Assembly (NCBI RefSeq): GCF_017745095.1
Contig: NZ_JAGHZZ010000004.1
Coordinates: 124,001 to 188,000, forward strand
Direction: 5' to 3'
From: Sporocytophaga sp.
GTDB lineage: Bacteria > Bacteroidota > Bacteroidia > Cytophagales > Cytophagaceae
DNA: 64,000 nt
Both the position numbers and the translations under genes were made by a program. Below the pieces are notes generated by a model. It was given only the letters and a program-made list of their open reading frames with translations, ran no database searches and was not told the origin of the DNA. Shown piece after piece: positions 1-64,000 of this stretch (the first letter of the stretch is position 1; each line of letters starts with the position of its first letter).

Positions 1-1269
1 GTCATTCATTATGATGCCCCCAAGTCCCTTGAAGGATATTATCAGGAGACAGGAAGAGCAGGCAGGGACGGACTTGAAGGAAACTGTATCATGTTTTATA
101 CCTACGAGGATATACTGAAGCTTGAGAAGTTTAACAAAGATAAATCTGTTACTGAGCGTGATAATGCAAAACATCTGCTTCAGGAGATGGCTGCGTATGC
201 AGAGTCTTCTGTATGCAGAAGAAAGCAATTGTTACATTATTTTGGAGAAACTGTAGAAAAGGATTGCGGGTTCTGCGATAACTGTATAAAGCCAAAAGAA
301 AAATTCGAAGCTCAAGATGAAGTCGTGCTAGCTGTTAAAGCAGTGATGCAGACGGAAGAAAGATTTGATGCTAGTCACTTAAGTCTTGTTCTTGTCGGAA
401 TGGAAAATGATTACGTCAAGAGCTACAATCATAATGAGTTGGAAGTTTTTGGCAAAGGAAAAGATCAGACTATTGAATACTGGAATTCTCTATACAGACA
501 AATTGTATTGCAGGAGCTACTCGAAAAAGATATAGATAATTTCGGGATTCTTAAAATTACTGATAAAGGTCTTGCATATTTAGAAAACCCGGTTCCTCTG
601 TCTTTCAGCAAAGATCATGATTTTTCAGGTGAGACCTCAGAAGAAGAAATTGAAAAACAGGCATCCGCTGCTAAATCTTATGATCCTGCCCTTTTTGATT
701 CTTTAAAGGCTTTAAGAAAGAAAATAGCAAAAGACAAGGGCTTACCTCCATATGTCATTTTTCAAGATCCATCTCTTGAAGAAATGGCTACCACTTTCCC
801 CACCACTAATGATGAACTCAGTCATATCAATGGCGTGGGAATGGGAAAGGTCCAAAAATTCGGTAGACCATTTATTGAACTGATTAGGAAGTATGTTGAA
901 GAGAATGACATTGAAACAGCTTCAGATGTCGTAGTAAAATCTTCTGTAAATAAATCTAAAATCAAAATTTTTATTATCCAGCAGATTGATAGGAAAATTG
1001 ACCTGGATGAAATAGCTGAAGCTAAAGGTTTGAGCCTTGCAGAACTGACAGAGGAAATAGAACATATCTGTTATTCAGGTACCAAATTAACCCTTGATTA
1101 TTATATCGATCAGATCATGGATGGTGATAAACAAGATGAGATCTATGATTATTTCATGGGGGCTGAAAATGATAACATCGCTCTTGCAATGAAAGAACTG
1201 GGAGGAGACTACTCAGAAGATGAAATTAGACTAATGAGAATTAAATTCTTGTCAGAACTGGCAAACTAA
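1..1269 (+). CDS. recQ: ATP-dependent DNA helicase RecQ, C-terminal part (5' end outside window)
   Basis: 3'-5' superfamily 2 helicase of DNA repair and recombination. The frame is open from base 1, and the first residues carry helicase motif VI (YYQETGRAGRDG, about residues 14-25 of the visible part), so the ATPase core lies upstream of the window. The RecQ-Ct zinc site follows (Cys72, Cys89, Cys92 and Cys95 of the visible part, in the CGFCDNC context). A winged helix comes next, then an HRDC domain at about residues 230-300, containing INGVGMGKVQKFG. A further helical C-terminal region of about 120 residues is usual for the long Bacteroidota RecQ type. The first ATG (91) is internal and is not the true start. 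Visible length is 422 residues of an expected 700 or more. Confidence 0.93.
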   Translation, partial: VIHYDAPKSLEGYYQETGRAGRDGLEGNCIMFYTYEDILKLEKFNKDKSVTERDNAKHLLQEMAAYAESSVCRRKQLLHYFGETVEKDCGFCDNCIKPKEKFEAQDEVVLAVKAVMQTEERFDASHLSLVLVGMENDYVKSYNHNELEVFGKGKDQTIEYWNSLYRQIVLQELLEKDIDNFGILKITDKGLAYLENPVPLSFSKDHDFSGETSEEEIEKQASAAKSYDPALFDSLKALRKKIAKDKGLPPYVIFQDPSLEEMATTFPTTNDELSHINGVGMGKVQKFGRPFIELIRKYVEENDIETASDVVVKSSVNKSKIKIFIIQQIDRKIDLDEIAEAKGLSLAELTEEIEHICYSGTKLTLDYYIDQIMDGDKQDEIYDYFMGAENDNIALAMKELGGDYSEDEIRLMRIKFLSELAN

Positions 1270-1310
1270 ATTTATAACATATACAGAAAATTTTACGCAT
1301 TAAAATTTAA

Positions 1311-2600
1311 ATGAATATTCTAATTGTTGGGTCGGGAGGAAGAGAACATACCTTCGCTTGGAAAATAAAACAAAGTCCGCTTTGTAAAAAACTTTTCGTA
1401 GCTCCAGGAAATGGAGGGACAGAGGGAATTGCAACAAATGTACCTCTGCAGGTAACGGAGTTTGAAAAACTAGGCAAGTTTAGTGTTGAAAATCAAATCG
1501 ATTTGGTGCTTGTTGGACCAGAAGTACCTCTTGTAGAGGGGATAGTCGATTATTTTAAAAGTACAGATTCGTTAAAACAAATACCTGTAATAGGCCCTTC
1601 AAAGGATGGTGCTATGTTGGAAGGCAGCAAGGATTTCTCCAAAAACTTTATGGTGAAATATGGAATTCCAACTGCTGCATCTAAAACATTTACCGCAAAT
1701 GAGCTGAAGCTAGGACTTGAATATATTGAAACTCAGAGTCTGCCTATAGTACTGAAAGCTGATGGTCTGGCTGCCGGAAAAGGTGTTATCATCGCCCAAT
1801 CAAAAGATGAGGCTAAGACAGCATTAAGAGAAATGCTGGAGGATAAAAAATTCGGGGAAGCAAGTGCGAAAGTAGTTATAGAACAATACCTTGATGGCAT
1901 CGAATTATCGGTATTTACTATCTCTGATGGATCTACATATAAAATACTTCCGGAAGCTAAAGATTACAAGAGAATTGGTGAAAAAGATACAGGCCTAAAT
2001 ACAGGAGGAATGGGAGCTGTTTCTCCTGTTCCATTTGCAGATAAAGCATTCATGGATAAGGTTGAGAAAAAGGTAATTATTCCTACTATAAATGGTTTGA
2101 AGGCTGAAGGGATTGATTATGTAGGATTTATTTTTTTCGGATTAATGAATGTTAAAGGGGAGCCATACGTTATTGAATACAATGCCAGAATGGGAGATCC
2201 CGAAACTGAAGTTGTAATTCCCCGAATCAAAAATGACTTTTTAGAGGTATTAGTTAAAGTAGCTGACAAAAAACTTGACGAGGTCAATCTTGAAGTGTCC
2301 GATCAAACAGCAACTACGGTGATGCTGGTAGCTGGTGGATATCCCGAAGACTACGAAAAAGGAAAAGTTATTTCCGGACTGGAAAATGTAGGTGAAGTAT
2401 TGGCCTTTCATGCTGGTACTGCTTTGAAGGATAATAAGTTGATTACAAATGGAGGGAGGGTTATCGCACTTACAGGATTAGGACAAGACATTCAGGGAGC
2501 TCTTTTAAAATCAAATAAAGCTGCGGAAAATGTGATTTGGGAGAAAAGGTATTACAGAAGAGACATCGGTCTCGACCTTTTGGCTTTAATTGAAAAATAA
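1311..2600 (+). CDS. purD: Phosphoribosylamine--glycine ligase (GAR synthetase)
   Basis: Catalyses the second step of de novo purine synthesis: phosphoribosylamine, glycine and ATP give GAR. The 429-residue length is normal for the family. Visible motifs are the N-terminal GSGGREHTFAW, the PEVPLVEG element, the ATP-grasp lysine loop KADGLAAGKGVII, GGMGAVSPVP, and the metal-binding YVIEYNARMGDPETEV. The start ATG lies 41 bases after recQ. No other pur gene is adjacent, so it appears to stand alone or to be co-transcribed with recQ. No oddities are seen. Confidence 0.96.
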   Translation: MNILIVGSGGREHTFAWKIKQSPLCKKLFVAPGNGGTEGIATNVPLQVTEFEKLGKFSVENQIDLVLVGPEVPLVEGIVDYFKSTDSLKQIPVIGPSKDGAMLEGSKDFSKNFMVKYGIPTAASKTFTANELKLGLEYIETQSLPIVLKADGLAAGKGVIIAQSKDEAKTALREMLEDKKFGEASAKVVIEQYLDGIELSVFTISDGSTYKILPEAKDYKRIGEKDTGLNTGGMGAVSPVPFADKAFMDKVEKKVIIPTINGLKAEGIDYVGFIFFGLMNVKGEPYVIEYNARMGDPETEVVIPRIKNDFLEVLVKVADKKLDEVNLEVSDQTATTVMLVAGGYPEDYEKGKVISGLENVGEVLAFHAGTALKDNKLITNGGRVIALTGLGQDIQGALLKSNKAAENVIWEKRYYRRDIGLDLLALIEK

Positions 2601-2612
2601 AGAATATATTTG
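2579..2612 (+). promoter_or_regulatory. Candidate Bacteroidota-type promoter for ricT-gldH
   Basis: A perfect -7 element TATATTTG lies at 2605-2612, with TTTG at 2579-2582 as a possible -33 element. The 22-base gap is slightly long for the TTTG/TAnnTTTG consensus. The site overlaps the end of purD and lies 60 bases before the ricT start. Confidence 0.4.
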
Positions 2613-2672
2613 TAAATCATCATTTTAATGATGGGGTTACAAATTTTACACACATATATAAATATATAGGAG

Positions 2673-4250
2673 ATGGGATGCAGTTCTTGTAGTTCCGGAG
2701 GCGGGTGCAGCACTGGTGGTTGCGGAAAAAGCGGAGGATGCTCGTCTGGCGGATGTAATAAAATGAATACATTCGATTGGCTCGGAAACATGGAGCCTAC
2801 CAGAGTACATTCATTTAAAATAGCAGAAATACGTTTTAAGGGCGGAAGAAAAGAATATTTCAGAAATGTCAATGACATTGAACTTAATAATGGAGATCCG
2901 GTCATAGTTAATGTTCCAAATGGGCATCACTTAGGCTTTGTCTCTTTGCAGGGTGAGTTGGTACGTCTTCAGATGAAAAAGAAGAACATTGTAGAAGATG
3001 ATCAGATTCGAGACATCTATCGTATCGCCAATGCAAAAGATATTGAGAAATTTGACAATACTCAAAAAAGGGAGCTTCCTACACTTTTCCGTACGCGTGA
3101 AATAATCAATGAGCTGAAGCTTGATATGAAGCTGACAGATGTTGAATACCAGGCAGATAATACTAAAGCTACTTTTTATTATTCAGCAGACGATAGAGTA
3201 GATTTTCGCGAACTGATTAAATGCCTTGCCACTGAGTTTAAAATCAGGGTAGAAATGAGGCAGATCAGTCTTAGACAGGAAGCTGGACGTCTTGGAGGAA
3301 TAGGGTCCTGTGGAAGAGAGCTTTGCTGCTCGACTTGGCTTTCTGATTTCAAAAGTGTTTCCACTTCTGCAGCCAGATATCAGAATCTTTCTTTGAATCC
3401 AAGCAAACTTTCCGGTCAATGCGGGAGACTGAAGTGTTGTCTCAATTATGAGCTTGATACTTATGTCGATGCATTAAAAGATATTCCTACTGTCGAAGAT
3501 CCGCTTCTTACAGAAAGAGGTGAAGCATATTTGCAAAAAACGGATATCTTCAAGAAAATCATGTGGTTCGGATACAGGGAGGATACCACTTGGTACCCAC
3601 TATCTGTTGAAAGGGTCAATGCAATTCTTGAGTTAAATAAAAAAGGAGTAACTCCAGTTTCTCTGGATGAAAATGATACTTCAATTCAGGATGAGGAGAA
3701 AAAGGCGGAAGACGATCTGAACGAGCTGAAGCGTCTGGATGAGAAATACAAGAAGAAGAAAAAGAAGAAGAAGAAATCAAAAGGTCCCAATACCGGTAAT
3801 GTTCAAGGAAGTGGTGAGGGGGATACTTCTGTTTCCAGCCAGGAAAGGAAGACGCAGCAGGAAAGAAGGCCTCAGGCACAGAAACAACATCAACATCCAA
3901 ACAGAGAAAATAGAGAGAAGAGCAGTCATCCTAATAGAGAGAAAGGACCCTCTCCTCAAAATAACCAAAGGGAAAAGCAGCCACAGAAAGAGCATCAGAA
4001 TGCTCCTCGGGAAAATCAGAATAGAGGTGGCCAAAATGTTCCTAGAGAAAATCAGAATAAAGGTGGTCAAAATGTTCAGAGGGATAATCAGAACAGACCG
4101 AAGGGGAACCCTAATCAACAGCATAAAGGAAATCCTAACCAACCTAAAGGTAACCCCAATCAACCAAAGGGAGGTAATCCTAATAAACAGGGATCTGATC
4201 AAAAAAATACAAATAATAATCCGAATTCTACGCCGGACAAACAAATATGA
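2673..4250 (+). CDS. ricT: RicT/PSP1-domain protein with Cys-rich N-terminus and disordered tail
   Basis: PSP1 C-terminal-domain protein (RicT/YaaT family). In Firmicutes RicT works with RicA and RicF in an Fe-S complex that affects RNA maturation; the role in Bacteroidota is not settled. The first 28 residues hold six cysteines (3, 6, 12, 17, 23, 28) in Gly/Ser spacing. The conserved PSP1 core covers about residues 40-300 and includes GSCGRELCCSTWL and SGQCGRLKCCLNYE. From about residue 345 the protein is a Lys tract followed by a low-complexity Asn/Gln/Pro/Gly/Arg tail with repeats such as RENQNRGGQNVP, so it is very probably disordered. The gene overlaps gldH by four bases (ATGA), showing translational coupling. 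Long ORFs in other frames over the tail are composition artefacts. Confidence 0.85.
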   Translation: MGCSSCSSGGGCSTGGCGKSGGCSSGGCNKMNTFDWLGNMEPTRVHSFKIAEIRFKGGRKEYFRNVNDIELNNGDPVIVNVPNGHHLGFVSLQGELVRLQMKKKNIVEDDQIRDIYRIANAKDIEKFDNTQKRELPTLFRTREIINELKLDMKLTDVEYQADNTKATFYYSADDRVDFRELIKCLATEFKIRVEMRQISLRQEAGRLGGIGSCGRELCCSTWLSDFKSVSTSAARYQNLSLNPSKLSGQCGRLKCCLNYELDTYVDALKDIPTVEDPLLTERGEAYLQKTDIFKKIMWFGYREDTTWYPLSVERVNAILELNKKGVTPVSLDENDTSIQDEEKKAEDDLNELKRLDEKYKKKKKKKKKSKGPNTGNVQGSGEGDTSVSSQERKTQQERRPQAQKQHQHPNRENREKSSHPNREKGPSPQNNQREKQPQKEHQNAPRENQNRGGQNVPRENQNKGGQNVQRDNQNRPKGNPNQQHKGNPNQPKGNPNQPKGGNPNKQGSDQKNTNNNPNSTPDKQI

Positions 4251-4726
4251 CGAAAAACAGAATTTCGACTATTCTAGTCCTGATTTTATTTATTTTAAGC
4301 TCTTGTGATAAATCGAGGATATACGAACAGAACTTCGATTTTCCTGATAATAAGTGGGAAGAGAATAAGGAGCTTACCTTTGATTTTGAGGTGCCGGATC
4401 ACAGACAAATGTACAATGTACTGTATAATGTGAGGTATTCGGTTGATTATCCATTTTATAATCTCTATGTAAAATACAATTTGTTGGATTCTGCAGGCAG
4501 AGAGATAAATCAAAAGTTGCAAGGAATGGATCTGATGGATTCGAAAACCGGAAAGCCTTTTGGTAAAGGAGTAAGTGGCGTTTATGATTACAGGATATTA
4601 GCATTACCTGGATACATTTTTCCTTATTCAGGAAAATACAAAATGAAAGTTAGGCAATATATGAGGCAAAATCCTCTTCCTCATATTTATTCATTTGGAT
4701 TAAGATTAGAAAAAGCCGGAGCTTAG
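4247..4726 (+). CDS. gldH: Gliding motility lipoprotein GldH
   Basis: GldH is a lipoprotein needed for gliding in Flavobacterium and related gliders, acting at the cell envelope with the T9SS/gliding machinery. The protein is 159 residues. A lipoprotein signal peptide ends in FILSSC (Cys20). The body contains the family-typical EQNFDFPDNKW start and a C-terminal MRQNPLPHIYSFGLRLEK. Its position directly behind, and overlapping, the ricT-type gene is the usual Bacteroidota arrangement and supports the call. Confidence 0.88.
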   Translation: MTKNRISTILVLILFILSSCDKSRIYEQNFDFPDNKWEENKELTFDFEVPDHRQMYNVLYNVRYSVDYPFYNLYVKYNLLDSAGREINQKLQGMDLMDSKTGKPFGKGVSGVYDYRILALPGYIFPYSGKYKMKVRQYMRQNPLPHIYSFGLRLEKAGA

Positions 4727-4729
4727 TGC

Positions 4730-5413
4730 ATGAAATCAGGGTTTGTTGTTTGTTTTTTTCTTCTACTTACTGTTTTATCCTCACGGGGACAACAAGTTGA
4801 TGTGAAGGCAATTGAGCATGCTATTAAAAATCCTGAAAGTAGATTTTTCTATCCAACATTGCTAAAAAGATTCAATTCCCTGGATACAACCTTAAAAAAG
4901 GACGATTTTAAGCATCTTTATTATGGTTTTGCCTTCAGGGAAGATTATAGTCCTTTTGAAATGGACGATCTTGAAAAAAGGTTGAAAGAACTTAATTATG
5001 CTAAAAACTTTGAAGGTGTAATAGAGCTTGCGGATAGTATAGATCATTCTATTCCTACGGATTTGACTGTACTTTTTGAAAAATCTTACGCTTTAAGGTC
5101 TTTGGTTAAAAAAGAAGAAATCGTTGCCAGAAGCAAATACAATGTTTTACTTAAAGCTGTGCTTGCTTCGGGCGATGGTAAATCACCAGAGACAGCTTAT
5201 CAGGTTATTTTCTTTGGGGATGAAATAGAGGTTCTAAGCGCTCTTGGGCTTAAGATTGTAGAAAGGCAAACCATCCTAAAAGATAACCGCTTTTATGATG
5301 TCTGGATTTTGGGGAAAAACAAACAAAAGTTGGAAAAACTCTATTTCGATGTAACTATTCCTCACAAATTTGAAGAACAAGAGCTCATAAAAGATTTGAA
5401 GGATAACAATTGA
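4730..5413 (+). CDS. DUF4919-like secreted protein
   Basis: 227 residues with a Sec signal peptide (hydrophobic core about residues 5-18, predicted cut after SSRGQ), so periplasmic or outer-membrane-associated. The body resembles the DUF4919 family of Bacteroidota, with YYGFAFREDYSPF, a helical middle and the central GDGKSPETAYQVIFFGDE. Function unknown. It follows gldH by three bases and is probably in the same operon, but nothing in the sequence ties it to motility. Confidence 0.65.
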   Translation: MKSGFVVCFFLLLTVLSSRGQQVDVKAIEHAIKNPESRFFYPTLLKRFNSLDTTLKKDDFKHLYYGFAFREDYSPFEMDDLEKRLKELNYAKNFEGVIELADSIDHSIPTDLTVLFEKSYALRSLVKKEEIVARSKYNVLLKAVLASGDGKSPETAYQVIFFGDEIEVLSALGLKIVERQTILKDNRFYDVWILGKNKQKLEKLYFDVTIPHKFEEQELIKDLKDNN

Positions 5414-5529
5414 TTCGGTGTAAACAAAATGTTATTTCATCAGGAAGATTGAATCTGTAGAATGAATTTTTGCTTTGATATATTATTTTTGCGCATCAAA
5501 CGTTGATAACGGGTAGAAAATAAACTGGA

Positions 5530-6447
5530 ATGGCTTTTTTAAACTTCCGCAAACTTGCTTTATGGCTTTTTATATTAATGGGAATAGCCTCTCCTTCATT
5601 TGCGCAAAATGACCCGTCTGATTCATTTGCAACTGATTCTATTCCGGATATATTGGTCGCCGCAGATAGTATTCCGAATAAAGCCAAGAAAAAGAAAAGG
5701 AAGAAAAACGTTTTCTACGGAATAAAAACCCGCAAAGGATTTACCAAAATAGGAAGAGGAAAACAGGTTACCATTGAAACTTTTCACTTGCTGAAAACCT
5801 ACAAAGAACCTAATCCTTATGTGGGCGAATACTATGTTTTCGATGTCCGCAAAAGAAAGGTTTTAAAAGTTGCTTCCATTGATAAAAAGGAATTGCTCAA
5901 TTATAGAATACTGCATGGCCCCTATAAAAAAACAGTAGGTGGAGAGGTAGTTGAGTCCGGAATTTTTTATGTGGGGACAAAACATGCAAGATGGGAGCGG
6001 TACGGAAAAAATAATATCCTGCTTGATAAAGTCAAGTTTTACAAAGGCTGGCCCAAAGAATCAGAAATTATCTATTTTGATAACGAAAGGACAAAAGTAA
6101 AAGAAGTAAAACCATTGGTAAATAAGCAGCTTAATGGAACTTATTGTCTGTTTAATGAAAAAGGCTGGACCTTAGTTCACGGAAAATACATTGATAACAT
6201 TAAGGTTGGAATCTGGGTGGAATATTTTACCGAGAAAAATAAACGCAGGAAAGAAATCCAGCATCCTGCAAGTCCATACAAAGACGAGCAGTTTGAACCT
6301 TATGTACTTACTGAATGGGATGAAGAAGGGAATCTGATTGTCCAGAACGGAAAGGCAGTGCCTGTGACTAAAACAGGTGGGAAAGATCCTTCAGGGAAGA
6401 AACAAGCTCAACGACCTCCTGGTAGCAACAGAAACAGAAAACAATAA
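5530..6447 (+). CDS. Secreted protein with YwqK/MORN-like repeats
   Basis: 305 residues. An N-terminal signal peptide is present (hydrophobic core about residues 8-24, cut after SFAQ). A Lys-rich stretch (KAKKKKRKKN) follows, then beta-strand repeats of the type G.Y..G...G.W..Y, such as SGIFYVGTKHARWERYG and HGKYIDNIKVGIWVEYF, resembling the MORN/YwqK repeat superfamily. The C-terminal 30 residues are Gly/Lys/Pro-rich and look disordered. Function unknown. A perfect -7-like TATTTTTG lies at 5484-5491, 39 bases before the start, without a convincing -33 partner. Confidence 0.6.
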   Translation: MAFLNFRKLALWLFILMGIASPSFAQNDPSDSFATDSIPDILVAADSIPNKAKKKKRKKNVFYGIKTRKGFTKIGRGKQVTIETFHLLKTYKEPNPYVGEYYVFDVRKRKVLKVASIDKKELLNYRILHGPYKKTVGGEVVESGIFYVGTKHARWERYGKNNILLDKVKFYKGWPKESEIIYFDNERTKVKEVKPLVNKQLNGTYCLFNEKGWTLVHGKYIDNIKVGIWVEYFTEKNKRRKEIQHPASPYKDEQFEPYVLTEWDEEGNLIVQNGKAVPVTKTGGKDPSGKKQAQRPPGSNRNRKQ

Positions 6448-6492
6448 GAGTAAATAGAAACAGGGGCTGTTTACTGTTACCTATTCACTGCC

Positions 6493-6834
6493 TTAGTGAA
6501 ATGCGTCCTCAAAGTGGACGATTTCCTGTCCGGTAATTGCAACAATATCAAATCTGATTGGGCCTTTCCAATTATTTTCAAAAATAAAGTTTTCAGCGGC
6601 CGTCATCACCAGAGAAGCTTTCCTTTCGGAGACTGAAGCTTCAGGAAAGCCAAATTTTGAATTCTTTCTTTTTTTAACTTCTACAAAGACCAGCAGATTT
6701 TCTTTGCGGACAATAATATCGATCTCAAGTTTTTTATATCGGTAATTCCGAAAGAGTACAGAATAGCCTTTGGTCTCCAGAAATCTCCCTGCCATGTCCT
6801 CTCCGTTTTTCCCTGAAATTATATTGTTTCCCAT
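6493..6834 (-). CDS. YraN family (UPF0102) putative endonuclease-fold protein
   Basis: 113 residues, normal for the YraN/UPF0102 family, which has a restriction-endonuclease-like fold of unclear physiological role. Family signatures are the N-terminal GEDMAGRFLETKGYSVLFRNYR, here interrupted by no gap; the catalytic-type core EIDIIVRKENLLVFVEVKKR (Asp and the E-V-K triad); and the C-terminal RFDIVAI. It is transcribed towards the end of the preceding gene. The start is the only good ATG. Confidence 0.85.
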   Translation of the reverse strand: MGNNIISGKNGEDMAGRFLETKGYSVLFRNYRYKKLEIDIIVRKENLLVFVEVKKRKNSKFGFPEASVSERKASLVMTAAENFIFENNWKGPIRFDIVAITGQEIVHFEDAFH

Positions 6835-6905
6835 TAGCTTTTTGTCGTTGATGCGTTAATGAAGTATCTTGGTACCCTGAAATTCAGGTGTAAAGCTATA
6901 AAGTT

Positions 6906-7628
6906 GTGAATGAAGTAATTAATAAAAAAGTCTTTTTTGAAAATCTTGGTCTTATCAGTTATAAAGAAGCCTGGGATTATCAAACTAAGCTTTTTGATGA
7001 AATTGTATCTGTTAAACTTTCAAACAGAGGCATACCTGCAGAAGATCAAAAGCCAACACCAAATTACCTTCTGTTTTGTCAACACCCTCATGTTTATACT
7101 CTTGGGAAAAGCGGAGATGCCGGCCATTTGCTTTTACAAGAAGATCAACTGAAAAAGGAGGGTATTGAATTTTACCATATAAACAGAGGTGGAGATATCA
7201 CGTACCATGGTCCAGGACAGCTAGTTGGCTATCCGGTTATTGATATGGAAAACTATTTTACCGATATTCATAAATACCTTAGATTACTGGAAGAAGGAGT
7301 AATTCAGACAATTGCGGAGTATGGCATTGTTGGGGGAAGAATAGAAGGGCTTACTGGTGTTTGGATTAATTCAGAAACACCGGAAAAAGGCCGAAAAATT
7401 TGCGCTTTGGGTGTCAAAACCAGCAGATGGGTAGCTATGCATGGATTTGCCTTGAATGTGAATGCAGACTTAAATTATTTTAATAATATAGTACCCTGCG
7501 GTATCTCAGATAAAGCCGTTACTTCAATTGAAGCAGAAGTAGGCAAGAAAGTAAATATGGAAGAGGTTGAAGCCATTTTGAAAGAAAAATTGGCAGGCTT
7601 ATTTGAAATGATCATTGTTCAAAAGTAA
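6906..7628 (+). CDS. lipB: Octanoyl-[acyl-carrier-protein] protein N-octanoyltransferase LipB
   Basis: Transfers octanoate from acyl carrier protein to lipoyl domains, the first step of lipoate assembly in the cytoplasm. The 240-residue protein shows the family signature RGGDITYHGPGQLVGYP (about residues 94-110), the catalytic lysine in RKICALGV (Lys164) and the catalytic cysteine in PCGI (Cys198). The start is a GTG at 6906; no in-frame ATG precedes the conserved region. It is divergent from the yraN homologue with 71 bases between them. Confidence 0.95.
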   Translation: MNEVINKKVFFENLGLISYKEAWDYQTKLFDEIVSVKLSNRGIPAEDQKPTPNYLLFCQHPHVYTLGKSGDAGHLLLQEDQLKKEGIEFYHINRGGDITYHGPGQLVGYPVIDMENYFTDIHKYLRLLEEGVIQTIAEYGIVGGRIEGLTGVWINSETPEKGRKICALGVKTSRWVAMHGFALNVNADLNYFNNIVPCGISDKAVTSIEAEVGKKVNMEEVEAILKEKLAGLFEMIIVQK

Positions 7629-7640
7629 ATTTCGAAATCA

Positions 7641-8042
7641 ATGAAAAAGGATATCTTATTCCCTCAGGTAGAAGGTGTTTCCGTAGCGATTGTCAGAGAA
7701 GGCGATGCGGGAGATTACAGCTGGAATGTTTTCATGATTAATGAAAATAAATTTGATTTAAGAGACATAACAATCCGTTCTAAAGGCTATGGTCCTAAGG
7801 AAGGTGATCAACAGATAACATCTACATTAAGACACCATATTCAGCTACTTTCGTCTGAAAGCACGCTTAAAATTGAGCCTATAGATCCGGCGGTATTTCA
7901 CTTATACAATGAATACTGGATCAGTTATTATGTCAATAATCAGATTTTTGATAAAAAATTTATTTTCGTACCTGAAAGTATTATAGAAAAAAATCTGGTA
8001 TTTATTCCACAACTGGAACTTCAGGGAATATTACATACATGA
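7641..8042 (+). CDS. Conserved hypothetical protein downstream of lipB
   Basis: 133 residues, no signal peptide or membrane segment, mixed charge, probably a small cytoplasmic alpha/beta protein. It follows lipB by 12 bases and is likely co-transcribed. I do not recognise a named domain. Features seen are an N-terminal FPQVEGVSVAIVRE strand region and a C-terminal hydrophobic FIFVPESIIEKNLVFIPQL stretch. Function unknown. Confidence 0.7.
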   Translation: MKKDILFPQVEGVSVAIVREGDAGDYSWNVFMINENKFDLRDITIRSKGYGPKEGDQQITSTLRHHIQLLSSESTLKIEPIDPAVFHLYNEYWISYYVNNQIFDKKFIFVPESIIEKNLVFIPQLELQGILHT

Positions 8043-8116
8043 TGCTTGATTTTCAGAGCATATTTGGAAAAAGGATTTTTATCCCTAAAATTTAGGGAAA
8101 CAATCAGCTTTTTAGA

Positions 8117-8833
8117 ATGGACATACTAAAGAATGCCGGGGACATTTTATTCCTGGATATTGAAACTGTCACCGGTACGGCCTCGTATCATGAGCTTAGT
8201 GACAGGCTGCAGCATCTCTGGACGAAAAAATCAGGGATGATTGATGATCAAAAAGAACCCGATGAACTTTATTTTGAAAAAGGGGCTATATTTTCGGAAT
8301 TCGGAAAAGTAATCACTATTTCAGTAGGTTATTTCTTTTTTCAGCAGGGGGAGTTATCCCTTAAAATAAAATCTTTCTGGGGGCATAATGAAAAGGAGCT
8401 TTTGGAAGATTTTAAACGACTGATTGAAAAATTTGATCCCAGAAAACTAAGACTCTGTGCACATAATGGAAAAGAATTTGATTTTCCTTATTTATGTCGC
8501 AGAATGCTTATAAATTCTATCCCAATTCCTGAATCATTAAATATATCAGGAAAAAAGCCTTGGGAAATCCTGCACTATGATACATTGGAAATGTGGAAGT
8601 TCGGAGATAGAAAAAATTATACTTCTCTGGAAACTTTGGCCACTGTATTCGATATCCCTACAAGTAAAGATCAGATGGACGGAAGTTACGTCAATGTATC
8701 TTATTACAAGGAAGATGGGCTTGATGCAATTAGGACTTACTGCGAGAAAGATGTGCTTGTTACTGCTCAGGTTTTTCTAAAGTTGCATTGTCTTGAACTG
8801 GTAGGGGAAAAAAATATTTTGTTTTGCAATTGA
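8117..8833 (+). CDS. Predicted 3'-5' exonuclease (DEDDy, PolB-type RNase H fold)
   Basis: 238-residue stand-alone exonuclease of the predicted PolB-like type. The three Exo motifs are visible: LFLDIET with Asp14 and Glu16, CAHNGKEFDFPYL with Asp122, and RTYCEKDV with Tyr208 and Asp212, the Y-x3-D of the DEDDy class. It should remove nucleotides from 3' DNA ends using two metal ions. The biological partner is unknown; there is no polymerase gene nearby. Confidence 0.85.
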   Translation: MDILKNAGDILFLDIETVTGTASYHELSDRLQHLWTKKSGMIDDQKEPDELYFEKGAIFSEFGKVITISVGYFFFQQGELSLKIKSFWGHNEKELLEDFKRLIEKFDPRKLRLCAHNGKEFDFPYLCRRMLINSIPIPESLNISGKKPWEILHYDTLEMWKFGDRKNYTSLETLATVFDIPTSKDQMDGSYVNVSYYKEDGLDAIRTYCEKDVLVTAQVFLKLHCLELVGEKNILFCN

Positions 8834-8886
8834 TGAATAATTTCTTTTGTTTCGGTTAATTTATTTGAGATCAGAATATTACACAG

Positions 8887-10716
8887 ATGTCTGCTAACGG
8901 CGGGAAAAAAGATGAGTTTTTGCTAGATGTTCGAAATTTAAAGACATACTTTAAATCTGAAGATAATATTGTCAAAGCTGTAGATGATGTTAGTTTTCAA
9001 CTCAAAAGGGGAGAAACTCTCGGCATCGTTGGTGAATCAGGTTCTGGAAAATCGGTAACGGCTCTTTCTATTATGAAGCTTGTTCCTAATCCGATTGGTC
9101 AGATTGTGGGGGGCAGTATTCTATTTAACTCTCCCGATAAAGGAATTATCGATCTTACTAAGATTTCCGAGCGGGAAATGCAGCATGAAAGAGGCAACGA
9201 GATCTCCATGATCTTTCAGGAGCCGATGACATCGCTTAATCCAGTGTATACCTGCGGAGATCAGGTGATGGAAGCCATTCTTTTGCACCAAAAGCTTTCT
9301 AAAAAGGAAGCTAGGCAAAAGACAATAGAACTTTTTGAAAAGGCAAAACTCCCAAGACCAAGCGATATATTTGATGCGTACCCTCATCAGATTTCTGGTG
9401 GACAAAAACAAAGGGTAATGATTGCGATGGCCATGAGCTGTAATCCATCGGTGCTTATAGCAGATGAACCTACAACTGCTTTGGATGTTACTGTGCAGTC
9501 AAGAATTCTGGAATTGATGAGCCAACTCAGAGATGAAAATAATATGTCTATTATTTTCATTACACATGATCTTGGCGTAATAGCAGAAATTGCTGATAGA
9601 GTAATGGTAATGTACCACGGAAAGGTGGTAGAATCAGGTACCACTTACGATATATTTAACAATCCTCAACACCCTTATACAAAAGGCCTTCTTGCTTGCC
9701 GCCCGAGACTGGATATGAAATTACGGGTTTTACCTGTAGTGTCAGATTTCATGGAAAAGGATGAGTCCGGAAATATTGTTGAAAAGAAAGATCATAAGTT
9801 TTCTTCTGTAGGACATGCCTTACTTTACAACTTTGTCTCGGAAGATGAAATCAAAGATCGTCAGGATGATCTGAAGAAAAAGGAACCTCACCTAAAAGTC
9901 AAAGATCTTCAAACATATTTTCCTATCTCCAAAGGGTTATTCGGAAAAGTTACAGATTATGTTAAAGCAGTTGATAATGTTTCATTTGATGTTTATCCTG
10001 GTGAAACATTAGGTCTGGTAGGTGAATCTGGTTGTGGAAAAACAACACTTGGACGAACAATTTTAAGATTAATTGAACCAACAGGAGGAGATATTTATTT
10101 TGAAGGAAAGAGCATAAAAGATGTTCAGGGGGAAGATCTGAGAAAGTTGCGTAAAGATATGCAGATCATTTTTCAGGATCCATATTCTTCCCTTAATCCA
10201 AGAATGACTGTCGGCGAAGCAATCATAGAGCCGATGCGTGTAAATGGAGTTTTGGATAGTGACTTCCAAAGGAGAAGAAGAGCCGTAGAACTTTTAGAAA
10301 CAGTAAGTTTAAGTTCCAAGCAATTTGAAAGATATCCGCATGAGTTCTCAGGCGGGCAAAGACAAAGGATATGTATTGCGCGTGCTTTAGCTTTAAATCC
10401 TAAATTTATAATATGCGATGAGTCTGTTTCTGCACTAGATGTATCGGTTCAGGCACAGGTACTTAACTTGTTGAATAAGCTTAAAGAGGATTTTAACTTT
10501 ACCTCTATTTTTATCTCTCATGACTTGTCTGTAGTGAAGTTCATGTCTGACAGAATTCTGGTAATGAACAAAGGGAAAATAGAGGAAATAGGATACGCTG
10601 AAGAAATATATAATCACCCGCAGTCAGAATATACAAAGAAATTGATAAATTCAATTCCAAAAGGAGACCTTGCCGCCATCAGGAATGCTATGTTGAAGAG
10701 GAGTCAGGGTCGGTAA
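8887..10716 (+). CDS. ABC transporter ATP-binding protein with two fused ATPase domains (dipeptide/oligopeptide type)
   Basis: 609 residues made of two OppD/OppF-type ATPases in tandem, as in YejF and GsiA. Domain 1 has Walker A GESGSGKS (about 49-56), signature SGGQKQR, and Walker [12 protein letters not shown]. Domain 2 has Walker A GESGCGKT, signature SGGQRQR and Walker [12 protein letters not shown]. The linker carries the oligopeptide-type extension after [15 protein letters not shown]. It should power peptide uptake at the inner membrane, but no permease or binding-protein gene is adjacent, so the partner subunits must be elsewhere. Confidence 0.92.
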
Positions 10717-10727
10717 CCTCAAGAGTC

Positions 10728-12875
10728 ATGACAAAAAGCAGAAATAAGAAGGATAAGCCAGGACATGAAAATAATATAAAAGACAAGCTTTTGAATTTGC
10801 TCAGCAAAGCAAAATCAAAAGCATATTCTTTTAAAGATATCATAAAAAAAGTAGGCTTAAAGGATCAGGCAGTAAAAGGCCAGTTTGCCACAGAACTTGA
10901 CAATCTCGTCAGGTCGGGCCAGGTAGCTAGAACACAGAGCGGTACCTACAAGATCAATTATAAATCAGACGGAAATCACATCGTCGGTCGTGTAGACCAC
11001 GTCAATCAGCGATTCGCCTATGTTATATCAGAAGATTCCAAAGAGGATATCTGGGTTAGTGCAAATAATCTAAAATTCGCATTTGACGGAGATATTGTAA
11101 AGGTTCTTCTGAAAGGTAAAAGAGATAGAGGCCGCAGTCCGGAAGGGGAAGTAGTAGAAATACTTGAAAGAAAAAGGACCGATTTTGTCGGAAAAATAGA
11201 ATTATCTCCACGTTTTGCATTCGTTGTTCCTAACAGCCGGAAAATTTTTTATGATATTTTCATTCCTTTAGATAAAATCAAAGACGCTAAAGAAGGTCAA
11301 AAAGTAGTAGCCAGAATTGTCGAGTGGCCAGATAAAAATCATAATCCAGTTGGTGAAGTAATAGAGGTATTGGGCAATGCAGGCGAAAATGACGTCGAGA
11401 TGCATTCTATTATGGCTGAATATGGTCTTCCATGGGAGTTTCCGGAAACTGTTGAAAGAGATGCAGATAAAATTCCTGTAGAAATCCCAGATAATGAAAT
11501 TAAGAAAAGGCGTGACTTTAGGTCAATTACAACTTTTACAATAGATCCGGTTGATGCCAAAGACTTTGACGATGCCCTGTCTATAAGAAGATTAGAAAAT
11601 GGAAATTGGGAAGTAGGAGTGCATATTGCTGATGTGACCCACTATGTGAGGCCAGGTACACCACTTGAAAAAGAAGCATACAAAAGAGCAACTTCTGTAT
11701 ACCTGGTGGATCGTGTGGTTCCTATGTTGCCGGAAAAGCTTTCCAATAATCTTTGTTCTTTAAGACCTCATGAAGATAAGTTGACGTTCTCTGCAGTCTT
11801 CGAGATGGATCACCAGGGGAAAATTCTGGATGAGTGGTTTGGGAAGACCATTATTCATTCTGACAGAAGATTTGCTTATGAAGAGGTGCAGGAAATACTT
11901 GAGGGAAAAGATGGAGATTTCAAAGATGAAATCTTTGCCCTTGACGGATTGGCGAAGATAATGAGGGCTGAGCGTTTCAGAAGAGGTGCAATTGCCTTTG
12001 AAACAGTAGAAGTAAAATTCAAGCTGGACGAGAAAGGCAAACCGCTTGGAGTATTTCCAAAGGTTAGAAAAGATGCGCATAAACTTATAGAAGACTGGAT
12101 GCTTCTTGCAAATCGTAAAGTAGCCGAATATGTATACTTTATGAAAAAAGGGGACGAGAAAAATACCTTTGTTTATCGTATTCACGACCATCCGGATCCT
12201 GAAAAGCTTAATTCACTTGCCATTTTTGCAAGAAAATTCGGTCATAACCTGGATTTGAAAGATAAAGATCTTTCCAATGCATTAAACAAATTGGTAACAG
12301 ACGTCGAAAATACTCCGGAGCAAAACGTGTTACAAAGCCTTGCCATAAGGTCTATGGCAAAAGCAAAATACACGACAGATCCGGAAAAACACTTCGGTCT
12401 TGCATATAAGCACTACACGCACTTCACTTCTCCAATCCGAAGATATCCCGATGTGATGGTACATCGATTGCTGGAACATTATCTCAATGGAGGAAAGTCA
12501 GAAAACAAGACTTATTACGAAGATCTTTGCGAACATTCTTCTGATATGGAAAAGGTAGCTGCAGAAGCAGAAAGAGCTTCCATTAAATATAAGCAGGTAG
12601 AATTCATGGAGACCATGATTGGTCAGGAATTTGAAGGTATCATCAGCGGAGTGGTAGAGTTTGGGATGTTTGTGGAACTTGTTGAAACGAAATGTGAAGG
12701 GATGATTCGTCTGAGCGAACTAGAAGATGATTTTTATGAGTTGGATGCAGAAAATTACAGAGTTATAGGCAAAAGAAATAAAAAAATATTTACTTTGGGA
12801 GATCATGTAAAGGTGAAGGTGATGAACACCAACCTTGAAAAACGAAGTATAGATCTCGCTTTTGCCGCAAAATGA
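10728..12875 (+). CDS. rnr: Ribonuclease R
   Basis: Processive 3'-5' exoribonuclease of the RNB family, 715 residues. Order: basic N-terminus and winged helix (1-80), two cold-shock/OB domains (about 85-230), the RNB catalytic domain starting near residue 260 with the acidic cluster TIDPVDAKDFDDALS, and a C-terminal S1 domain (about 635-712) with GVVEFGMFVELVE. It begins 11 bases after the ABC gene and its stop overlaps the next start by four bases (ATGA). Confidence 0.95.
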   Translation: MTKSRNKKDKPGHENNIKDKLLNLLSKAKSKAYSFKDIIKKVGLKDQAVKGQFATELDNLVRSGQVARTQSGTYKINYKSDGNHIVGRVDHVNQRFAYVISEDSKEDIWVSANNLKFAFDGDIVKVLLKGKRDRGRSPEGEVVEILERKRTDFVGKIELSPRFAFVVPNSRKIFYDIFIPLDKIKDAKEGQKVVARIVEWPDKNHNPVGEVIEVLGNAGENDVEMHSIMAEYGLPWEFPETVERDADKIPVEIPDNEIKKRRDFRSITTFTIDPVDAKDFDDALSIRRLENGNWEVGVHIADVTHYVRPGTPLEKEAYKRATSVYLVDRVVPMLPEKLSNNLCSLRPHEDKLTFSAVFEMDHQGKILDEWFGKTIIHSDRRFAYEEVQEILEGKDGDFKDEIFALDGLAKIMRAERFRRGAIAFETVEVKFKLDEKGKPLGVFPKVRKDAHKLIEDWMLLANRKVAEYVYFMKKGDEKNTFVYRIHDHPDPEKLNSLAIFARKFGHNLDLKDKDLSNALNKLVTDVENTPEQNVLQSLAIRSMAKAKYTTDPEKHFGLAYKHYTHFTSPIRRYPDVMVHRLLEHYLNGGKSENKTYYEDLCEHSSDMEKVAAEAERASIKYKQVEFMETMIGQEFEGIISGVVEFGMFVELVETKCEGMIRLSELEDDFYELDAENYRVIGKRNKKIFTLGDHVKVKVMNTNLEKRSIDLAFAAK

Positions 12876-13849
12876 TTTTCAGTCAAGAAAGAGCTTTAAA
12901 TAAGCTTGACGCTGCATTCAATGCACACAGTCCGGGAAATTCTCCTGTTGAACTTTACGAACCTATAAAGTACATTATTTCCCTTGGTGGAAAAAGATTG
13001 CGGCCATTGCTCACGCTTATGGCCGCAAATTTATTTTCTGAGGAATGGGATAAGGCTATAAAGCCAGCCATGGCTATAGAGTATTTCCATAATTTCACAT
13101 TGATGCATGATGATATTATGGATAAAGCTCCACTGAGAAGGGGAAAGCCAACCGTTCATGAAAAGTGGAATGTCAACACCGCAATACTTTCAGGAGATGT
13201 AATGCTTGTGGGAGCTTATGACCTTCTGCTGGAATCTGAAGAATCAAAGCTTAGGGAAATAATTACAGCATTCAATGATTGTGCAGCTAAAGTCTGTGAA
13301 GGCCAGCAGTTGGATATGAATTACGAAAGTACAGATGATGTGTCGATTCCTGCATACCTTGATATGATTCGTAAGAAAACTGCAGTTCTTCTTGGATTCA
13401 GTCTTAAGCTTGGAGGAATTATAGGCGGCGCAAAAGAAAAAGATCTGGAGTTGCTTAAAGAATTCGGAGAAAACATTGGTCTGGCATTTCAACTGATGGA
13501 TGATCTTCTGGATGTTTATGCAGATCAGGAAAAATTTGGCAAGAAAGTGGGCGGAGATATTGTAGCGAAAAAGAAAACCTATCTTTTAATAACAGCTCTT
13601 GAAAACAGCAATGAAGCTGGAAAGAAAAAGCTTATTTCTTTGTTGGAAGATCAGTCCTTGAAAGAGGAAGAAAAGGTAAAAAAAGTAAAAGAAATTTACG
13701 ATTCTCTGAAAATAAAGGAACTAACTGAAGCTAAAATGTCTGAATACTATAATGCAGGTATTCAAAAATTAGAAAAAGTTGAAGCCTCATTAGTAAGGAA
13801 ATCATCTCTGCTCCGTTTTGCAAACGGACTTATGAAAAGAGAAAGTTAA
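12872..13849 (+). CDS. Polyprenyl diphosphate synthase family protein
   Basis: Trans-isoprenyl diphosphate synthase, 325 residues. The first Asp-rich motif DDIMD is at 80-84 and the second DDLLD at 210-214. GGKRLRPLL near residue 40 binds diphosphate. An aromatic residue (Phe75) five positions before the first motif suggests a shorter product (C15-C20 class) rather than a quinone side chain; this is weak inference. The gene overlaps rnr by four bases and is followed two bases later by the rhomboid gene, indicating one operon. Confidence 0.9.
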   Translation: MIFSQERALNKLDAAFNAHSPGNSPVELYEPIKYIISLGGKRLRPLLTLMAANLFSEEWDKAIKPAMAIEYFHNFTLMHDDIMDKAPLRRGKPTVHEKWNVNTAILSGDVMLVGAYDLLLESEESKLREIITAFNDCAAKVCEGQQLDMNYESTDDVSIPAYLDMIRKKTAVLLGFSLKLGGIIGGAKEKDLELLKEFGENIGLAFQLMDDLLDVYADQEKFGKKVGGDIVAKKKTYLLITALENSNEAGKKKLISLLEDQSLKEEEKVKKVKEIYDSLKIKELTEAKMSEYYNAGIQKLEKVEASLVRKSSLLRFANGLMKRES

Positions 13850-13851
13850 TT

Positions 13852-14454
13852 ATGATTACAATAGTATTAATACTTATTACCGTAGGGTGCAGTTTTTATG
13901 CATGGAGCAACTCTTCAGTATATTCAGGATGGATGTTGAATCCATATATGGTCTCAAATAAAAATCAATATTACCGGTTTATTACCTCTGGTTTTATTCA
14001 TGGAGATCAAATGCACCTGTTTTTTAACATGCTTTCATTTTTCTTTTTCGGGTTAAATCTGGAAAGTGAAATGTCTCCATTATATTTTATTGCATTATAT
14101 CTGCTGGGAATAATAATTTCTGATATTCCATCTTTTTTAAAACACAGGAAAAGTCAAAGGTATAATTCACTGGGAGCTTCAGGAGCAGTATCTGCGGTGA
14201 TATTTGGATCTATATTGTACAACCCGTTAAATAAGATAAGTTTATTCTTTATTTTGCAAATGCCGGGTTTTATTTATGCTATTCTATTTCTGATATATTC
14301 CTATTATATGGGGAAAAGGGAAGGTGATCACATTAATCATGATGCACACTTTTATGGAGCGGTGTTTGGAGTTGTATTCATATTATTGACCGGGGATGGC
14401 AATGTTCTTCAGAATTTCATTGAACAGGTGAGTCACTGGGGAGGATTCTTTTAA
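13852..14454 (+). CDS. Rhomboid family intramembrane serine protease
   Basis: 200 residues with about six membrane segments. The rhomboid hallmarks are present: HLFFNM in the second segment, GASGAVSA with the catalytic Ser110, and the catalytic His166 in NHDAHFYGAVFG. It cleaves transmembrane substrates inside the inner membrane; the substrate is unknown. Likely the last gene of the rnr operon, since a good terminator follows. Confidence 0.9.
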   Translation: MITIVLILITVGCSFYAWSNSSVYSGWMLNPYMVSNKNQYYRFITSGFIHGDQMHLFFNMLSFFFFGLNLESEMSPLYFIALYLLGIIISDIPSFLKHRKSQRYNSLGASGAVSAVIFGSILYNPLNKISLFFILQMPGFIYAILFLIYSYYMGKREGDHINHDAHFYGAVFGVVFILLTGDGNVLQNFIEQVSHWGGFF

Positions 14455-14484
14455 AAGAAGTTTATAAGCTATTTAAAAATATTT

Positions 14485-14519
14485 AAATCCCATTGCTGAA
14501 TTTTAGTGATGGGATTTTT
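14485..14519 (+). terminator. Rho-independent terminator after the rhomboid gene
   Basis: Stem AAATCCCAT pairs with ATGGGATTT around a loop of about 17 bases and is followed by a T-rich run. It lies 30 bases after the rhomboid stop. Confidence 0.8.
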
Positions 14520-14567
14520 CTTTTTGTACACTCTGAGAGGGAAACTGACATTAGGGAATTTTCTGTA

Positions 14568-14588
14568 GAGACGCCATGCTGGCGTCTC
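14568..14588. repeat. REP-like palindrome
   Basis: Arms GAGACGCCA and TGGCGTCTC flank the three bases TGC. This type of GTAGAGACGCC palindrome looks like a dispersed intergenic repeat, but only one copy is in this window. Confidence 0.55.
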
Positions 14589-14713
14589 CCTATCCATAAC
14601 GTCGGCAATTGATAGTTCAGGGCAATGGTCTTTGTCGTTTCCGGGAGTTTGGAAAGTGTGGAGTCAGCGAATGAAATCCAGAGTTATGAGATAAGTTTAA
14701 ATGCTTACAAAAT

Positions 14714-14742
14714 AAAAAAGCCTCTTTGTGAGAGGCTTTTTT
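14714..14742 (-). terminator. Rho-independent terminator of the rplU-rpmA operon
   Basis: Stem AAAAAAGCCTCT pairs with AGAGGCTTTTTT around a short loop (TTGTG). It lies 24 bases beyond the rpmA stop, and on the minus strand it ends in a T run. Both strands would terminate. Confidence 0.85.
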
Positions 14743-14765
14743 ATAATATTTTATTTAGAGAAATA

Positions 14766-15029
14766 TTAAGCGTTAGCGAAAGGCTCAACAGAAACATAAG
14801 ATCTGTTGTTTCTACCTTTTTTAAATACTACTGTACCTGCAGCTAGAGCGAAAAGAGTATGATCTTTACCGATACCCACGTTTTTACCTGGGTGGTGAGC
14901 TGTACCTCTTTGTCTAACAAGAATATTTCCTGCTATTGCAACCTGGCCACCAAAAACTTTAACGCCAAGTCTCTTACTATGTGATTCACGGCCGTTTTTG
15001 GAACTACCGGCCCCTTTCTTGTGTGCCAT
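14766..15029 (-). CDS. rpmA: 50S ribosomal protein L27
   Basis: 87 residues, normal for L27. The N-terminus [16 protein letters not shown] and the core VKVFGGQ, together with QRGTAHHPG, are diagnostic. The N-terminal tail reaches the peptidyl transferase centre. There is no N-terminal extension of the Firmicutes kind that needs cleavage. It follows rplU by nine bases. Confidence 0.98.
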
Positions 15030-15038
15030 TGTGTTACT

Positions 15039-15350
15039 TTATTTAGAAATTTTTTCGATTAAAACTTTAGTTAATTGAGCTCTGTGGCCGTTTCTTTTTC
15101 TGAAACCTTTTCTTCTCTTCTTTTTGAAAACGATCACTTTGTCAGCTTTCTCTTGAGAAAGGATTTTTCCGGAAATTTTAACTCCGCTTACCACAGGAAG
15201 ACCAACCTGAGTATTTGCTCCGTCAGAAACCAAAAGAACTTGTGTAAATTCTACTTTAGAACCCTCAGTTCCTTCTAATCTATCTGTATAGATAAATTTA
15301 TTTTCTTCTGCCTTATATTGTTTTCCGGCTATATCGACAATTGCGTACAT
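15039..15350 (-). CDS. rplU: 50S ribosomal protein L21
   Basis: 103 residues, full length. MYAIVDIAGKQYKAEENK at the N-terminus and the C-terminal basic KKKRRKGFRKRNGHRAQLT are family signatures. It is the first gene of the rplU-rpmA operon, preceded by a clear promoter. Confidence 0.98.
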   Translation of the reverse strand: MYAIVDIAGKQYKAEENKFIYTDRLEGTEGSKVEFTQVLLVSDGANTQVGLPVVSGVKISGKILSQEKADKVIVFKKKRRKGFRKRNGHRAQLTKVLIEKISK

Positions 15351-15381
15351 AACAGTATTATATCTTTTTAAAAACGGACTG

Positions 15382-15413
15382 CAAATATAGGTAGGAGAAA
15401 TCGAAAAAACAAA
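15382..15413 (-). promoter_or_regulatory. Bacteroidota promoter of rplU-rpmA
   Basis: On the minus strand, TTTG (15413-15410) and TATATTTG (15389-15382) are 20 bases apart, an exact match to the TTTG/TAnnTTTG consensus of the Bacteroidota housekeeping sigma factor. The -7 element lies 32 bases before the rplU start. Confidence 0.7.
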
Positions 15414-15516
15414 TCATTTTTTAAAATATCTATGTGGAAAACTATTTTTCTGGATTATAATGCCTGATGGCTATTAAAAAAGTACAATATGTAACCAAAA
15501 AATAACCTGTATTTTA

Positions 15517-15545
15517 TTGTAATTTAATAGGTTTTGTTATATTTA
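15517..15545 (+). promoter_or_regulatory. Candidate promoter of nrdB
   Basis: TTG at 15517-15519 and TATATTTA at 15538-15545 are 18 bases apart, one mismatch from the -7 consensus. The start of nrdB is about 255 bases downstream, so the leader would be long. The rest of the 15351-15799 intergenic region shows no convincing gene or RNA structure. Confidence 0.35.
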
Positions 15546-15799
15546 CTAACATGATTTTACTATCTCCGGTCCAGGTATTCTTCCCTTTGATTTTTCAAGT
15601 CGTTTTTATCATATTTGTAACACAACTTTTCCAAAATCCTTATTTCAATTCCGAGAGTTCCTTTCTTTTAGTAATCAGGAACAGGGGACTTTTTTCCTTA
15701 TATATACAGGGCTGGATAATAAAGTTTGTCAGATTTTCCCAATACGAACAGGGATGAATCTCTAAATGTTTTGAATAAAAGATATTAAGATATAGTAAT

Positions 15800-16774
15800 A
15801 TGGAAAAAAAAGAACCATTACTAGAGGAAAATAAAAACAGGTTTGTCCTTTTTCCTATCGTTCATGACGACATCTGGCAGATGTATAAAAAAGAAGAAGC
15901 CAGTTTCTGGACCGCAGAGGAAATAGACCTTACAGCTGATCTTGCAGATTGGGAAAAGCTTAATGAAGGTGAAAAACACTTTATTACTCATGTGCTTGCT
16001 TTTTTTGCAGCTAGTGATGGAATTGTGAATGAAAACCTGGCTACAAGCTTTCTGGAAATGGTTCAGTATCCTGAAGCTAAATGTTTCTATGGTTTCCAGA
16101 TCATGATGGAAAATATCCATTCAGAAACCTACTCTTTGTTGATTGATACTTATGTTAAAGATCCAAAAGAGAAAAGTAAACTTTTCAATGCACTGGATAC
16201 TGTTCCTTGTGTAGCGAAAAAGGCTGAATGGGCATTGAGATGGATTGGTCAGGGATCCTTTGTAGAGAGATTGCTTGCTTTTGCAGCTGTAGAAGGTATT
16301 TTCTTCTCAGGTAGTTTCTGTTCAATTTTCTGGTTAAAGAAAAGAGGATTGATGCCAGGTCTGAGTTTCTCTAATGAATTAATCTCAAGAGACGAAGGAT
16401 TGCACTGTGATTTTGCATGTTTATTGTATACTAAATATATAGTAAATAAACTTCCGGAGGAGCAAGTTGTAGCTCTGATAACTGATGCTGTAAAAATCGA
16501 GCAAGAGTTTATCACTGAAGCACTTCCTGTAGATCTTATAGGAATGAATTCTAGGCTGATGTCTCAATATATAGAGTTTGTTGCCGACAGACTTTTAGTT
16601 GCACTTGGCTGCAACAAGGTTTATAACGTGACAAACCCATTTGACTTTATGGAAATGATATCTCTTCAGGGTAAAACCAACTTCTTCGAAAAGAGAGTTG
16701 CAGAGTATCAAAAGGCTGGAGTAATGAACGAGAAAGATAACAACCACAAATTCTCTCTTGACGAGGATTTTTAG
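15800..16774 (+). CDS. nrdB: Ribonucleoside-diphosphate reductase class I, beta subunit
   Basis: The R2 subunit holds the di-iron centre and tyrosyl radical that start ribonucleotide reduction. 324 residues, short R2 form similar to the eukaryote-like class I branch. Iron ligands and radical site are visible in [12 protein letters not shown] (Glu104, His107, radical Tyr111) and in [10 protein letters not shown] (Glu and His). The C-terminus ends in FSLDEDF, which binds the alpha subunit. It lies 137 bases before nrdA. Confidence 0.95.
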
Positions 16775-16911
16775 AGGTAAGATTTTCGCTTAAAATTACA
16801 AAAGCTGAAAGTAGTTGAATAAAAAAAGAAATTGATCGAAAAAATGCTGGAATTAAATTTAAAATGCATAATTTAATTCAGTCAAAAAACTAATAACCTT
16901 TACCCCCTGAT

Positions 16912-19299
16912 ATGCTAGTAATTAAACGAGATGGCAGACGAGAGTCTGTGAAATTTGACAAAGTCACGGCGAGGATAGAGAAGCTGTGCTATGGTCTTGA
17001 CATGAATTATGTCAACCCGATTGATGTAGCAAAAAAAGTAATTGATGGAATTTATGACGGGGTAACAACCGTGGAGTTGGATAATCTTGCTGCTGAAATA
17101 GCTGCTTCTCTGACAACAAAACATCCTGATTACGCCATTCTTGCTGCAAGAATTGCTATCTCTAACCTTCATAAGGTAACAAGTAAGTCTTTCTCTAATA
17201 CAATGAAAAGACTTTATACTTATGAAGATCCAAAAACAGGTGAAAATGCTTCTCTTCTTTCTAAAGAAGTATATGAAGCAATCAGAAAAAATGCTTCTGT
17301 TCTGGATTCAAGCATTATCTATGACAGAGACTATAACTACGATTACTTCGGTTTCAAAACCCTTGAAAAATCGTATCTTCTGAAATTAGACGGAAAAATA
17401 GTTGAAAGACCTCAGCACATGTTGATGCGTGTTGCTATTGGTATTCACACTAACGATATCGATGCTGCGATAGAAACCTACAATCTTCTTTCTGAGAAAT
17501 GGTTTACACACGCAACTCCTACATTATTCAACGCTGGAACACCGAAGGCTCAGTTGTCTTCTTGCTTCCTGTTAACAATGAAGGATGACAGCATAGAAGG
17601 TATTTATGACACTCTGAAACAATGCGCTAAAATTTCACAATCTGCCGGGGGGATCGGATTGAGCATTCATGGCGTAAGAGCTACAGGGTCTTATATTAAA
17701 GGTACAAATGGTACTTCTAACGGTATCATTCCAATGCTTCGTGTTTTCAACGATACAGCTAGATATGTTGATCAAGGTGGTGGAAAGAGAAAAGGTGCAT
17801 TTGCGATCTATCTTGAGCCTTGGCATGCAGACGTTTTTGAATTCCTTGATCTGAAGAAAAATCACGGTAAAGAAGAACTTAGAGCAAGAGATTTGTTCTA
17901 CGCTCTTTGGATTCCTGATCTTTTCATGAAGCGTGTTGAAGAAAACGGTGAGTGGTCATTGTTCTGTCCGAACGAGGCTCCTAACCTTGATGAGACCTAC
18001 GGAAAAGAATTCGAAACACTTTACGAGAAATACGAAAAAGAAGGCAGAGCAAGAAAGACTGTAAAAGCACAGGAACTTTGGTTTGCAATTCTTGAGTCGC
18101 AGACAGAAACCGGTACTCCTTATATGTTGTACAAAGATGCTGCTAACAAGAAATCAAATCAGAAAAACCTTGGTACTATAAAATCAAGCAACCTTTGCAC
18201 TGAGATTATAGAATATACAGCTGCTGACGAAGTTGCTGTTTGTAACCTGGCTTCTCTGGCTTTACCTAAATTTGTTATTGACGGTAAATTCGATCATCAG
18301 AAATTATACGATGTTACTTATGTAGCAACGAAAAACCTTAACAGAATCATCGATATCAACTACTATCCGGTAGAAGAGGCAAGAAAATCAAACCTAAGAC
18401 ACAGACCTATCGGTCTAGGTGTGCAAGGTCTTGCTGATGTATTCATCATGTTGAGAATGCCATTCGAATCTGATGAGGCTAAAGCTTTAAATACTGATAT
18501 TTTCGAAACGATCTATTTCGCAGCGATGACTGCATCTAAAGATCTTTCAAAGAAACATGGTCCGTATGAGACATTCAAAGGATCTCCGGTATCTAAAGGT
18601 ATTTTCCAGTTTGACATGTGGGGTGTAACTCCTGCTTCTAACAGATGGGATTGGGAATCATTGAAGAAAGAAGTAAAACAACACGGTGTGAGAAACTCTC
18701 TGCTTGTTGCTCCGATGCCTACAGCTTCTACTTCTCAGATACTTGGAAACAACGAGTGCTTTGAACCATATACTTCAAACATCTATACAAGAAGAGTACT
18801 TTCAGGTGAGTTTGTTGTAGTGAATAAGCATTTGATGAGAGACTTGATCAAACAAGGTTTGTGGAATGATAAGATGAAAAACAAACTTATCGAAGCAAAC
18901 GGATCTGTTCAGGGTATCAAAGAAATCCCTCAACATGTTAAAGATCTTTACAAGACTGTTTGGGAAATCAAACAAAAGACGCTTATCGATATGGCAGCGG
19001 ACAGAGGTGCTTACATCTGTCAGAGCCAGAGCTTTAACGTACACATGCAGGATCCGAACTTTGGAAAGCTTACTTCAATGCACTTCCATGCATGGAAAAA
19101 AGGTCTTAAAACAGGTCTTTATTATCTTAGAACAAAAGCTGCTGCAGATGCTATCAAATTTACAGTGGAGAAACAAGCAGACGTTGCTCTTGAGCCAGTT
19201 GTAAACAAAGAAGCGCAGGATGCAGCATACGCACAGAAAGCAAGCGACATGGCTTGTTCCCTTGACAATCCAGAAGGTTGTGAGGCTTGCGGAAGCTAA
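16912..19299 (+). CDS. nrdA: Ribonucleoside-diphosphate reductase class I, alpha subunit
   Basis: Catalytic R1 subunit, 795 residues. An N-terminal ATP-cone (about residues 1-90, starting [18 protein letters not shown]) gives dATP activity control. Active-site cysteines are in SSCFLLTM and in the SSNLCTEI region, and the shuttle cysteines are at the extreme C-terminus (CEACGS). The [10 protein letters not shown] loop and the APMPTAST phosphate-binding element are present. Partner of nrdB just upstream. Followed by a strong terminator. Confidence 0.96.
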
Positions 19300-19330
19300 T
19301 TAGTTGTTGGCATTATTAAATTTAAATACA

Positions 19331-19365
19331 AAGCCGGAGGTGATTTTTAGCCTTCGGCTTTTTTG
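19331..19365 (+). terminator. Rho-independent terminator of nrdBA
   Basis: AAGCCGGAGG pairs with CCTTCGGCTT (one G-T pair) around a 10-base loop, followed by five or more T. It lies 32 bases after the nrdA stop. Confidence 0.85.
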
Positions 19366-19410
19366 TTGGAAAAGGATTACATTAGCGCGAATCTTTTTAA
19401 TTTTTAAGCT

Positions 19411-20169
19411 ATGACTAATTTTAAGTTTAAACTTTGGCTTACTCTAACAATTATTGGATTAGCCGGAGTAGCATCCTTACTATTATCAGATTTGCCATTG
19501 GAAAATTTACCTGCAGAGGTAATGGAGAAAATTCCATTGGAGACCTTGAGGTTTCTTATACTGATAAACCCTACAATTTTAGTATTAATAGCAACAGGTA
19601 TCGGAACCATTCTTTATGAAAGGGTAAATCTCTCCCTTCCACTTTTGCAAAAAATACTTGATAAAAGAGTTAATACATCTCTTGACTTAAAAGGAATCGT
19701 TGTCCAAGGTTGTCTCCTGGGAGTTTTAGCTGGGGTGTCAATAGTTGCTATTGCCTATTTCTTTAGCCCCTTTCTACCTAAGATACTAATAGAATCTAAT
19801 GCGAATATAAAATTAAGCTTGATCACAAAGCTCCTCTATGGTGGCATTACAGAAGAGCTGTTGTGCCGCTTTGGTTTGATGACTTTATTTGTCTGGATTC
19901 TGTTTAAAATTTTTCGAAAGCTAAACACAGCAGTTTATTGGATAGCAATTGTTTTATCTGCTATTGTATTTTCACTAGGGCATCTTCCTTTAGTGTCCCG
20001 ATTAATTAATGATCTGTCTTTTTCTGTTTATGCTTATATCATCCTGGCGAATAGTATAGGTGGCTTGTTCTTTGGTTATGCTTACTGGAAAAGAGGTCTG
20101 GAATGTGCTTTTATTGCACATGCTTTTGCTCACTTGATAATGGTTGGTTTAAATTTGGTTGGTGGTTGA
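19411..20169 (+). CDS. CPBP family intramembrane metalloprotease (CAAX-like)
   Basis: 252-residue membrane protein with about seven segments. The three CPBP/Abi motifs are visible: EELLCR with Glu148, Glu149 and Arg153; FSLGH with His191; and AHAFAH with His237 and His241. It is predicted to cleave substrates within the inner membrane; such proteins are also linked to bacteriocin immunity, but no bacteriocin gene is nearby, so the role is open. Confidence 0.85.
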   Translation: MTNFKFKLWLTLTIIGLAGVASLLLSDLPLENLPAEVMEKIPLETLRFLILINPTILVLIATGIGTILYERVNLSLPLLQKILDKRVNTSLDLKGIVVQGCLLGVLAGVSIVAIAYFFSPFLPKILIESNANIKLSLITKLLYGGITEELLCRFGLMTLFVWILFKIFRKLNTAVYWIAIVLSAIVFSLGHLPLVSRLINDLSFSVYAYIILANSIGGLFFGYAYWKRGLECAFIAHAFAHLIMVGLNLVGG

Positions 20170-20273
20170 ATATTCTCTTCATTATTTTTAAAATCCCTAA
20201 AAACAAGGCTGTTTCTTGTATTCATTGCATTCTTTATTTTTGTTTATTGAGTTTTTAATTGTACTAATTTTTA

Positions 20274-20809
20274 ATGACTACTATGCATTATCGCACTGCG
20301 TTTGAAGAAGATCATCTCGCATTGTAAAGTTATACAAGGCTGTTGCCCGCACGAGACGGCATAGCCCGTCTTGACCATGAAATAACAGAAGATTATGTGA
20401 AGAACATCCTCCTTAAAAGTGTTAGTCAGGGGCTGATTATTATCTGTGAACATTCTGACAATCCGGACGAGCTAATTGCTGAAATGCACGATTATACAAT
20501 AGGAATCGAATTATTCAGACATGTGATCAGTGAAGTTACGATATGTGTCCATCCGGATTTTCAGGGAAAGAAAATAGGTCACAGAATGATGAGTATTTTC
20601 CTGGAAGAAATAGCCTGCAACCGTCCGGATATTGGCAAAGTTGAGTTAATAACACGCGAAGGAAATACGAGGGCTATAGCCTTGTATCAATCCCTCGGGT
20701 TCGCATTGAGGGCCGGCTTGAAATGCGTATAAGTACTGCTGATGGCATATATGAAGCAGATATACCAATGGGGTGGCAAAATCCAAATTTTGAATTGTTT
20801 AAACATTAA
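20274..20809 (+). pseudogene. Broken GNAT family N-acetyltransferase gene
   Basis: Reading from ATG 20274, the frame gives a GNAT-type start, then an in-frame TAA at 20325-20327. The same frame resumes and carries a clear acetyl-CoA-binding region (HPDFQGKKIGHRMM, GNTRAIALYQSLGF). Near 20704 one base appears to be missing: the original frame stops at 20732, whereas the next frame continues IEGRLEMRI...GIYEADIPMGWQN to a stop at 20807-20809. Two independent lesions mean the gene is unlikely to make an active enzyme. The conserved C-terminus in the shifted frame shows that the decay is recent. Confidence 0.75.
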
Positions 20810-20911
20810 AATTTGTGATGCAATCAGCCAATAATGCTCTTTGTTGGTTTTAAACTATTCTGTTATCTAATAAGTTATTACTTGAGAATCCCCCTAAGTT
20901 GGCTTATTCAG

Positions 20912-22432
20912 ATGAACAGAGAAGAAAATATCCGGAAAATATTGGAGTGCCTGCCTGACGGAATATTGGTTACCAATAAGGAAGGGGAAATCATCTTTGC
21001 AAATGCTCAAATTGAAGCACTTTTTAATTACAAACGGGAAGAGCTATTGGGGCAACCTACTGAAATACTTATACCAGAAGACTATCACAACATACTAGAT
21101 GAATATCGAAAGGATTTTTTAGAACATCATAACGCTCAACCTTTAATATATCCCAGTATAAGGCTTATAGGTATAAGAAAAGGTGGAGAAAAGTTTAATG
21201 TTGCAATAAGTCTGAGTCCATTGGAAACAGATCCATATGGGCTCTTAATTATCTCTGCTATCCGGGATATTACAGAAGCTATCAGGGTAAGAAAAGAACT
21301 GAAAAGTAGTCAGGAAATTTTTCAGAGGATCTTTGAATCATCTCTTAATGGTATAGTAAAGTATGAAAATGTCAGAAATGAAGAAGGTGAAATCATTGAT
21401 TTTAAATATGTAGTTGCTAATAAAAGAGCTTTGGAGCTGACTGAAAGAACTGAGGAAGAAATGGTCGGAAAAACAATAATTGAACTTAATCCTTGGATAA
21501 AAGATTCCGATATCTTCAAAACAATGCTTCGGGTGTCTGAAAAGGGGGACACAGAAATTCATGAATTCCAGTCAAAGAGAAAGGGAAAAACAGTCTGGTA
21601 CAAAACTAACTTTGTAAAGGTGGATGATGGAATATTGCTCACCTTTGATGATGTATCCATTACCAAACTGGCCGAAGATAAATTAAAAGAGACTAACCAG
21701 GAGCTTGAACAAAAGGCAGAAGACAGGACACAAGAGCTATTAAAATCCAATGAAAAGCTTAAAAATATAAACGAAAAGCTGGATCGATATGCCTATATGA
21801 TATCTCATGATTTGAAGGCTCCTCTTGCAAATATCGAAGGAATCGCAACTTGTTTAAAGCACGATTATGCCGGTATCCCCTTGGATGAAGAAGGAAATGA
21901 GATGCTTGAAATGATGACCGTCAAAATCAATGATATGCGTGATATTATTGAAAATGTATTACAATCGGCTAAAGATGCTATCAGAAGCAGGGAAAACATT
22001 TATTTAGAGAAAACAGTGCATGAGATAATTGAAACTTTAAATCCTCCATCTCACTTTCACTTTTTTATTCAGCAAGGTCTGCCTCAAATTAAATATCCTC
22101 GAGCATCTATTGTTCAGATATTGCAGAATCTATTGAGTAACTCCATTAAATATATGGATAAACCTAATCCATTAATCACCATTTCTTATTCTGAAAGCGA
22201 AAATTATTATCTGATTTGCGTGACTGATAATGGAATGGGAATCCCTCAGGAAAGGCTGAATGAAATATTCAATTTATTTGAGATAGCTCATTCCGGTAAA
22301 TGTGACATAGAAAGTTATGGTATCGGATTAACCATCGTAAAACAACTTGTAGAAGAAAATGGTGGTAAAATATGGGTTGAAAGTACCTTGGGGGAAGAAA
22401 CGAAATTTCATTTTACTGTTCCTAAACAGTAA
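20912..22432 (+). CDS. PAS-domain sensor histidine kinase
   Basis: About 506 residues from ATG 20912; an upstream ATG at 20834 would add 26 hydrophobic residues, possibly a membrane segment, and cannot be excluded. Numbered from the longer start: PAS 1 covers about 32-150 (PDGILVTNKEGEIIFANAQ), PAS 2 about 160-280, a coiled coil 280-318, HisKA with the phosphorylated His325 in ISHDLKAPLANIEG, and HATPase_c about 410-532 (N box LLSNSIKYM, G1 DNGMGIP, G2 GIGLTIVKQLV). No receiver domain or response regulator is adjacent, so this is an orphan kinase. Confidence 0.9.
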   Translation: MNREENIRKILECLPDGILVTNKEGEIIFANAQIEALFNYKREELLGQPTEILIPEDYHNILDEYRKDFLEHHNAQPLIYPSIRLIGIRKGGEKFNVAISLSPLETDPYGLLIISAIRDITEAIRVRKELKSSQEIFQRIFESSLNGIVKYENVRNEEGEIIDFKYVVANKRALELTERTEEEMVGKTIIELNPWIKDSDIFKTMLRVSEKGDTEIHEFQSKRKGKTVWYKTNFVKVDDGILLTFDDVSITKLAEDKLKETNQELEQKAEDRTQELLKSNEKLKNINEKLDRYAYMISHDLKAPLANIEGIATCLKHDYAGIPLDEEGNEMLEMMTVKINDMRDIIENVLQSAKDAIRSRENIYLEKTVHEIIETLNPPSHFHFFIQQGLPQIKYPRASIVQILQNLLSNSIKYMDKPNPLITISYSESENYYLICVTDNGMGIPQERLNEIFNLFEIAHSGKCDIESYGIGLTIVKQLVEENGGKIWVESTLGEETKFHFTVPKQ

Positions 22433-22550
22433 GATTTTTTTCATGTCTCGGATCATATACAGACTTAGTTTTTGATAATATAGTACTCTATTTTTCAAGT
22501 CTTATCGGGGGGGGAAGCCTTGCAGACCAAGAAACATTGCGTTTTTATTA

Positions 22551-23345
22551 TTAAAATTTATCCTCAGCTCTCTTTTCTTGTTTTAGGATTGAATAACTTA
22601 ACTTTCCATTAGGGGCAATATTTATTTTATAAACAGTTAGTCTGTCAATTCCGTCTGGATTGGAATAGTAATCTTCGGACACTACTATGCTATCCGTCTT
22701 ATATAAAATTGCATTCCTGTCATAAGAATACATACCTCCCGAGCCACTTGTCGCATGATAATTAATTAGAATGGCATCTATTAAATTGATAAAATTTTCT
22801 TTTTGATTTAGGAGTTTGTAGGTTACCAGGTATGTTTTTCCAAAATCTAAATTTTGAAGAATCAAAAATCCTGAATAAGCAGTTCTGTCGCCTTGATGCC
22901 CCCAATTTGTCCATTTACAAACACCATACGCATCATCATTATTGGTATTTGAAAAATCATCTCTAAATGATTCTTCATCACTAAAATCTCCACTAATCTT
23001 CTTGCTATCGTCAATTGAAACTATTTTTGCAGTATTTATTAATGATAAAGTTGTAGAGTCGAGTTTTGCTTTATGCAGGGCAAATGGAAGGTTTCCATCT
23101 GAGGTAGGTAATACAATGCTACTTAATTTTTCAAAGTAGGCACAAAGGTTTATTACTTCTGTTGTTATTGGTTTTAATTTGCTTTTTTCTTCTTCTTCAC
23201 TGGTAAGTGAGTCGTTGTAATTAAACCGAACAGTGGTATCTGTAGTTTTTGAATAGACTTTTTTATTAGTATCATTGCTTGAATTGCAAGAATAAAATAG
23301 TGCAATTTGAATGATAAGTGTTAATGATAATATAAGCTTTTTCAT
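22551..23345 (-). CDS. Orphan lipoprotein
   Basis: 264 residues. A lipoprotein signal peptide ends in ALFYSC (Cys20), followed by a Ser/Asn/Lys-rich linker, then a probable globular domain (AYFEKLSSIVLPTSDGNLPFA and FGKTYLVTYKLLNQKENF). No family recognised. It is convergent with the histidine kinase; a run of eight G lies in the gap at about 22507-22514. Probable outer-membrane or periplasmic attachment. Confidence 0.65.
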   Translation of the reverse strand: MKKLILSLTLIIQIALFYSCNSSNDTNKKVYSKTTDTTVRFNYNDSLTSEEEEKSKLKPITTEVINLCAYFEKLSSIVLPTSDGNLPFALHKAKLDSTTLSLINTAKIVSIDDSKKISGDFSDEESFRDDFSNTNNDDAYGVCKWTNWGHQGDRTAYSGFLILQNLDFGKTYLVTYKLLNQKENFINLIDAILINYHATSGSGGMYSYDRNAILYKTDSIVVSEDYYSNPDGIDRLTVYKINIAPNGKLSYSILKQEKRAEDKF

Positions 23346-23507
23346 TTATGGGTACTTGGTAACACGCCGCCCAACTGTGTTTTGACCTCACCAGGGTGCA
23401 TATAGCATACAAAATAGATGAGTATTCGCACCTTTCCAAAATTTATGTAAACGAAAAATCCAGTAGGTTTGATCAGCTATGCCAGAAACTGTCCTTGCTA
23501 AAGAGCC

Positions 23508-23900
23508 TTAATGCGTTAATTTTTTCTTTCTCAAAATTCCCCAGATAAGTATTGCAGAGCCAAGGGTCAATATGGCAAAAGATTTTTCAAGAATTGTTTT
23601 TGCAAATATATTTCCAATTGTATTCAGAATAAATATGACAACAAAAGCCCATAATATTATGTCAATGATCTTCCTATTAATTACAGACTTTATGTAGCCT
23701 CCTTTCATAAGTAATATAAGAGCGAGAAATAGATTAATAAGGATTGAAATTGTTTCAAATACATACATCTCGGAATCACTTTGCAGGCGGCCTCCCCAGG
23801 CAATGTTATAAGGAATGACTTTGAATATAATAGTTAAGTGAAAGAGTATTACTGCAGCAAGCAATCCTAGTAAGATGTTAATTGCAATTTTGATATTCAT
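23508..23900 (-). CDS. Small four-helix membrane protein
   Basis: About 130 residues from ATG 23900; a TTG start at 23927 is possible but less likely. Four hydrophobic segments are seen, separated by WGGRLQSDSEMYVFET and the short basic loop KSVINRK, and the protein ends in RKKKLTH. No named family recognised with confidence. It lies directly behind the sigma/anti-sigma pair on the same strand, so it may belong to that operon. Confidence 0.6.
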   Translation of the reverse strand: MNIKIAINILLGLLAAVILFHLTIIFKVIPYNIAWGGRLQSDSEMYVFETISILINLFLALILLMKGGYIKSVINRKIIDIILWAFVVIFILNTIGNIFAKTILEKSFAILTLGSAILIWGILRKKKLTH

Positions 23901-23932
23901 ATATTCTGTTCTTTCATTTTGAGACAACCTTC

Positions 23933-25189
23933 CTACTTCCTCAACTCTTCTTCCGCCTTCTCTTTATACTTACCTTTCATTTCCACTAACTCGAGATACA
24001 CCTTCTTTGCTTTTTCCTTTTGTCCAATAGCTGTATAGCTCTTTGCAAGATACCATCGAGCATCTTCGTAGTTAGGATCTGATTGTTTTACATTCAGGAA
24101 TTGTGCACTTGCTTTCTTATACTCCCCTTTGTTATATAAGCTCAGTCCCTTATCAAAACTGGTTTGCATGCTATTTCCGTCTGCTATAAAAACGGAATCC
24201 TGCACAGCATCTGCTGTTGGTGCGGCTATACTCTTTTTTGATTTTATGGGTTTAGCTTTGATTGATTCCGATTCTATGGCAATCTCTTTTTTAAATTCAC
24301 TGTTAATCGATTTGTCTTGTGCTTTGTTATCCATCAAAGCTTCAGATAACTTATCAGCCTCTTGTTTAGCAGGGGCAGAAGATGCATTAGGTTTCTCTGT
24401 AATAACCTCTCCCTCCTGAATTTCACTAACAACCGCATTTCCTTCTTGGTGAATCTCTTCAGCTTTACTTGGAACCAAAGCTTCTTCATTTATTGGTACT
24501 TCAGAATTCAAAACGCCATCGGAGTAGACTGGAGCTTGAGGCGACTGCTCTTTTTGTAAAGGTGCAATAGCTATGATGCTGTCGGTATTAGCATTATCTA
24601 TATGTTTATCAATCGAGTTTACTTCTGATTTTTTAACGTCTGCCACCGGATGATCTTTGGTCCATTTCTGCTGAAGGATAAAGAATATGCCTCCGCCAAG
24701 CAACAGTAATCCTGCAATTGCAGCTGCCATCCTTGACCAGTCAAACTTATTTTTCGAAGGCGCTGCATCTTTCAAATGAAATGTAGGGGCTTCAACCACA
24801 CTGGCTTTTTCTTTACGACGCATAGGTGCGGCAGCTGCAGGCATTGCTGCCATTTCGAGGCTTGCACTTTCTTCCTCCAGTATTGATTCTTTCTTGTTGA
24901 AGTCAGCAGTTTCGTCCAGACTATATTCAGGTTCCTGTACACTGGCACTTAACAATATCTGAGATTCCAGGTGGTTTACTTCATCAATAGACGCAATGAT
25001 ATTTCTTGCATTATCTTCAATGCTTAATGCCAAGCCATCCATTGCTTCGTTGCAGAGCTCACACTGAAGCGTATGTCTTTCTACATGGTTTCTTTCTTTA
25101 TTGGAAAGCCGATCATGTATGTAATCCATCATGACATCCAAAGAGAGGCATTTATCTTCCTTCGGAAATATTTTGGTTGGGTCAGCCAT
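23933..25189 (-). CDS. Anti-sigma factor-like protein with zinc finger, one membrane segment and TPR tail
   Basis: 418 residues. The N-terminal zf-HC2-type anti-sigma domain has HxxxCxxC at His39, Cys43 and Cys46. A single membrane segment lies at about 153-173 (AAAIAGLLLLGGGIFFI). A long, probably disordered Ala/Glu/Lys-rich periplasmic region follows, then a TPR unit at about 345-418 (FDKGLSLYNKGEYKKA and DARWYLAKSYTAIGQKEKA). It overlaps the sigma gene by eight bases, so the two are translated together. The periplasmic TPR part could sense an envelope partner; that is inference. Confidence 0.85.
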   Translation of the reverse strand: MADPTKIFPKEDKCLSLDVMMDYIHDRLSNKERNHVERHTLQCELCNEAMDGLALSIEDNARNIIASIDEVNHLESQILLSASVQEPEYSLDETADFNKKESILEEESASLEMAAMPAAAAPMRRKEKASVVEAPTFHLKDAAPSKNKFDWSRMAAAIAGLLLLGGGIFFILQQKWTKDHPVADVKKSEVNSIDKHIDNANTDSIIAIAPLQKEQSPQAPVYSDGVLNSEVPINEEALVPSKAEEIHQEGNAVVSEIQEGEVITEKPNASSAPAKQEADKLSEALMDNKAQDKSINSEFKKEIAIESESIKAKPIKSKKSIAAPTADAVQDSVFIADGNSMQTSFDKGLSLYNKGEYKKASAQFLNVKQSDPNYEDARWYLAKSYTAIGQKEKAKKVYLELVEMKGKYKEKAEEELRK

Positions 25190-25754
25190 CTGTCCTCCTT
25201 TCCATGCAATTCTTCAGATTGCGTTTTCCATTCTGAATAAAGCTTTTCACTTCATTTGAAGAATATCCCGTATTCGCTTCAATTTCTCTATAGCATTTCT
25301 CCTGAAGGAAAAACAATTCAATGCATTTGCGCTGTTGCTCTATCAGTTTTGCCATACAGTCTTCCAGTTTCAACAAGTCTGTTTCCTTATCTTCTTCAGA
25401 TGATAGATGCAAAACATACTCGTTTTTCATAATCAGATCCGGGATTTTTTCATTTTCCGAGGTTTTTTTTCTTAAAACCATCAAGCAGTGATTTTTTGAA
25501 ACGGAAAATAACCAGGACTTGAAATTGCTTATCTCGTGTTTTTTAAGGTCATCTATAAGTTTTTCAAAGATGGTCATTACAGCGTCTCTGCTGTTTTCCT
25601 CTTCCTTGAGGTACTTCATACAAAGGCCAAACACCAGGTGGGTATATCGGCTGAATAATGCGGCAGCCAGGGAGATATCAGCTGACTCCTTATATAAAAG
25701 GAGCAGCTCCTGGTCATTGAGCTCTGAACGCATTTCCTTATCGCCGATTCGCAT
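25182..25754 (-). CDS. RNA polymerase sigma factor, ECF-like
   Basis: 190 residues in the sigma-70 family. Region 2 is about residues 25-100 (ALFSRYTHLVFGLCMKYLK and WLFSVSKNHCLMVLRKK) and region 4 about 125-185, with the helix-turn-helix CYREIEANTGYSSNEVKSFIQNG broken here only by reading, not in the protein. It lacks regions 1 and 3 and is the size of an extracytoplasmic-function sigma factor. A second possible ATG is seven codons in. It is translated just ahead of the overlapping anti-sigma gene. Confidence 0.85.
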   Translation of the reverse strand: MRIGDKEMRSELNDQELLLLYKESADISLAAALFSRYTHLVFGLCMKYLKEEENSRDAVMTIFEKLIDDLKKHEISNFKSWLFSVSKNHCLMVLRKKTSENEKIPDLIMKNEYVLHLSSEEDKETDLLKLEDCMAKLIEQQRKCIELFFLQEKCYREIEANTGYSSNEVKSFIQNGKRNLKNCMERRTDG

Positions 25755-26119
25755 GTAACAAAATAACCTTTTAAACTTTCAAATACCAAGCTTTTGATTT
25801 CAAAATTGTCAGATTCTCTGTCATCCTGAGGCCAGCGAAGGATCTGATAATCACAAAACAATTTGCTATTTCAATTGCTAATCTGCCAGATAGTTCAATT
25901 TTCATTCTTTGGGAATGCTCAGATGTTTCGCAAGCTCAACATGAACAAAGAAAGATTTTCTTAAGTTGATGACCATGTCCTTAAAAGAAGGGTAATGGAT
26001 GGTTTTTTTTTACTTAAAATCAATACTTTGAAAATATTTTGAAAAATTTTTATTCCGGTTTATGGAATTTTTTCTGTCTCTGCATCTATAGAGAAATTTA
26101 ACTTTTAAGGATAAACTCT
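25755..26119. other. Divergent intergenic region with REP-like sequence
   Basis: This gap separates the minus-strand sigma operon from the plus-strand macroglobulin gene and must carry both promoters; no perfect TAnnTTTG element is evident. From about 25817 to 25950 it holds segments such as GTCATCCTGAGGCCAGCGAA and GTTTCGCAAGCTCAACATGA, which resemble dispersed Bacteroidota intergenic repeats rather than coding sequence. Confidence 0.45.
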
Positions 26120-29100
26120 ATGAACCCAAGGTATCAAAAATTAATTCCGCTATTCAGCCTGATTGCCGGATTAGGTGTTACTGGTTTTTCAATTGGCTCT
26201 GCTTTAAACAAGCCTCTTAATTTTAACGGATGGATGGAGCGTTTAATGCACCAGATGACATCTTTTAATTCCAATCATCCGGAAGAAAGGGTGTATTTGC
26301 ATATCGATAAACCTTTTTATAAACCAGGAGAAAGCATCTGGTTTAAGGCGTATGTTCGCAATGGTTCTGATATGACTGCCAGCAATACCAGCGATATTTT
26401 ACATGTAGAATTGATCAACCCTAAAGGAAGTGTAGAAAAGCATTTAGAACTTATTTGCAAAAAGGGGATAACGCAGGGAGATTTCCAGTTGGGAGAAAAT
26501 GCTGCCGGAGGTATTTATAAAATAAAAGCCTACACCAATTGGCAAAAGAACGAAGCAGAAGCATTGTTGTTTGAAAAGGAATTGACTGTTCAGAATGTTA
26601 TTCTCCCTTCTGTCCTTCTAAAATTAGACTACGATAAAAAAGCATTTGGTCCTGGGGATCTGGTAAGTGCTACTGCAGAAATAAAAGCCACAAACAATAC
26701 TCCAGTTGCGCTGAAGAACCTGAAATACATCGTTCAGCTGGAGGGTAAAAACTTTATGGAGGTCAAAGGCAGAACAGATGCTGATGGGGTGCTTGCTCTT
26801 TCATTCAGGTTGCCTAAAGAAATGAATAGCAATGATGGTTTGCTGAACATACTTCTAGAACATGAGGGTAAAACAGAATCTATTTCAAGATCAATTCCAA
26901 TCGAATTAAATACTATCGACCTTAGCTTCTTTCCTGAGGGCGGCGATATGCTTGCAGGATTTCAATCAAGAATCGCTTTCAAAGGATTGAACAGTTTCCA
27001 CAAGCCAGCAGATGTAGAAGGGTATGTGACAGATTCAAAAGGGAAGAAAGTGGCTACTTTCAGCAGTTATCATCAGGGAATGGGAGCGTTTAATATGAAG
27101 CCAGAAGATGGAGAAGTATATACTGCTCACATCACCAAACCGGCAGGAATAAATACAACCTATCAACTGCCAGAAGCTGCACATAGAGGATATGCTTTAA
27201 GTGTATCTGAAAATATAAAGGATAAGATCACACTAGAGCTATTTTCTACTGAAAAGGAGGAACTGACAGTTATCGGTACCATTCGCGATAAAGTAGTGTA
27301 TAATGGAAAAACCAATGGGACTTCAATAAGTAAGCTTATGGTTGCAACGAATGATTTTCCAATGGGTGTGATTCGCTTTACTTTGTTTGACAGCAAAGGG
27401 TTTGAAAGAGCAGAGAGACTGGCATTTGTGAACAGACACAAACAATTAAAAATTTCTCTGACTACCGACAAGGAGAAATATCAACCAAGGGAAAAGGTAA
27501 AGCTAAACCTGAAAGTGACAGATGAAAGAGGGATCGCAATGCCAGGCAACTTTTCTATCTCTGTAGTAGATGAAAAAGTACTTTCATTTGCTGACGATCG
27601 TTCGGGAAACTTACTATCTAAGTTGTTCCTTGAAGCAGACATTAAAGGAAAAGTAGAAGAACCTGCTTTTTATTTTAACAAAGAGGAAGCAAAGTCGGAG
27701 CAGGCGATGGATTATCTGCTGCTTACATCTGGTTATAGAAGATTTACCTGGAAACAAATTGGAAATAATGAAATTCCTGAAATAAGATTTCAGGCAGAGA
27801 AGGCAATACTTGCAGGAAGCGTCATTGATGCCTATGAAGGAAAGCCATTAGCTAATGCTACTATTGAGGTACAAGGTAAAACTATTCGTACAAATTCCGA
27901 CAGCAACGGAAGGTTTACGCTTCCATTTGTTGATCTTAGTGAAATAGCTACGCTTAAAGTGACAGCTAATGGATATTCTCCTTTCGTTACACAATTATAT
28001 CAATACAGTGATAACATTCAATGTTACCTTTATAGTGATCGCGTTTATAAGTATTATGAACGAGTACCGGCACCGGCGGGAAACATGGAAGCGGTAAGGG
28101 CAGAGCGTCCAAGAAAAGCAAAAGCCATTGCAGAGGACGCAGTGGTGAATGAAGAAAATGTAATGGTAGAAGAAATGGTAATGGAAGAAAAAGCAGTAAT
28201 GGCAGATAAAGCAATACTGGCTGAACTTCGTGCCGAAGAAATTATGGAAGGTGAATTAAATGAAATTCAGGAAGTCGAAATTATGAATGCCGACACCATT
28301 TTTGATAATGGTGCATTTGATGTAATGAAAAAAAGAGCAATGCCTCACCCACTACCTTTGGTTTCAAGATATTATAGGGCAAGACAGTTTCCTTCGGTTT
28401 CGTATGAAAACCAATCGGCACCGGAGATAAGGACTGATTTCAGAAGTACCATTTACTGGAATGGATTGGTAGAAACAGATAGAAATGGTAAAGCAACATT
28501 AGAGTTTTTCAATAGTGATGAGGTAAGCTCTTACAGAATTACACTGGAAGGAATTTCTGATGATGGCACAGCAGGAAGAGGCGAGCAACTTTATTACACT
28601 CAGTTACCATTCAGTATGGCTGCCAAATGCCCGGCTGATCTTATAAGTGGAGATAAGATAAATATTCCGGTTACATTGAAGAACAATACCATTGCAATGC
28701 TCAAAGGTGCGCTTGAGGTAAATGTTCCTTCAAATTTAAAATTACATACTGCATTAAACTCAGATATTTCTATCCCTGCCAATGCTGCAAAGACAATAGA
28801 ACTGGAGTTTGAAGTTCTTTCTGTTTCCGGAAAAGATAAATTAATGGTCGCATTTGCCGGCAATGGATTTAAAGATGCCTTTCAACAGGAAATCAATGTT
28901 CAGGCTAAAGGCTTTCCGATGACAATCTCTTTATCAGGGAAAGATGTAGAGAAAGAATTCAAGGTAGCGGTGAAGCACATGGTTCCTGGTTCAATGAAAG
29001 CGCAACTGGTGGCTTATCCTTCCTTAATGACTGACTTACTCAAGGGAATAGAATCTATCATCAGAGAACCTTATGGATGTTTTGAGCAAACCTCTACAAG

Positions 29101-30514
29101 TAACTATCCGAATCTTTTGATAAAAAGATATCTGATGGAAATGAATGAAGTTTCGGAAGCAAGTGGTAAGAAGTTCAAAGCTCCGGCAAATCTGGAGGCT
29201 AACCTTGATAAAGGATATGCAAAATTGATCTCTTATGAAACTCAGGAAAAAGGGTATGAATGGTTTGGCGGCACACCTGCACACGAAGCTCTGACTGCTT
29301 ATGGATTGATGCAGTTCAACGACATGAAACAGGTATACAGCAAAGTGGATCAGGCAATGATTGACAGAACTGCCAACTGGTTGATGAGCAGAAGAGATGG
29401 TAAAGGCGGATTTAAGAAAAGCGCTCAGGCTCTTGATCAGTTTGGAAGGGCTACAGACGACATTACCAATGCGTATATCGTGTATGCATTGTCGGAGGCT
29501 GGTTATAAGGACATAGTTAGAGAAGCAAACAGTGCATATGATGTTGCCCTTAAATCTAAAGATGCATATCAACTTGCTTTGGTAGCTAATACTATGTTTA
29601 ACCTGAATGAAGCTAAAAAAGCTGAAAAAGCGATCTCCTTGCTGGAAGCTATGCAATTGAAAGATGGCAGCTGGCCAGGATCAATCCATTCTATTACCTG
29701 CTCTACAGGCCAGTCATTATTTGTGGAAACCACTTCTCTGGCCGTTATGGCTTTATTGAAGGAAGGGCAGAAGAAAGAGAAGTTAATTCTGGATGGTGTG
29801 AAATACCTGGTAAGTGCGAGATCTGCACACGGAGGTTTTGCTTCTACGCAAGGAACAGTACTTGCTCTGAAAGCGCTTACTTCATATAGTATACATGCAA
29901 AGAAAACTTCAGAAGACGGAACCATCGTAGTTTACATAGATGGAAAAAATGTAGGAACAAAGGAATACAAAGCAGGAGACTCAGGTGAGATCAGCATTGC
30001 GGGATTAGAGTCTTACCTAAAGGAAGGTAATCATGAAGTAAAAGTGAAATATGTTGGAGTGAAAGAACCACTCCCATTTACTTTAGGTATCGATTATAGC
30101 ACTACATTGCCTCCTTCCAGCAAAGAGTGTAAAGTTGGCATAGATACAAAACTAATGGACGGAAATGTTCGCGTAGGAGAAACCAACAGAATTACAGTTG
30201 TTATTTCCAATAAAACAGCTGATGGACTTCCTATGACCATGGGTATTGTCGGACTTCCTTCCGGAATGTCTGCACAGCCTTGGCAGCTAAAAGAGCTGCT
30301 TGACAAGAAACAGGTGGACTTCTATGAAATCAGAGGCAACTTTGTATACCTTTATTTCAGACAGATGGCTCCGAAGGAAACAAAGACCATTCATCTTGAT
30401 CTGAAGGCAGAGATTCCGGGAACATATGAATCTCCGGCGTCCAGTGCGTACTTGTATTATACCAATGAATTTAAGAATTGGAATGAGCCTGAAAGGGTTA
30501 CCATAGTGCAGTAA
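26120..30514 (+). CDS. Alpha-2-macroglobulin family protein with thioester motif
   Basis: 1464 residues. An N-terminal hydrophobic segment (about 10-30) serves as signal or anchor; no lipobox. MG-type beta domains start at about residue 55 with ERVYLHIDKPFYKPGESIWF. A carboxypeptidase-regulatory-like domain lies at about 560-625. An acidic Glu/Met/Ala-rich linker follows (about 655-735), then the A2M core (about 770-860). The thioester site is PYGCFEQTSTSNYPN with Cys987 and Gln990, in an alpha/alpha-toroid reaching about residue 1270. C-terminal beta domains complete it. Macroglobulins trap proteases by covalent capture, so this is probably an envelope defence against foreign proteases. No penicillin-binding protein 1C gene is adjacent, unlike the proteobacterial arrangement. 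Confidence 0.87.
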   Translation: MNPRYQKLIPLFSLIAGLGVTGFSIGSALNKPLNFNGWMERLMHQMTSFNSNHPEERVYLHIDKPFYKPGESIWFKAYVRNGSDMTASNTSDILHVELINPKGSVEKHLELICKKGITQGDFQLGENAAGGIYKIKAYTNWQKNEAEALLFEKELTVQNVILPSVLLKLDYDKKAFGPGDLVSATAEIKATNNTPVALKNLKYIVQLEGKNFMEVKGRTDADGVLALSFRLPKEMNSNDGLLNILLEHEGKTESISRSIPIELNTIDLSFFPEGGDMLAGFQSRIAFKGLNSFHKPADVEGYVTDSKGKKVATFSSYHQGMGAFNMKPEDGEVYTAHITKPAGINTTYQLPEAAHRGYALSVSENIKDKITLELFSTEKEELTVIGTIRDKVVYNGKTNGTSISKLMVATNDFPMGVIRFTLFDSKGFERAERLAFVNRHKQLKISLTTDKEKYQPREKVKLNLKVTDERGIAMPGNFSISVVDEKVLSFADDRSGNLLSKLFLEADIKGKVEEPAFYFNKEEAKSEQAMDYLLLTSGYRRFTWKQIGNNEIPEIRFQAEKAILAGSVIDAYEGKPLANATIEVQGKTIRTNSDSNGRFTLPFVDLSEIATLKVTANGYSPFVTQLYQYSDNIQCYLYSDRVYKYYERVPAPAGNMEAVRAERPRKAKAIAEDAVVNEENVMVEEMVMEEKAVMADKAILAELRAEEIMEGELNEIQEVEIMNADTIFDNGAFDVMKKRAMPHPLPLVSRYYRARQFPSVSYENQSAPEIRTDFRSTIYWNGLVETDRNGKATLEFFNSDEVSSYRITLEGISDDGTAGRGEQLYYTQLPFSMAAKCPADLISGDKINIPVTLKNNTIAMLKGALEVNVPSNLKLHTALNSDISIPANAAKTIELEFEVLSVSGKDKLMVAFAGNGFKDAFQQEINVQAKGFPMTISLSGKDVEKEFKVAVKHMVPGSMKAQLVAYPSLMTDLLKGIESIIREPYGCFEQTSTSNYPNLLIKRYLMEMNEVSEASGKKFKAPANLEANLDKGYAKLISYETQEKGYEWFGGTPAHEALTAYGLMQFNDMKQVYSKVDQAMIDRTANWLMSRRDGKGGFKKSAQALDQFGRATDDITNAYIVYALSEAGYKDIVREANSAYDVALKSKDAYQLALVANTMFNLNEAKKAEKAISLLEAMQLKDGSWPGSIHSITCSTGQSLFVETTSLAVMALLKEGQKKEKLILDGVKYLVSARSAHGGFASTQGTVLALKALTSYSIHAKKTSEDGTIVVYIDGKNVGTKEYKAGDSGEISIAGLESYLKEGNHEVKVKYVGVKEPLPFTLGIDYSTTLPPSSKECKVGIDTKLMDGNVRVGETNRITVVISNKTADGLPMTMGIVGLPSGMSAQPWQLKELLDKKQVDFYEIRGNFVYLYFRQMAPKETKTIHLDLKAEIPGTYESPASSAYLYYTNEFKNWNEPERVTIVQ

Positions 30515-30523
30515 TACTTTAAC

Positions 30524-30553
30524 AAAAAAACTGACGGACTTGGTCAGTTTTTT
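30524..30553 (+). terminator. Rho-independent terminator of the macroglobulin gene
   Basis: AAAAAACTGAC pairs with GTCAGTTTTTT around a short loop; the T tract is part of the stem and continues beyond it. It starts 10 bases after the stop codon. Confidence 0.85.
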
Positions 30554-30562
30554 ATTGTTTAT

Positions 30563-30594
30563 AAGAACCAGAATTATAGCAATTCTGGTTCTTA
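30563..30594 (-). terminator. Terminator hairpin at the end of the next minus-strand gene
   Basis: AAGAACCAGAATT and AATTCTGGTTCTT form a 13-bp perfect stem around ATAGC. It overlaps the stop codon of the minus-strand gene ending at 30592, with T runs on both sides. It may work for either strand. Confidence 0.7.
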
Positions 30595-31464
30595 TTTTTT
30601 TACTACGAATTTCTTACCATCAAAAATTAATATTACATGGATAGTACCATCAACATTTGCAGGGTAATTATAAAATGGATTATCTTCTGCTTTGTCATCT
30701 ATCTTATTTTTCTTGTTGGGTTCACTTGGGTCTGATGGCAAATATTTATTATAATAAATATCTAATTGCTGTCTTGTTTTATCATACTTTATATTAACAG
30801 ATGATTCCTCATACGGTGGTCCTTGTACTAAGCTGTCATCTCTGCTATCTATAGAAAGACAAGACTTGTTATTTGGAAAAGCGGGGTAATCTGTAATTAA
30901 GTATTTGTCTGTTAATTTGAATACAACAGCCTTTTCATTATAGCATGCCGAACACTCAATGGTTCTTGCTGTTACCAAGTACAAATCAGTTCCCTTTAAA
31001 TGATAAACAGCCTCAAAACCACTGTTAAATCCACAATCTTTGTATTTAAGTAAATAAGCATTAGTTTCTCCTGTTGGAGTTGTGTATTGAATTACATTAT
31101 AATAGTATCTCCCGGTTGCCATAGTTATCCATTCTGAAAAGTTGTATATTTTCAATTTCCCATCATCAGATGTTATTGGTTCTCCTACTAAATGTTTTAG
31201 TTCTTTTTGTATTTGAGGTTCAGACGAACGAGGATTCTTTAATATTGAAATTAATGCATCTGTTTTTGCCTTTTTCAATGAGTCATAATCAAAATGGAAT
31301 GGTTTATTTGATTTGTAATATTCATCAGAATATTTATCTTCGAAATCAGAGACATTTTTTAAAATCGCAATTTTCTTTCTTAAGTCTTGGAGGTTATCAG
31401 TATTTTGAGTGTATGCAGTAATACCTATAGTTAAAAATATTATAGTGTTGAATAAAAATTTCAT
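30592..31464 (-). CDS. Orphan secreted protein
   Basis: 290 residues with a Sec signal peptide (hydrophobic core about residues 3-17, cut near AYTQ). The mature part is beta-rich with Lys/Asp-rich segments; TARTIECSACYNEKAV contains a CxxC pair. The C-terminus reads GTIHVILIFDGKKFVVKK. No known domain recognised. Neighbouring minus-strand genes are also secreted orphans. Confidence 0.6.
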   Translation of the reverse strand: MKFLFNTIIFLTIGITAYTQNTDNLQDLRKKIAILKNVSDFEDKYSDEYYKSNKPFHFDYDSLKKAKTDALISILKNPRSSEPQIQKELKHLVGEPITSDDGKLKIYNFSEWITMATGRYYYNVIQYTTPTGETNAYLLKYKDCGFNSGFEAVYHLKGTDLYLVTARTIECSACYNEKAVVFKLTDKYLITDYPAFPNNKSCLSIDSRDDSLVQGPPYEESSVNIKYDKTRQQLDIYYNKYLPSDPSEPNKKNKIDDKAEDNPFYNYPANVDGTIHVILIFDGKKFVVKK

Positions 31465-31553
31465 AGTTAAGATTCGTGATTAAAAAGAATATTGTTGTTC
31501 GCAAAACATACAAGACTAGAGGAATTCAATACTTCCCATTTTTGCTATGAAAA

Positions 31554-31976
31554 CTAATAGTTAATCTGGATAATATTTGCAGGAGAATATTTTACACTAT
31601 CCTTTTCAAAGCCAAATATTTCAATATCGGCAGAAGCACATCCAAAAACATCTTTTTCTTTGGCACTGTATTGAAAGTTAGTAAGGGTGTCTTTGATATT
31701 TTTTGATTTTATTTCAATAATCATAGTATCTACATATCCAAAATTACTGTTGAAGTTTTCATTAAGAATTATTGACCTATCATCTCCAATCACTATGTTT
31801 TCCAATTCTACTTGATTGTCATGTTCTTGATTATAGGAAATGATAATTGTATCAGATGGAGAATAATCATTAGAAAAATGGATATGAAGTTCTTTCTCTG
31901 TAACGGTATATTTACAGCATCCTTCAAGAAGGCTAAATATGAATGCTACCAGTATAATTAAAAAGAAATTTATCAT
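31554..31976 (-). CDS. Orphan lipoprotein
   Basis: 140 residues. The signal peptide ends in SLLEGC, a lipobox with Cys20 as the lipid site, followed directly by a second cysteine. The mature part is beta-rich (TIIISYNQEH and FGYVDTMIIEIKS), suggesting a small beta-sandwich. Family unknown. Upstream is the repeat-filled gap at 31977-32770. Confidence 0.55.
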   Translation of the reverse strand: MINFFLIILVAFIFSLLEGCCKYTVTEKELHIHFSNDYSPSDTIIISYNQEHDNQVELENIVIGDDRSIILNENFNSNFGYVDTMIIEIKSKNIKDTLTNFQYSAKEKDVFGCASADIEIFGFEKDSVKYSPANIIQINY

Positions 31977-32054
31977 AGTATTAACAATGGTACTTGAAGT
32001 AAATCTAAGACTTTCTGATTAAATAAATCGACTTTTTAGGTTAGGCTATCTGAG

Positions 32055-32075
32055 CTGGTTCAAGCGTCCGCTTGA
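32055..32075. repeat. Truncated copy of REP palindrome CTGGTTCAAGCG
   Basis: The left arm CTGGTTCAAGCG is identical to the left arm of the perfect palindrome at 46641-46668; the right arm here keeps only CGCTTGA. A second diverged copy (TTCAGGCG and AGCTTGAA around TA) lies at about 32106-32123. Confidence 0.65.
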
Positions 32076-32134
32076 TTTTATTATTAAAAAGTATATTTTA
32101 GGTAGTTCAGGCGTAAGCTTGAATCAGCGTGTTA

Positions 32135-32495
32135 GAGCTTTTACCCCGAAATTATCACCTCAAAGCTCCGACGTTTGAGCTTTTACCTCGAAATTATGAC
32201 CTCAAAGCTCCGGCGTTTGACCTTTTACCTCGAAATTATGAGCTCGAAGCTCCGGCGTTTGAGCTGTTTAGCTCGGAATTATGACCAAAAAGCTTCGGTG
32301 TTTGAGCTCTTTAGCTCGAAATTATGATCAAAAAGCTCCGGCGTTGGAGCTCTTTAGCTCGAAGTTATGACCTTAAAAGGTTCGTCATCTGAGCTTTTAT
32401 CCTGAAGTTATAACTAAAAAGTTCCGTCATCGATGCTTTTACGTGAAAAACCCGAGCTCAAAAGCTTCGTCGCCGATGCTTTTATATGGAAGTTT
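32135..32495. repeat. Degenerate tandem array, 42-43 bp period made of two 21-bp halves
   Basis: About nine copies of a unit beginning GAGCTTTTACCTCGAAATTA (or the variant GAGCTCTTTAGCTC...) followed by a second half such as GACCTCAAAGCTCCGGCGTT. Unit starts at 32135, 32177, 32219, 32261, 32304, 32347, 32391, 32432 and 32475. Several first halves contain GAGCTCTTTAGCTC, a 5-bp stem with a 4-base loop. The first four units are nearly identical, and similarity falls off to the right. One frame is open for about 54 codons over the first four units, but spacing changes to 43 bp break it, so I treat the array as non-coding. Confidence 0.8.
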
Positions 32496-32501
32496 GAAAA
32501 A

Positions 32502-32626
32502 ACTCTGAGACAAACTATAGATTGTTGTTACACATTCTATTTCAATCAGCTGGATGAAATAAACAAGATTTAGATTTATCAGAAAACAATCCTCTAAATG
32601 AAAGGGCTTTTGCTACTTACCTATAG
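32502..32626 (+). pseudogene. Decayed fragment of the 111-residue protein family (copy 2)
   Basis: In frame from 32502 the translation contains YTFYFNQLDE, nearly identical to YAFYFNQLDE in the intact protein encoded at 46301-46636. After one frameshift near 32565 it continues DLDLSENNPLNERAFATYL to a stop at 32624, matching ELDLSENTELHEKAFYIY. The N-terminal half is missing. It follows the 42-bp array directly. Confidence 0.7.
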
Positions 32627-32770
32627 CTGTAAAACTGACAGAACTTAAAGAACTTTGAATTTTATTTTTTTAATAAATAATATCTGCTTTGTCCGGCATG
32701 AATGTTGATTCTGCGGATCTAGAAAAAAAGAGTATTAAAAAAGAATTAATCAAATTTTTATAAGGAAGAT
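32627..32770. other. Intergenic remainder before the next gene
   Basis: AT-rich sequence with no gene, repeat or clear promoter element recognised. It must carry any promoter of the membrane protein gene at 32771. AAGGA at 32763-32767 could be a weak ribosome binding site. Confidence 0.4.
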
Positions 32771-33244
32771 ATGGAGTTGATGATTTTTATTGTTTTGTTA
32801 CTGTCCGCAATTGTGGCAATTCCAATCTTCATTGGAATAATAATTTTAATGTTCAAGAAAACTCAGCTAACATTCTACGCATTCATTGTAATTATATTTT
32901 CTGTAATACTTACCAAAACTTTTTTTGAATTAGGAGCGGCTTTTCCTAACCCATTTTTTATCCATTCGGAGGTGCAGGATGCAGATTCATGGGATCATCC
33001 AGGAAGAAGAGAATATACAGAGTCGTATCCTATTTATTTTTTTGAATTTTTGGGATTTGTATCTATGCTTTTAACACCATGGGTTCTAGGCTATATATTC
33101 AGTCGCATCCTTAAAATTAAGCTATTGCATATATATATTGTTATAATGATGTTCGTGCCATATTATTTGTTGGGGATTGCATTCTTATACCCTAATTATA
33201 AAAAGAAAATTGAAAGGTCTGAAGATAGAAATACAATTCGTTAA
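32771..33244 (+). CDS. Four-helix membrane protein, orphan
   Basis: 157 residues with hydrophobic segments at about 4-28, 33-52, 90-110 and 118-140. The loop between segments 2 and 3 has EVQDADSWDHPGRREYTES and is polar. The C-terminus is basic and charged. No family recognised; probably an inner-membrane protein. Confidence 0.6.
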   Translation: MELMIFIVLLLSAIVAIPIFIGIIILMFKKTQLTFYAFIVIIFSVILTKTFFELGAAFPNPFFIHSEVQDADSWDHPGRREYTESYPIYFFEFLGFVSMLLTPWVLGYIFSRILKIKLLHIYIVIMMFVPYYLLGIAFLYPNYKKKIERSEDRNTIR

Positions 33245-33332
33245 AGGGCTGATTAATACATTACTTGCTTTCAGATTTCTGAATCTCCCAAAGTAGGGTT
33301 ATTTTTACCTTTCATTAATAAATAAAGAGCTC

Positions 33333-34175
33333 ATGAACATAGATTGGAAAACCGCAAAAGAATACGAAGATATTACCTATAAGAAATCAGGAGGGGTGGC
33401 ACGTATTGCCTTTAACAGACCTAATGTAAGAAATGCCTTCAGACCAAAAACTACTTCAGAACTGTACGATGCTTTCTATGATGCTTATGAAGATGCGTCT
33501 ATAGGTGTTGTGCTTCTCTCTGCTGAAGGTCCTTCTACTAAAGATGGTGTTTATTCATTTTGTAGTGGTGGTGATCAGAAAGTAAGAGGCGATAAAGGAT
33601 ATGTAGGCGATGACGGTCGTCATAGGCTTAACATTCTTGAAGTACAAAGACTTATTCGTTTCATGCCGAAAGTAGTGATCGCTGTAGTGCCAGGTTGGGC
33701 TGTAGGAGGAGGGCATAGTCTGCACGTTGTTTGTGATCTTACACTTGCTAGTAAAGAACATGCAATCTTCAAACAAACAGATGCCGATGTAACAAGCTTT
33801 GACGGAGGCTATGGCTCTGCATATCTTGCCAAAATGGTCGGACAGAAAAAAGCCAGAGAAATATTCTTCCTTGGACGCAACTATAGTGCTCAGGAAGCCT
33901 TTGATATGGGAATGGTCAATGCTGTAATCCCTCATGCTGAATTGGAAAGCACGGCTTATCAGTGGGCGCAAGAGATCCTTGAAAAATCTCCGACTTCTAT
34001 AAAGATGTTAAAGTTTGCCATGAACCTGACTGATGATGGCATGGTAGGCCAACAGATATTTGCAGGAGAAGCTACGCGTTTAGCCTACATGACAGACGAG
34101 GCTAAAGAAGGACGTAATGCCTTTCTTGAAAAACGTAAACCTGAGTTTGATAAAAAAGGATATGGGCCTTGTTAA
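33333..34175 (+). CDS. menB: 1,4-dihydroxy-2-naphthoyl-CoA synthase (naphthoate synthase)
   Basis: Crotonase-fold enzyme closing the second ring of menaquinone: O-succinylbenzoyl-CoA to 1,4-dihydroxy-2-naphthoyl-CoA. 280 residues, standard length. FNRPNVRNAFRP near the N-terminus, SFCSGGDQKVRG for the oxyanion hole, GWAVGGGHSLHVVCDLTLAS, TDADVTSFDGGYGSAYLA and the C-terminal KRKPEF are all typical of MenB. No other men gene is adjacent in this window. Confidence 0.96.
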   Translation: MNIDWKTAKEYEDITYKKSGGVARIAFNRPNVRNAFRPKTTSELYDAFYDAYEDASIGVVLLSAEGPSTKDGVYSFCSGGDQKVRGDKGYVGDDGRHRLNILEVQRLIRFMPKVVIAVVPGWAVGGGHSLHVVCDLTLASKEHAIFKQTDADVTSFDGGYGSAYLAKMVGQKKAREIFFLGRNYSAQEAFDMGMVNAVIPHAELESTAYQWAQEILEKSPTSIKMLKFAMNLTDDGMVGQQIFAGEATRLAYMTDEAKEGRNAFLEKRKPEFDKKGYGPC

Positions 34176-34284
34176 TATTTCTTTTAATATATGAGGTAAT
34201 CTGTATGAGGGTATAAAGGCACCTGGATATAATAGACTACTTTGCTATTATAAATCTTTTTTAGTCACAATGATAATGGCACAT

Positions 34285-34343
34285 GCATCCGCTTTCTTAT
34301 TTTAGTAATGGGAGATAGTTAGTGAAATAAGTAACGCGGATGC
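34285..34343. other. Inverted repeat in the gap after menB
   Basis: GCATCCGC (34285-34292) and GCGGATGC (34336-34343) are exact inverted copies around 43 bases. The spacing is long for a terminator; it may be a folded leader or a chance pairing. Confidence 0.3.
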
Positions 34344-34426
34344 TTTAATATTATTGGTGTATGCAAGGACACGTGAATCAACTTTTTGTAAACAACATAT
34401 ATTTTTAATTTTTTTTTAAAATCAAG

Positions 34427-35020
34427 ATGAGCAAATTTAATAAGGTACTTTTTTCAATTTTTTTAAGTTTTAAAATTGGAATGGTTTTTTCGCAACAAAC
34501 AGATAATAATTTATCAATAGCTCCAAACCCTTTTACTGAAAAAGCGACTATACATTTCTATATTGATAAAACAGATACTATCTCTTTAAATGTTTATAAC
34601 ATACTGGGAGTGAAGGTTAAGACAATCTATGAATCTGAAGTATTGCAAAGTGGCCCATATGAAAATATAATATTGGGAGAATCATTAGAAGAAGGTGTTT
34701 ATGTAGTTAAATTAGAAATTGGCTCAAAGTCGATTGCAGCAAAGTTTATTAAAATTAGCAGTGTAACAACAGGTTTATTAAATACAGACAGTAAAAATGA
34801 GCTATTGGTATTCCCTAATCCAACAAGCGATCTTTTACAACTCCCTTTAAAAGGACCAAAAACAGTTGTTCTGACAGACCTGAATGGGGGCATCGTAAAA
34901 TCATTTAAGACTAATCAGACAGTTATTTCACTGAATGAGTTAAAATCAGGCGAATATATTTTAACTGTAATGAATGATGCAGGGCAAATTTGGGCAAGTC
35001 AAAAAATAGTAAAAATCTAA
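34427..35020 (+). CDS. Secreted protein made of two T9SS type A sorting domains
   Basis: 197 residues. A signal peptide (MSKFNKVLFSIFLSFKIG, cut near VFSQQ) is followed by one Por_Secre_tail-like domain (about 28-115, starting SIAPNPFTEKATIHFYI and ending AAKFIKI) and then a second one (about 125-197, starting LLVFPNPTSDLLQLPL and ending SQKIVKI). No cargo domain is left between the signal peptide and the first domain. Usually such a domain is a C-terminal tag removed by the T9SS sortase; here it is the whole mature protein. The function is unknown. Confidence 0.8.
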   Translation: MSKFNKVLFSIFLSFKIGMVFSQQTDNNLSIAPNPFTEKATIHFYIDKTDTISLNVYNILGVKVKTIYESEVLQSGPYENIILGESLEEGVYVVKLEIGSKSIAAKFIKISSVTTGLLNTDSKNELLVFPNPTSDLLQLPLKGPKTVVLTDLNGGIVKSFKTNQTVISLNELKSGEYILTVMNDAGQIWASQKIVKI

Positions 35021-35218
35021 TGTTGAGCCTTTATACAATTTGCTGGTTTAATTTTAGCCAGGTGTCATGTTTTTTTACTGAAATATAAGCTTATAACAAC
35101 GAGAATAGCAGGTAAATATGCTGAAGAAAACCCTTCCAATATTTGAAAAAAGCTTCTCTTATTATCAATTATAAAACATATGCGAAAAACTATTTGTACA
35201 GATTCTGTTGGATCTATA

Positions 35219-35923
35219 ATGCTCAAACCATTTGCTTTTCTTTTTCTAATGATACTAGTCGTTTCCTGTAAACCGAAAATAACGGATGTAAGTATAAGCA
35301 ATGAAATTATAAGCAGCTCCAAAGTAGTACTCGATGATACCTTACTATTAAAAGTACTTCCCGAATCTCTTAAATACACCACCATACCATTATCTGTGGG
35401 GGTGCATTCTGTTACTATCAACGGTGGTAAAAAGGAAAGCTTTAAGGTAACAGAAGAAGGAGGTATTCTTAATTTGGGCCGGCAGGAGTTTGTAATCTTT
35501 CCTATCACCTACACAAACACAACCACTGATGATGTCAATCATGCTATTGTCTCTGCAAATTATCCTATACTCCTGGCTGATTCATTAGTAGTGTATAATA
35601 AAGATGTTGCCAACTCTCAGGCAGAATTGATACAATTACTGCAGAATGAAAATGTTAAAGATTTTCTTAACAGGGATTTAATCAAAGTGCCTGCAGATCA
35701 ATTGTTCATCAGCAAGTCATGGGACTTTGACGTGGATCAAAATCCTTCGGACAGTATATCTGTTAAAGTAAAAAGCAAAGATACAAAGACTCATGGTTTC
35801 AGGAGTAAGATAACTGATGCACAAAGCTTTTTGAGGCACGCAAAGCTTTCGAACGAATACGAAGTAGAGCGGGTTGAGAATAGGCAGCAATTGGAGAGTC
35901 TATTAAAGAAATCAGAGGAGTAA
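35219..35923 (+). CDS. Orphan lipoprotein
   Basis: About 234 residues from ATG 35219; this start places the signal peptide MLKPFAFLFLMILVVSC at the N-terminus, with a lipobox ending at Cys17. An earlier ATG at 35180 would put 13 polar residues before it and is less likely. The mature domain begins KPKITDVSISNE and is beta-rich for about 100 residues, then helical and charged. No family recognised. Confidence 0.6.
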   Translation: MLKPFAFLFLMILVVSCKPKITDVSISNEIISSSKVVLDDTLLLKVLPESLKYTTIPLSVGVHSVTINGGKKESFKVTEEGGILNLGRQEFVIFPITYTNTTTDDVNHAIVSANYPILLADSLVVYNKDVANSQAELIQLLQNENVKDFLNRDLIKVPADQLFISKSWDFDVDQNPSDSISVKVKSKDTKTHGFRSKITDAQSFLRHAKLSNEYEVERVENRQQLESLLKKSEE

Positions 35924-35982
35924 TATTGCAATGATTTAATAAGCGATTACTAACAGGATTATTTAATTTTTAACCCAGATAA

Positions 35983-36999
35983 ATGGCCCGGATTTTTACT
36001 GTTATATTTTGTATACTTTTATCTTTTGCGGCAACTGGACAATCCCGTCTTCCTTATAAAAAAAGGATGTCCATGCTAATTGAAAAAAAAGAATATGAAA
36101 AGGTGCTTTCACTTTTAACCAAGATTCAATATAGGCATGGAAATTCCCCTTATACTTATGACAGGCGGGGGTATTATAGAGCAAATCCTGATTTGTATTA
36201 TTACCGGCTTAAGGCAAGGTTTGAAATATTTAAGAGAGACAGCAGTGAAGTTGCATTAAAAGAGGCCATGAAAGATTATGCTCATGCACATGTAGTATCA
36301 AAGGATTACATATGGAGGAAAGATAGTTCTTTGCATAAAGAATTACGTGACTTGATTGCTTCAAGAGCTGAGCATGCATTAGCATTACATAAGCTGATGA
36401 TTGCAGAGCAATACAGCCATTTTCTTGCTGTCGCCTTTGAAGATACCATTCCTGCCTACAGGAAAATTTATATACCCTTGTATGATGTTCATAAAATGTT
36501 TTCTGCATCAGAACTGGATAGTTTTGCCAGGCAGGAGGCTTCGTTCCAGATTCTCTCTGTTCGTGAATTGGCTGAATATTTGACCAAAGGTTTATCGACC
36601 GATGAAGAGAAAGCCTGGGTTATTTATTTGTGGATTTGCACCCATATTCATTATAACTACCTGGCATATGAGGTGAATCAAACTATTGACCAGGCAGCTC
36701 TTACCACCATATATAAGCGATTAACTATGTGTTCCGGATATGCCAATCTTTTTCTGGAACTTTGTAATTATGCAGGATTAAGGGCTATAAGGATAGATGG
36801 TATCGCTTCTGGTGGCAAATATAACAATTGGGAGGGACATGCTTATAATGCGGTTTTTCTCAACGGGAAATGGAGACTTATAGATAGTACCTGGGGAGCA
36901 GGTTCCAATGATTATAAAAAATACTTTTGCGCTGAACCGAAAGAATTCAGTAAAACTCATACGCCATTTGATTCTCAGTATCTTTTTCTGGATCAATAG
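35983..36999 (+). CDS. Secreted transglutaminase-like (KyKY type) protein
   Basis: 338 residues. A signal peptide (cut near ATGQ, residue 20) is followed by a helical domain rich in Tyr/Lys and then a transglutaminase-like core with Cys250 in TMCSGYANLF, His286 in EGHAYNAV and Asp301 in LIDSTWG, a complete Cys-His-Asp triad. The core matches the cytokinesis-protein-3/KyKY branch. It could cleave or cross-link envelope proteins; the substrate is unknown. Confidence 0.82.
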   Translation: MARIFTVIFCILLSFAATGQSRLPYKKRMSMLIEKKEYEKVLSLLTKIQYRHGNSPYTYDRRGYYRANPDLYYYRLKARFEIFKRDSSEVALKEAMKDYAHAHVVSKDYIWRKDSSLHKELRDLIASRAEHALALHKLMIAEQYSHFLAVAFEDTIPAYRKIYIPLYDVHKMFSASELDSFARQEASFQILSVRELAEYLTKGLSTDEEKAWVIYLWICTHIHYNYLAYEVNQTIDQAALTTIYKRLTMCSGYANLFLELCNYAGLRAIRIDGIASGGKYNNWEGHAYNAVFLNGKWRLIDSTWGAGSNDYKKYFCAEPKEFSKTHTPFDSQYLFLDQ

Positions 37000-37130
37000 T
37001 TGAAATTAAGAAGAGGCACTAAGGCTTATTATTCAATCCTATATTTATAAAATGATTAAAGATCTACATTACTTTATTTTAGCCATTCCATTTTTGTTTA
37101 ACAATTAAAAGGGGAAGGATAAAATGAATC

Positions 37131-37171
37131 ATTGCTCAGACTGAAGGATAGTCTTCAGCCTGAGTAATGCT
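37131..37171. other. Imperfect inverted repeat between convergent genes
   Basis: ATTGCTCAG, then CTGAAG, pair with CTTCAG and CTGAGTAAT. No strong T tract on either side. It may act as a shared terminator for the converging genes ending at 36999 and 37174. Confidence 0.4.
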
Positions 37172-37173
37172 AT

Positions 37174-37557
37174 TTAATTAATGATAGTGAATTTTATTGT
37201 CATATAAGTTATATTGTTATTTGGGCTTGCTCCATTTGAACCTCTTTCTGATTTAATTTGAACTTCATCAGTGCCGGTAAAATTAGTGGCAGGAGTATAT
37301 TTATAAATAACTTTTCCTGTACTAGTTTCTCTCTCCAATGTACTTACAGAATAATTGGTTGCTTGTTTGGAAATAGATGCACCTTCTTCATCGCCAAAAT
37401 TTCCCAGATCAAACTGATAAGCTTCATTAACTTTAAGTTTTACAGTTATTTCATTTGGCTTGGGAAGATCGCAATCTGGATCTGAGTCTTTTTTACAAGA
37501 TGAAAATATAATTGTCAGTCCAAGTAAGAGTGTTAGGGTACAAAATAAATTTTTCAT
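37174..37557 (-). CDS. Small lipoprotein with beta-sandwich body
   Basis: About 127 residues from ATG 37557, chosen because it gives a proper lipoprotein signal peptide (MKNLFCTLTLLLGLTIIFSSC, split by me as core LLLGLTIIF and lipobox FSSC). The mature part starts KKDSDPDCD and has a repeat-like VYKYTPATNFTGTDEV-type stretch, similar to cadherin-like/Ig-fold segments in Bacteroidota surface proteins. The longer reading from 37641 adds an unlikely basic leader. Confidence 0.55.
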   Translation of the reverse strand: MKNLFCTLTLLLGLTIIFSSCKKDSDPDCDLPKPNEITVKLKVNEAYQFDLGNFGDEEGASISKQATNYSVSTLERETSTGKVIYKYTPATNFTGTDEVQIKSERGSNGASPNNNITYMTIKFTIIN

Positions 37558-37656
37558 AAAAATGGATTTAAAATGTAAATATAAAAGTTTAATAAATTGT
37601 ATTCTAAACGTGATTGGTAATGGAATATTGCTGTTCAGCATTGTTCTGTTATTCGT

Positions 37657-38220
37657 TCAATCGATAAATTTTTGATACTCTATAATTTTATTAGCAAGCC
37701 TTGTTCCTAAGTAATTGTTTCCTGCTTGCAATTCATCATGAATTAAACGAGCTTCTTCGATATATTCCTTTTTCTTCTCATTAGTCCAATAAAATGGTGG
37801 TGCATATAAATTAGCTATTCTGTCAGCCATTTTGATAGCCCAGATTTCTTTAGGTTGTTCTTTTATACGTCTTAAACTATCAAGCATTTTTTCTCTTTTC
37901 CCAGTTATGTTTTCATTTTTGGTTAATGCTAAAACACCATTAGCTACTTCACTTCCAAATCTTGTTAAAATGTCATCATAGGATAAGCTTGTGTCTTCGA
38001 TTGTATCATGTAGAATAGCGCATTTTATAGCCAGATTAGAATCCATTTCATCTTCAATAGTAATAGCAGTCATAATCTCAAAAACTACACTTCCAATATG
38101 ATTGATATATTCTATCTGCTCTCCTTGATTCGGGCCTCCGTACTTTTGTCCATCATGCTGTTTGGTTGCCAATTGCCATGCATTTTGTATGTCATCTATA
38201 GACCATTTTTTATTCATCAT
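37657..38220 (-). CDS. HD-domain protein, small alarmone hydrolase-like
   Basis: 187 residues, only an HD domain. Metal and substrate residues of the SpoT/MESH1 type are visible: His41 in YINHIGSV, His71-Asp72 and Glu75-Asp76 in ILHDTIEDT, and Asp133 in KMADRIANL. It lacks synthetase, TGS and ACT domains, so if active it would hydrolyse (p)ppGpp-like alarmones only. Other nucleotide phosphohydrolase activity cannot be excluded. It stands alone among orphan genes. Confidence 0.8.
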   Translation of the reverse strand: MMNKKWSIDDIQNAWQLATKQHDGQKYGGPNQGEQIEYINHIGSVVFEIMTAITIEDEMDSNLAIKCAILHDTIEDTSLSYDDILTRFGSEVANGVLALTKNENITGKREKMLDSLRRIKEQPKEIWAIKMADRIANLYAPPFYWTNEKKKEYIEEARLIHDELQAGNNYLGTRLANKIIEYQKFID

Positions 38221-38279
38221 AATAATATATTAGATTTTACTCAGTAAAGGTAAAGCCACAAGCTTGTTTTGATCTGATT

Positions 38280-38831
38280 CTATTGATTGGTGCTTAGTTT
38301 TTGTTTTCGTATTTCAAAATATCCTAATGCTAGAACTGCGAATGTTATTCCTTGTAGAAATAACATTCCAATTGTGAATAAGAATAGGTTTTTATATTCT
38401 TGATTTCCATTTTCTGTGAGAGAATCCATTTGATAATGTGTCACAATTAGTACAAAACGCTCGAAGTAGAATCCTATTTTTATAAAAAAAGCTACAAAGA
38501 GAATGTATGAAAAATTAGATGCTAGTTTCTTTATTAATAATGTAAAAGGTAAAATCAACGGAGATAAGAACATTATCCAATATTCTTTATTATAAGGTTC
38601 CCGGTCAGTAAATGTAAACCTTTCCGGGTCCATAGCTATTCTGATTATTGTATCTGTCAAAATAACTATCGTGTAAATAATAATTGTCCAACGAATTAGA
38701 TTCAATACTTTTTTTGTTTCAAATCGGTATGTGAAGAGAAGTTCGATAAGAATTAAAGTCAGTAGCATTGGAATTAGGCAATAAATAAGATTCCAATCAA
38801 CTATTTCAATTGTTCTTTTATATAATTCCAT
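38280..38831 (-). CDS. Orphan five-helix membrane protein
   Basis: 183 residues with five hydrophobic segments, for example YCLIPMLLTLILIELLFTY and LFLFTIGMLFLQGITFAVLA, short charged loops and a polar C-terminus. No family recognised; a probable inner-membrane protein. Confidence 0.55.
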   Translation of the reverse strand: MELYKRTIEIVDWNLIYCLIPMLLTLILIELLFTYRFETKKVLNLIRWTIIIYTIVILTDTIIRIAMDPERFTFTDREPYNKEYWIMFLSPLILPFTLLIKKLASNFSYILFVAFFIKIGFYFERFVLIVTHYQMDSLTENGNQEYKNLFLFTIGMLFLQGITFAVLALGYFEIRKQKLSTNQ

Positions 38832-38880
38832 TTAAAATTTTGTCCTATATTCTTTAAATTGTTTGTATTGCACACATATT

Positions 38881-39750
38881 TTATTTTTTGCCAAATGAAA
38901 AAGCTTTCTTTCCTACTTTTACTAGCACTACTACCAGAAGCCCCGCAACTAATCCTATTACAAACTCTTTGATCATGTCATTTAACTCCGGGAATAGATG
39001 ATGAAGCACTTCTATATTATGAACAAATATGCCTCCTGAAACCAGTAACAAAGCAATGGTACCAACTACAGATAAAAATTTAATAATGTATGGAAGCAGG
39101 CGAACTAAAAAATGACCTAGTTTTGATATCCATCCTTTGTTATTAGAATCTCTTATAAGTTTGTAGCCAAGATCATCTGTTTTTACAAGAAGGCCCACCA
39201 AACCATATACACCAATAGTTGCAATAATTGCTACCACAGATACTGTAAGAATCTGTATAGTCAGACTTTGGTCTAAAACTGTCCCCAATGCAATGATGAC
39301 TATTTCGATAGAAAGAATTAGATCTGTTCTTACGGCTGATTTGATTTTCTCTTTTTCTGCAGCAGCATTATCTTCTTCAGTATTTTCAGCTTCTGTTTCT
39401 ATATGGGTTTTATGGTGAGGAAAAAAGTATTCAACAATTTTCTCTGCTCCTTCAAAGGCTAAATAAAATCCGCCCAATACCAAAATAATTTTTATAGCTA
39501 TGGGAAAGATGAAATTAAATAATAAAGCAAGTGGGATAATGATAAATTTATTTAGCAAGGATTTTTTTGTAATAGCCCAGATAACAGGTAGTTCTCTTGA
39601 AGAAAGATATCCTGTTGCTTTCTCTGCGTTTACTGCTAAATCGTCACCTAAAATGCCGGCGGTTTTGCGTGTTGCCATTTTGCTGGTTATCAGTACATCG
39701 TCCATCAAAGAAGCGATGTCATCTAAAATCCCCAGAATACCCGAAGCCAT
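38881..39750 (-). CDS. DUF808 family membrane protein (YedI-like)
   Basis: 289 residues. The N-terminus MASGILGILDDIASLMDDV and the segment TAGILGDDLAVNAEKATG are signatures of the DUF808/YedI family. About five membrane segments. A polar insert with EAENTEEDNAAAEKEK lies between segments 2 and 3. Function unknown in all members. Confidence 0.85.
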   Translation of the reverse strand: MASGILGILDDIASLMDDVLITSKMATRKTAGILGDDLAVNAEKATGYLSSRELPVIWAITKKSLLNKFIIIPLALLFNFIFPIAIKIILVLGGFYLAFEGAEKIVEYFFPHHKTHIETEAENTEEDNAAAEKEKIKSAVRTDLILSIEIVIIALGTVLDQSLTIQILTVSVVAIIATIGVYGLVGLLVKTDDLGYKLIRDSNNKGWISKLGHFLVRLLPYIIKFLSVVGTIALLLVSGGIFVHNIEVLHHLFPELNDMIKEFVIGLVAGLLVVVLVKVGKKAFSFGKK

Positions 39751-40028
39751 AAAATATTGTATTTAATAATTTATGTTAAAGATAAGGATTATAAACTAAA
39801 ATATCTGTCGTTGTTTAAACGGAGAAAAGAACTGATGAGAGCGCTTTAAGCAATGAGATTAGTGTGAATATCAGTAAGTATGTTTGAATTGGAGGATCAA
39901 ATGTTCAGTTGAATGCATATCTTGATTATTTAAATAGTCATTTACAAAATAAGCTTCAATGTGGAGGATTTAAAGGACTGAATAACATAAAGACACAGGT
40001 TTAATATCGTTATTTTCATTAGCCTATT

Positions 40029-40877
40029 CTACATAAAGAACTGTCTTAATTCATTTGCAACTATTTCCGGGTTACTGTCATTGTCTGAAACTGTATGTCC
40101 TTGTCCAATTAAATCTACACATTTTGCTTTGGGTATGGCAACGCTTAATTTATCAATTATAGTCCTAAGATATGGTTGACTTTTTTGTCCCTTAATTAAT
40201 AAAACATCTGTAGTCGTGTCTTTATACTTTTCAATAAGTCCTTCTGAGTCTTCAACTATTTTTATATCGAACTTCATAGCATCTATCAATGCTTTCAAAG
40301 GTACATCATCGATATTTTTTTTAGATTCATATTTCATTGCAATATTGATTAAAGGTGCAGTAATAAAGCCTGGTAAAATATTAAATAGTGAAGACGGATC
40401 ATCAGTCCCTTTAACAATGCTTATAAAAGCTTTCCCAAAATTCCCTTTATTCATTGCGTCCTCATACTTTTTTATCCAATCAGTCTTTGTTTCATTAGTT
40501 AGGATTGGGGGCTCGTGGAGGGCAATTCTTTTCAGGCTTGTTTCAATTATACTTGTTTGTAGTGCAACGACTCCTCCGGCACTAAGTCCGTATATATTCT
40601 CTGCTTTCGTTTTATGGACCAATGCTTGCAAGTCTTCGCTTTCAGCCATTAGGCCGAAGTTGCTATGTGTCTGACTGAGCCCTCTACCTTGTCTGTCTGG
40701 AATATATATCGTGAATTGATCAGCTAAAAATTCGCCAAGTTTCATGAGGTTTTGAGAAGCCATCATTCCTCCGTGGACAAGAATTAGTCCGGGGCCTTTC
40801 CCCAATTGCCGGTATCCGATCTTCGTTCCGTCTTTTGAGATCACAAAGTCCTTTAAATATTTTACAGTCGAAGTCAT
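40029..40877 (-). CDS. Alpha/beta hydrolase
   Basis: 282 residues, alpha/beta-hydrolase fold. Oxyanion HGGMM near residue 36, nucleophile elbow YGLSAGG (Ser in G-x-S-x-G), and catalytic His in GQGHTV near the C-terminus. No signal peptide. The substrate is unknown. It lies 89 bases after the AraC gene on the same strand and may be regulated by it. Confidence 0.82.
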   Translation of the reverse strand: MTSTVKYLKDFVISKDGTKIGYRQLGKGPGLILVHGGMMASQNLMKLGEFLADQFTIYIPDRQGRGLSQTHSNFGLMAESEDLQALVHKTKAENIYGLSAGGVVALQTSIIETSLKRIALHEPPILTNETKTDWIKKYEDAMNKGNFGKAFISIVKGTDDPSSLFNILPGFITAPLINIAMKYESKKNIDDVPLKALIDAMKFDIKIVEDSEGLIEKYKDTTTDVLLIKGQKSQPYLRTIIDKLSVAIPKAKCVDLIGQGHTVSDNDSNPEIVANELRQFFM

Positions 40878-40966
40878 TACTTAAGTTATTTTAGATTTAT
40901 TGAATGTTGCTTGAATATTATGAAGCTGATAAAGAGGATTCCAGAGGTCAAGGAGTATTGATAACG

Positions 40967-41803
40967 CTACTCAATACCATTGGCTTTTCTATATTCAGTT
41001 GGGCTTACACCTTTATATTTTTTAAATGTCTTGTTCATATGGCTGAGGTCTGTAAATCCGAATTCGTCACAGATTTCACTTAAGCGCATTTGTGTGTAAA
41101 GAAGCCTGGTTTCTAAAAGTTTAACTTTGTATAGTGTTATGTATTGCTGAAGGCTTTCACCTGTATGTTTCTTGAAATATTCACTGATGTATGTAGCAGA
41201 AATGTTGAATTGATCTGCTATAGTTTCGGCCCTCAAGCATTCAGGAGAGTAAATGTTCTCATGGATATAGTTTAATAATGAAACCGAATCTTTTGATGGT
41301 GTAGATATAAGTCCTGAAGCATTCAGCAGTGTTATATTCCTTGCTGCTATTGTAATGATAGTATTGATGAGTTGAGTGATAACTTCATGATGATTGGGAT
41401 TGCGATTTTCATTTTCACAAATAAGTCCTAAGGCCAGAGCCCTGATCAGAGGCTTATCTGTAACTGTTTTTAACATACATCCCGGAAGATGATTATGGTT
41501 ATGAAAGATATATTCAATTTTCTGAATCCATTCTTTGCTTTGATTTTTTAAATAGCTGTGGTTAAACCGGATAAATAAAAATTTGGTAAGGGTTTTAACT
41601 TCAAAGCTATGCTTGTCTTCAGGAAAGACTAGAAATAGTTTATCCGCACTATAAGGAAGTTTGTGCTCATTAACGATTTGTATTCCTTCTCCTTCAAGGA
41701 CAAAGATCATTTCAAAAAAAGTGTTCTTATGAGACTTGGCTGTGTATGAGCTTACCTCCAGTATGTCAAGCTCAAAAGGTTGATGGATATTTCTGATTTC
41801 CAT
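40967..41803 (-). CDS. AraC family transcriptional regulator
   Basis: 278 residues. N-terminal cupin sensor (about 20-130; MIFVLEGEGIQIV) and C-terminal double helix-turn-helix (about 175-275) with ADQFNISATYISEYFKK and CDEFGFTDLSHMNKTFKKY plus the closing GVSPTEYRK. It is divergent from the DoxX gene (about 90 bases between starts) and upstream of the hydrolase gene, so either or both may be its targets. Confidence 0.92.
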   Translation of the reverse strand: MEIRNIHQPFELDILEVSSYTAKSHKNTFFEMIFVLEGEGIQIVNEHKLPYSADKLFLVFPEDKHSFEVKTLTKFLFIRFNHSYLKNQSKEWIQKIEYIFHNHNHLPGCMLKTVTDKPLIRALALGLICENENRNPNHHEVITQLINTIITIAARNITLLNASGLISTPSKDSVSLLNYIHENIYSPECLRAETIADQFNISATYISEYFKKHTGESLQQYITLYKVKLLETRLLYTQMRLSEICDEFGFTDLSHMNKTFKKYKGVSPTEYRKANGIE

Positions 41804-41892
41804 ACCTGTGAATGTACAAATTTATCCATTGTTCTTACAAGCCCTTCCTTTATTTCCTGAATAAATTTGTTACTATAAAAATCAATTATGAT

Positions 41893-42288
41893 ATGAATAC
41901 AACAGCTTATTTATTATTGAGACTTGCAGTAGGAACAAGTATGTTTGGTCATGGCCTGGTTCGTTTTCCAAAGCTTTCTGCATTCAGCAATTGGATGGTA
42001 ACAGGGTTCGAAAAATCCATGCTGCCTCAGGCCTTGGTAGTACCTTTCAGTTATGCATTACCGTTTATGGAATTTGTGATAGGTTTCCTTTTGATCATTG
42101 GGCTATTTACTGAAGTAGCATTGATCTCCGGAGCTGGAATAATGGTATTACTTATATTCGGCACCTCTCTTGTTGAAAACTGGGAAGCGATTCCTTCGCA
42201 GTTAATACATGTAGTAATTTTCGTTGGGTTGCTTCAGTTTAAAGGGGGGAATGGTATTGGGCTTGATCAGTTGATATTTAAAAATTAG
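41893..42288 (+). CDS. DoxX family membrane protein
   Basis: 131 residues from ATG 41893, which starts the DoxX core MNTTAYLLLRLAVGTSMFGHG; the ATG at 41812 would overlap the divergent promoter region. Four membrane segments, with GHGLVRFPKLSAF and PLMEF-type spacing as in the DoxX/TQO small subunit family. Probable redox-associated inner-membrane protein; exact role unknown. Confidence 0.82.
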   Translation: MNTTAYLLLRLAVGTSMFGHGLVRFPKLSAFSNWMVTGFEKSMLPQALVVPFSYALPFMEFVIGFLLIIGLFTEVALISGAGIMVLLIFGTSLVENWEAIPSQLIHVVIFVGLLQFKGGNGIGLDQLIFKN

Positions 42289-42404
42289 GAGGGGAAGGTC
42301 GGTGTCTGAGAACTATGTAAAGCTTTTATTTATTTATTAACAAATAATGAACTTGCGATTATTTGTGGGCAGGAATTAGACAGACTTTAGACAGAGAAAT
42401 AATT

Positions 42405-42735
42405 GCTCCTAGAAGCTTCAGGAATGCTCCTGAATCTCTAAGAAGTGCTTCTGGATGATCTGGAAGTAAGCCTGAAGCATTCAGGCTTAAGCAAGGAGGT
42501 GTGAGGCTATAGCCTCATGTCTTTTTGCTTACTCCTGGACCCGGCAGCAGTATTCTGAAGGATTCAGGAGTAATCCTGGATCTCTTAGGAGTGCTCCTGA
42601 GAGGTTCAGGAAGTTTCTGGAATTTCCGGGAGTAAGCCTGGAGCAGTGAGGCTTACTCCCGGAAGACCCAGGCTAAAGCCCTACTTTTCGAAGCTTAAGC
42701 AGAATTGGAACAGGCTTAAGCCTGAGAGGGTAGTC
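42405..42735. repeat. Degenerate array of about 21-bp palindromic units with nested hairpins
   Basis: The gap 42289-42839 holds no gene. It contains about a dozen 20-23 bp units of the form GCTCCTGA(N7)TTCAGGAGT. Exact inverted pairs include GCCTGA/TCAGGC (42470-42486), the 16-bp palindrome TGAGGCTATAGCCTCA (42502-42517), TCCTGA/TCAGGA (42595-42611), and a 16-bp perfect stem with a 9-base loop: TTCCGGGAGTAAGCCT at 42624-42639 and its exact complement at 42649-42664. There is no T tract. GC content is visibly higher than the surroundings. Confidence 0.8.
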
Positions 42736-42839
42736 AAATGTCAAGCGATTTTAGGATTAATAAAAAAATGTAAATTTATAACCGGATTACCAATTCAACC
42801 TGTAAACTTTTTTTAGGACGACACAGGGCTGCCAGGCTT

Positions 42840-43157
42840 TTATTTCATTTTGTCTTTTAATTCATCAAATTTTTCATTCAGAAAGAGATTATATAAACTC
42901 TCTACTTCTGTCCAATCTTTTGCTTTGAAATGGATTTCTTCCTCTGATTCTCGATCAAGTATTGCAATTAATCCTAAATCTTTACTTACTTCCAATATAA
43001 ACTCATCTTCATCAACAATTCCTACCCAGAAGGCTCCATGTTCATCATCCATCTTCTGAACTTCATCAATCGCAATCCTTACATCTTCAATAGTTACTCC
43101 ATCAACTGAATCACTCCAGGCTCTCTGTAGGTATGTTTCTTTAAATTCCATTAGCAT
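42840..43157 (-). CDS. Small acidic protein behind the macro-domain gene
   Basis: 105 residues (103 if the second ATG is used), strongly acidic with many Asp/Glu, for example VQKMDDEHG and LDRESEEEIHF. No signal peptide. It ends WTEVESLYNLFLNEKFDELK. It starts 23 bases after the macro-domain gene and is probably in its operon. The composition recalls immunity proteins (Imm1-like) or nucleic-acid mimics, but I do not recognise a family. Confidence 0.55.
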   Translation of the reverse strand: MLMEFKETYLQRAWSDSVDGVTIEDVRIAIDEVQKMDDEHGAFWVGIVDEDEFILEVSKDLGLIAILDRESEEEIHFKAKDWTEVESLYNLFLNEKFDELKDKMK

Positions 43158-43180
43158 TTATTTTATTTAAATTAGATTAT

Positions 43181-43654
43181 TTACTCAAAATCATAAACTA
43201 TCGTTTTAATTCCTCTTGAAGATAATTCCTCAAGTATTAAAGGCTCTATATCTTCCCACTTTCCACCGGCTAATCCACATCCTATTCTCGGCATATGTAC
43301 TGAAGAATTATTGATTAGTGCAAACTGACTTACTTTACTCAAGCATTCTTTAACTGCCTCATATCGTATAGGTGGAATTCCTTTTGAATTGGTTTTTATA
43401 TTTCTCTGTCCAATCATGTTTCCTATCCAAATATCATTCTCTACTTGTACAATTTGGACTTCACCCAATTCAAATTTATCGTTTGATTGATACCATTTTC
43501 TATATTCAGTTTCAGGTAATTTCCACCTTTTTGAAATTGCCATTACAAATCCTTTTCCCCATCCACCAATATCATTGCAAACATGAACTATAATTTTGTT
43601 TCCTGGCTCCACGGGTCTTGTCGCATCACCTTTTGTATATACTATTGTCTCCAT
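43181..43654 (-). CDS. Macro-domain protein (ADP-ribose-related hydrolase)
   Basis: 157-residue single macro domain. The N-terminus IVYTKGDATRPVEPGNKIIVH, then CNDIGGWGKGFVMAI and the GCGLAGGKWEDIEPLI loop, correspond to the ADP-ribose-binding elements of the Poa1/TARG1-like branch. Such enzymes remove ADP-ribose from macromolecules or dephosphorylate ADP-ribose-1''-phosphate. No ADP-ribosyl transferase toxin gene is seen next to it. Confidence 0.82.
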   Translation of the reverse strand: METIVYTKGDATRPVEPGNKIIVHVCNDIGGWGKGFVMAISKRWKLPETEYRKWYQSNDKFELGEVQIVQVENDIWIGNMIGQRNIKTNSKGIPPIRYEAVKECLSKVSQFALINNSSVHMPRIGCGLAGGKWEDIEPLILEELSSRGIKTIVYDFE

Positions 43655-43746
43655 TTACATGATTATTAAATACCAATATGCTTAAGTATACAGATATGAA
43701 AGTTAGAGTGAAAATGCTGAAAGATACAATCGCTATTCTCGGAAAT

Positions 43747-43764
43747 CCTCGTTTGGAAACGAGG
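43747..43764. repeat. REP-like palindrome CCTCGTTT/AAACGAGG
   Basis: 8-bp perfect arms around GG, 92 bases from the start of the macro-domain gene and about 90 bases from the stop of the HNH gene. It looks like a REP-type extragenic palindrome. Only one copy occurs in this window. Confidence 0.55.
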
Positions 43765-43855
43765 ACTATAGGGAACTGCAGCCAGAGAAAATAACCAAAG
43801 ACCCGCTACCACTGAACCGCCTGCTCTTTTTTATATAATGTTAGATGTAGCGTTT

Positions 43856-44608
43856 TTATTTTTCAAGTTTTAGAGCCGTTTTATTCAAGTCTATTTCAAG
43901 TTTAGATAATTCTACATCCCATAAACCTAACAATATCAATTTACCTTTTAATGTTTCAAATTCGGTATCAGTTAGAATTACTGTTGCGGAAGTTGCTGAA
44001 TAAATAGCACTTGGAAGTCCTTCTTTCAGAAGGTCTTTTGTGCCATTGACTATTCTATTCCTTCTTCGTGTGTTTGTCTGAACTCCACTAAGATAATCAT
44101 CAGTCAATTCGTTTAAATGCTCCAATTTTTCTTGAATAGCATTACCAATTTCAAACCTTTTCTTTACAAGCCTGTCTTGGTCGTTTAGTTTTAAAACAGA
44201 AACAGTCAATTTACCAAAATCGTCAGAACCTTTAATTCTATAACGCCAATATTTTAAATGATTTTTTGGTTCAATTTTACTTGGGTCAATTATCGGTTCT
44301 AATTTTGTATCGTGGTCGTTTTTTGTGCCATTACATTTTTTACAAGAAGGTAATAGATTTTCCCATTCTAAAACTTCATCTTTATATGCATCTTTATGAT
44401 GAAAGTGTTCAACTTCTAAATATTTACTTTCTTCATTAATATTGGTTTCACAATAGCAACATTTGTCATTAGAAAAACCTAAGAGCCCTTTTTTAATGAA
44501 TTCAATATTCCAAACTGACTTTCCTGTTGATTTAAATTCATCTGTCAAAGCAACCTGCAATTCAGCTGTAAGTTCGATAGGTTTTGGAGTTCTGTCTAGC
44601 TTAATCAT
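43856..44608 (-). CDS. HNH endonuclease, PtuB-like (Septu system nuclease)
   Basis: 250 residues. HNH core with zinc pairs CCYC (Cys50, Cys53) and CKKC (Cys89, Cys92), catalytic His68 in LEVEHFHH and Asn84 in EWENLLPSC, matching the TIGR02646 type found as PtuB. The C-terminal 140 residues are helical. Its start overlaps the ATPase gene end by eight bases, so the two are made together. In Septu systems the nuclease is held by the ATPase and degrades nucleic acid after phage infection; activity here is inferred. Confidence 0.85.
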   Translation of the reverse strand: MIKLDRTPKPIELTAELQVALTDEFKSTGKSVWNIEFIKKGLLGFSNDKCCYCETNINEESKYLEVEHFHHKDAYKDEVLEWENLLPSCKKCNGTKNDHDTKLEPIIDPSKIEPKNHLKYWRYRIKGSDDFGKLTVSVLKLNDQDRLVKKRFEIGNAIQEKLEHLNELTDDYLSGVQTNTRRRNRIVNGTKDLLKEGLPSAIYSATSATVILTDTEFETLKGKLILLGLWDVELSKLEIDLNKTALKLEK

Positions 44609-45779
44609 TTGCTGAAATTCCTGTTAGTTGTATTTTTAATATTTTCTTTAACGAGTTTTCCGGATGCAACATCGCATCAAGAATTAAAAATTGCGTATTG
44701 GCGACATCAAAATCCTCGTTGTCAATAGCACTATTAAAGTTTGAAATAGCATCTAAGTAAGTAGACGTTCTTGTCTCTGTCATTCCCATTACATCAGTTA
44801 ATATTTCCTCAACTGTCCAGCCCTGACAACCATATTCTTGATTTATGATAGGGTTTAATTTCACTTCATTTGTCTCATCAAGCGTGAGAGGAATAATTTC
44901 CTTGGCATTTGCAACTTGAATAATATGTGGACTATGTGTTGATGTGAAAACTTGTGCATTTGGTAATATTATTTTTAACGCTTCGTATATTTTGGCTTGC
45001 CATTCGGGATGTAGATGCAAATCAATTTCATCTATAAATACAATTCCATCAAAATCTTTAGTGAATTTACTTGGGTTTTTATACCTAAATTCAACCTCTT
45101 TTATTAAACCAATTAGCACGGCCATACAAGACTTATAACCTGATGATAAATACTCAAAATAAATTTCTCCATTTGGAGTATTCAGCATAATATCATTTGA
45201 ATTAGGATTGACTTTACTAAATGAAATTTGTGGGTTTAATATATTAAAACACTCTTTTGCAAGATTTATATTTTTAATTTGTTGTTCATCCAAATGGTTT
45301 TGGTGTGCTGACCATAAATGTCTATTTACAAACCAATTCTTTAAATCATTTGGCAATGAACCTTGCATTGTCTCTCTTGCAAAAGTTCCAATATCTTTTA
45401 GTGGGTCAGTATTTAGTGATTTTAGTTCTCGATAAGGAATATCTCGATGAGTTTTGAATACTATTATATCATTTGAGTTCTGATAAAATCCTTGTGACTG
45501 ATAATGCTTTTCATTTGGGTGAAAAGAAGTAATATCAAAAGACTTATTTTGAGCAGAACCATTAATCAAAACATCAATGCTCCAGTTACCTTTTTCTTTT
45601 CCTGCGGTTCTTTTAATTGATGTGTCATTTACTCCAAATGATTGAGCCAAGCAGTCTAAAATTGTAGTTTTTCCAATTCCATTCTGTCCACAAATTATAT
45701 TGAAATGGCCATCGAAAGTCAGTTCCAAATTTTTAATTGGCCCTATTCCTTTGATTTTTATTTTAGTTATTTTCAGCAT
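44601..45779 (-). CDS. SMC/ABC-type AAA ATPase, PtuA-like (Septu system)
   Basis: 392 residues, one split ABC-type ATPase. Walker A GQNGIGKTT (31-39), signature-like LSSGYKS (211-217), Walker B IVFIDEID with Asp250-Glu251, and H-loop STHSPHII with His282. There is no TOPRIM domain, so it is not an OLD nuclease; the nuclease function sits in the overlapping HNH gene. No reverse transcriptase gene is present nearby, which argues against a retron-linked version. Confidence 0.87.
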   Translation of the reverse strand: MLKITKIKIKGIGPIKNLELTFDGHFNIICGQNGIGKTTILDCLAQSFGVNDTSIKRTAGKEKGNWSIDVLINGSAQNKSFDITSFHPNEKHYQSQGFYQNSNDIIVFKTHRDIPYRELKSLNTDPLKDIGTFARETMQGSLPNDLKNWFVNRHLWSAHQNHLDEQQIKNINLAKECFNILNPQISFSKVNPNSNDIMLNTPNGEIYFEYLSSGYKSCMAVLIGLIKEVEFRYKNPSKFTKDFDGIVFIDEIDLHLHPEWQAKIYEALKIILPNAQVFTSTHSPHIIQVANAKEIIPLTLDETNEVKLNPIINQEYGCQGWTVEEILTDVMGMTETRTSTYLDAISNFNSAIDNEDFDVANTQFLILDAMLHPENSLKKILKIQLTGISAND

Positions 45780-45839
45780 TTTTATTTGTTATTGCTATGA
45801 GTTTGTGATGTCGGTTCGGAAAAGTTACACATACAATTG

Positions 45840-45863
45840 AATATACGCCATATGGCGTATATT
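45840..45863. promoter_or_regulatory. 24-bp perfect palindrome upstream of ptuA-like gene
   Basis: AATATACGCCAT is followed immediately by its exact reverse complement ATGGCGTATATT. It lies 60 bases upstream of the ATPase start and 77 bases beyond the XRE stop. There is no T tract in the direction of the XRE transcript, so it is not a normal terminator for that gene. It is best read as an operator, probably for a dimeric HTH protein such as the adjacent XRE regulator. Confidence 0.6.
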
Positions 45864-45940
45864 TTTCTTTTGCCACTAAAAAACAACTTTTTAATTTTAA
45901 TCTGAAGAGAAAACTTTCCTCATTCAAATTCCTTCAACCA

Positions 45941-46177
45941 TTATTTTTTTAATCCATATTCAAAGTCAAAAAAATCTGAAATAGGTGTATTTAAGCCTCT
46001 GGATATTTTTAAAAGTGTTGTTAGAGTTATGTTGGATCCGGTTGATGTAAGCTTTACAAGGTTTCCCTTATCTATACCTGTTTTGTGGGCCAGATCTTGA
46101 AAAGACATTTCTTGTTCCTGCCTCAATTGATTTATTCGTTCTCCAAGTTTCTTTAGAAATTCTTCGTCTGTTAACAT
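45941..46177 (-). CDS. XRE family HTH transcriptional regulator
   Basis: 78 residues from ATG 46177, which starts the HTH fold properly (MLTDEEFLKKLGERINQLR). The longer reading from 46273 would overlap the divergent gene and adds an unlikely leader. Helix-turn-helix: MSFQDLAHKTGIDKGNLVKL, followed by TLTTLLKISRGLNTPISDFF. The usual E-x-G after the recognition helix is replaced by TSTGS. It is the first gene of the strand that carries the Septu-like pair, so it probably controls that pair, itself or both. Confidence 0.85.
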   Translation of the reverse strand: MLTDEEFLKKLGERINQLRQEQEMSFQDLAHKTGIDKGNLVKLTSTGSNITLTTLLKISRGLNTPISDFFDFEYGLKK

Positions 46178-46226
46178 TCTGATTCCTGTTTGATATTCGA
46201 AGATTGAGAAAAATATTATATTTTTT

Positions 46227-46267
46227 GGTGGTTTATATGCCACCGATTGTTTTTTGCTATATATTTG
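46227..46267 (+). promoter_or_regulatory. Divergent control region: inverted repeat and -7 element
   Basis: GGTGG (46227-46231) and CCACC (46240-46244) form an inverted repeat around TTTATATG. A perfect TATATTTG lies at 46260-46267, 33 bases before the 111-residue gene. No clear -33 partner is visible. The region is shared with the divergent XRE gene. Confidence 0.45.
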
Positions 46268-46300
46268 CATCATAAACTTTTATCAACCAACACAAAAGCT

Positions 46301-46636
46301 ATGAAACAACCTCAACTCTTTCCCAAAAATCTCAACCTCGTTAAGCTTCCTGCTAAAGAAGAACTGACCATATTTTTAATTGCAGAAGATATAAGAAACC
46401 GAAAGATATCGAAGCGACTGGAGAAGGAGGGCTTTGATACTGCTTATGCCGGTGACTTAAGTAAGCTTGTCTTCGGCTTGCTGGGTATTGAGAACAGAAC
46501 AGACGGACTCTATGCATTTTATTTTAATCAGCTGGATGAGCATGCTATAGAGCTTGACCTGTCAGAGAATACAGAGCTTCATGAAAAAGCATTTTATATT
46601 TACAGAGAGCTGCTTGTGTGGAAATATGAAGTCTGA
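46301..46636 (+). CDS. 111-residue protein of unrecognised family (intact copy)
   Basis: 111 residues from ATG 46301; the in-frame ATG at 46247 would extend through the promoter region. No signal peptide or membrane segment; mixed alpha/beta look, with the N-terminal LFPKNLNLVKLPAKEELTIF, the basic IRNRKISKRLEKEGF and a C-terminal half of GLYAFYFNQLDEHAIELDL and HEKAFYIYRELLVW. I do not recognise a domain. Two decayed relatives occur in this window (32502-32626 and 48684-48835). It is divergent from the XRE regulator and ends at a REP palindrome. Confidence 0.65.
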   Translation: MKQPQLFPKNLNLVKLPAKEELTIFLIAEDIRNRKISKRLEKEGFDTAYAGDLSKLVFGLLGIENRTDGLYAFYFNQLDEHAIELDLSENTELHEKAFYIYRELLVWKYEV

Positions 46637-46640
46637 TAAA

Positions 46641-46668
46641 CTGGTTCAAGCGAGGACGCTTGAACCAG
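46641..46668. repeat. Perfect REP-type palindrome, probable bidirectional terminator
   Basis: Arms CTGGTTCAAGCG and CGCTTGAACCAG (12 bp, perfect) flank AGGA. It sits between two convergent genes ending at 46636 and 46686, which suggests a transcription-stopping role, but there is no T tract. The left arm is identical to the truncated element at 32055-32066. Confidence 0.7.
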
Positions 46669-46685
46669 CAGGAAATGGTTTATTG

Positions 46686-47078
46686 TTACTTTACTACCGT
46701 AGCTTCTAATTCTACGGTCAAAGTTGCAAAAAGCCCTTTCACTTCAAGCAGTGTAGTGGCTTGTTGAATACCGTGCTTGTGAATGAATGGCACATAAACG
46801 TCCATACAGGTGGTGAAAAACTCCTGCACTGATGTGGTGTATACATTTAGCCTTACAATATTTTTTGCTTCATACCCGGATGCGCTGATAAGCGTTTCAA
46901 GGTTTTGAATGGTTTGCACCAACTGTGAACGCATATCAGCACTGCTTGGTATGCCATTGGCGTCAATGGCTACTTGTCCCGAACAGTATAGCGTTCCTGA
47001 AACATTTTTAACTTCTACGGCCTGTGAAGAGTTTGTTTTTTCGCCCCAACCCCAGGGGTCAATTGTTCTTTTTTCCAT
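46686..47078 (-). CDS. RidA/YjgF family protein
   Basis: 130 residues, full RidA fold. GTLYCSGQVAIDANG corresponds to the conserved YxSGQxA element and LLEVKGLFATLTVELEATV to the C-terminal strands. The catalytic Arg of true RidA (in the IPTxxRxxV region) is not obvious, so it may be a divergent subgroup not acting as an imine deaminase. A TGACA-N6-TGTCA site lies 48 bases upstream of its start. Confidence 0.82.
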   Translation of the reverse strand: MEKRTIDPWGWGEKTNSSQAVEVKNVSGTLYCSGQVAIDANGIPSSADMRSQLVQTIQNLETLISASGYEAKNIVRLNVYTTSVQEFFTTCMDVYVPFIHKHGIQQATTLLEVKGLFATLTVELEATVVK

Positions 47079-47125
47079 TATAATTTTGATTTACTTGTTC
47101 AATGTTTCAAAATTAAGATTGGGTA

Positions 47126-47143
47126 CTGACAGCCTTGTGTCAG
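47126..47143. promoter_or_regulatory. Operator-like palindrome upstream of the RidA gene
   Basis: CTGACAGCCTTGTGTCAG: 6-bp perfect arms around GCCTTG, in the short gap between the WYL regulator gene and the RidA-like gene. A near-identical site lies at 48637-48654. Confidence 0.6.
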
Positions 47144-47157
47144 GGGTATGAAATGAA

Positions 47158-47847
47158 TTAATGATACTTGTCAAAAAACTCTTGCAAGGTCATTCCGTGG
47201 GGTTTAAATTTGTCGGGAAGCACTTCCAGTTTTATAATTCTGTCTAACCGGAAATAGCGAAACTCTTGTCGCAAGCGGCAGTAGGCAATCAATAGCCAGT
47301 TTTCTGTGCTTAGTAATGCAAATGGTTCAATGTCTCTGATTGTGATTTTGTTTTGCTCATTAATGTATTCAATTTTTGTAAGGCAATAATTTGTCAAAGC
47401 AAATTGTAAATCCGATAAACTGTTGCTGTTTCTTTCCCGGTTAATATTCTGGTCAAATCGGGTTCTTTCAGAAAGTAAGTCAGCTTTGACTTTTATGCTT
47501 TGTTTCAAAACCGATTTTATTTTATCTATGGCTTCTGTGTAATCTTTGATAAGCGATGCGTCCTTGTTTTTGAGAACTAATTGTTCAGCGATAATCAGTG
47601 CGTTGGCCTGTGCTTCGGTAAACATTACAGGTGGAACTCTGTAACCTTCCATCAGGGTATAGCCTTTTCCTTCTTCAGTCAGAATCGGAACGCCTGCTTG
47701 CTCCAAAGCTCTGACGTCCCTGTAAATGGTACGAACACTAACCGCAAACTTATCCGCTAATGCCGTTGCTGTCAAAAGTCTTTTCGTTTGCAACTGTGTT
47801 AAGATAGCAGTCAGTCGGGAAAGTCGTTTGGTATCGTTGTCGTTCAT
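47158..47847 (-). CDS. HTH_11/WYL-domain transcriptional regulator (YafY-like)
   Basis: 229 residues. N-terminal HTH_11 (about 8-60): LLTATALADKFAVSVRTIYRD, with GVPILTEEGKGYTLMEGY after it. The middle and C-terminal WYL domain (about 135-210) has the variant INEQNKITIRDIEPFALLS and WLLIAYCRLRQEFRYFRLDRI. Such regulators are dimers that bind inverted repeats; two matching palindromes flank this gene (see 47126 and 48637). Confidence 0.9.
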   Translation of the reverse strand: MNDNDTKRLSRLTAILTQLQTKRLLTATALADKFAVSVRTIYRDVRALEQAGVPILTEEGKGYTLMEGYRVPPVMFTEAQANALIIAEQLVLKNKDASLIKDYTEAIDKIKSVLKQSIKVKADLLSERTRFDQNINRERNSNSLSDLQFALTNYCLTKIEYINEQNKITIRDIEPFALLSTENWLLIAYCRLRQEFRYFRLDRIIKLEVLPDKFKPHGMTLQEFFDKYH

Positions 47848-47961
47848 TCGTCAAATTATCGGTGGGGATTTTAGGGTAGTGGCCTGTTCTGGAGTGACTT
47901 GAAACATCGCTGGTGTGGAAGGTAAAGCCCCTCGGATCATTGCATTGTCTAAGCTGTCTTT

Positions 47962-48543
47962 TTACCCGAATTGTTTTGGTCTCATTCCTTTGGCTGCCAA
48001 TCGTGCTATTTCTTCAATTCTCTTTTTTCTTGTTTCAATTCTTTTAGCAGTTACAACCCAATGCATCATTGTTATCTTAATTGACTTAGACTGGCTCTGA
48101 AAAAATTCCATTGAACTTTCATATTTATTCAGTTCAATTGTTAAATCCTCTGGTATGATCAATTCTTCAATATCCTGCATGATGTCCCATGTTCCATTCT
48201 GTTTAGCAGTATTGATGCTGTCTAGACCAGCTTTTGTCATGAGGTTGTTTTGGATAAGTCTGGCAACTTTATCTTTATTTATTTTTGACCATGTGCTATC
48301 CGGTTTTCTTTTGCTGAAATATTGCATATACCTTTCTTTGTCGATAGTCTTTTTAGTGCTATCTATCCATCCAAAGCAAAGTGCTTCATCGACTGCTTCA
48401 CTCCAGGTAAGAGAAGGAACTTTGGTGGATGTCTTATAATAAACAAGCCAGACAGACTGTTTAGACTGATGATTTTTTTCTAACCATTTTCGCCAGTCTG
48501 TCCGGCTTTTAGGGCAATATTTTTCTATTTCTTTTTCAGACAT
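47962..48543 (-). CDS. YdeI/OmpD-associated family protein
   Basis: 193 residues. WLEKNHQSKQSVWLVYYK, then PSLTWSEAVDEALCFGWID and STKKTIDKERYMQYFSKRKP are signatures of the YdeI (bacteriocin-protection, OmpD-associated) family; the C-terminus ends in the family KGMRPKQFG-like basic tail. Biochemical function unknown. An operator-like palindrome lies 93 bases upstream of its start. Confidence 0.85.
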   Translation of the reverse strand: MSEKEIEKYCPKSRTDWRKWLEKNHQSKQSVWLVYYKTSTKVPSLTWSEAVDEALCFGWIDSTKKTIDKERYMQYFSKRKPDSTWSKINKDKVARLIQNNLMTKAGLDSINTAKQNGTWDIMQDIEELIIPEDLTIELNKYESSMEFFQSQSKSIKITMMHWVVTAKRIETRKKRIEEIARLAAKGMRPKQFG

Positions 48544-48636
48544 TTCTATTTGTCAACAGTCTTTTTGATTTCAGTATGAAAGTAGCGCCTTCGTTGATTG
48601 GTCCATTGTCAATTGACACTAATGTATGTCTGACAA

Positions 48637-48654
48637 GTGACAACCTTATGTCAG
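48637..48654. promoter_or_regulatory. Operator-like palindrome upstream of the YdeI-type gene
   Basis: GTGACAACCTTATGTCAG: arms TGACA and TGTCA around ACCTTA, matching 47126-47143 in arms, spacing and the central CCTT. It is preceded directly by another TGACA. Confidence 0.6.
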
Positions 48655-48683
48655 TAGTAAGCAAAAATAATGGTATTGGTCAG

Positions 48684-48835
48684 AATTTATTCAAATCACT
48701 GTTTAGTTCTTTCTAATTTATTAAAAAAGAGCAGACGTCCTCTATGTATTTTATTTTAAAATAGATGGGGTTCATGTTATTGATCTTGATTTATTGGAAA
48801 ATAAAGCTCTTCACAAAAGATTATTTAATAATTAA
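48684..48835 (+). pseudogene. Decayed fragment of the 111-residue protein family (copy 3)
   Basis: From 48728 the frame reads RADVLYVFYFKIDGVHVIDL and then DLLENKALHKRLFNN to a stop at 48833-48835, matching RTDGLYAFYFNQLDEHAIEL and DLSENTELHEKAFYIY of the intact copy. Upstream, in another frame, NLFKSLFSSF may match DLSKLVFGLL. The N-terminal half is gone. The rest of the 48544-49005 gap shows no gene. Confidence 0.65.
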
Positions 48836-49005
48836 AGTGAGCCCTTTGTTTCAGATATTTACTGTCTGATCTTTTGGATCTTATGCATGTAATCTGAGAA
48901 TTTAGAAATCTCTATGTTCGATAAGTTTTTACCAGATATAAGAAATTGGTACAATTTTTATAGTAGTCGCAAGGATGATTTTTAAAAACTATAAATTAAC
49001 TTAAA

Positions 49006-49656
49006 ATGAAAAAGAATTTTTTATTCCTTATTCTCTTGCTTATATCTCTTAATTCCTTTGCTCAATTGGAGAAGGGGAAATTTTTTGTGGGAGGCAATTT
49101 TAATGTTTTTTCAACGAAAAGAAACATGCTAACTCAAGATACTTTAATAGATTGGGAAAAAGCATCGGGAGTTAATGTGAATCCTGCAGTTGGTTATTTC
49201 ATTGCAAACAATTTTGTTGTCGGACTTAATTTGGGATACAATCATGAGAGATTTGAACTTTATAACTCTTCAAGTACACATTATACAGATCGATCCCATA
49301 TATATTCTATTGGGCCGTTTTGCAGGTACTATAAGAAGGCAAGTGAAAAAATAGCATTCTTCGGAGAGGCAATATTTGATGTCAATTTCAATAAGCGTTA
49401 CACAAAGTATTCGGACAATAATAATTTAATAATAGAAAACAAAAGTACATACTTTGGACCAGAATTAAGGCCTGGAGTGGTTTATTTCGTCTCTTCTAAA
49501 GTTGGGGTAGAGTTAACGGCTGGTTCTCTTAGTTATTTATATATCATTAATAAAAATTCAAACAACGGAAATTTTAACGGGAATTATATTAATAATGATT
49601 TTAATCTCAATTTTCATCTTAAGGATATTAATCTGGGGGTATTTTTTTATCTGTAA
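49006..49656 (+). CDS. Outer membrane beta-barrel protein (paralogue 1)
   Basis: 216 residues with a signal peptide (hydrophobic core about 5-18, cut after SFAQ). The mature protein is built of alternating amphipathic strands with aromatic girdles and ends in IDLN-type LGVFFYL, a terminal Leu after aromatic residues typical of outer-membrane barrels. LEKGKFFVGGNFNVF at the N-terminus is shared with the next gene. Function unknown. Confidence 0.75.
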   Translation: MKKNFLFLILLLISLNSFAQLEKGKFFVGGNFNVFSTKRNMLTQDTLIDWEKASGVNVNPAVGYFIANNFVVGLNLGYNHERFELYNSSSTHYTDRSHIYSIGPFCRYYKKASEKIAFFGEAIFDVNFNKRYTKYSDNNNLIIENKSTYFGPELRPGVVYFVSSKVGVELTAGSLSYLYIINKNSNNGNFNGNYINNDFNLNFHLKDINLGVFFYL

Positions 49657-49734
49657 TTGTTGGTAATTGTATTTATATGAATGCCAAAAATGATTTGATC
49701 CATTCAATTTGATTTCTATTAAAATTATTCAAAA

Positions 49735-50325
49735 ATGAAAAGAAACTTTTTAATGTTGATGTTGATTGTAGCATCATTCAGCTCATTTGCCCAATTGGAA
49801 AAAGGAAAGATTCTATTTGGAGGAAATGTGTATGTACATTTGGAGCGCCCGAATAATGTATATGATTATTATCTTAAATCTAATGTCTTCGGGATCAATC
49901 CGGTTTTGGGTTATTTTGTAAATAATAATCTCGCACTGGGTATTAATGGAGGATATACATATGCCTATACAAAAGAAATAAAATTCAATTCACATAATTT
50001 CCTTTTAGGCCCCATGGTTCGTTACTATGTGAAAGCAAACGATAAATTTGCATTATTTGGCCAAGCGTCTTTGGATTTTGAAGTTGGGAGAACAAAACGA
50101 GCATGGTCTTCTTCTCGAAAGACTTTAACCTTTGCATTTAATCCGGCAATAAGACCTGGATTTGTTTATTATCCCACCTCTAAGATAGGGCTGGAGTTGT
50201 TGATGGGAGGGATAAGTTACAGGCATGAAACGAGCGAGACTTCTGAAAAGAGATCTACCATTGATAATTTTAATATTAACTTTAACTTTCGAAGTATAAG
50301 TCTTGGTATGTTCTTCTATTTGTAG
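49735..50325 (+). CDS. Outer membrane beta-barrel protein (paralogue 2)
   Basis: 196 residues, a clear paralogue of the preceding gene: the same signal peptide type, LEKGKILFGGNVYVH start, NPVLGYFVNNNLALGINGGY middle, RPGFVYYPTSKIGLELLMGG and the ending SLGMFFYL. The two genes are separated by 78 bases and probably arose by tandem duplication. Confidence 0.75.
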   Translation: MKRNFLMLMLIVASFSSFAQLEKGKILFGGNVYVHLERPNNVYDYYLKSNVFGINPVLGYFVNNNLALGINGGYTYAYTKEIKFNSHNFLLGPMVRYYVKANDKFALFGQASLDFEVGRTKRAWSSSRKTLTFAFNPAIRPGFVYYPTSKIGLELLMGGISYRHETSETSEKRSTIDNFNINFNFRSISLGMFFYL

Positions 50326-50353
50326 TTAAGTAAAGTAATCATATGACCATAAT

Positions 50354-50387
50354 AAAAAGAGACAATGTTCAGCATTGTCTCTTTTTG
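50354..50387. terminator. Bidirectional terminator between convergent genes
   Basis: AAAAAGAGACAATG pairs with CATTGTCTCTTTTT around TTCAG, giving T tracts on both strands. It serves the barrel genes (plus) and the gene ending at 50403 (minus). Confidence 0.85.
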
Positions 50388-50402
50388 TTGTTGATGGATC
50401 AA

Positions 50403-51074
50403 TCAATAATCCGAAAACGGATATCCATCCCAAGGCTGGTATCCTAAGATTCCTTTAGCAAATTGGAGATTAGTCCAGCAGTTATTTTTTTCAGGATAAA
50501 TCTCATCAAGTATGTTTTTGGCTTTATCAAATTCATCCATCCTGAAAAGCTCAATACACATCACTACTTTTACGACCCAGATGCGGTAATCAAATGATTT
50601 CAATTCATTCTTAATCATTCTACTTGCTTCCTCAAAATAATGATTGATGCATAAAGAACATGCGACCATTTCTAAATCTAAATCATCTTTTGCTAGCTGC
50701 AATGCCTGGTCCAGTGTTCGAATGTTATTAACAAATAGTTTGTTTGCATTGGCCTGCATATAAGGCGCCAGATAGTGAATAACATTTTGATAGGAATATT
50801 TTTTTTCTATAGCAGATTTGTCTTTTTGTAATTTATGAGTAGCGTCACTAATAATGAACTTAAAATTTGCAAAAGCTCTTTTCAATATATTGCCAGACTT
50901 GGCCTTCTTTAAGGCTAATGCAGCATTCATCAACTCTTGGTATTCATTGAGATAAGATAATTCAATTATTTCATTAAGCCACATCAATGCAAAACCTTCA
51001 AGTTTTTCTTTATTCTTAATCAAATTAAAAGTAGCATTTAGATATTGCAGTGCAAGTGCTTTTCTTTCTGTCAT
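50403..51074 (-). CDS. Orphan helical cytoplasmic protein
   Basis: 223 residues, almost entirely predicted helical with TPR-like spacing (YLNEYQELMNAALALKKAK and FDKAKNILDEIYPE). No signal peptide. The C-terminus GYQPWDGYPFSDY is aromatic and polar. No family recognised with confidence. Confidence 0.6.
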   Translation of the reverse strand: MTERKALALQYLNATFNLIKNKEKLEGFALMWLNEIIELSYLNEYQELMNAALALKKAKSGNILKRAFANFKFIISDATHKLQKDKSAIEKKYSYQNVIHYLAPYMQANANKLFVNNIRTLDQALQLAKDDLDLEMVACSLCINHYFEEASRMIKNELKSFDYRIWVVKVVMCIELFRMDEFDKAKNILDEIYPEKNNCWTNLQFAKGILGYQPWDGYPFSDY

Positions 51075-51306
51075 TATCTTGTAAGTATTTATACTGAGAT
51101 TAATCTGGTTTTATAATTATAAGTTTCAACTTAATTACATCTATAAAGAAAAGGCATACTTCTGTTTTTATGAAAAATCAGATTAAATTAAGGTTAAAGT
51201 TAATCAGACCGATATAATTTTTTATTGTAGTTATCCCTATTTCTTATCCAGTAAACTGGTATTTTTCTATGATTCTATCGAATTTTTCGATTTTTCATAT
51301 CTCTGG

Positions 51307-51339
51307 TTGATTTCATAAAAAGATATTTTTATAAATTCG
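51307..51339 (+). promoter_or_regulatory. Candidate promoter of the giant gene
   Basis: TTG at 51307-51309 and TAAATTCG at 51332-51339 (one mismatch from TAnnTTTG) are 22 bases apart, 58 bases before the start. The rest of the 51075-51397 gap shows no gene and no repeat. Confidence 0.35.
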
Positions 51340-51397
51340 TGCTCCTTTTTAAAAATTTCTGATTCATCAGAAACTCACCAAAGAAAATTCATCTTAT

Positions 51398-54300
51398 ATG
51401 AAAATTTTTAAAAGAATAGAGGCATTAGTTATTATTTCACTTGTTTGTGTATTTAACTCTGTAGCCCAAACTATAGCCGTTACTGCTCCGAATGGAGGGG
51501 AGAGTGCGTATGTAGGAAAAGTGTTTGCTGTCAAGTGGACAAGCTCAGGATTGTCGTCAAGCTTTGTAAAGCTTGAGTACTCTTCTAATAATGGAGCACA
51601 ATGGAACCTCATTGAATCTGGCGTGAACAACACAGGTACTTATAACTGGACGGTACCTTCCAATGTATCTTCACAATGCTTGCTAAGAGTGAGCGATTAT
51701 GGAGATGCCTCAGTCAATGATGCCAGCAATGCCGTCTTTTCCATCAAACAACCTTTTATAACAATCACATCGCCGAATGGAGGAGAAAACCTGACCGGTT
51801 GTGCAACACAAACCATCACCTGGACACAGGGCGGTGTGCGTGATTATGTAAACCTCTATTATTCCTATGATGGTGGGAACAACTGGATTTATCTCGGAGA
51901 AGATTATATAGGCGATAACAGCAATACCTTTTCATGGGCTGTACCTTCAATTGCTTCTGATAAATTCAGAGTTAAGGTAAGCGGCTACTATGAAGCAGAT
52001 ATTAAAGATTCAAGTGATGGAAATTTTAATGTAGTGCCTGCGGCTAATAAGCTTCAAATCACATCTCCGAATGGTGGAGAATCTTTTTCCGCAAGTTCTT
52101 TTCAGCAGATCAGCTGGACGAAAGTAGGTACGGTAGGGAATGTTTCTTTGAAATATTCTGTAAACAAAGGTGCGACTTGGGATTGGGTAAAAGATAAAGA
52201 TGGTAACAATGCAAATAATATTGCCAATACAGGTTCTTTTAACTGGTTGGTACCATCTGTGGCAGCATCAGGAAACTGTCTGATACAGATTTATGAATAT
52301 AACAAAACTTGTAATATTGATTATAGTGATACCTATTTTACTATAGATAACAGTCCTTCGATATCAGTAACCTATCCTTTCGGTGGAGAGAAGATATATT
52401 CGGGCAGAAACTTTACATTATACTGGAGTTCTTCCAATTTACCAACAACCTATGTAAAACTTGAATACTCTTTGAACAACGGAGGAACCTGGCAGACCAT
52501 AACCAACTCAACTTATAATTATGGCAACTATGGCTGGGCTATTCCGGAAGGGCTGAATTCTACAGAGTGTTTATTTAAAGTGAGTTCTGCGGATAATGCA
52601 GCTATTTATGATATTAGCAATCAAACTTTTACCATTGCTCCTCAGGTGATTCAGGTGACTGCTCCTAATGGAGGTGAGACTATTCAAGGTTGCAGTACCT
52701 ATAATATAACCTGGAATCAGGAAGGTGTACAAAACTATGTGAATCTGTACTATTCGATCAATGATGGAAAGGACTGGATTTATATTGGTGAAGATTATAT
52801 CGCAGATAATTCCAATTCATACAATTGGACTGTACCATCAATTCCTTCCACTGCGATAAGAGTTAAGGTAAGTGGCTATTATAATGCAAACGTAAAAGAC
52901 TCCAGTGATGCAGCATTTTCAGTTACGCAGGCTCCGAATTATCTTACGCTATTGTCTCCTAATTCAGGAGAGACTTTTCCTGCAAGTTCTATTCAAACGA
53001 TCACCTGGACTTCCACTGGTACAGTTGGTAATGTATCTTTGAGGTATTCTCTTGATGGTGGAGCTAATTGGGACTGGGTAAAAAATGCAGCAGGTACTAA
53101 TGCGAATAATATTGCAAACACAGGCTCATACGAGTGGATGCTTCCTTCAGATAAGCAATCATCTAAATGTTTAATTCAGATTTATGAATACAATAAAAGC
53201 TGTAATATAGATTATAGCGATAATTTTTTCTCTGTTAATAATAATTCTGTAATTACAGTTGCCTTGCCAAATGGAGGTGAAAAGGTGTATACAGGAAAAA
53301 GTTATTCATTAACCTGGAGCTCTTCAAATTTACCAACTACTTATGTAAAGCTTGCCTATTCTGTTAATAATGGCGCTACTTGGCAAACAATTGTCAATTC
53401 AACATATAACTATGGTAACTATAGCTGGGCAGTTCCGGAATCATTAAATTCAACACAATCATTAATTAAAGTTAGTGCTGTAGCAGATTCAACAATTTTT
53501 GATGTCAGCAATCAGGTCTTTACTTTTGCTCCACAGGTAATTCAGGTTACAGCACCCAATGGCGGTGAAAGTATTGCGGGGTGCAGCACTTACACAATCA
53601 AATGGAATCAGGAGGGTGTACAGAATTATGTGAATCTGTATTACTCTATCAATGACGGAAAAGACTGGATTTATATTGGAGAAGATTATATAGCTGATAA
53701 TACCAATTCATACAACTGGACAGTTCCTTCTCTTCCTTCAACCGCTATAAGAGTTAAAGTAAGTGGTTATTATAATGCCAATGTAAAGGATTCCAGTGAC
53801 GCAGCATTTGCTGTGACGCAGGGATCAAATTACCTTACATTAGCATCTCCAAATGGGGGAGAAGTTTGGTCTTCAAGTTCAATACAAACAATCAACTGGA
53901 CTTCGACAGGGACAGTTGGTAATGTGTCTTTGAGGTATTCTGTGGATGGAGGTGCCAACTGGGACTGGGTAAAAAATGCAGCTGGTAACAATGCAAACAA
54001 TATAGTAAACAGTGGTTCTTTCGAGTGGTTACTTCCTGCAAACCTGGTGAAGTCAAAATGTCTTGTCCAGATTTATGAATACAATAAAACTTGTAACATA
54101 GATTATAGTGATAATTTCTTTTCAATTAATAACAATCCGATTATCACCGTGGCAACGCCTAATGGAGGCGAAAAGGTATTTGCAGAAAGAGCTTATACCA
54201 TTAACTGGAGTTCATCTAACTTACCTACTACTTATGTTAAGTTGGAGTACTCTATTAATAATGGTGATACCTGGCAGGTCATATCTAATTCTGCTTATAA

Positions 54301-57300
54301 TTACGGAAACTACAGCTGGACTGTGCCTGCTTTCCTGAATTCTACGCAATGCCTTATCAAGATAAGCGCAGCTGCTGATGCTTCTATTTTTGATATTAGC
54401 AATAATGTATTTACCATTACTCCTCAGGTAATTCAGATTACTCAACCAAATGGTGGTGAAAGTATTCCGGGTTGTGGTACCTATACAATCAAATGGAATC
54501 AGGAGGGGGTGCAGAGTTATGTAAATCTGTATTACTCTGTCAATGGAGGAAATGACTGGATCTATATTGGTGAAGATTATATAGATGATAATTCCAATTC
54601 TTATAACTGGACTGTGCCATCAATAGCTTCCGGAGATATAAGAGTTAAAGTTTCCGGATATTATAATGCAAATGTGAAAGACTCCAGCGATGCCAATTTT
54701 GCTGTTACACAGAGTGGTACGAAGCTGTCAGTGATCTCACCAGCAGGAGGAGAGAATTGGGGCTCTGGCTCTGTTCAGACTATCAATTGGACTTCGGAGG
54801 GAACTGTTGGAAACGTTTCTTTGAGATACTCACTGGATGGTGGTGCCAATTGGGATTGGATTAAGAATAAAGATGGAGCAAATGCCAATAATATCTCAAA
54901 CAATGGTACTTACGAATGGTTGCTTCCTACCAATAAGGTCTCATCAAAAGGATTGGTTCAGGTTTATGAGTATAACAAAACTTGTAATGTAGATTATAAT
55001 AATGCCTATTTCTCAGTAAACAATGATCCTGCAATAACAGTAACAACTCCAAATGGAGGCGAGAAATACTACGCAGGCCAGACCTATACCATTTACTGGG
55101 CGTCATCAAACCTTCCTTCGAATTATGTAAGACTTGAATATTCTGATAATAACGGAACAACATGGCAGCTGATAAATAACTATACTTACAACTATGGGAA
55201 TTATAGCTGGAAAGTTCCGAATATTTCTGCTCCGAAAGCTCTTATAAAAGTTACTTCAATGCAAAGTGCTACAGTTGCAAATTCAATATCAGATGTAAGC
55301 AATGGTAGTTTTTCAATTTCTTACCCTGTAGTTAAAGTATTGACCCCAAATACAGGAACAGAGATATGGAAAGTTGGAGAGAATAAGACGATATCATGGA
55401 GTGTTGACGGTCTTGCTGCAAGTGCGAATGTAAAAATAGATTTCTCTGTTAATAACGGACTTACCTATTCACCTATAGTGGGAACAACAGCAAATAGTGG
55501 CTCATATATCTGGACAATCCCAAGTAATGCAGTGAACTCTTCAAAATGTTTTGTAAAAGTTACTTCTCTGGATTTCTCGGCAAGCTATGATTCCAACGAT
55601 GTTGCCTTTTCTATTATTAAACCTGTCGTGGGTATTACTGTTCCGAATGATGGACAAGTATGGTATGTAGGTGAATCAAAATCTATACAGTGGAGCAGCC
55701 TTGGAGCTTCGGAAAATGTTAAGCTGGAGTATTCTGTTAATGGTGGCACGAGCTGGAATAATGTTATAGCTTCAGCTCCTAACACAGGCTTCTATTATTG
55801 GAGTATACCATATTCTGTAACGCCATCGACAAATTGTTATATTAAAGTTTCGGATGTCTTAGATCCTTCTAATAAAGACACAAGTGATGTTGCCTTTACT
55901 ATTGCAAAACCTGCTATCATATTGAATGTGCCTAATGGGGGAGAGCAGTGGTATGTCGGACAAACGAAAACTATTTCCTGGACAAATAAAGGATTTGCTT
56001 CTCCAAATGTGAAGATCGAATATTCTGACGATAAAGGTCTTACTTGGAAGTTAATTGCTGCATCAATAACAAACACTGGTTCTTACAACTGGGCAATACC
56101 TTCTTCAATAAAAACCTCATCGGAATATCTTGTTAAGGTTTCTGATTTTACGGATGCTTCTGTACAGGATCAGACCAATGAAGTCTTTGCTATCTTCAAA
56201 CCGAGAGTAACTCTTAATGTGCCTGTAGGTGGCGAAACGTGGTATCAGGGACAGACAAAAAATATTACCTGGAGCAACATCGGTGTGGTTCCGGGAAATA
56301 TTAAAATAGAATATTTTGATGGCGATCTTTGGAAAACATTGGTTTCCTCTATTGCTAATACAGGTTCTTATACATGGAATATTCCTGTAAGTATAAATCC
56401 TTCAGCAAACTATCTGGTAAGACTTAGTAGTACTGCTGACGCTTCTATCAGAGACTCCAGTAAAACTGCTTTCAGAATTGCCAAACCAACAATATACATT
56501 ACTTCTCCTGTGGGAGGAGAAACGTGGTATTTAGGTCAGACAAAGAAAATTACATGGGCTTCAGCCGGATTGATTTCAAATACTATAAAAATTGAATACT
56601 CTCCGGATAATGGAATTACCTGGAAAGCTATCAATGTTGCTGCTAATAATTCAGGTTCTTATAATTGGACAATACCAGTTTCATTTCCTGTGTCAAATCA
56701 ATACTTGATAAAACTGACAGATGGTGGAAATTCTTCTGTAACAGCAGAAAGCAGTAATGCATTCACTATTAAAGAAAGTAGGAAAGGAGATCATTTCAGC
56801 AATCCGATTGTTATAAACTCATTCCCTTATTCTGTAAGAGATACTACAGATCTGTATTCTGACAGTTTCACAGGGATGACTAATCAGCCATCAAATGATG
56901 TGTTTTATAAATTTAAAGTTCCAGCATGTATAGATTCTTTCAGTATTTCAACAGCAGGTTCAAATTTTGATACCTATCTGCATCTGATTGATTCTGCGCA
57001 GACGTTGGTGGAATTTAATAATAACTATAATGGTATTTATGCAGGTATAAATACGAAAGCATTAACTCCTGGTAAGACTTATTATCTGGTGGCGGAAGGA
57101 AATGCTTCTGCTTCAGGTGTATTTAATCTATCTGTTAATACTTTCAATAATGCCCCTAAAATTTCTGTTGTAGGTAAGATCACAACGGTTTGTAAAGGCG
57201 ATTTAGTACAGCTAAGCTCAAGTGCTGCGAGCACTTATAAATGGTCGACGGGAGCTACAACGGCAAAGATCTCTGTTACTCCGACAGATACTACTGTGTA

Positions 57301-60300
57301 TAAGCTTACAGCAACTACAGCGAGGGGCTGTACATATAGCGACAGTGTTAAAATTAATATCATACCAGTTGTTGCTCCGGGACAAGTGAGTAACATGCTT
57401 CCAGCAGATTCAACATTAAATCTTGGTCAGCCGATTGAAGTATCATGGGCTCCGGCTCAGTATGCATCTACTTATGATATATATGTATGGAAGACAGATC
57501 AGGCCGTTCCGACTACTCCAAGATATTCCAATATTGGTCAGATCAACTATTCTATAAGTGGCCTGGATTATGGAGTATCCTATAAATGGAAAATTACAGG
57601 TAAAAATTCTTGTTTCCGCACAGAAGGACCTGTGCAAAGTTTTTCTCTGAGAAAATTACCAGACCTGCAGGTAAGTTCTGTTAAAACTCCTTTAGCTATT
57701 TACAGTGGTCAACCGCTGACAGTAACGTGGGAGGTTAAAAACAAAGGATTAGGAAGTACAGAATCAAAAGTATGGAGAGACGGTGTTTATTTGTCTGCTG
57801 ATACTTTGTTTGATGCATCACAGGATATACTGATCGGTAGTATTAATAACCTGAGCTATCTTGCAGAAGGGGTAAGCTATAGTCAGACTGCCTCATTTAC
57901 TATTCCGCAAACTACAGTAGGAGATTATTTTGTATTTGTAAAAGCGGATGTGAATAATGCTATTATCGAGTCCAATGAAAATAACAACACGAAGTTTGAT
58001 ACAACGTCAGGAATCCTGAATGTATCAATACCTCCCAAGCCGGATTTGATTGTTAGTTCGTTAGGAACACCTATTGCTACGTTCTCGGGAAATAAGATCA
58101 ATGTTACCTATAAAGTAACCAATACTGCAATTGCTAATGCTTCAGGTAATACACTTGCAACACATTATCAGTATTATGATTATTCGCTGAAGAAGTATTG
58201 CTACTTCGAAGAGCATTATTGGATGGATGCTATTTATATTTCTCAGGATTCTGTCTTTAATCCTGCAAGATCGAAGTTTCTGGCTGATGTAAGTGTTAAA
58301 TTAAGATCACCGAAGTACCAAGGTGGCTTCATTTGTGATAATACATTAAACTGGTATAATATTCCTGATTATTTACCTAAAGACAGTTCTTATACAAGAA
58401 CGGTTCAGGTGACAGTGCCTCATTCTTATTCGGGTAAATATTATATCTATTTACTTTCTGACGTGCTGAATAATGTTGATGAGCTCTCAAATGTAAATAA
58501 CTCTCAGAGAAGCAATGTTATAAATGTAACAATGACTCCTCCGGCAAATCTTGCAGTTGAAAAAGTAAATGTTCCTGCTTCCGGATTTTCGGGAAAACCT
58601 GTAGCGGTTAATTGGGAAGTGATCAATGGTGGCGCAAATGCACCAGTAGAAAATGTTTGGCGTGACAAAGTCTTCCTGTCTAAACTGGATACTTTTAATT
58701 TAAAAGAATCAATCGATGTAGGGTCGGTAGATAAATCCAATGGCTCTACATTGAAGCCTGATTCTAGCTATCGTTCAGCACTTACTTTCAATCTTCCTGA
58801 TGGCATTTCCGGACAATATTATATTTATGTTTACTCGGATTATAATAAGGAAGTATTTGAGTATATCTATGAAAATGACAATATAAAGCGCTCTGCTCCA
58901 ATCAATATAAACTTGTCTCCATATGCAGACCTTCAAATTCAGAATATTTCAGTAAAAGATACGATAAGAGCAAATACTGATGCGGAGGTTTCATGGACTG
59001 TTTCAAATAAAGGATTGGCTCAGGCATCAGGTTCATGGGTTGATAGAATCTTTATATCTTCTTATCCTACATGGTCTGCAGGTAATGCAACGCAATTAAC
59101 TTCTGTAACTCGGGGCCTTGCTCTTGATGCAGGCTCTAATTATTCCGAAAAAGCATCAGTTAGAATTCCTAGAGAACTTAAAGAGGGAATCTATTATTTG
59201 TATGTCTATACGGACATTACAGATAGAATTTATGAATATACAAATGAAGGAAACAATGTTGCGAAAAGTGATTCATTCGGTACTAAAACCAAACTGTATA
59301 TTCTACCTCAGGTTGTTGCAGATCTGAAAGTTACAAATCTTAGTGCTCCTGGATCTGCAGAGTCAGGAAAGAAAATACCTGTAAGTTGGAATGTTAAAAA
59401 TATTGGTAACGCAGCGACCAATGTAGATTTCTGGAATGACTTATTGTTTATATCAAAAGACACAGTTCTGGATAATTATGATGCTCAGTTAACTTATAAA
59501 TCTTATAGTGGTGGCTTAGCTGCTGGTTTTGATTACCTGTTTAGTGAAATGGTAACAATCCCTAATGGTTATTCAGGTAAATATTATTTACTTGTTTCTT
59601 CTGATCATAATCTTCGTGTAACAAATGACACTGTTAAGGCAAATAATAAAGGAAGGTTCGAAATAAATATTGCACTTACTCCTCCTCCTGATCTTATTGT
59701 AAAAACTATAGATGCATCTGCTACACTTCTTGCAGGACAGGAATTGGATATCAGTTATAAAGTAGAAAACTCCGGACCGGGTGCAACTGTTGAAAATGCA
59801 TGGACAGATCAGATATACCTTTCTAATACTAGAGATCTCAGCCGTACTTATTATATAGTTGGTAGCTTTACAAGGAATGGAGTTCTTGCCGCTGGTGGAG
59901 CTTACAATGCTACAGCAAAGATCAAAGTACCAAACTATCTTTCCGGTAATTATTATCTGATTGTAAAAACAGATTATCAGAACAGGGTATTTGAGCATAC
60001 TAATGAAGAGAATAACCTTGGTGATGCGGTGGTTACAATTGTTGTTCCTCAACCAAGTGATCTAGTACTTAATAGATTGAATATTCCTTCTTCTACTGAG
60101 CCTGGTAAAAATGTAGAGGTAACTTACTCGGTGAAAAATATCGGTAGCAATCCTGCTATCGGTAATCTGAGAGATCTGTTGTTCTTCTCAAAAGACCAGC
60201 AGCTGGATCAGGCGAATGATCCTCTGTTCGGAACCAAAGACGGTTATATTCAATTAAACCCTGGTGATTCTGTTTCGGGAACCGTTTCTTCGAAAATGCC

Positions 60301-63300
60301 AGGTTTACTTGAAGGTAATTATTATGGTATTGGGGTGACGAATGCACTTAATACCATTGTAGAAACAGATCTAAATAATAATACAAGAGTTTCGGCAAAT
60401 CAGTTGAATGTATCTATCAAGGAACTTGTGCTGGATGTGCCGCAGACGACTCCACTTGAAAGAGGTGATCTTCTTTACTACAAAATAAATGTACCTGCAG
60501 ACAAAGATCTTCTAATTACCCTAAAGAGTAATAGAAGCAATGGCTCTAATGAAATATATGCAGCCTATAACAGAGTACCTTCACTAAATGATTTTGATTA
60601 TATTTTTGAAAATCCGAATAGTGTGAATCAACAGGTACTAGTGCCGACAACTAAAGGCGGAGCATATTATCTTTTGGTAAAAACACCTACGAACTTCAAT
60701 AATCTTCAGAATGTAACAATCCTTGCCAAAGCATTACCTTTCAGTATTATTGAAGTTAATTCGGATACAGTAGGGCAGGGTGTTGTCACAACCAAGTTGA
60801 ATGGTGCAGGATTTAAAAAGCAAACACAATTTATTCTTGTAAGTAAAACCAATGTGCCTGTTGATACTGCAGAAATAAGAACTTATATGAGCAGTATGCA
60901 GGTGGATGTTCGCTGGGATCTTACCAAAGTTCCATTTGGTACTTATAACATTAAGGCTGTCAATCCTAATGAAACGTTCACTCTTATCAATGGTCTGACT
61001 GTTGAAAAGGCAACAGGCTTCTTGGTAGATTTCAATGAAATTGCGCCCGATCTTGTAAGGCTTGGTGGAAAGGCTCAATACACATTCTATCTGCAGAATA
61101 TCGGTAACGTTGATATTCCATTTATAAATGCGGATCTCTCGGTTCCTGCTGCTACTAATATTGTGAGCTTTACAGCAAGTAAGCAAATAAGAAAACGCAG
61201 TAGCTATACAAGTCAGAGTAAATCATTTGAAGATTTCTATCTGGTAGATTCTTACAAAGTAATTCCTTTACTGGGTAAGGATGTTAGACCAGGAGAGGTG
61301 CTTGCAATGAACCTGATTGTAAGTCATTTTACATCTCAGTTCTTCCCGGTAAGGACAAGAGCGGTGGGATATAGTGCAGAAAGATATATTTCTCAACAAG
61401 TAAATTCAGCTGAAACAACAAGAAGAACAATTCTTCAGAATTCTTCAGCTCCTGCGAACTGGAGAAATTTTGCAGTTGACAGCACTGCTTACATGGATTC
61501 AGTCTTAGCTGTTTATTATTCTGAAAAAATCTTCTCACCAGCAGAATTTGCAAAAGCAAATGTACAGTGCAGTAACTGCGGTTCTCAGCCTCCGGTATTG
61601 GTGAATGGAAACTTTACTTTTAGTCCTGGTAATAGCCCAGGTACTTTAAATGGTTCTAATGTGATCTTTGGTGCTGGTCAAGACTATCTGTGGGAAATAA
61701 ACAAATATGCAGGAGTCGCTGGTGCTAATCCAGGCTGGGATCTAATTAAAGCATCAGGTTCAATTCAGATTACAGCAACGCCATCGAATCCATTTGTCAT
61801 CAGGATCGCATCTTTAGATTTTGCTAATAATCCTAATGTGCTTTCCGGATGGTACCCTGCTGTTGATACCAGCTGGACAATTGCTGTTGCAGCAAATGGT
61901 ATTTCTGGTTTTGCTGCGAATAAGTTTTCTATAGATATAAGTCGTTTTGCAACTTATAACAATCTGTATGGCGGTTTCTTCTATCTGAGATTGACTGGAA
62001 CAGATACATTAAAATTATGCTTTAGCGCTTACAAACCAGGAGTAGGACAACCTGGTGTTCCGGGAGCTCCGGGAGGTAGCATAGGTCAGCCTGGAAGCCC
62101 AGGTGGTTCAGGTGGTCCTGGAAACGGAACAACTCCTGCTGGCCCAGGTGGCCCAGGTGGTCCTGGTGGGCCTGGTGCTCCAGGCGGCCCAGGTGGCCCT
62201 GGTGGTCCTGGCGGTCCTGGAAATAGCCCTGGTGGTCCCGGTGGTCCAGGTGGACCTGGTGGTCCTGGAAATGGTCCTGGTGGTCCTGGTTCTCCTGGTG
62301 GCCCTGGCGGTCCTGGTGGTCCTGGCGGGCCGAGTGGTCCTGGTGGTCCCGGAGGTCCTGGTGGCCCAGGAGGTCCCGGTGGTCCAAGCGGTCCGAGTGG
62401 TCCTGGCCCAGGTGGCCCTGGAGGTCCGGGTGGTCCCGGAGGTCCTGGTCCTGGCGGAAATGGCCCAAGCGGCCCTGGTGGTCCAAGCGGGCCAAGTGGT
62501 CCGGATGGTCCTGGTCCAGGTGGCCCTGGTCCTGGCGGTCCTGGAGGACAGCCAAGATGTGGTAATAACGGAACTGTAGGTACAGCAATTTGTAATACAT
62601 TCTTTACAATAACCGGTTGTGCTATAACAGTAGGAAGTTGTGCAGAAAGCTTATTTGAGTCTGTAGCACTTACACCAGCTTGGGGAGTTGCTAACTGTTC
62701 TATGGGAGCATTTGGTTGTGGATATGCTATTGGTGGATTGATGACAGATCCTAAAGCGCCTCCGGGATGGGGTGTTGGTCCTGGTGATGTTGGATGTGTG
62801 CCAGGTGGATTTAATATATTAGGTGCTGCAACTGTATTGAACTGTCTTGCTCAAAGGATTATCTGTAATCAGATTGTAGCATCTTGTGATCCGAATGACA
62901 TCATAGGTCCAAAAGGTTATGGTGAAGGTAAATATGTTTCAAGAAGCGAGGTATTACCATATACAATCCGTTATGAAAATGATCCTGAAGCTGCTACTGC
63001 TCCTGCTCAAAAAGTTGAAATAAGACAGGTGCTGGATAGCGACTTGAATCCTTTAACATTCAGAGTTAAAGACTTCGGATTTGCAGATTATGTATTTACA
63101 GTGGACGGAAACGTGTCATCTTATTTTAATACAGTAGATCTACCGGATTCTTTAGGATATGATCTTGAAGTAACTGCGGGTATTGATATTGAGAAGAATG
63201 AGGCTTTTTGGATTTTACAGACAATAGATCCTAAAACAGGATTACCTCCTGTAGATCCATTGAAAGGTTTCCTTGCACTTAATGATTCTTCTGGTGTCGG

Positions 63301-64000
63301 AGAGGGATTTGTGAACTATACGATTAAAGCGAAGAACAATGCCATCACAGGTGATTCAATTCTGGCTCAGGCTGACATTGTATTTGATATTAATGCTCCG
63401 ATCATAACTCCGGAGATATTTAATATCATTGATGCAGAGCCTCCGGTATCTAAGGTAAAAGTACTGGGCTCGAATAGTGATTCAATATCAGTAAAGGCTT
63501 CAATAGCGGATGACCTTAAAGGCAGCGGAGCGAAATCTTTTGATCTGTATGTTGCAGTTGGGAATGCTGACTACAAGCTTGTTGCTTCTGATATTCCAAA
63601 TGACACAATATTCAAGATTCCGGCAAAAGAAGGTGAAGCTTATTGTTTGTATGCTGTATCTAAGGATAACGTGAATAATAAAGAAGCCATAAAAATTCAG
63701 CCTGATACCTGCTTTATTTTCACTGGCGTAGTTACTGGAAATATGGATCCAAAAGTTGAAGGAACGTTTATACTTTATCCGAATCCTTCCGATGGCTTTA
63801 AGTTCAATGTCCTTATAACAGGACTTGAAATTCAGGAAACGGTTACTCTTGAAGTAATAGATGTTCTTGGAAGGTCAATGTTTGTTACAGACTTTAGAGA
63901 TGCTACTTATTTTATAGATTCTGAAGTTAAACTTTCAACCAAACTGGATCCGGGAATTTATTTCGTCAATTGTTATACGAAGAAAGGAAAGTCAGTTAAG
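51398..64000 (+). CDS. Giant T9SS-secreted multi-domain surface protein (3' end outside window)
   Basis: One open frame of 4201 codons without a stop, from ATG 51398 to the last base. Signal peptide about 1-26 (cut near NSVAQ). Eighteen Ig-like modules of about 95-100 residues follow (51476-56790), each starting like T-x-PNGGE and containing VKLEYS..NNG..W and a Y.W.VP ending; modules 1-13 run (ABC)4A. Next come a PPC-like domain (about 56800-57150), a CxGD-type Ig domain (57160-57365), an FN3-like domain, seven CARDB modules (57658-60420), a second PPC-like and an IPT-like segment, then a beta domain with CSNCG. A Gly-Gly-Pro tract lies at 62039-62551, a Cys-rich hydrophobic segment at about 62560-62890, a DUF7619-like domain at about 62890-63440, and a type A sorting domain from LYPNPSDGF (about 63771) on. 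The family end is expected within about ten codons. Probably an adhesin or matrix protein on the cell surface. Confidence 0.88.
52064..55320 (+). repeat. 891-bp in-frame tandem repeat inside the giant gene
   Basis: The C-type module start (Ser codon of S-P-N/A-x-GGE) recurs at 52064, 52955, 53846 and 54737, exactly 891 bp (297 codons) apart each time. The unit holds three Ig-like modules: C ([11 protein letters not shown]), A ([14 protein letters not shown]) and B ([13 protein letters not shown]). An incomplete first unit starts near 51476. Confidence 0.88.
62039..62551 (+). repeat. Gly-Gly-Pro (silk/collagen-like) low-complexity tract
   Basis: In the frame of the giant gene about 170 residues read mainly as GGP triplets with interruptions GNGP, GPSGPS, GAP and GPGP. 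Glycine is on every third position almost throughout and also on many others, so it is closer to polyglycine-II or flagelliform-silk composition than to true collagen G-X-Y. The DNA is GC-rich and uses varied Gly and Pro codons, so the protein repeat appears selected rather than produced only by DNA slippage. Spurious long ORFs exist on both strands here. Confidence 0.85.

Follow-up and report, generated by a model that had tools for sequence, protein, structure and literature searches.

A type I Septu operon in the genome of Sporocytophaga sp. probably entered its present location as an integron-type gene cassette, at an attI-like landing site that we call E1. The locus lies in a 64,000-nucleotide stretch of contig NZ_JAGHZZ010000004.1 (positions 124,001 to 188,000), hereafter the window, to which all coordinates refer unless another record is named. 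The initial annotation had described it as a Septu pair with its own XRE regulator.

The window holds an intact type I Septu pair on its minus strand, in which ptuA (45779-44601) encodes the 392-aa Septu ATPase and ptuB (44608-43856) the 250-aa HNH nuclease. Both genes are intact, and the overlap of 8 bp noted in the initial annotation was confirmed. A profile search against PtuA and PtuB models, which the annotation had proposed as a check, bore out the Septu identity over the full length of both proteins: PtuA matched PADLOC PtuA1 (PDLC00305; 536 bits; E, 1.3e-161) at residues 2 to 389 of 392, and PtuB matched PADLOC PtuB1 (PDLC00342; 325 bits; E, 9e-98) at residues 1 to 248 of 250. For PtuA, Pfam returned AAA/SMC-type ATPase matches only and no TOPRIM domain, in keeping with the TOPRIM-less ATPase first proposed. 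The assignment of the HNH protein to TIGR02646/PtuB held for the PtuB model but not for TIGR02646 (retron system putative HNH endonuclease), for which its 40.8 bits fall below the curated cutoff of 52.15. The closest solved structures to PtuA are the PtuA of 8ee4 (PDB; E, 1e-19) and retron-associated PtuA chains. Relative to the closest relative, dN/dS is 0.077 and 0.067 for the two Septu genes, and because both are thus under purifying selection we regard the pair as real. A type I-A (Ec78-like) retron was considered and rejected; PtuA scores 127 bits against NF041760 (cutoff, 500), and no reverse transcriptase was found among the scanned neighbors. Gene order, gene overlap, the ATPase without TOPRIM, and the HNH nuclease are all common to type I Septu and the window pair, which differs in its sub-cutoff TIGR02646 match and in its apparent position as a cassette behind an attI-like element. 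In the Septu family, the ATPase controls the HNH nuclease, and nucleic acid is destroyed on infection; by analogy, PtuAB would act in the same way.

Upstream of ptuAB on the same strand, as initially annotated, lies a gene for a 78-aa XRE regulator (HTH_26/HTH_3; Pfam HTH_26 E, 3e-10). Its open frame spans 46273-45941; relatives conserve the ATG at 46177 as the start codon, which places the gene at 46177-45941. The 160-bp gap between this gene and ptuA does contain the 24-bp perfect palindrome reported at the outset (AATATACGCCAT/ATGGCGTATATT; 45840-45863), which has zero mismatches and exceeds every other perfect palindrome of the window in length, the next being a 20-bp palindrome of A/T only. 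No Rfam RNA was detected in the locus. The palindrome forms the core of E1 (45835-45905, minus strand), an element of about 76 bp for which the consensus of aligned copies is TTTTAACAAAATTAAAAATTTGTTAGATTAGTGGTAAAAGAAAAATATACGCCATATGGCGTATATTCAAATGTTA. In a DNA search, the intergenic sequence recurred as three further partial copies in the same genome and as more copies across the genus, in which each genome has 3 to 11 copies of E1; in the sister species G001, contig C17 breaks off within E1. The copies are oriented toward the downstream gene, and homology among them breaks off abruptly at ATG^TT; the window copy loses homology at ...TTCAAAT^G, immediately ahead of the cassette. In three other genera of the family (G005, G007, and G013), the 3' part of E1 survives as ATACGC-palindrome-ACAAAC^GTTA. 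The palindrome is found at many loci without XRE, including loci in the sister species G002, and because it recurs in this way a role as an XRE-specific operator was rejected. More probably it forms the core of an integration site, and it is not peculiar to Septu as an operator would be.

Most E1 copies are followed immediately by GTT, with the start of a gene only tens of bases away, and roughly half of the sites lead into gene cassettes with integron signatures. In an integron cassette, the first bases are the reverse complement of the core at the cassette end. We therefore searched for the complement of the first 10 nt after each junction up to 2.6 kb downstream, allowing at most one mismatch. 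In a first set, 7 of 16 sites had a match in the region downstream of the site itself, compared with 18 of 240 mismatched pairings (permutation p, ~2e-4). A second set, collected later and including three other genera, gave 7 matches at 12 sites, four of them perfect (permutation p, ~4e-4). One site is common to both sets (1124k in one, 1118k in the other), and together 14 of 27 sites have complementary ends with at most one mismatch, their cassettes starting with G^TT; at about half of the E1 sites, no clear complementary end was found. The complementary ends across the E1 set, the G^TT junctions, and the dispersal of E1 itself are all read directly from the sequences. AttC-type hairpins lie behind the end cores and are complete in C8 of the same genome (GTATTGGC...GCCAATAC) and in C20 of G002. 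One E1 site in another sister species, G003, precedes a Pycsar pair (PycTM E, 5e-34; PycC E, 7e-102), with an end core matching at only 8 of 10 positions, so Septu is not the sole defense system behind such a head. At that locus (L111; G003:C2, 3418-5235) the Pycsar pair lies directly behind E1, and a different HTH gene lies upstream of E1.

The cassette carrying ptuA and ptuB is predicted to span 43782-45834 on the minus strand. The closest ptuAB is that of a Flavobacteriaceae MAG (L029; PtuA 87% identical), the one relative recovered by a single-sequence PtuA scan of genome contigs. There, the ptuAB unit starts with GTTAGCTGTA and ends directly behind ptuB with TACAGCTAAC, the two being complementary at 10 of 10 positions; an attC-like arm follows, and on both sides of the unit are 105-nt direct repeats with 91% identity, which appear to take the role of E1 there. 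Homology between the window and L029 covers 45805-43839, that is, the cassette alone, and neither XRE nor the palindrome is present upstream of the L029 pair. In the window, the cassette 3' core TACATCTAAC (43840-43850, minus strand; R''-like; reverse complement, GTTAGATGTA) aligns to ACAGCTAAC of L029. The attC-like 5' arm behind it (43782-43839, minus strand) resembles the arms behind ptuB of L029 and behind a DUF4062 gene of the sister species G001, and it is cut short before a second dispersed repeat, E2 (43723-43773). The start core at 45834 has decayed, reading GTATGTG where GTTAG.. would be expected and where GTTAGATG is predicted from the end core. The window copy fails the complementarity test, its best match having 2 mismatches and lying elsewhere, and the case for a ptuAB cassette rests on L029. 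Given the decayed start core and the arm cut before E2, the window cassette is probably fixed in place. The L029 repeat carries a hairpin and occurs at 4223-4327 and 6619-6723 of that locus, one copy before each of two cassettes, and a third, weaker copy (L124) precedes an ATPase gene; we take it to be the counterpart of E1 in another lineage, an E1-like head with a sequence of its own.

E1-type sites adjoin an integrase in sister lineages. In the sister genus G013, such a site lies ~100 bp behind a tyrosine recombinase of ~535 aa and before a cassette with ends complementary at 10 of 10 positions. The adjacency is seen at loci L139 and L153, where the E1-type site lies between the recombinase and the first cassette or gene. 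The best solved relative of the sister-genus recombinase is Vibrio IntI4 (2a3v; E, 2e-38); the protein exceeds the NF040815 cutoff and scores 219.9 bits against TIGR02249 (integron-integrase), for which the cutoff is 265. On an Acinetobacter plasmid, the order is a recombinase (64% identical over 235 aa), ATATACGCCATTTGGCGTATAGCCACTTG^TTATGTGCC, and tet(X3). When the 41-nt 3' part of E1 was used in a blind search of 72,556 plasmid records, 59 records matched, 49 of them from Acinetobacter, at weak E values, and several of these matches sit just behind the tet(X3)-linked recombinase. Two Chryseobacterium plasmids have the same order with another hairpin, one of them with 10/10 ends. The recombinases at these loci align closely in their catalytic segments. 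The xerD-tet(X3) structure of Acinetobacter plasmids (e.g., PMC8635130) shares the recombinase, the same palindrome, and a gene preceded by G^TTATGTGCC, but the papers describe a structure borne by ISCR2 and not an integron. Locus L153 (NZ_CP104735.1, 3632-4988) has the E1 core and G^TTATGTGCC between a related recombinase and tet(X3), with an attC-like half arm behind tet(X3).

No integrase was found beside the window E1 or the other copies in the genus. None of four genus genomes has an integron integrase over the TIGR02249 cutoff, the best stretch being XerC/XerD-like at 76 bits. The E1 copies of the genus are therefore heads without a visible integrase, and capture there would be past or would have been helped from outside.

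The idea of a regulated Septu, raised by the initial annotation and here taken to mean that XRE is dedicated to ptuAB and acts by binding the palindrome, fits the common strand and the palindrome within the intergenic gap, and parallels exist in the G003 Pycsar operon, which also has an (unrelated) HTH gene and E1 upstream, and in an HTH gene upstream of ptuAB on an Azospirillum plasmid. We nevertheless consider it very improbable. The Azospirillum HTH gene has no BLAST match to the window XRE, and XRE is absent not only from L029 but also from six further loci, namely, PtuB-family loci L064, L065, and L066 of the same class (G028, G162, and G212) and the plasmid ptuAB loci of C. difficile, Pantoea, and Klebsiella. 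The linkage of XRE to ptuAB in related genomes, on which the claim of an own regulator had been staked, is thus missing at all loci read, and the claim is not supported. The recurrence of E1 palindromes at many XRE-less loci, even in G002, which has no gene for this XRE, also argues against a dedicated operator. XRE instead has a conserved inverted repeat of its own, GGTGG-N8-CCACC at 46227-46244, located between XRE and a divergent gene (46301-46636, plus strand; 111 aa; conserved in the genus). This repeat, which both G001_C17a and G003_B have preserved and which coincides in part with a -10/-35-like pair at 46243-46215, would be a better candidate than the palindrome for the operator of XRE itself. 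Orthologues of XRE are 97% identical in G001 and G003, two of the three sister species (dN/dS, 0.03 to 0.05), and in the genus the gene precedes varied cargo: DUF4062, HEPN-like, and methyltransferase-like proteins as well as ptuAB. The third sister species, G002, has no XRE copy and has an empty site without XRE-E1-ptuAB, where the positions equivalent to 43773 and 46260 of the window directly adjoin; because XRE is missing from this site too, one larger insertion or deletion is possible. On the best reading of these comparisons, XRE belongs to the surroundings of the landing site and not to Septu, and an effect of XRE on ptuAB by read-through is possible.

Two other explanations concern E1 itself. 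It is short, palindromic, and dispersed, and another REP-like repeat, E2, is abundant in the genus, as would be expected if E1 were a small transposable repeat (a MITE, a REP, or an IS200/IS605 end) that inserted upstream by chance, its resemblance to a cassette site being incidental. This seems improbable given that the copies face the downstream gene, that homology stops at G^TT, that complementary ends exceed the permutation expectation in both sets of sites, and that an E1-type site stands behind the integrase in L139 and L153. The last of these observations also weighs against E1 being the attC of an ordinary cassette (of XRE or without a gene) that was copied many times, which would place ptuAB in a scattered integrase-less array (CALIN). 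The hairpin, the spacer, the G^TT at the end, and the cassettes behind are as in an attC, and this explanation is a little easier to entertain than a transposable repeat, although still unlikely. The fold does not fit: E1 forms two separate hairpins on either strand and lacks an R'' box that would pair with its 3' end (R''/R') to give one long imperfect hairpin, and it was rejected as an attC on this ground.

Under the favored explanation, in which E1 is an attI-like site, an IntI-like recombinase that recognizes E1 would insert circular cassettes at G^TT. XRE and E1 would form an older, genus-specific head behind which different cargo landed, and ptuAB would probably be transcribed from the head region. 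We infer that E1 is recombined by an integrase of the kind found in the sister lineages and that the window ptuAB arrived by that route. More tentatively, and with somewhat less than even confidence, we postulate an integron type of Bacteroidota with a hairpin attI behind an IntI-like recombinase; in this genus, the attI would have multiplied into scattered landing pads for defense and accessory cassettes (Septu and apparently Pycsar), and the type may first have mobilized tet(X). If true, a hairpin attI with scattered heads would explain the cassette-by-cassette spread of small defense systems in Bacteroidetes and would offer a mechanism for the unexplained linkage between the recombinase and tet(X). 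The sequence tag TATACGCCATWTGGCGTATA followed by G^TT could be used to find more captured genes.

Septu itself and integrons that carry defense genes are already known (PMC12409362). Defense genes in integron cassettes were reported by Darracq 2025, Kieffer 2025, and Getz 2025, as reviewed in PMC12409362; those systems share with ours defense genes in G^TT cassettes with complementary ends, whereas our genus has one or a few cassettes at scattered heads, no integrase found, and a Bacteroidota host. Insertion of cassettes into genomes at attG sites (Loot 2024, as cited in PMC12901181 and PMC11023631) likewise places cassettes outside an integron platform; judging from these citing accounts, it differs from the present case, in which a homologous, repeated element serves as the target and also stands beside an integrase in sister lineages. 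CALINs (IntegronFinder 2.0, PMC9024848) are similar in having cassettes without an integrase, but the heads described here are repeated, attI-like, and hairpin bearing. Complete integrons are reported to be nearly absent from Bacteroidetes (PMC9024848), and a literature phrase search, with subscription papers outside its reach, returned no earlier description of a Bacteroidetes integron. Within that scope, what looks new is the proposed attI type of Bacteroidota that bears a hairpin, together with its dispersal into multiple heads.

Other features flank the locus. E2 is a REP-like hairpin present in 12 to 19 copies per genome in the genus; its copies (CCTCGTTTGGAAACGAGG core) are often clustered at a spacing of ~0.5 to 1 kb in one orientation. 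Behind ptuB, 43181-43654 encodes a macro-domain protein with a DarG-like match (E, 2.5e-11), and homologues occur near XRE/E1 heads in G001 and G003. This gene was rejected as part of the Septu cassette, being beyond the cut attC arm and E2 and having a separately bounded homologue in G003. A 105-aa protein encoded at 42840-43157 has no match in Pfam, PADLOC, or NCBIfam. Behind the divergent gene lies a perfect inverted repeat (CTGGTTCAAGCG-N4-CGCTTGAACCAG; 46641-46668), of which G001 and G003 carry copies in the same position. The interval 51398-64000 is taken up by an open frame that is at least 4,201 aa long and continues beyond the window end.
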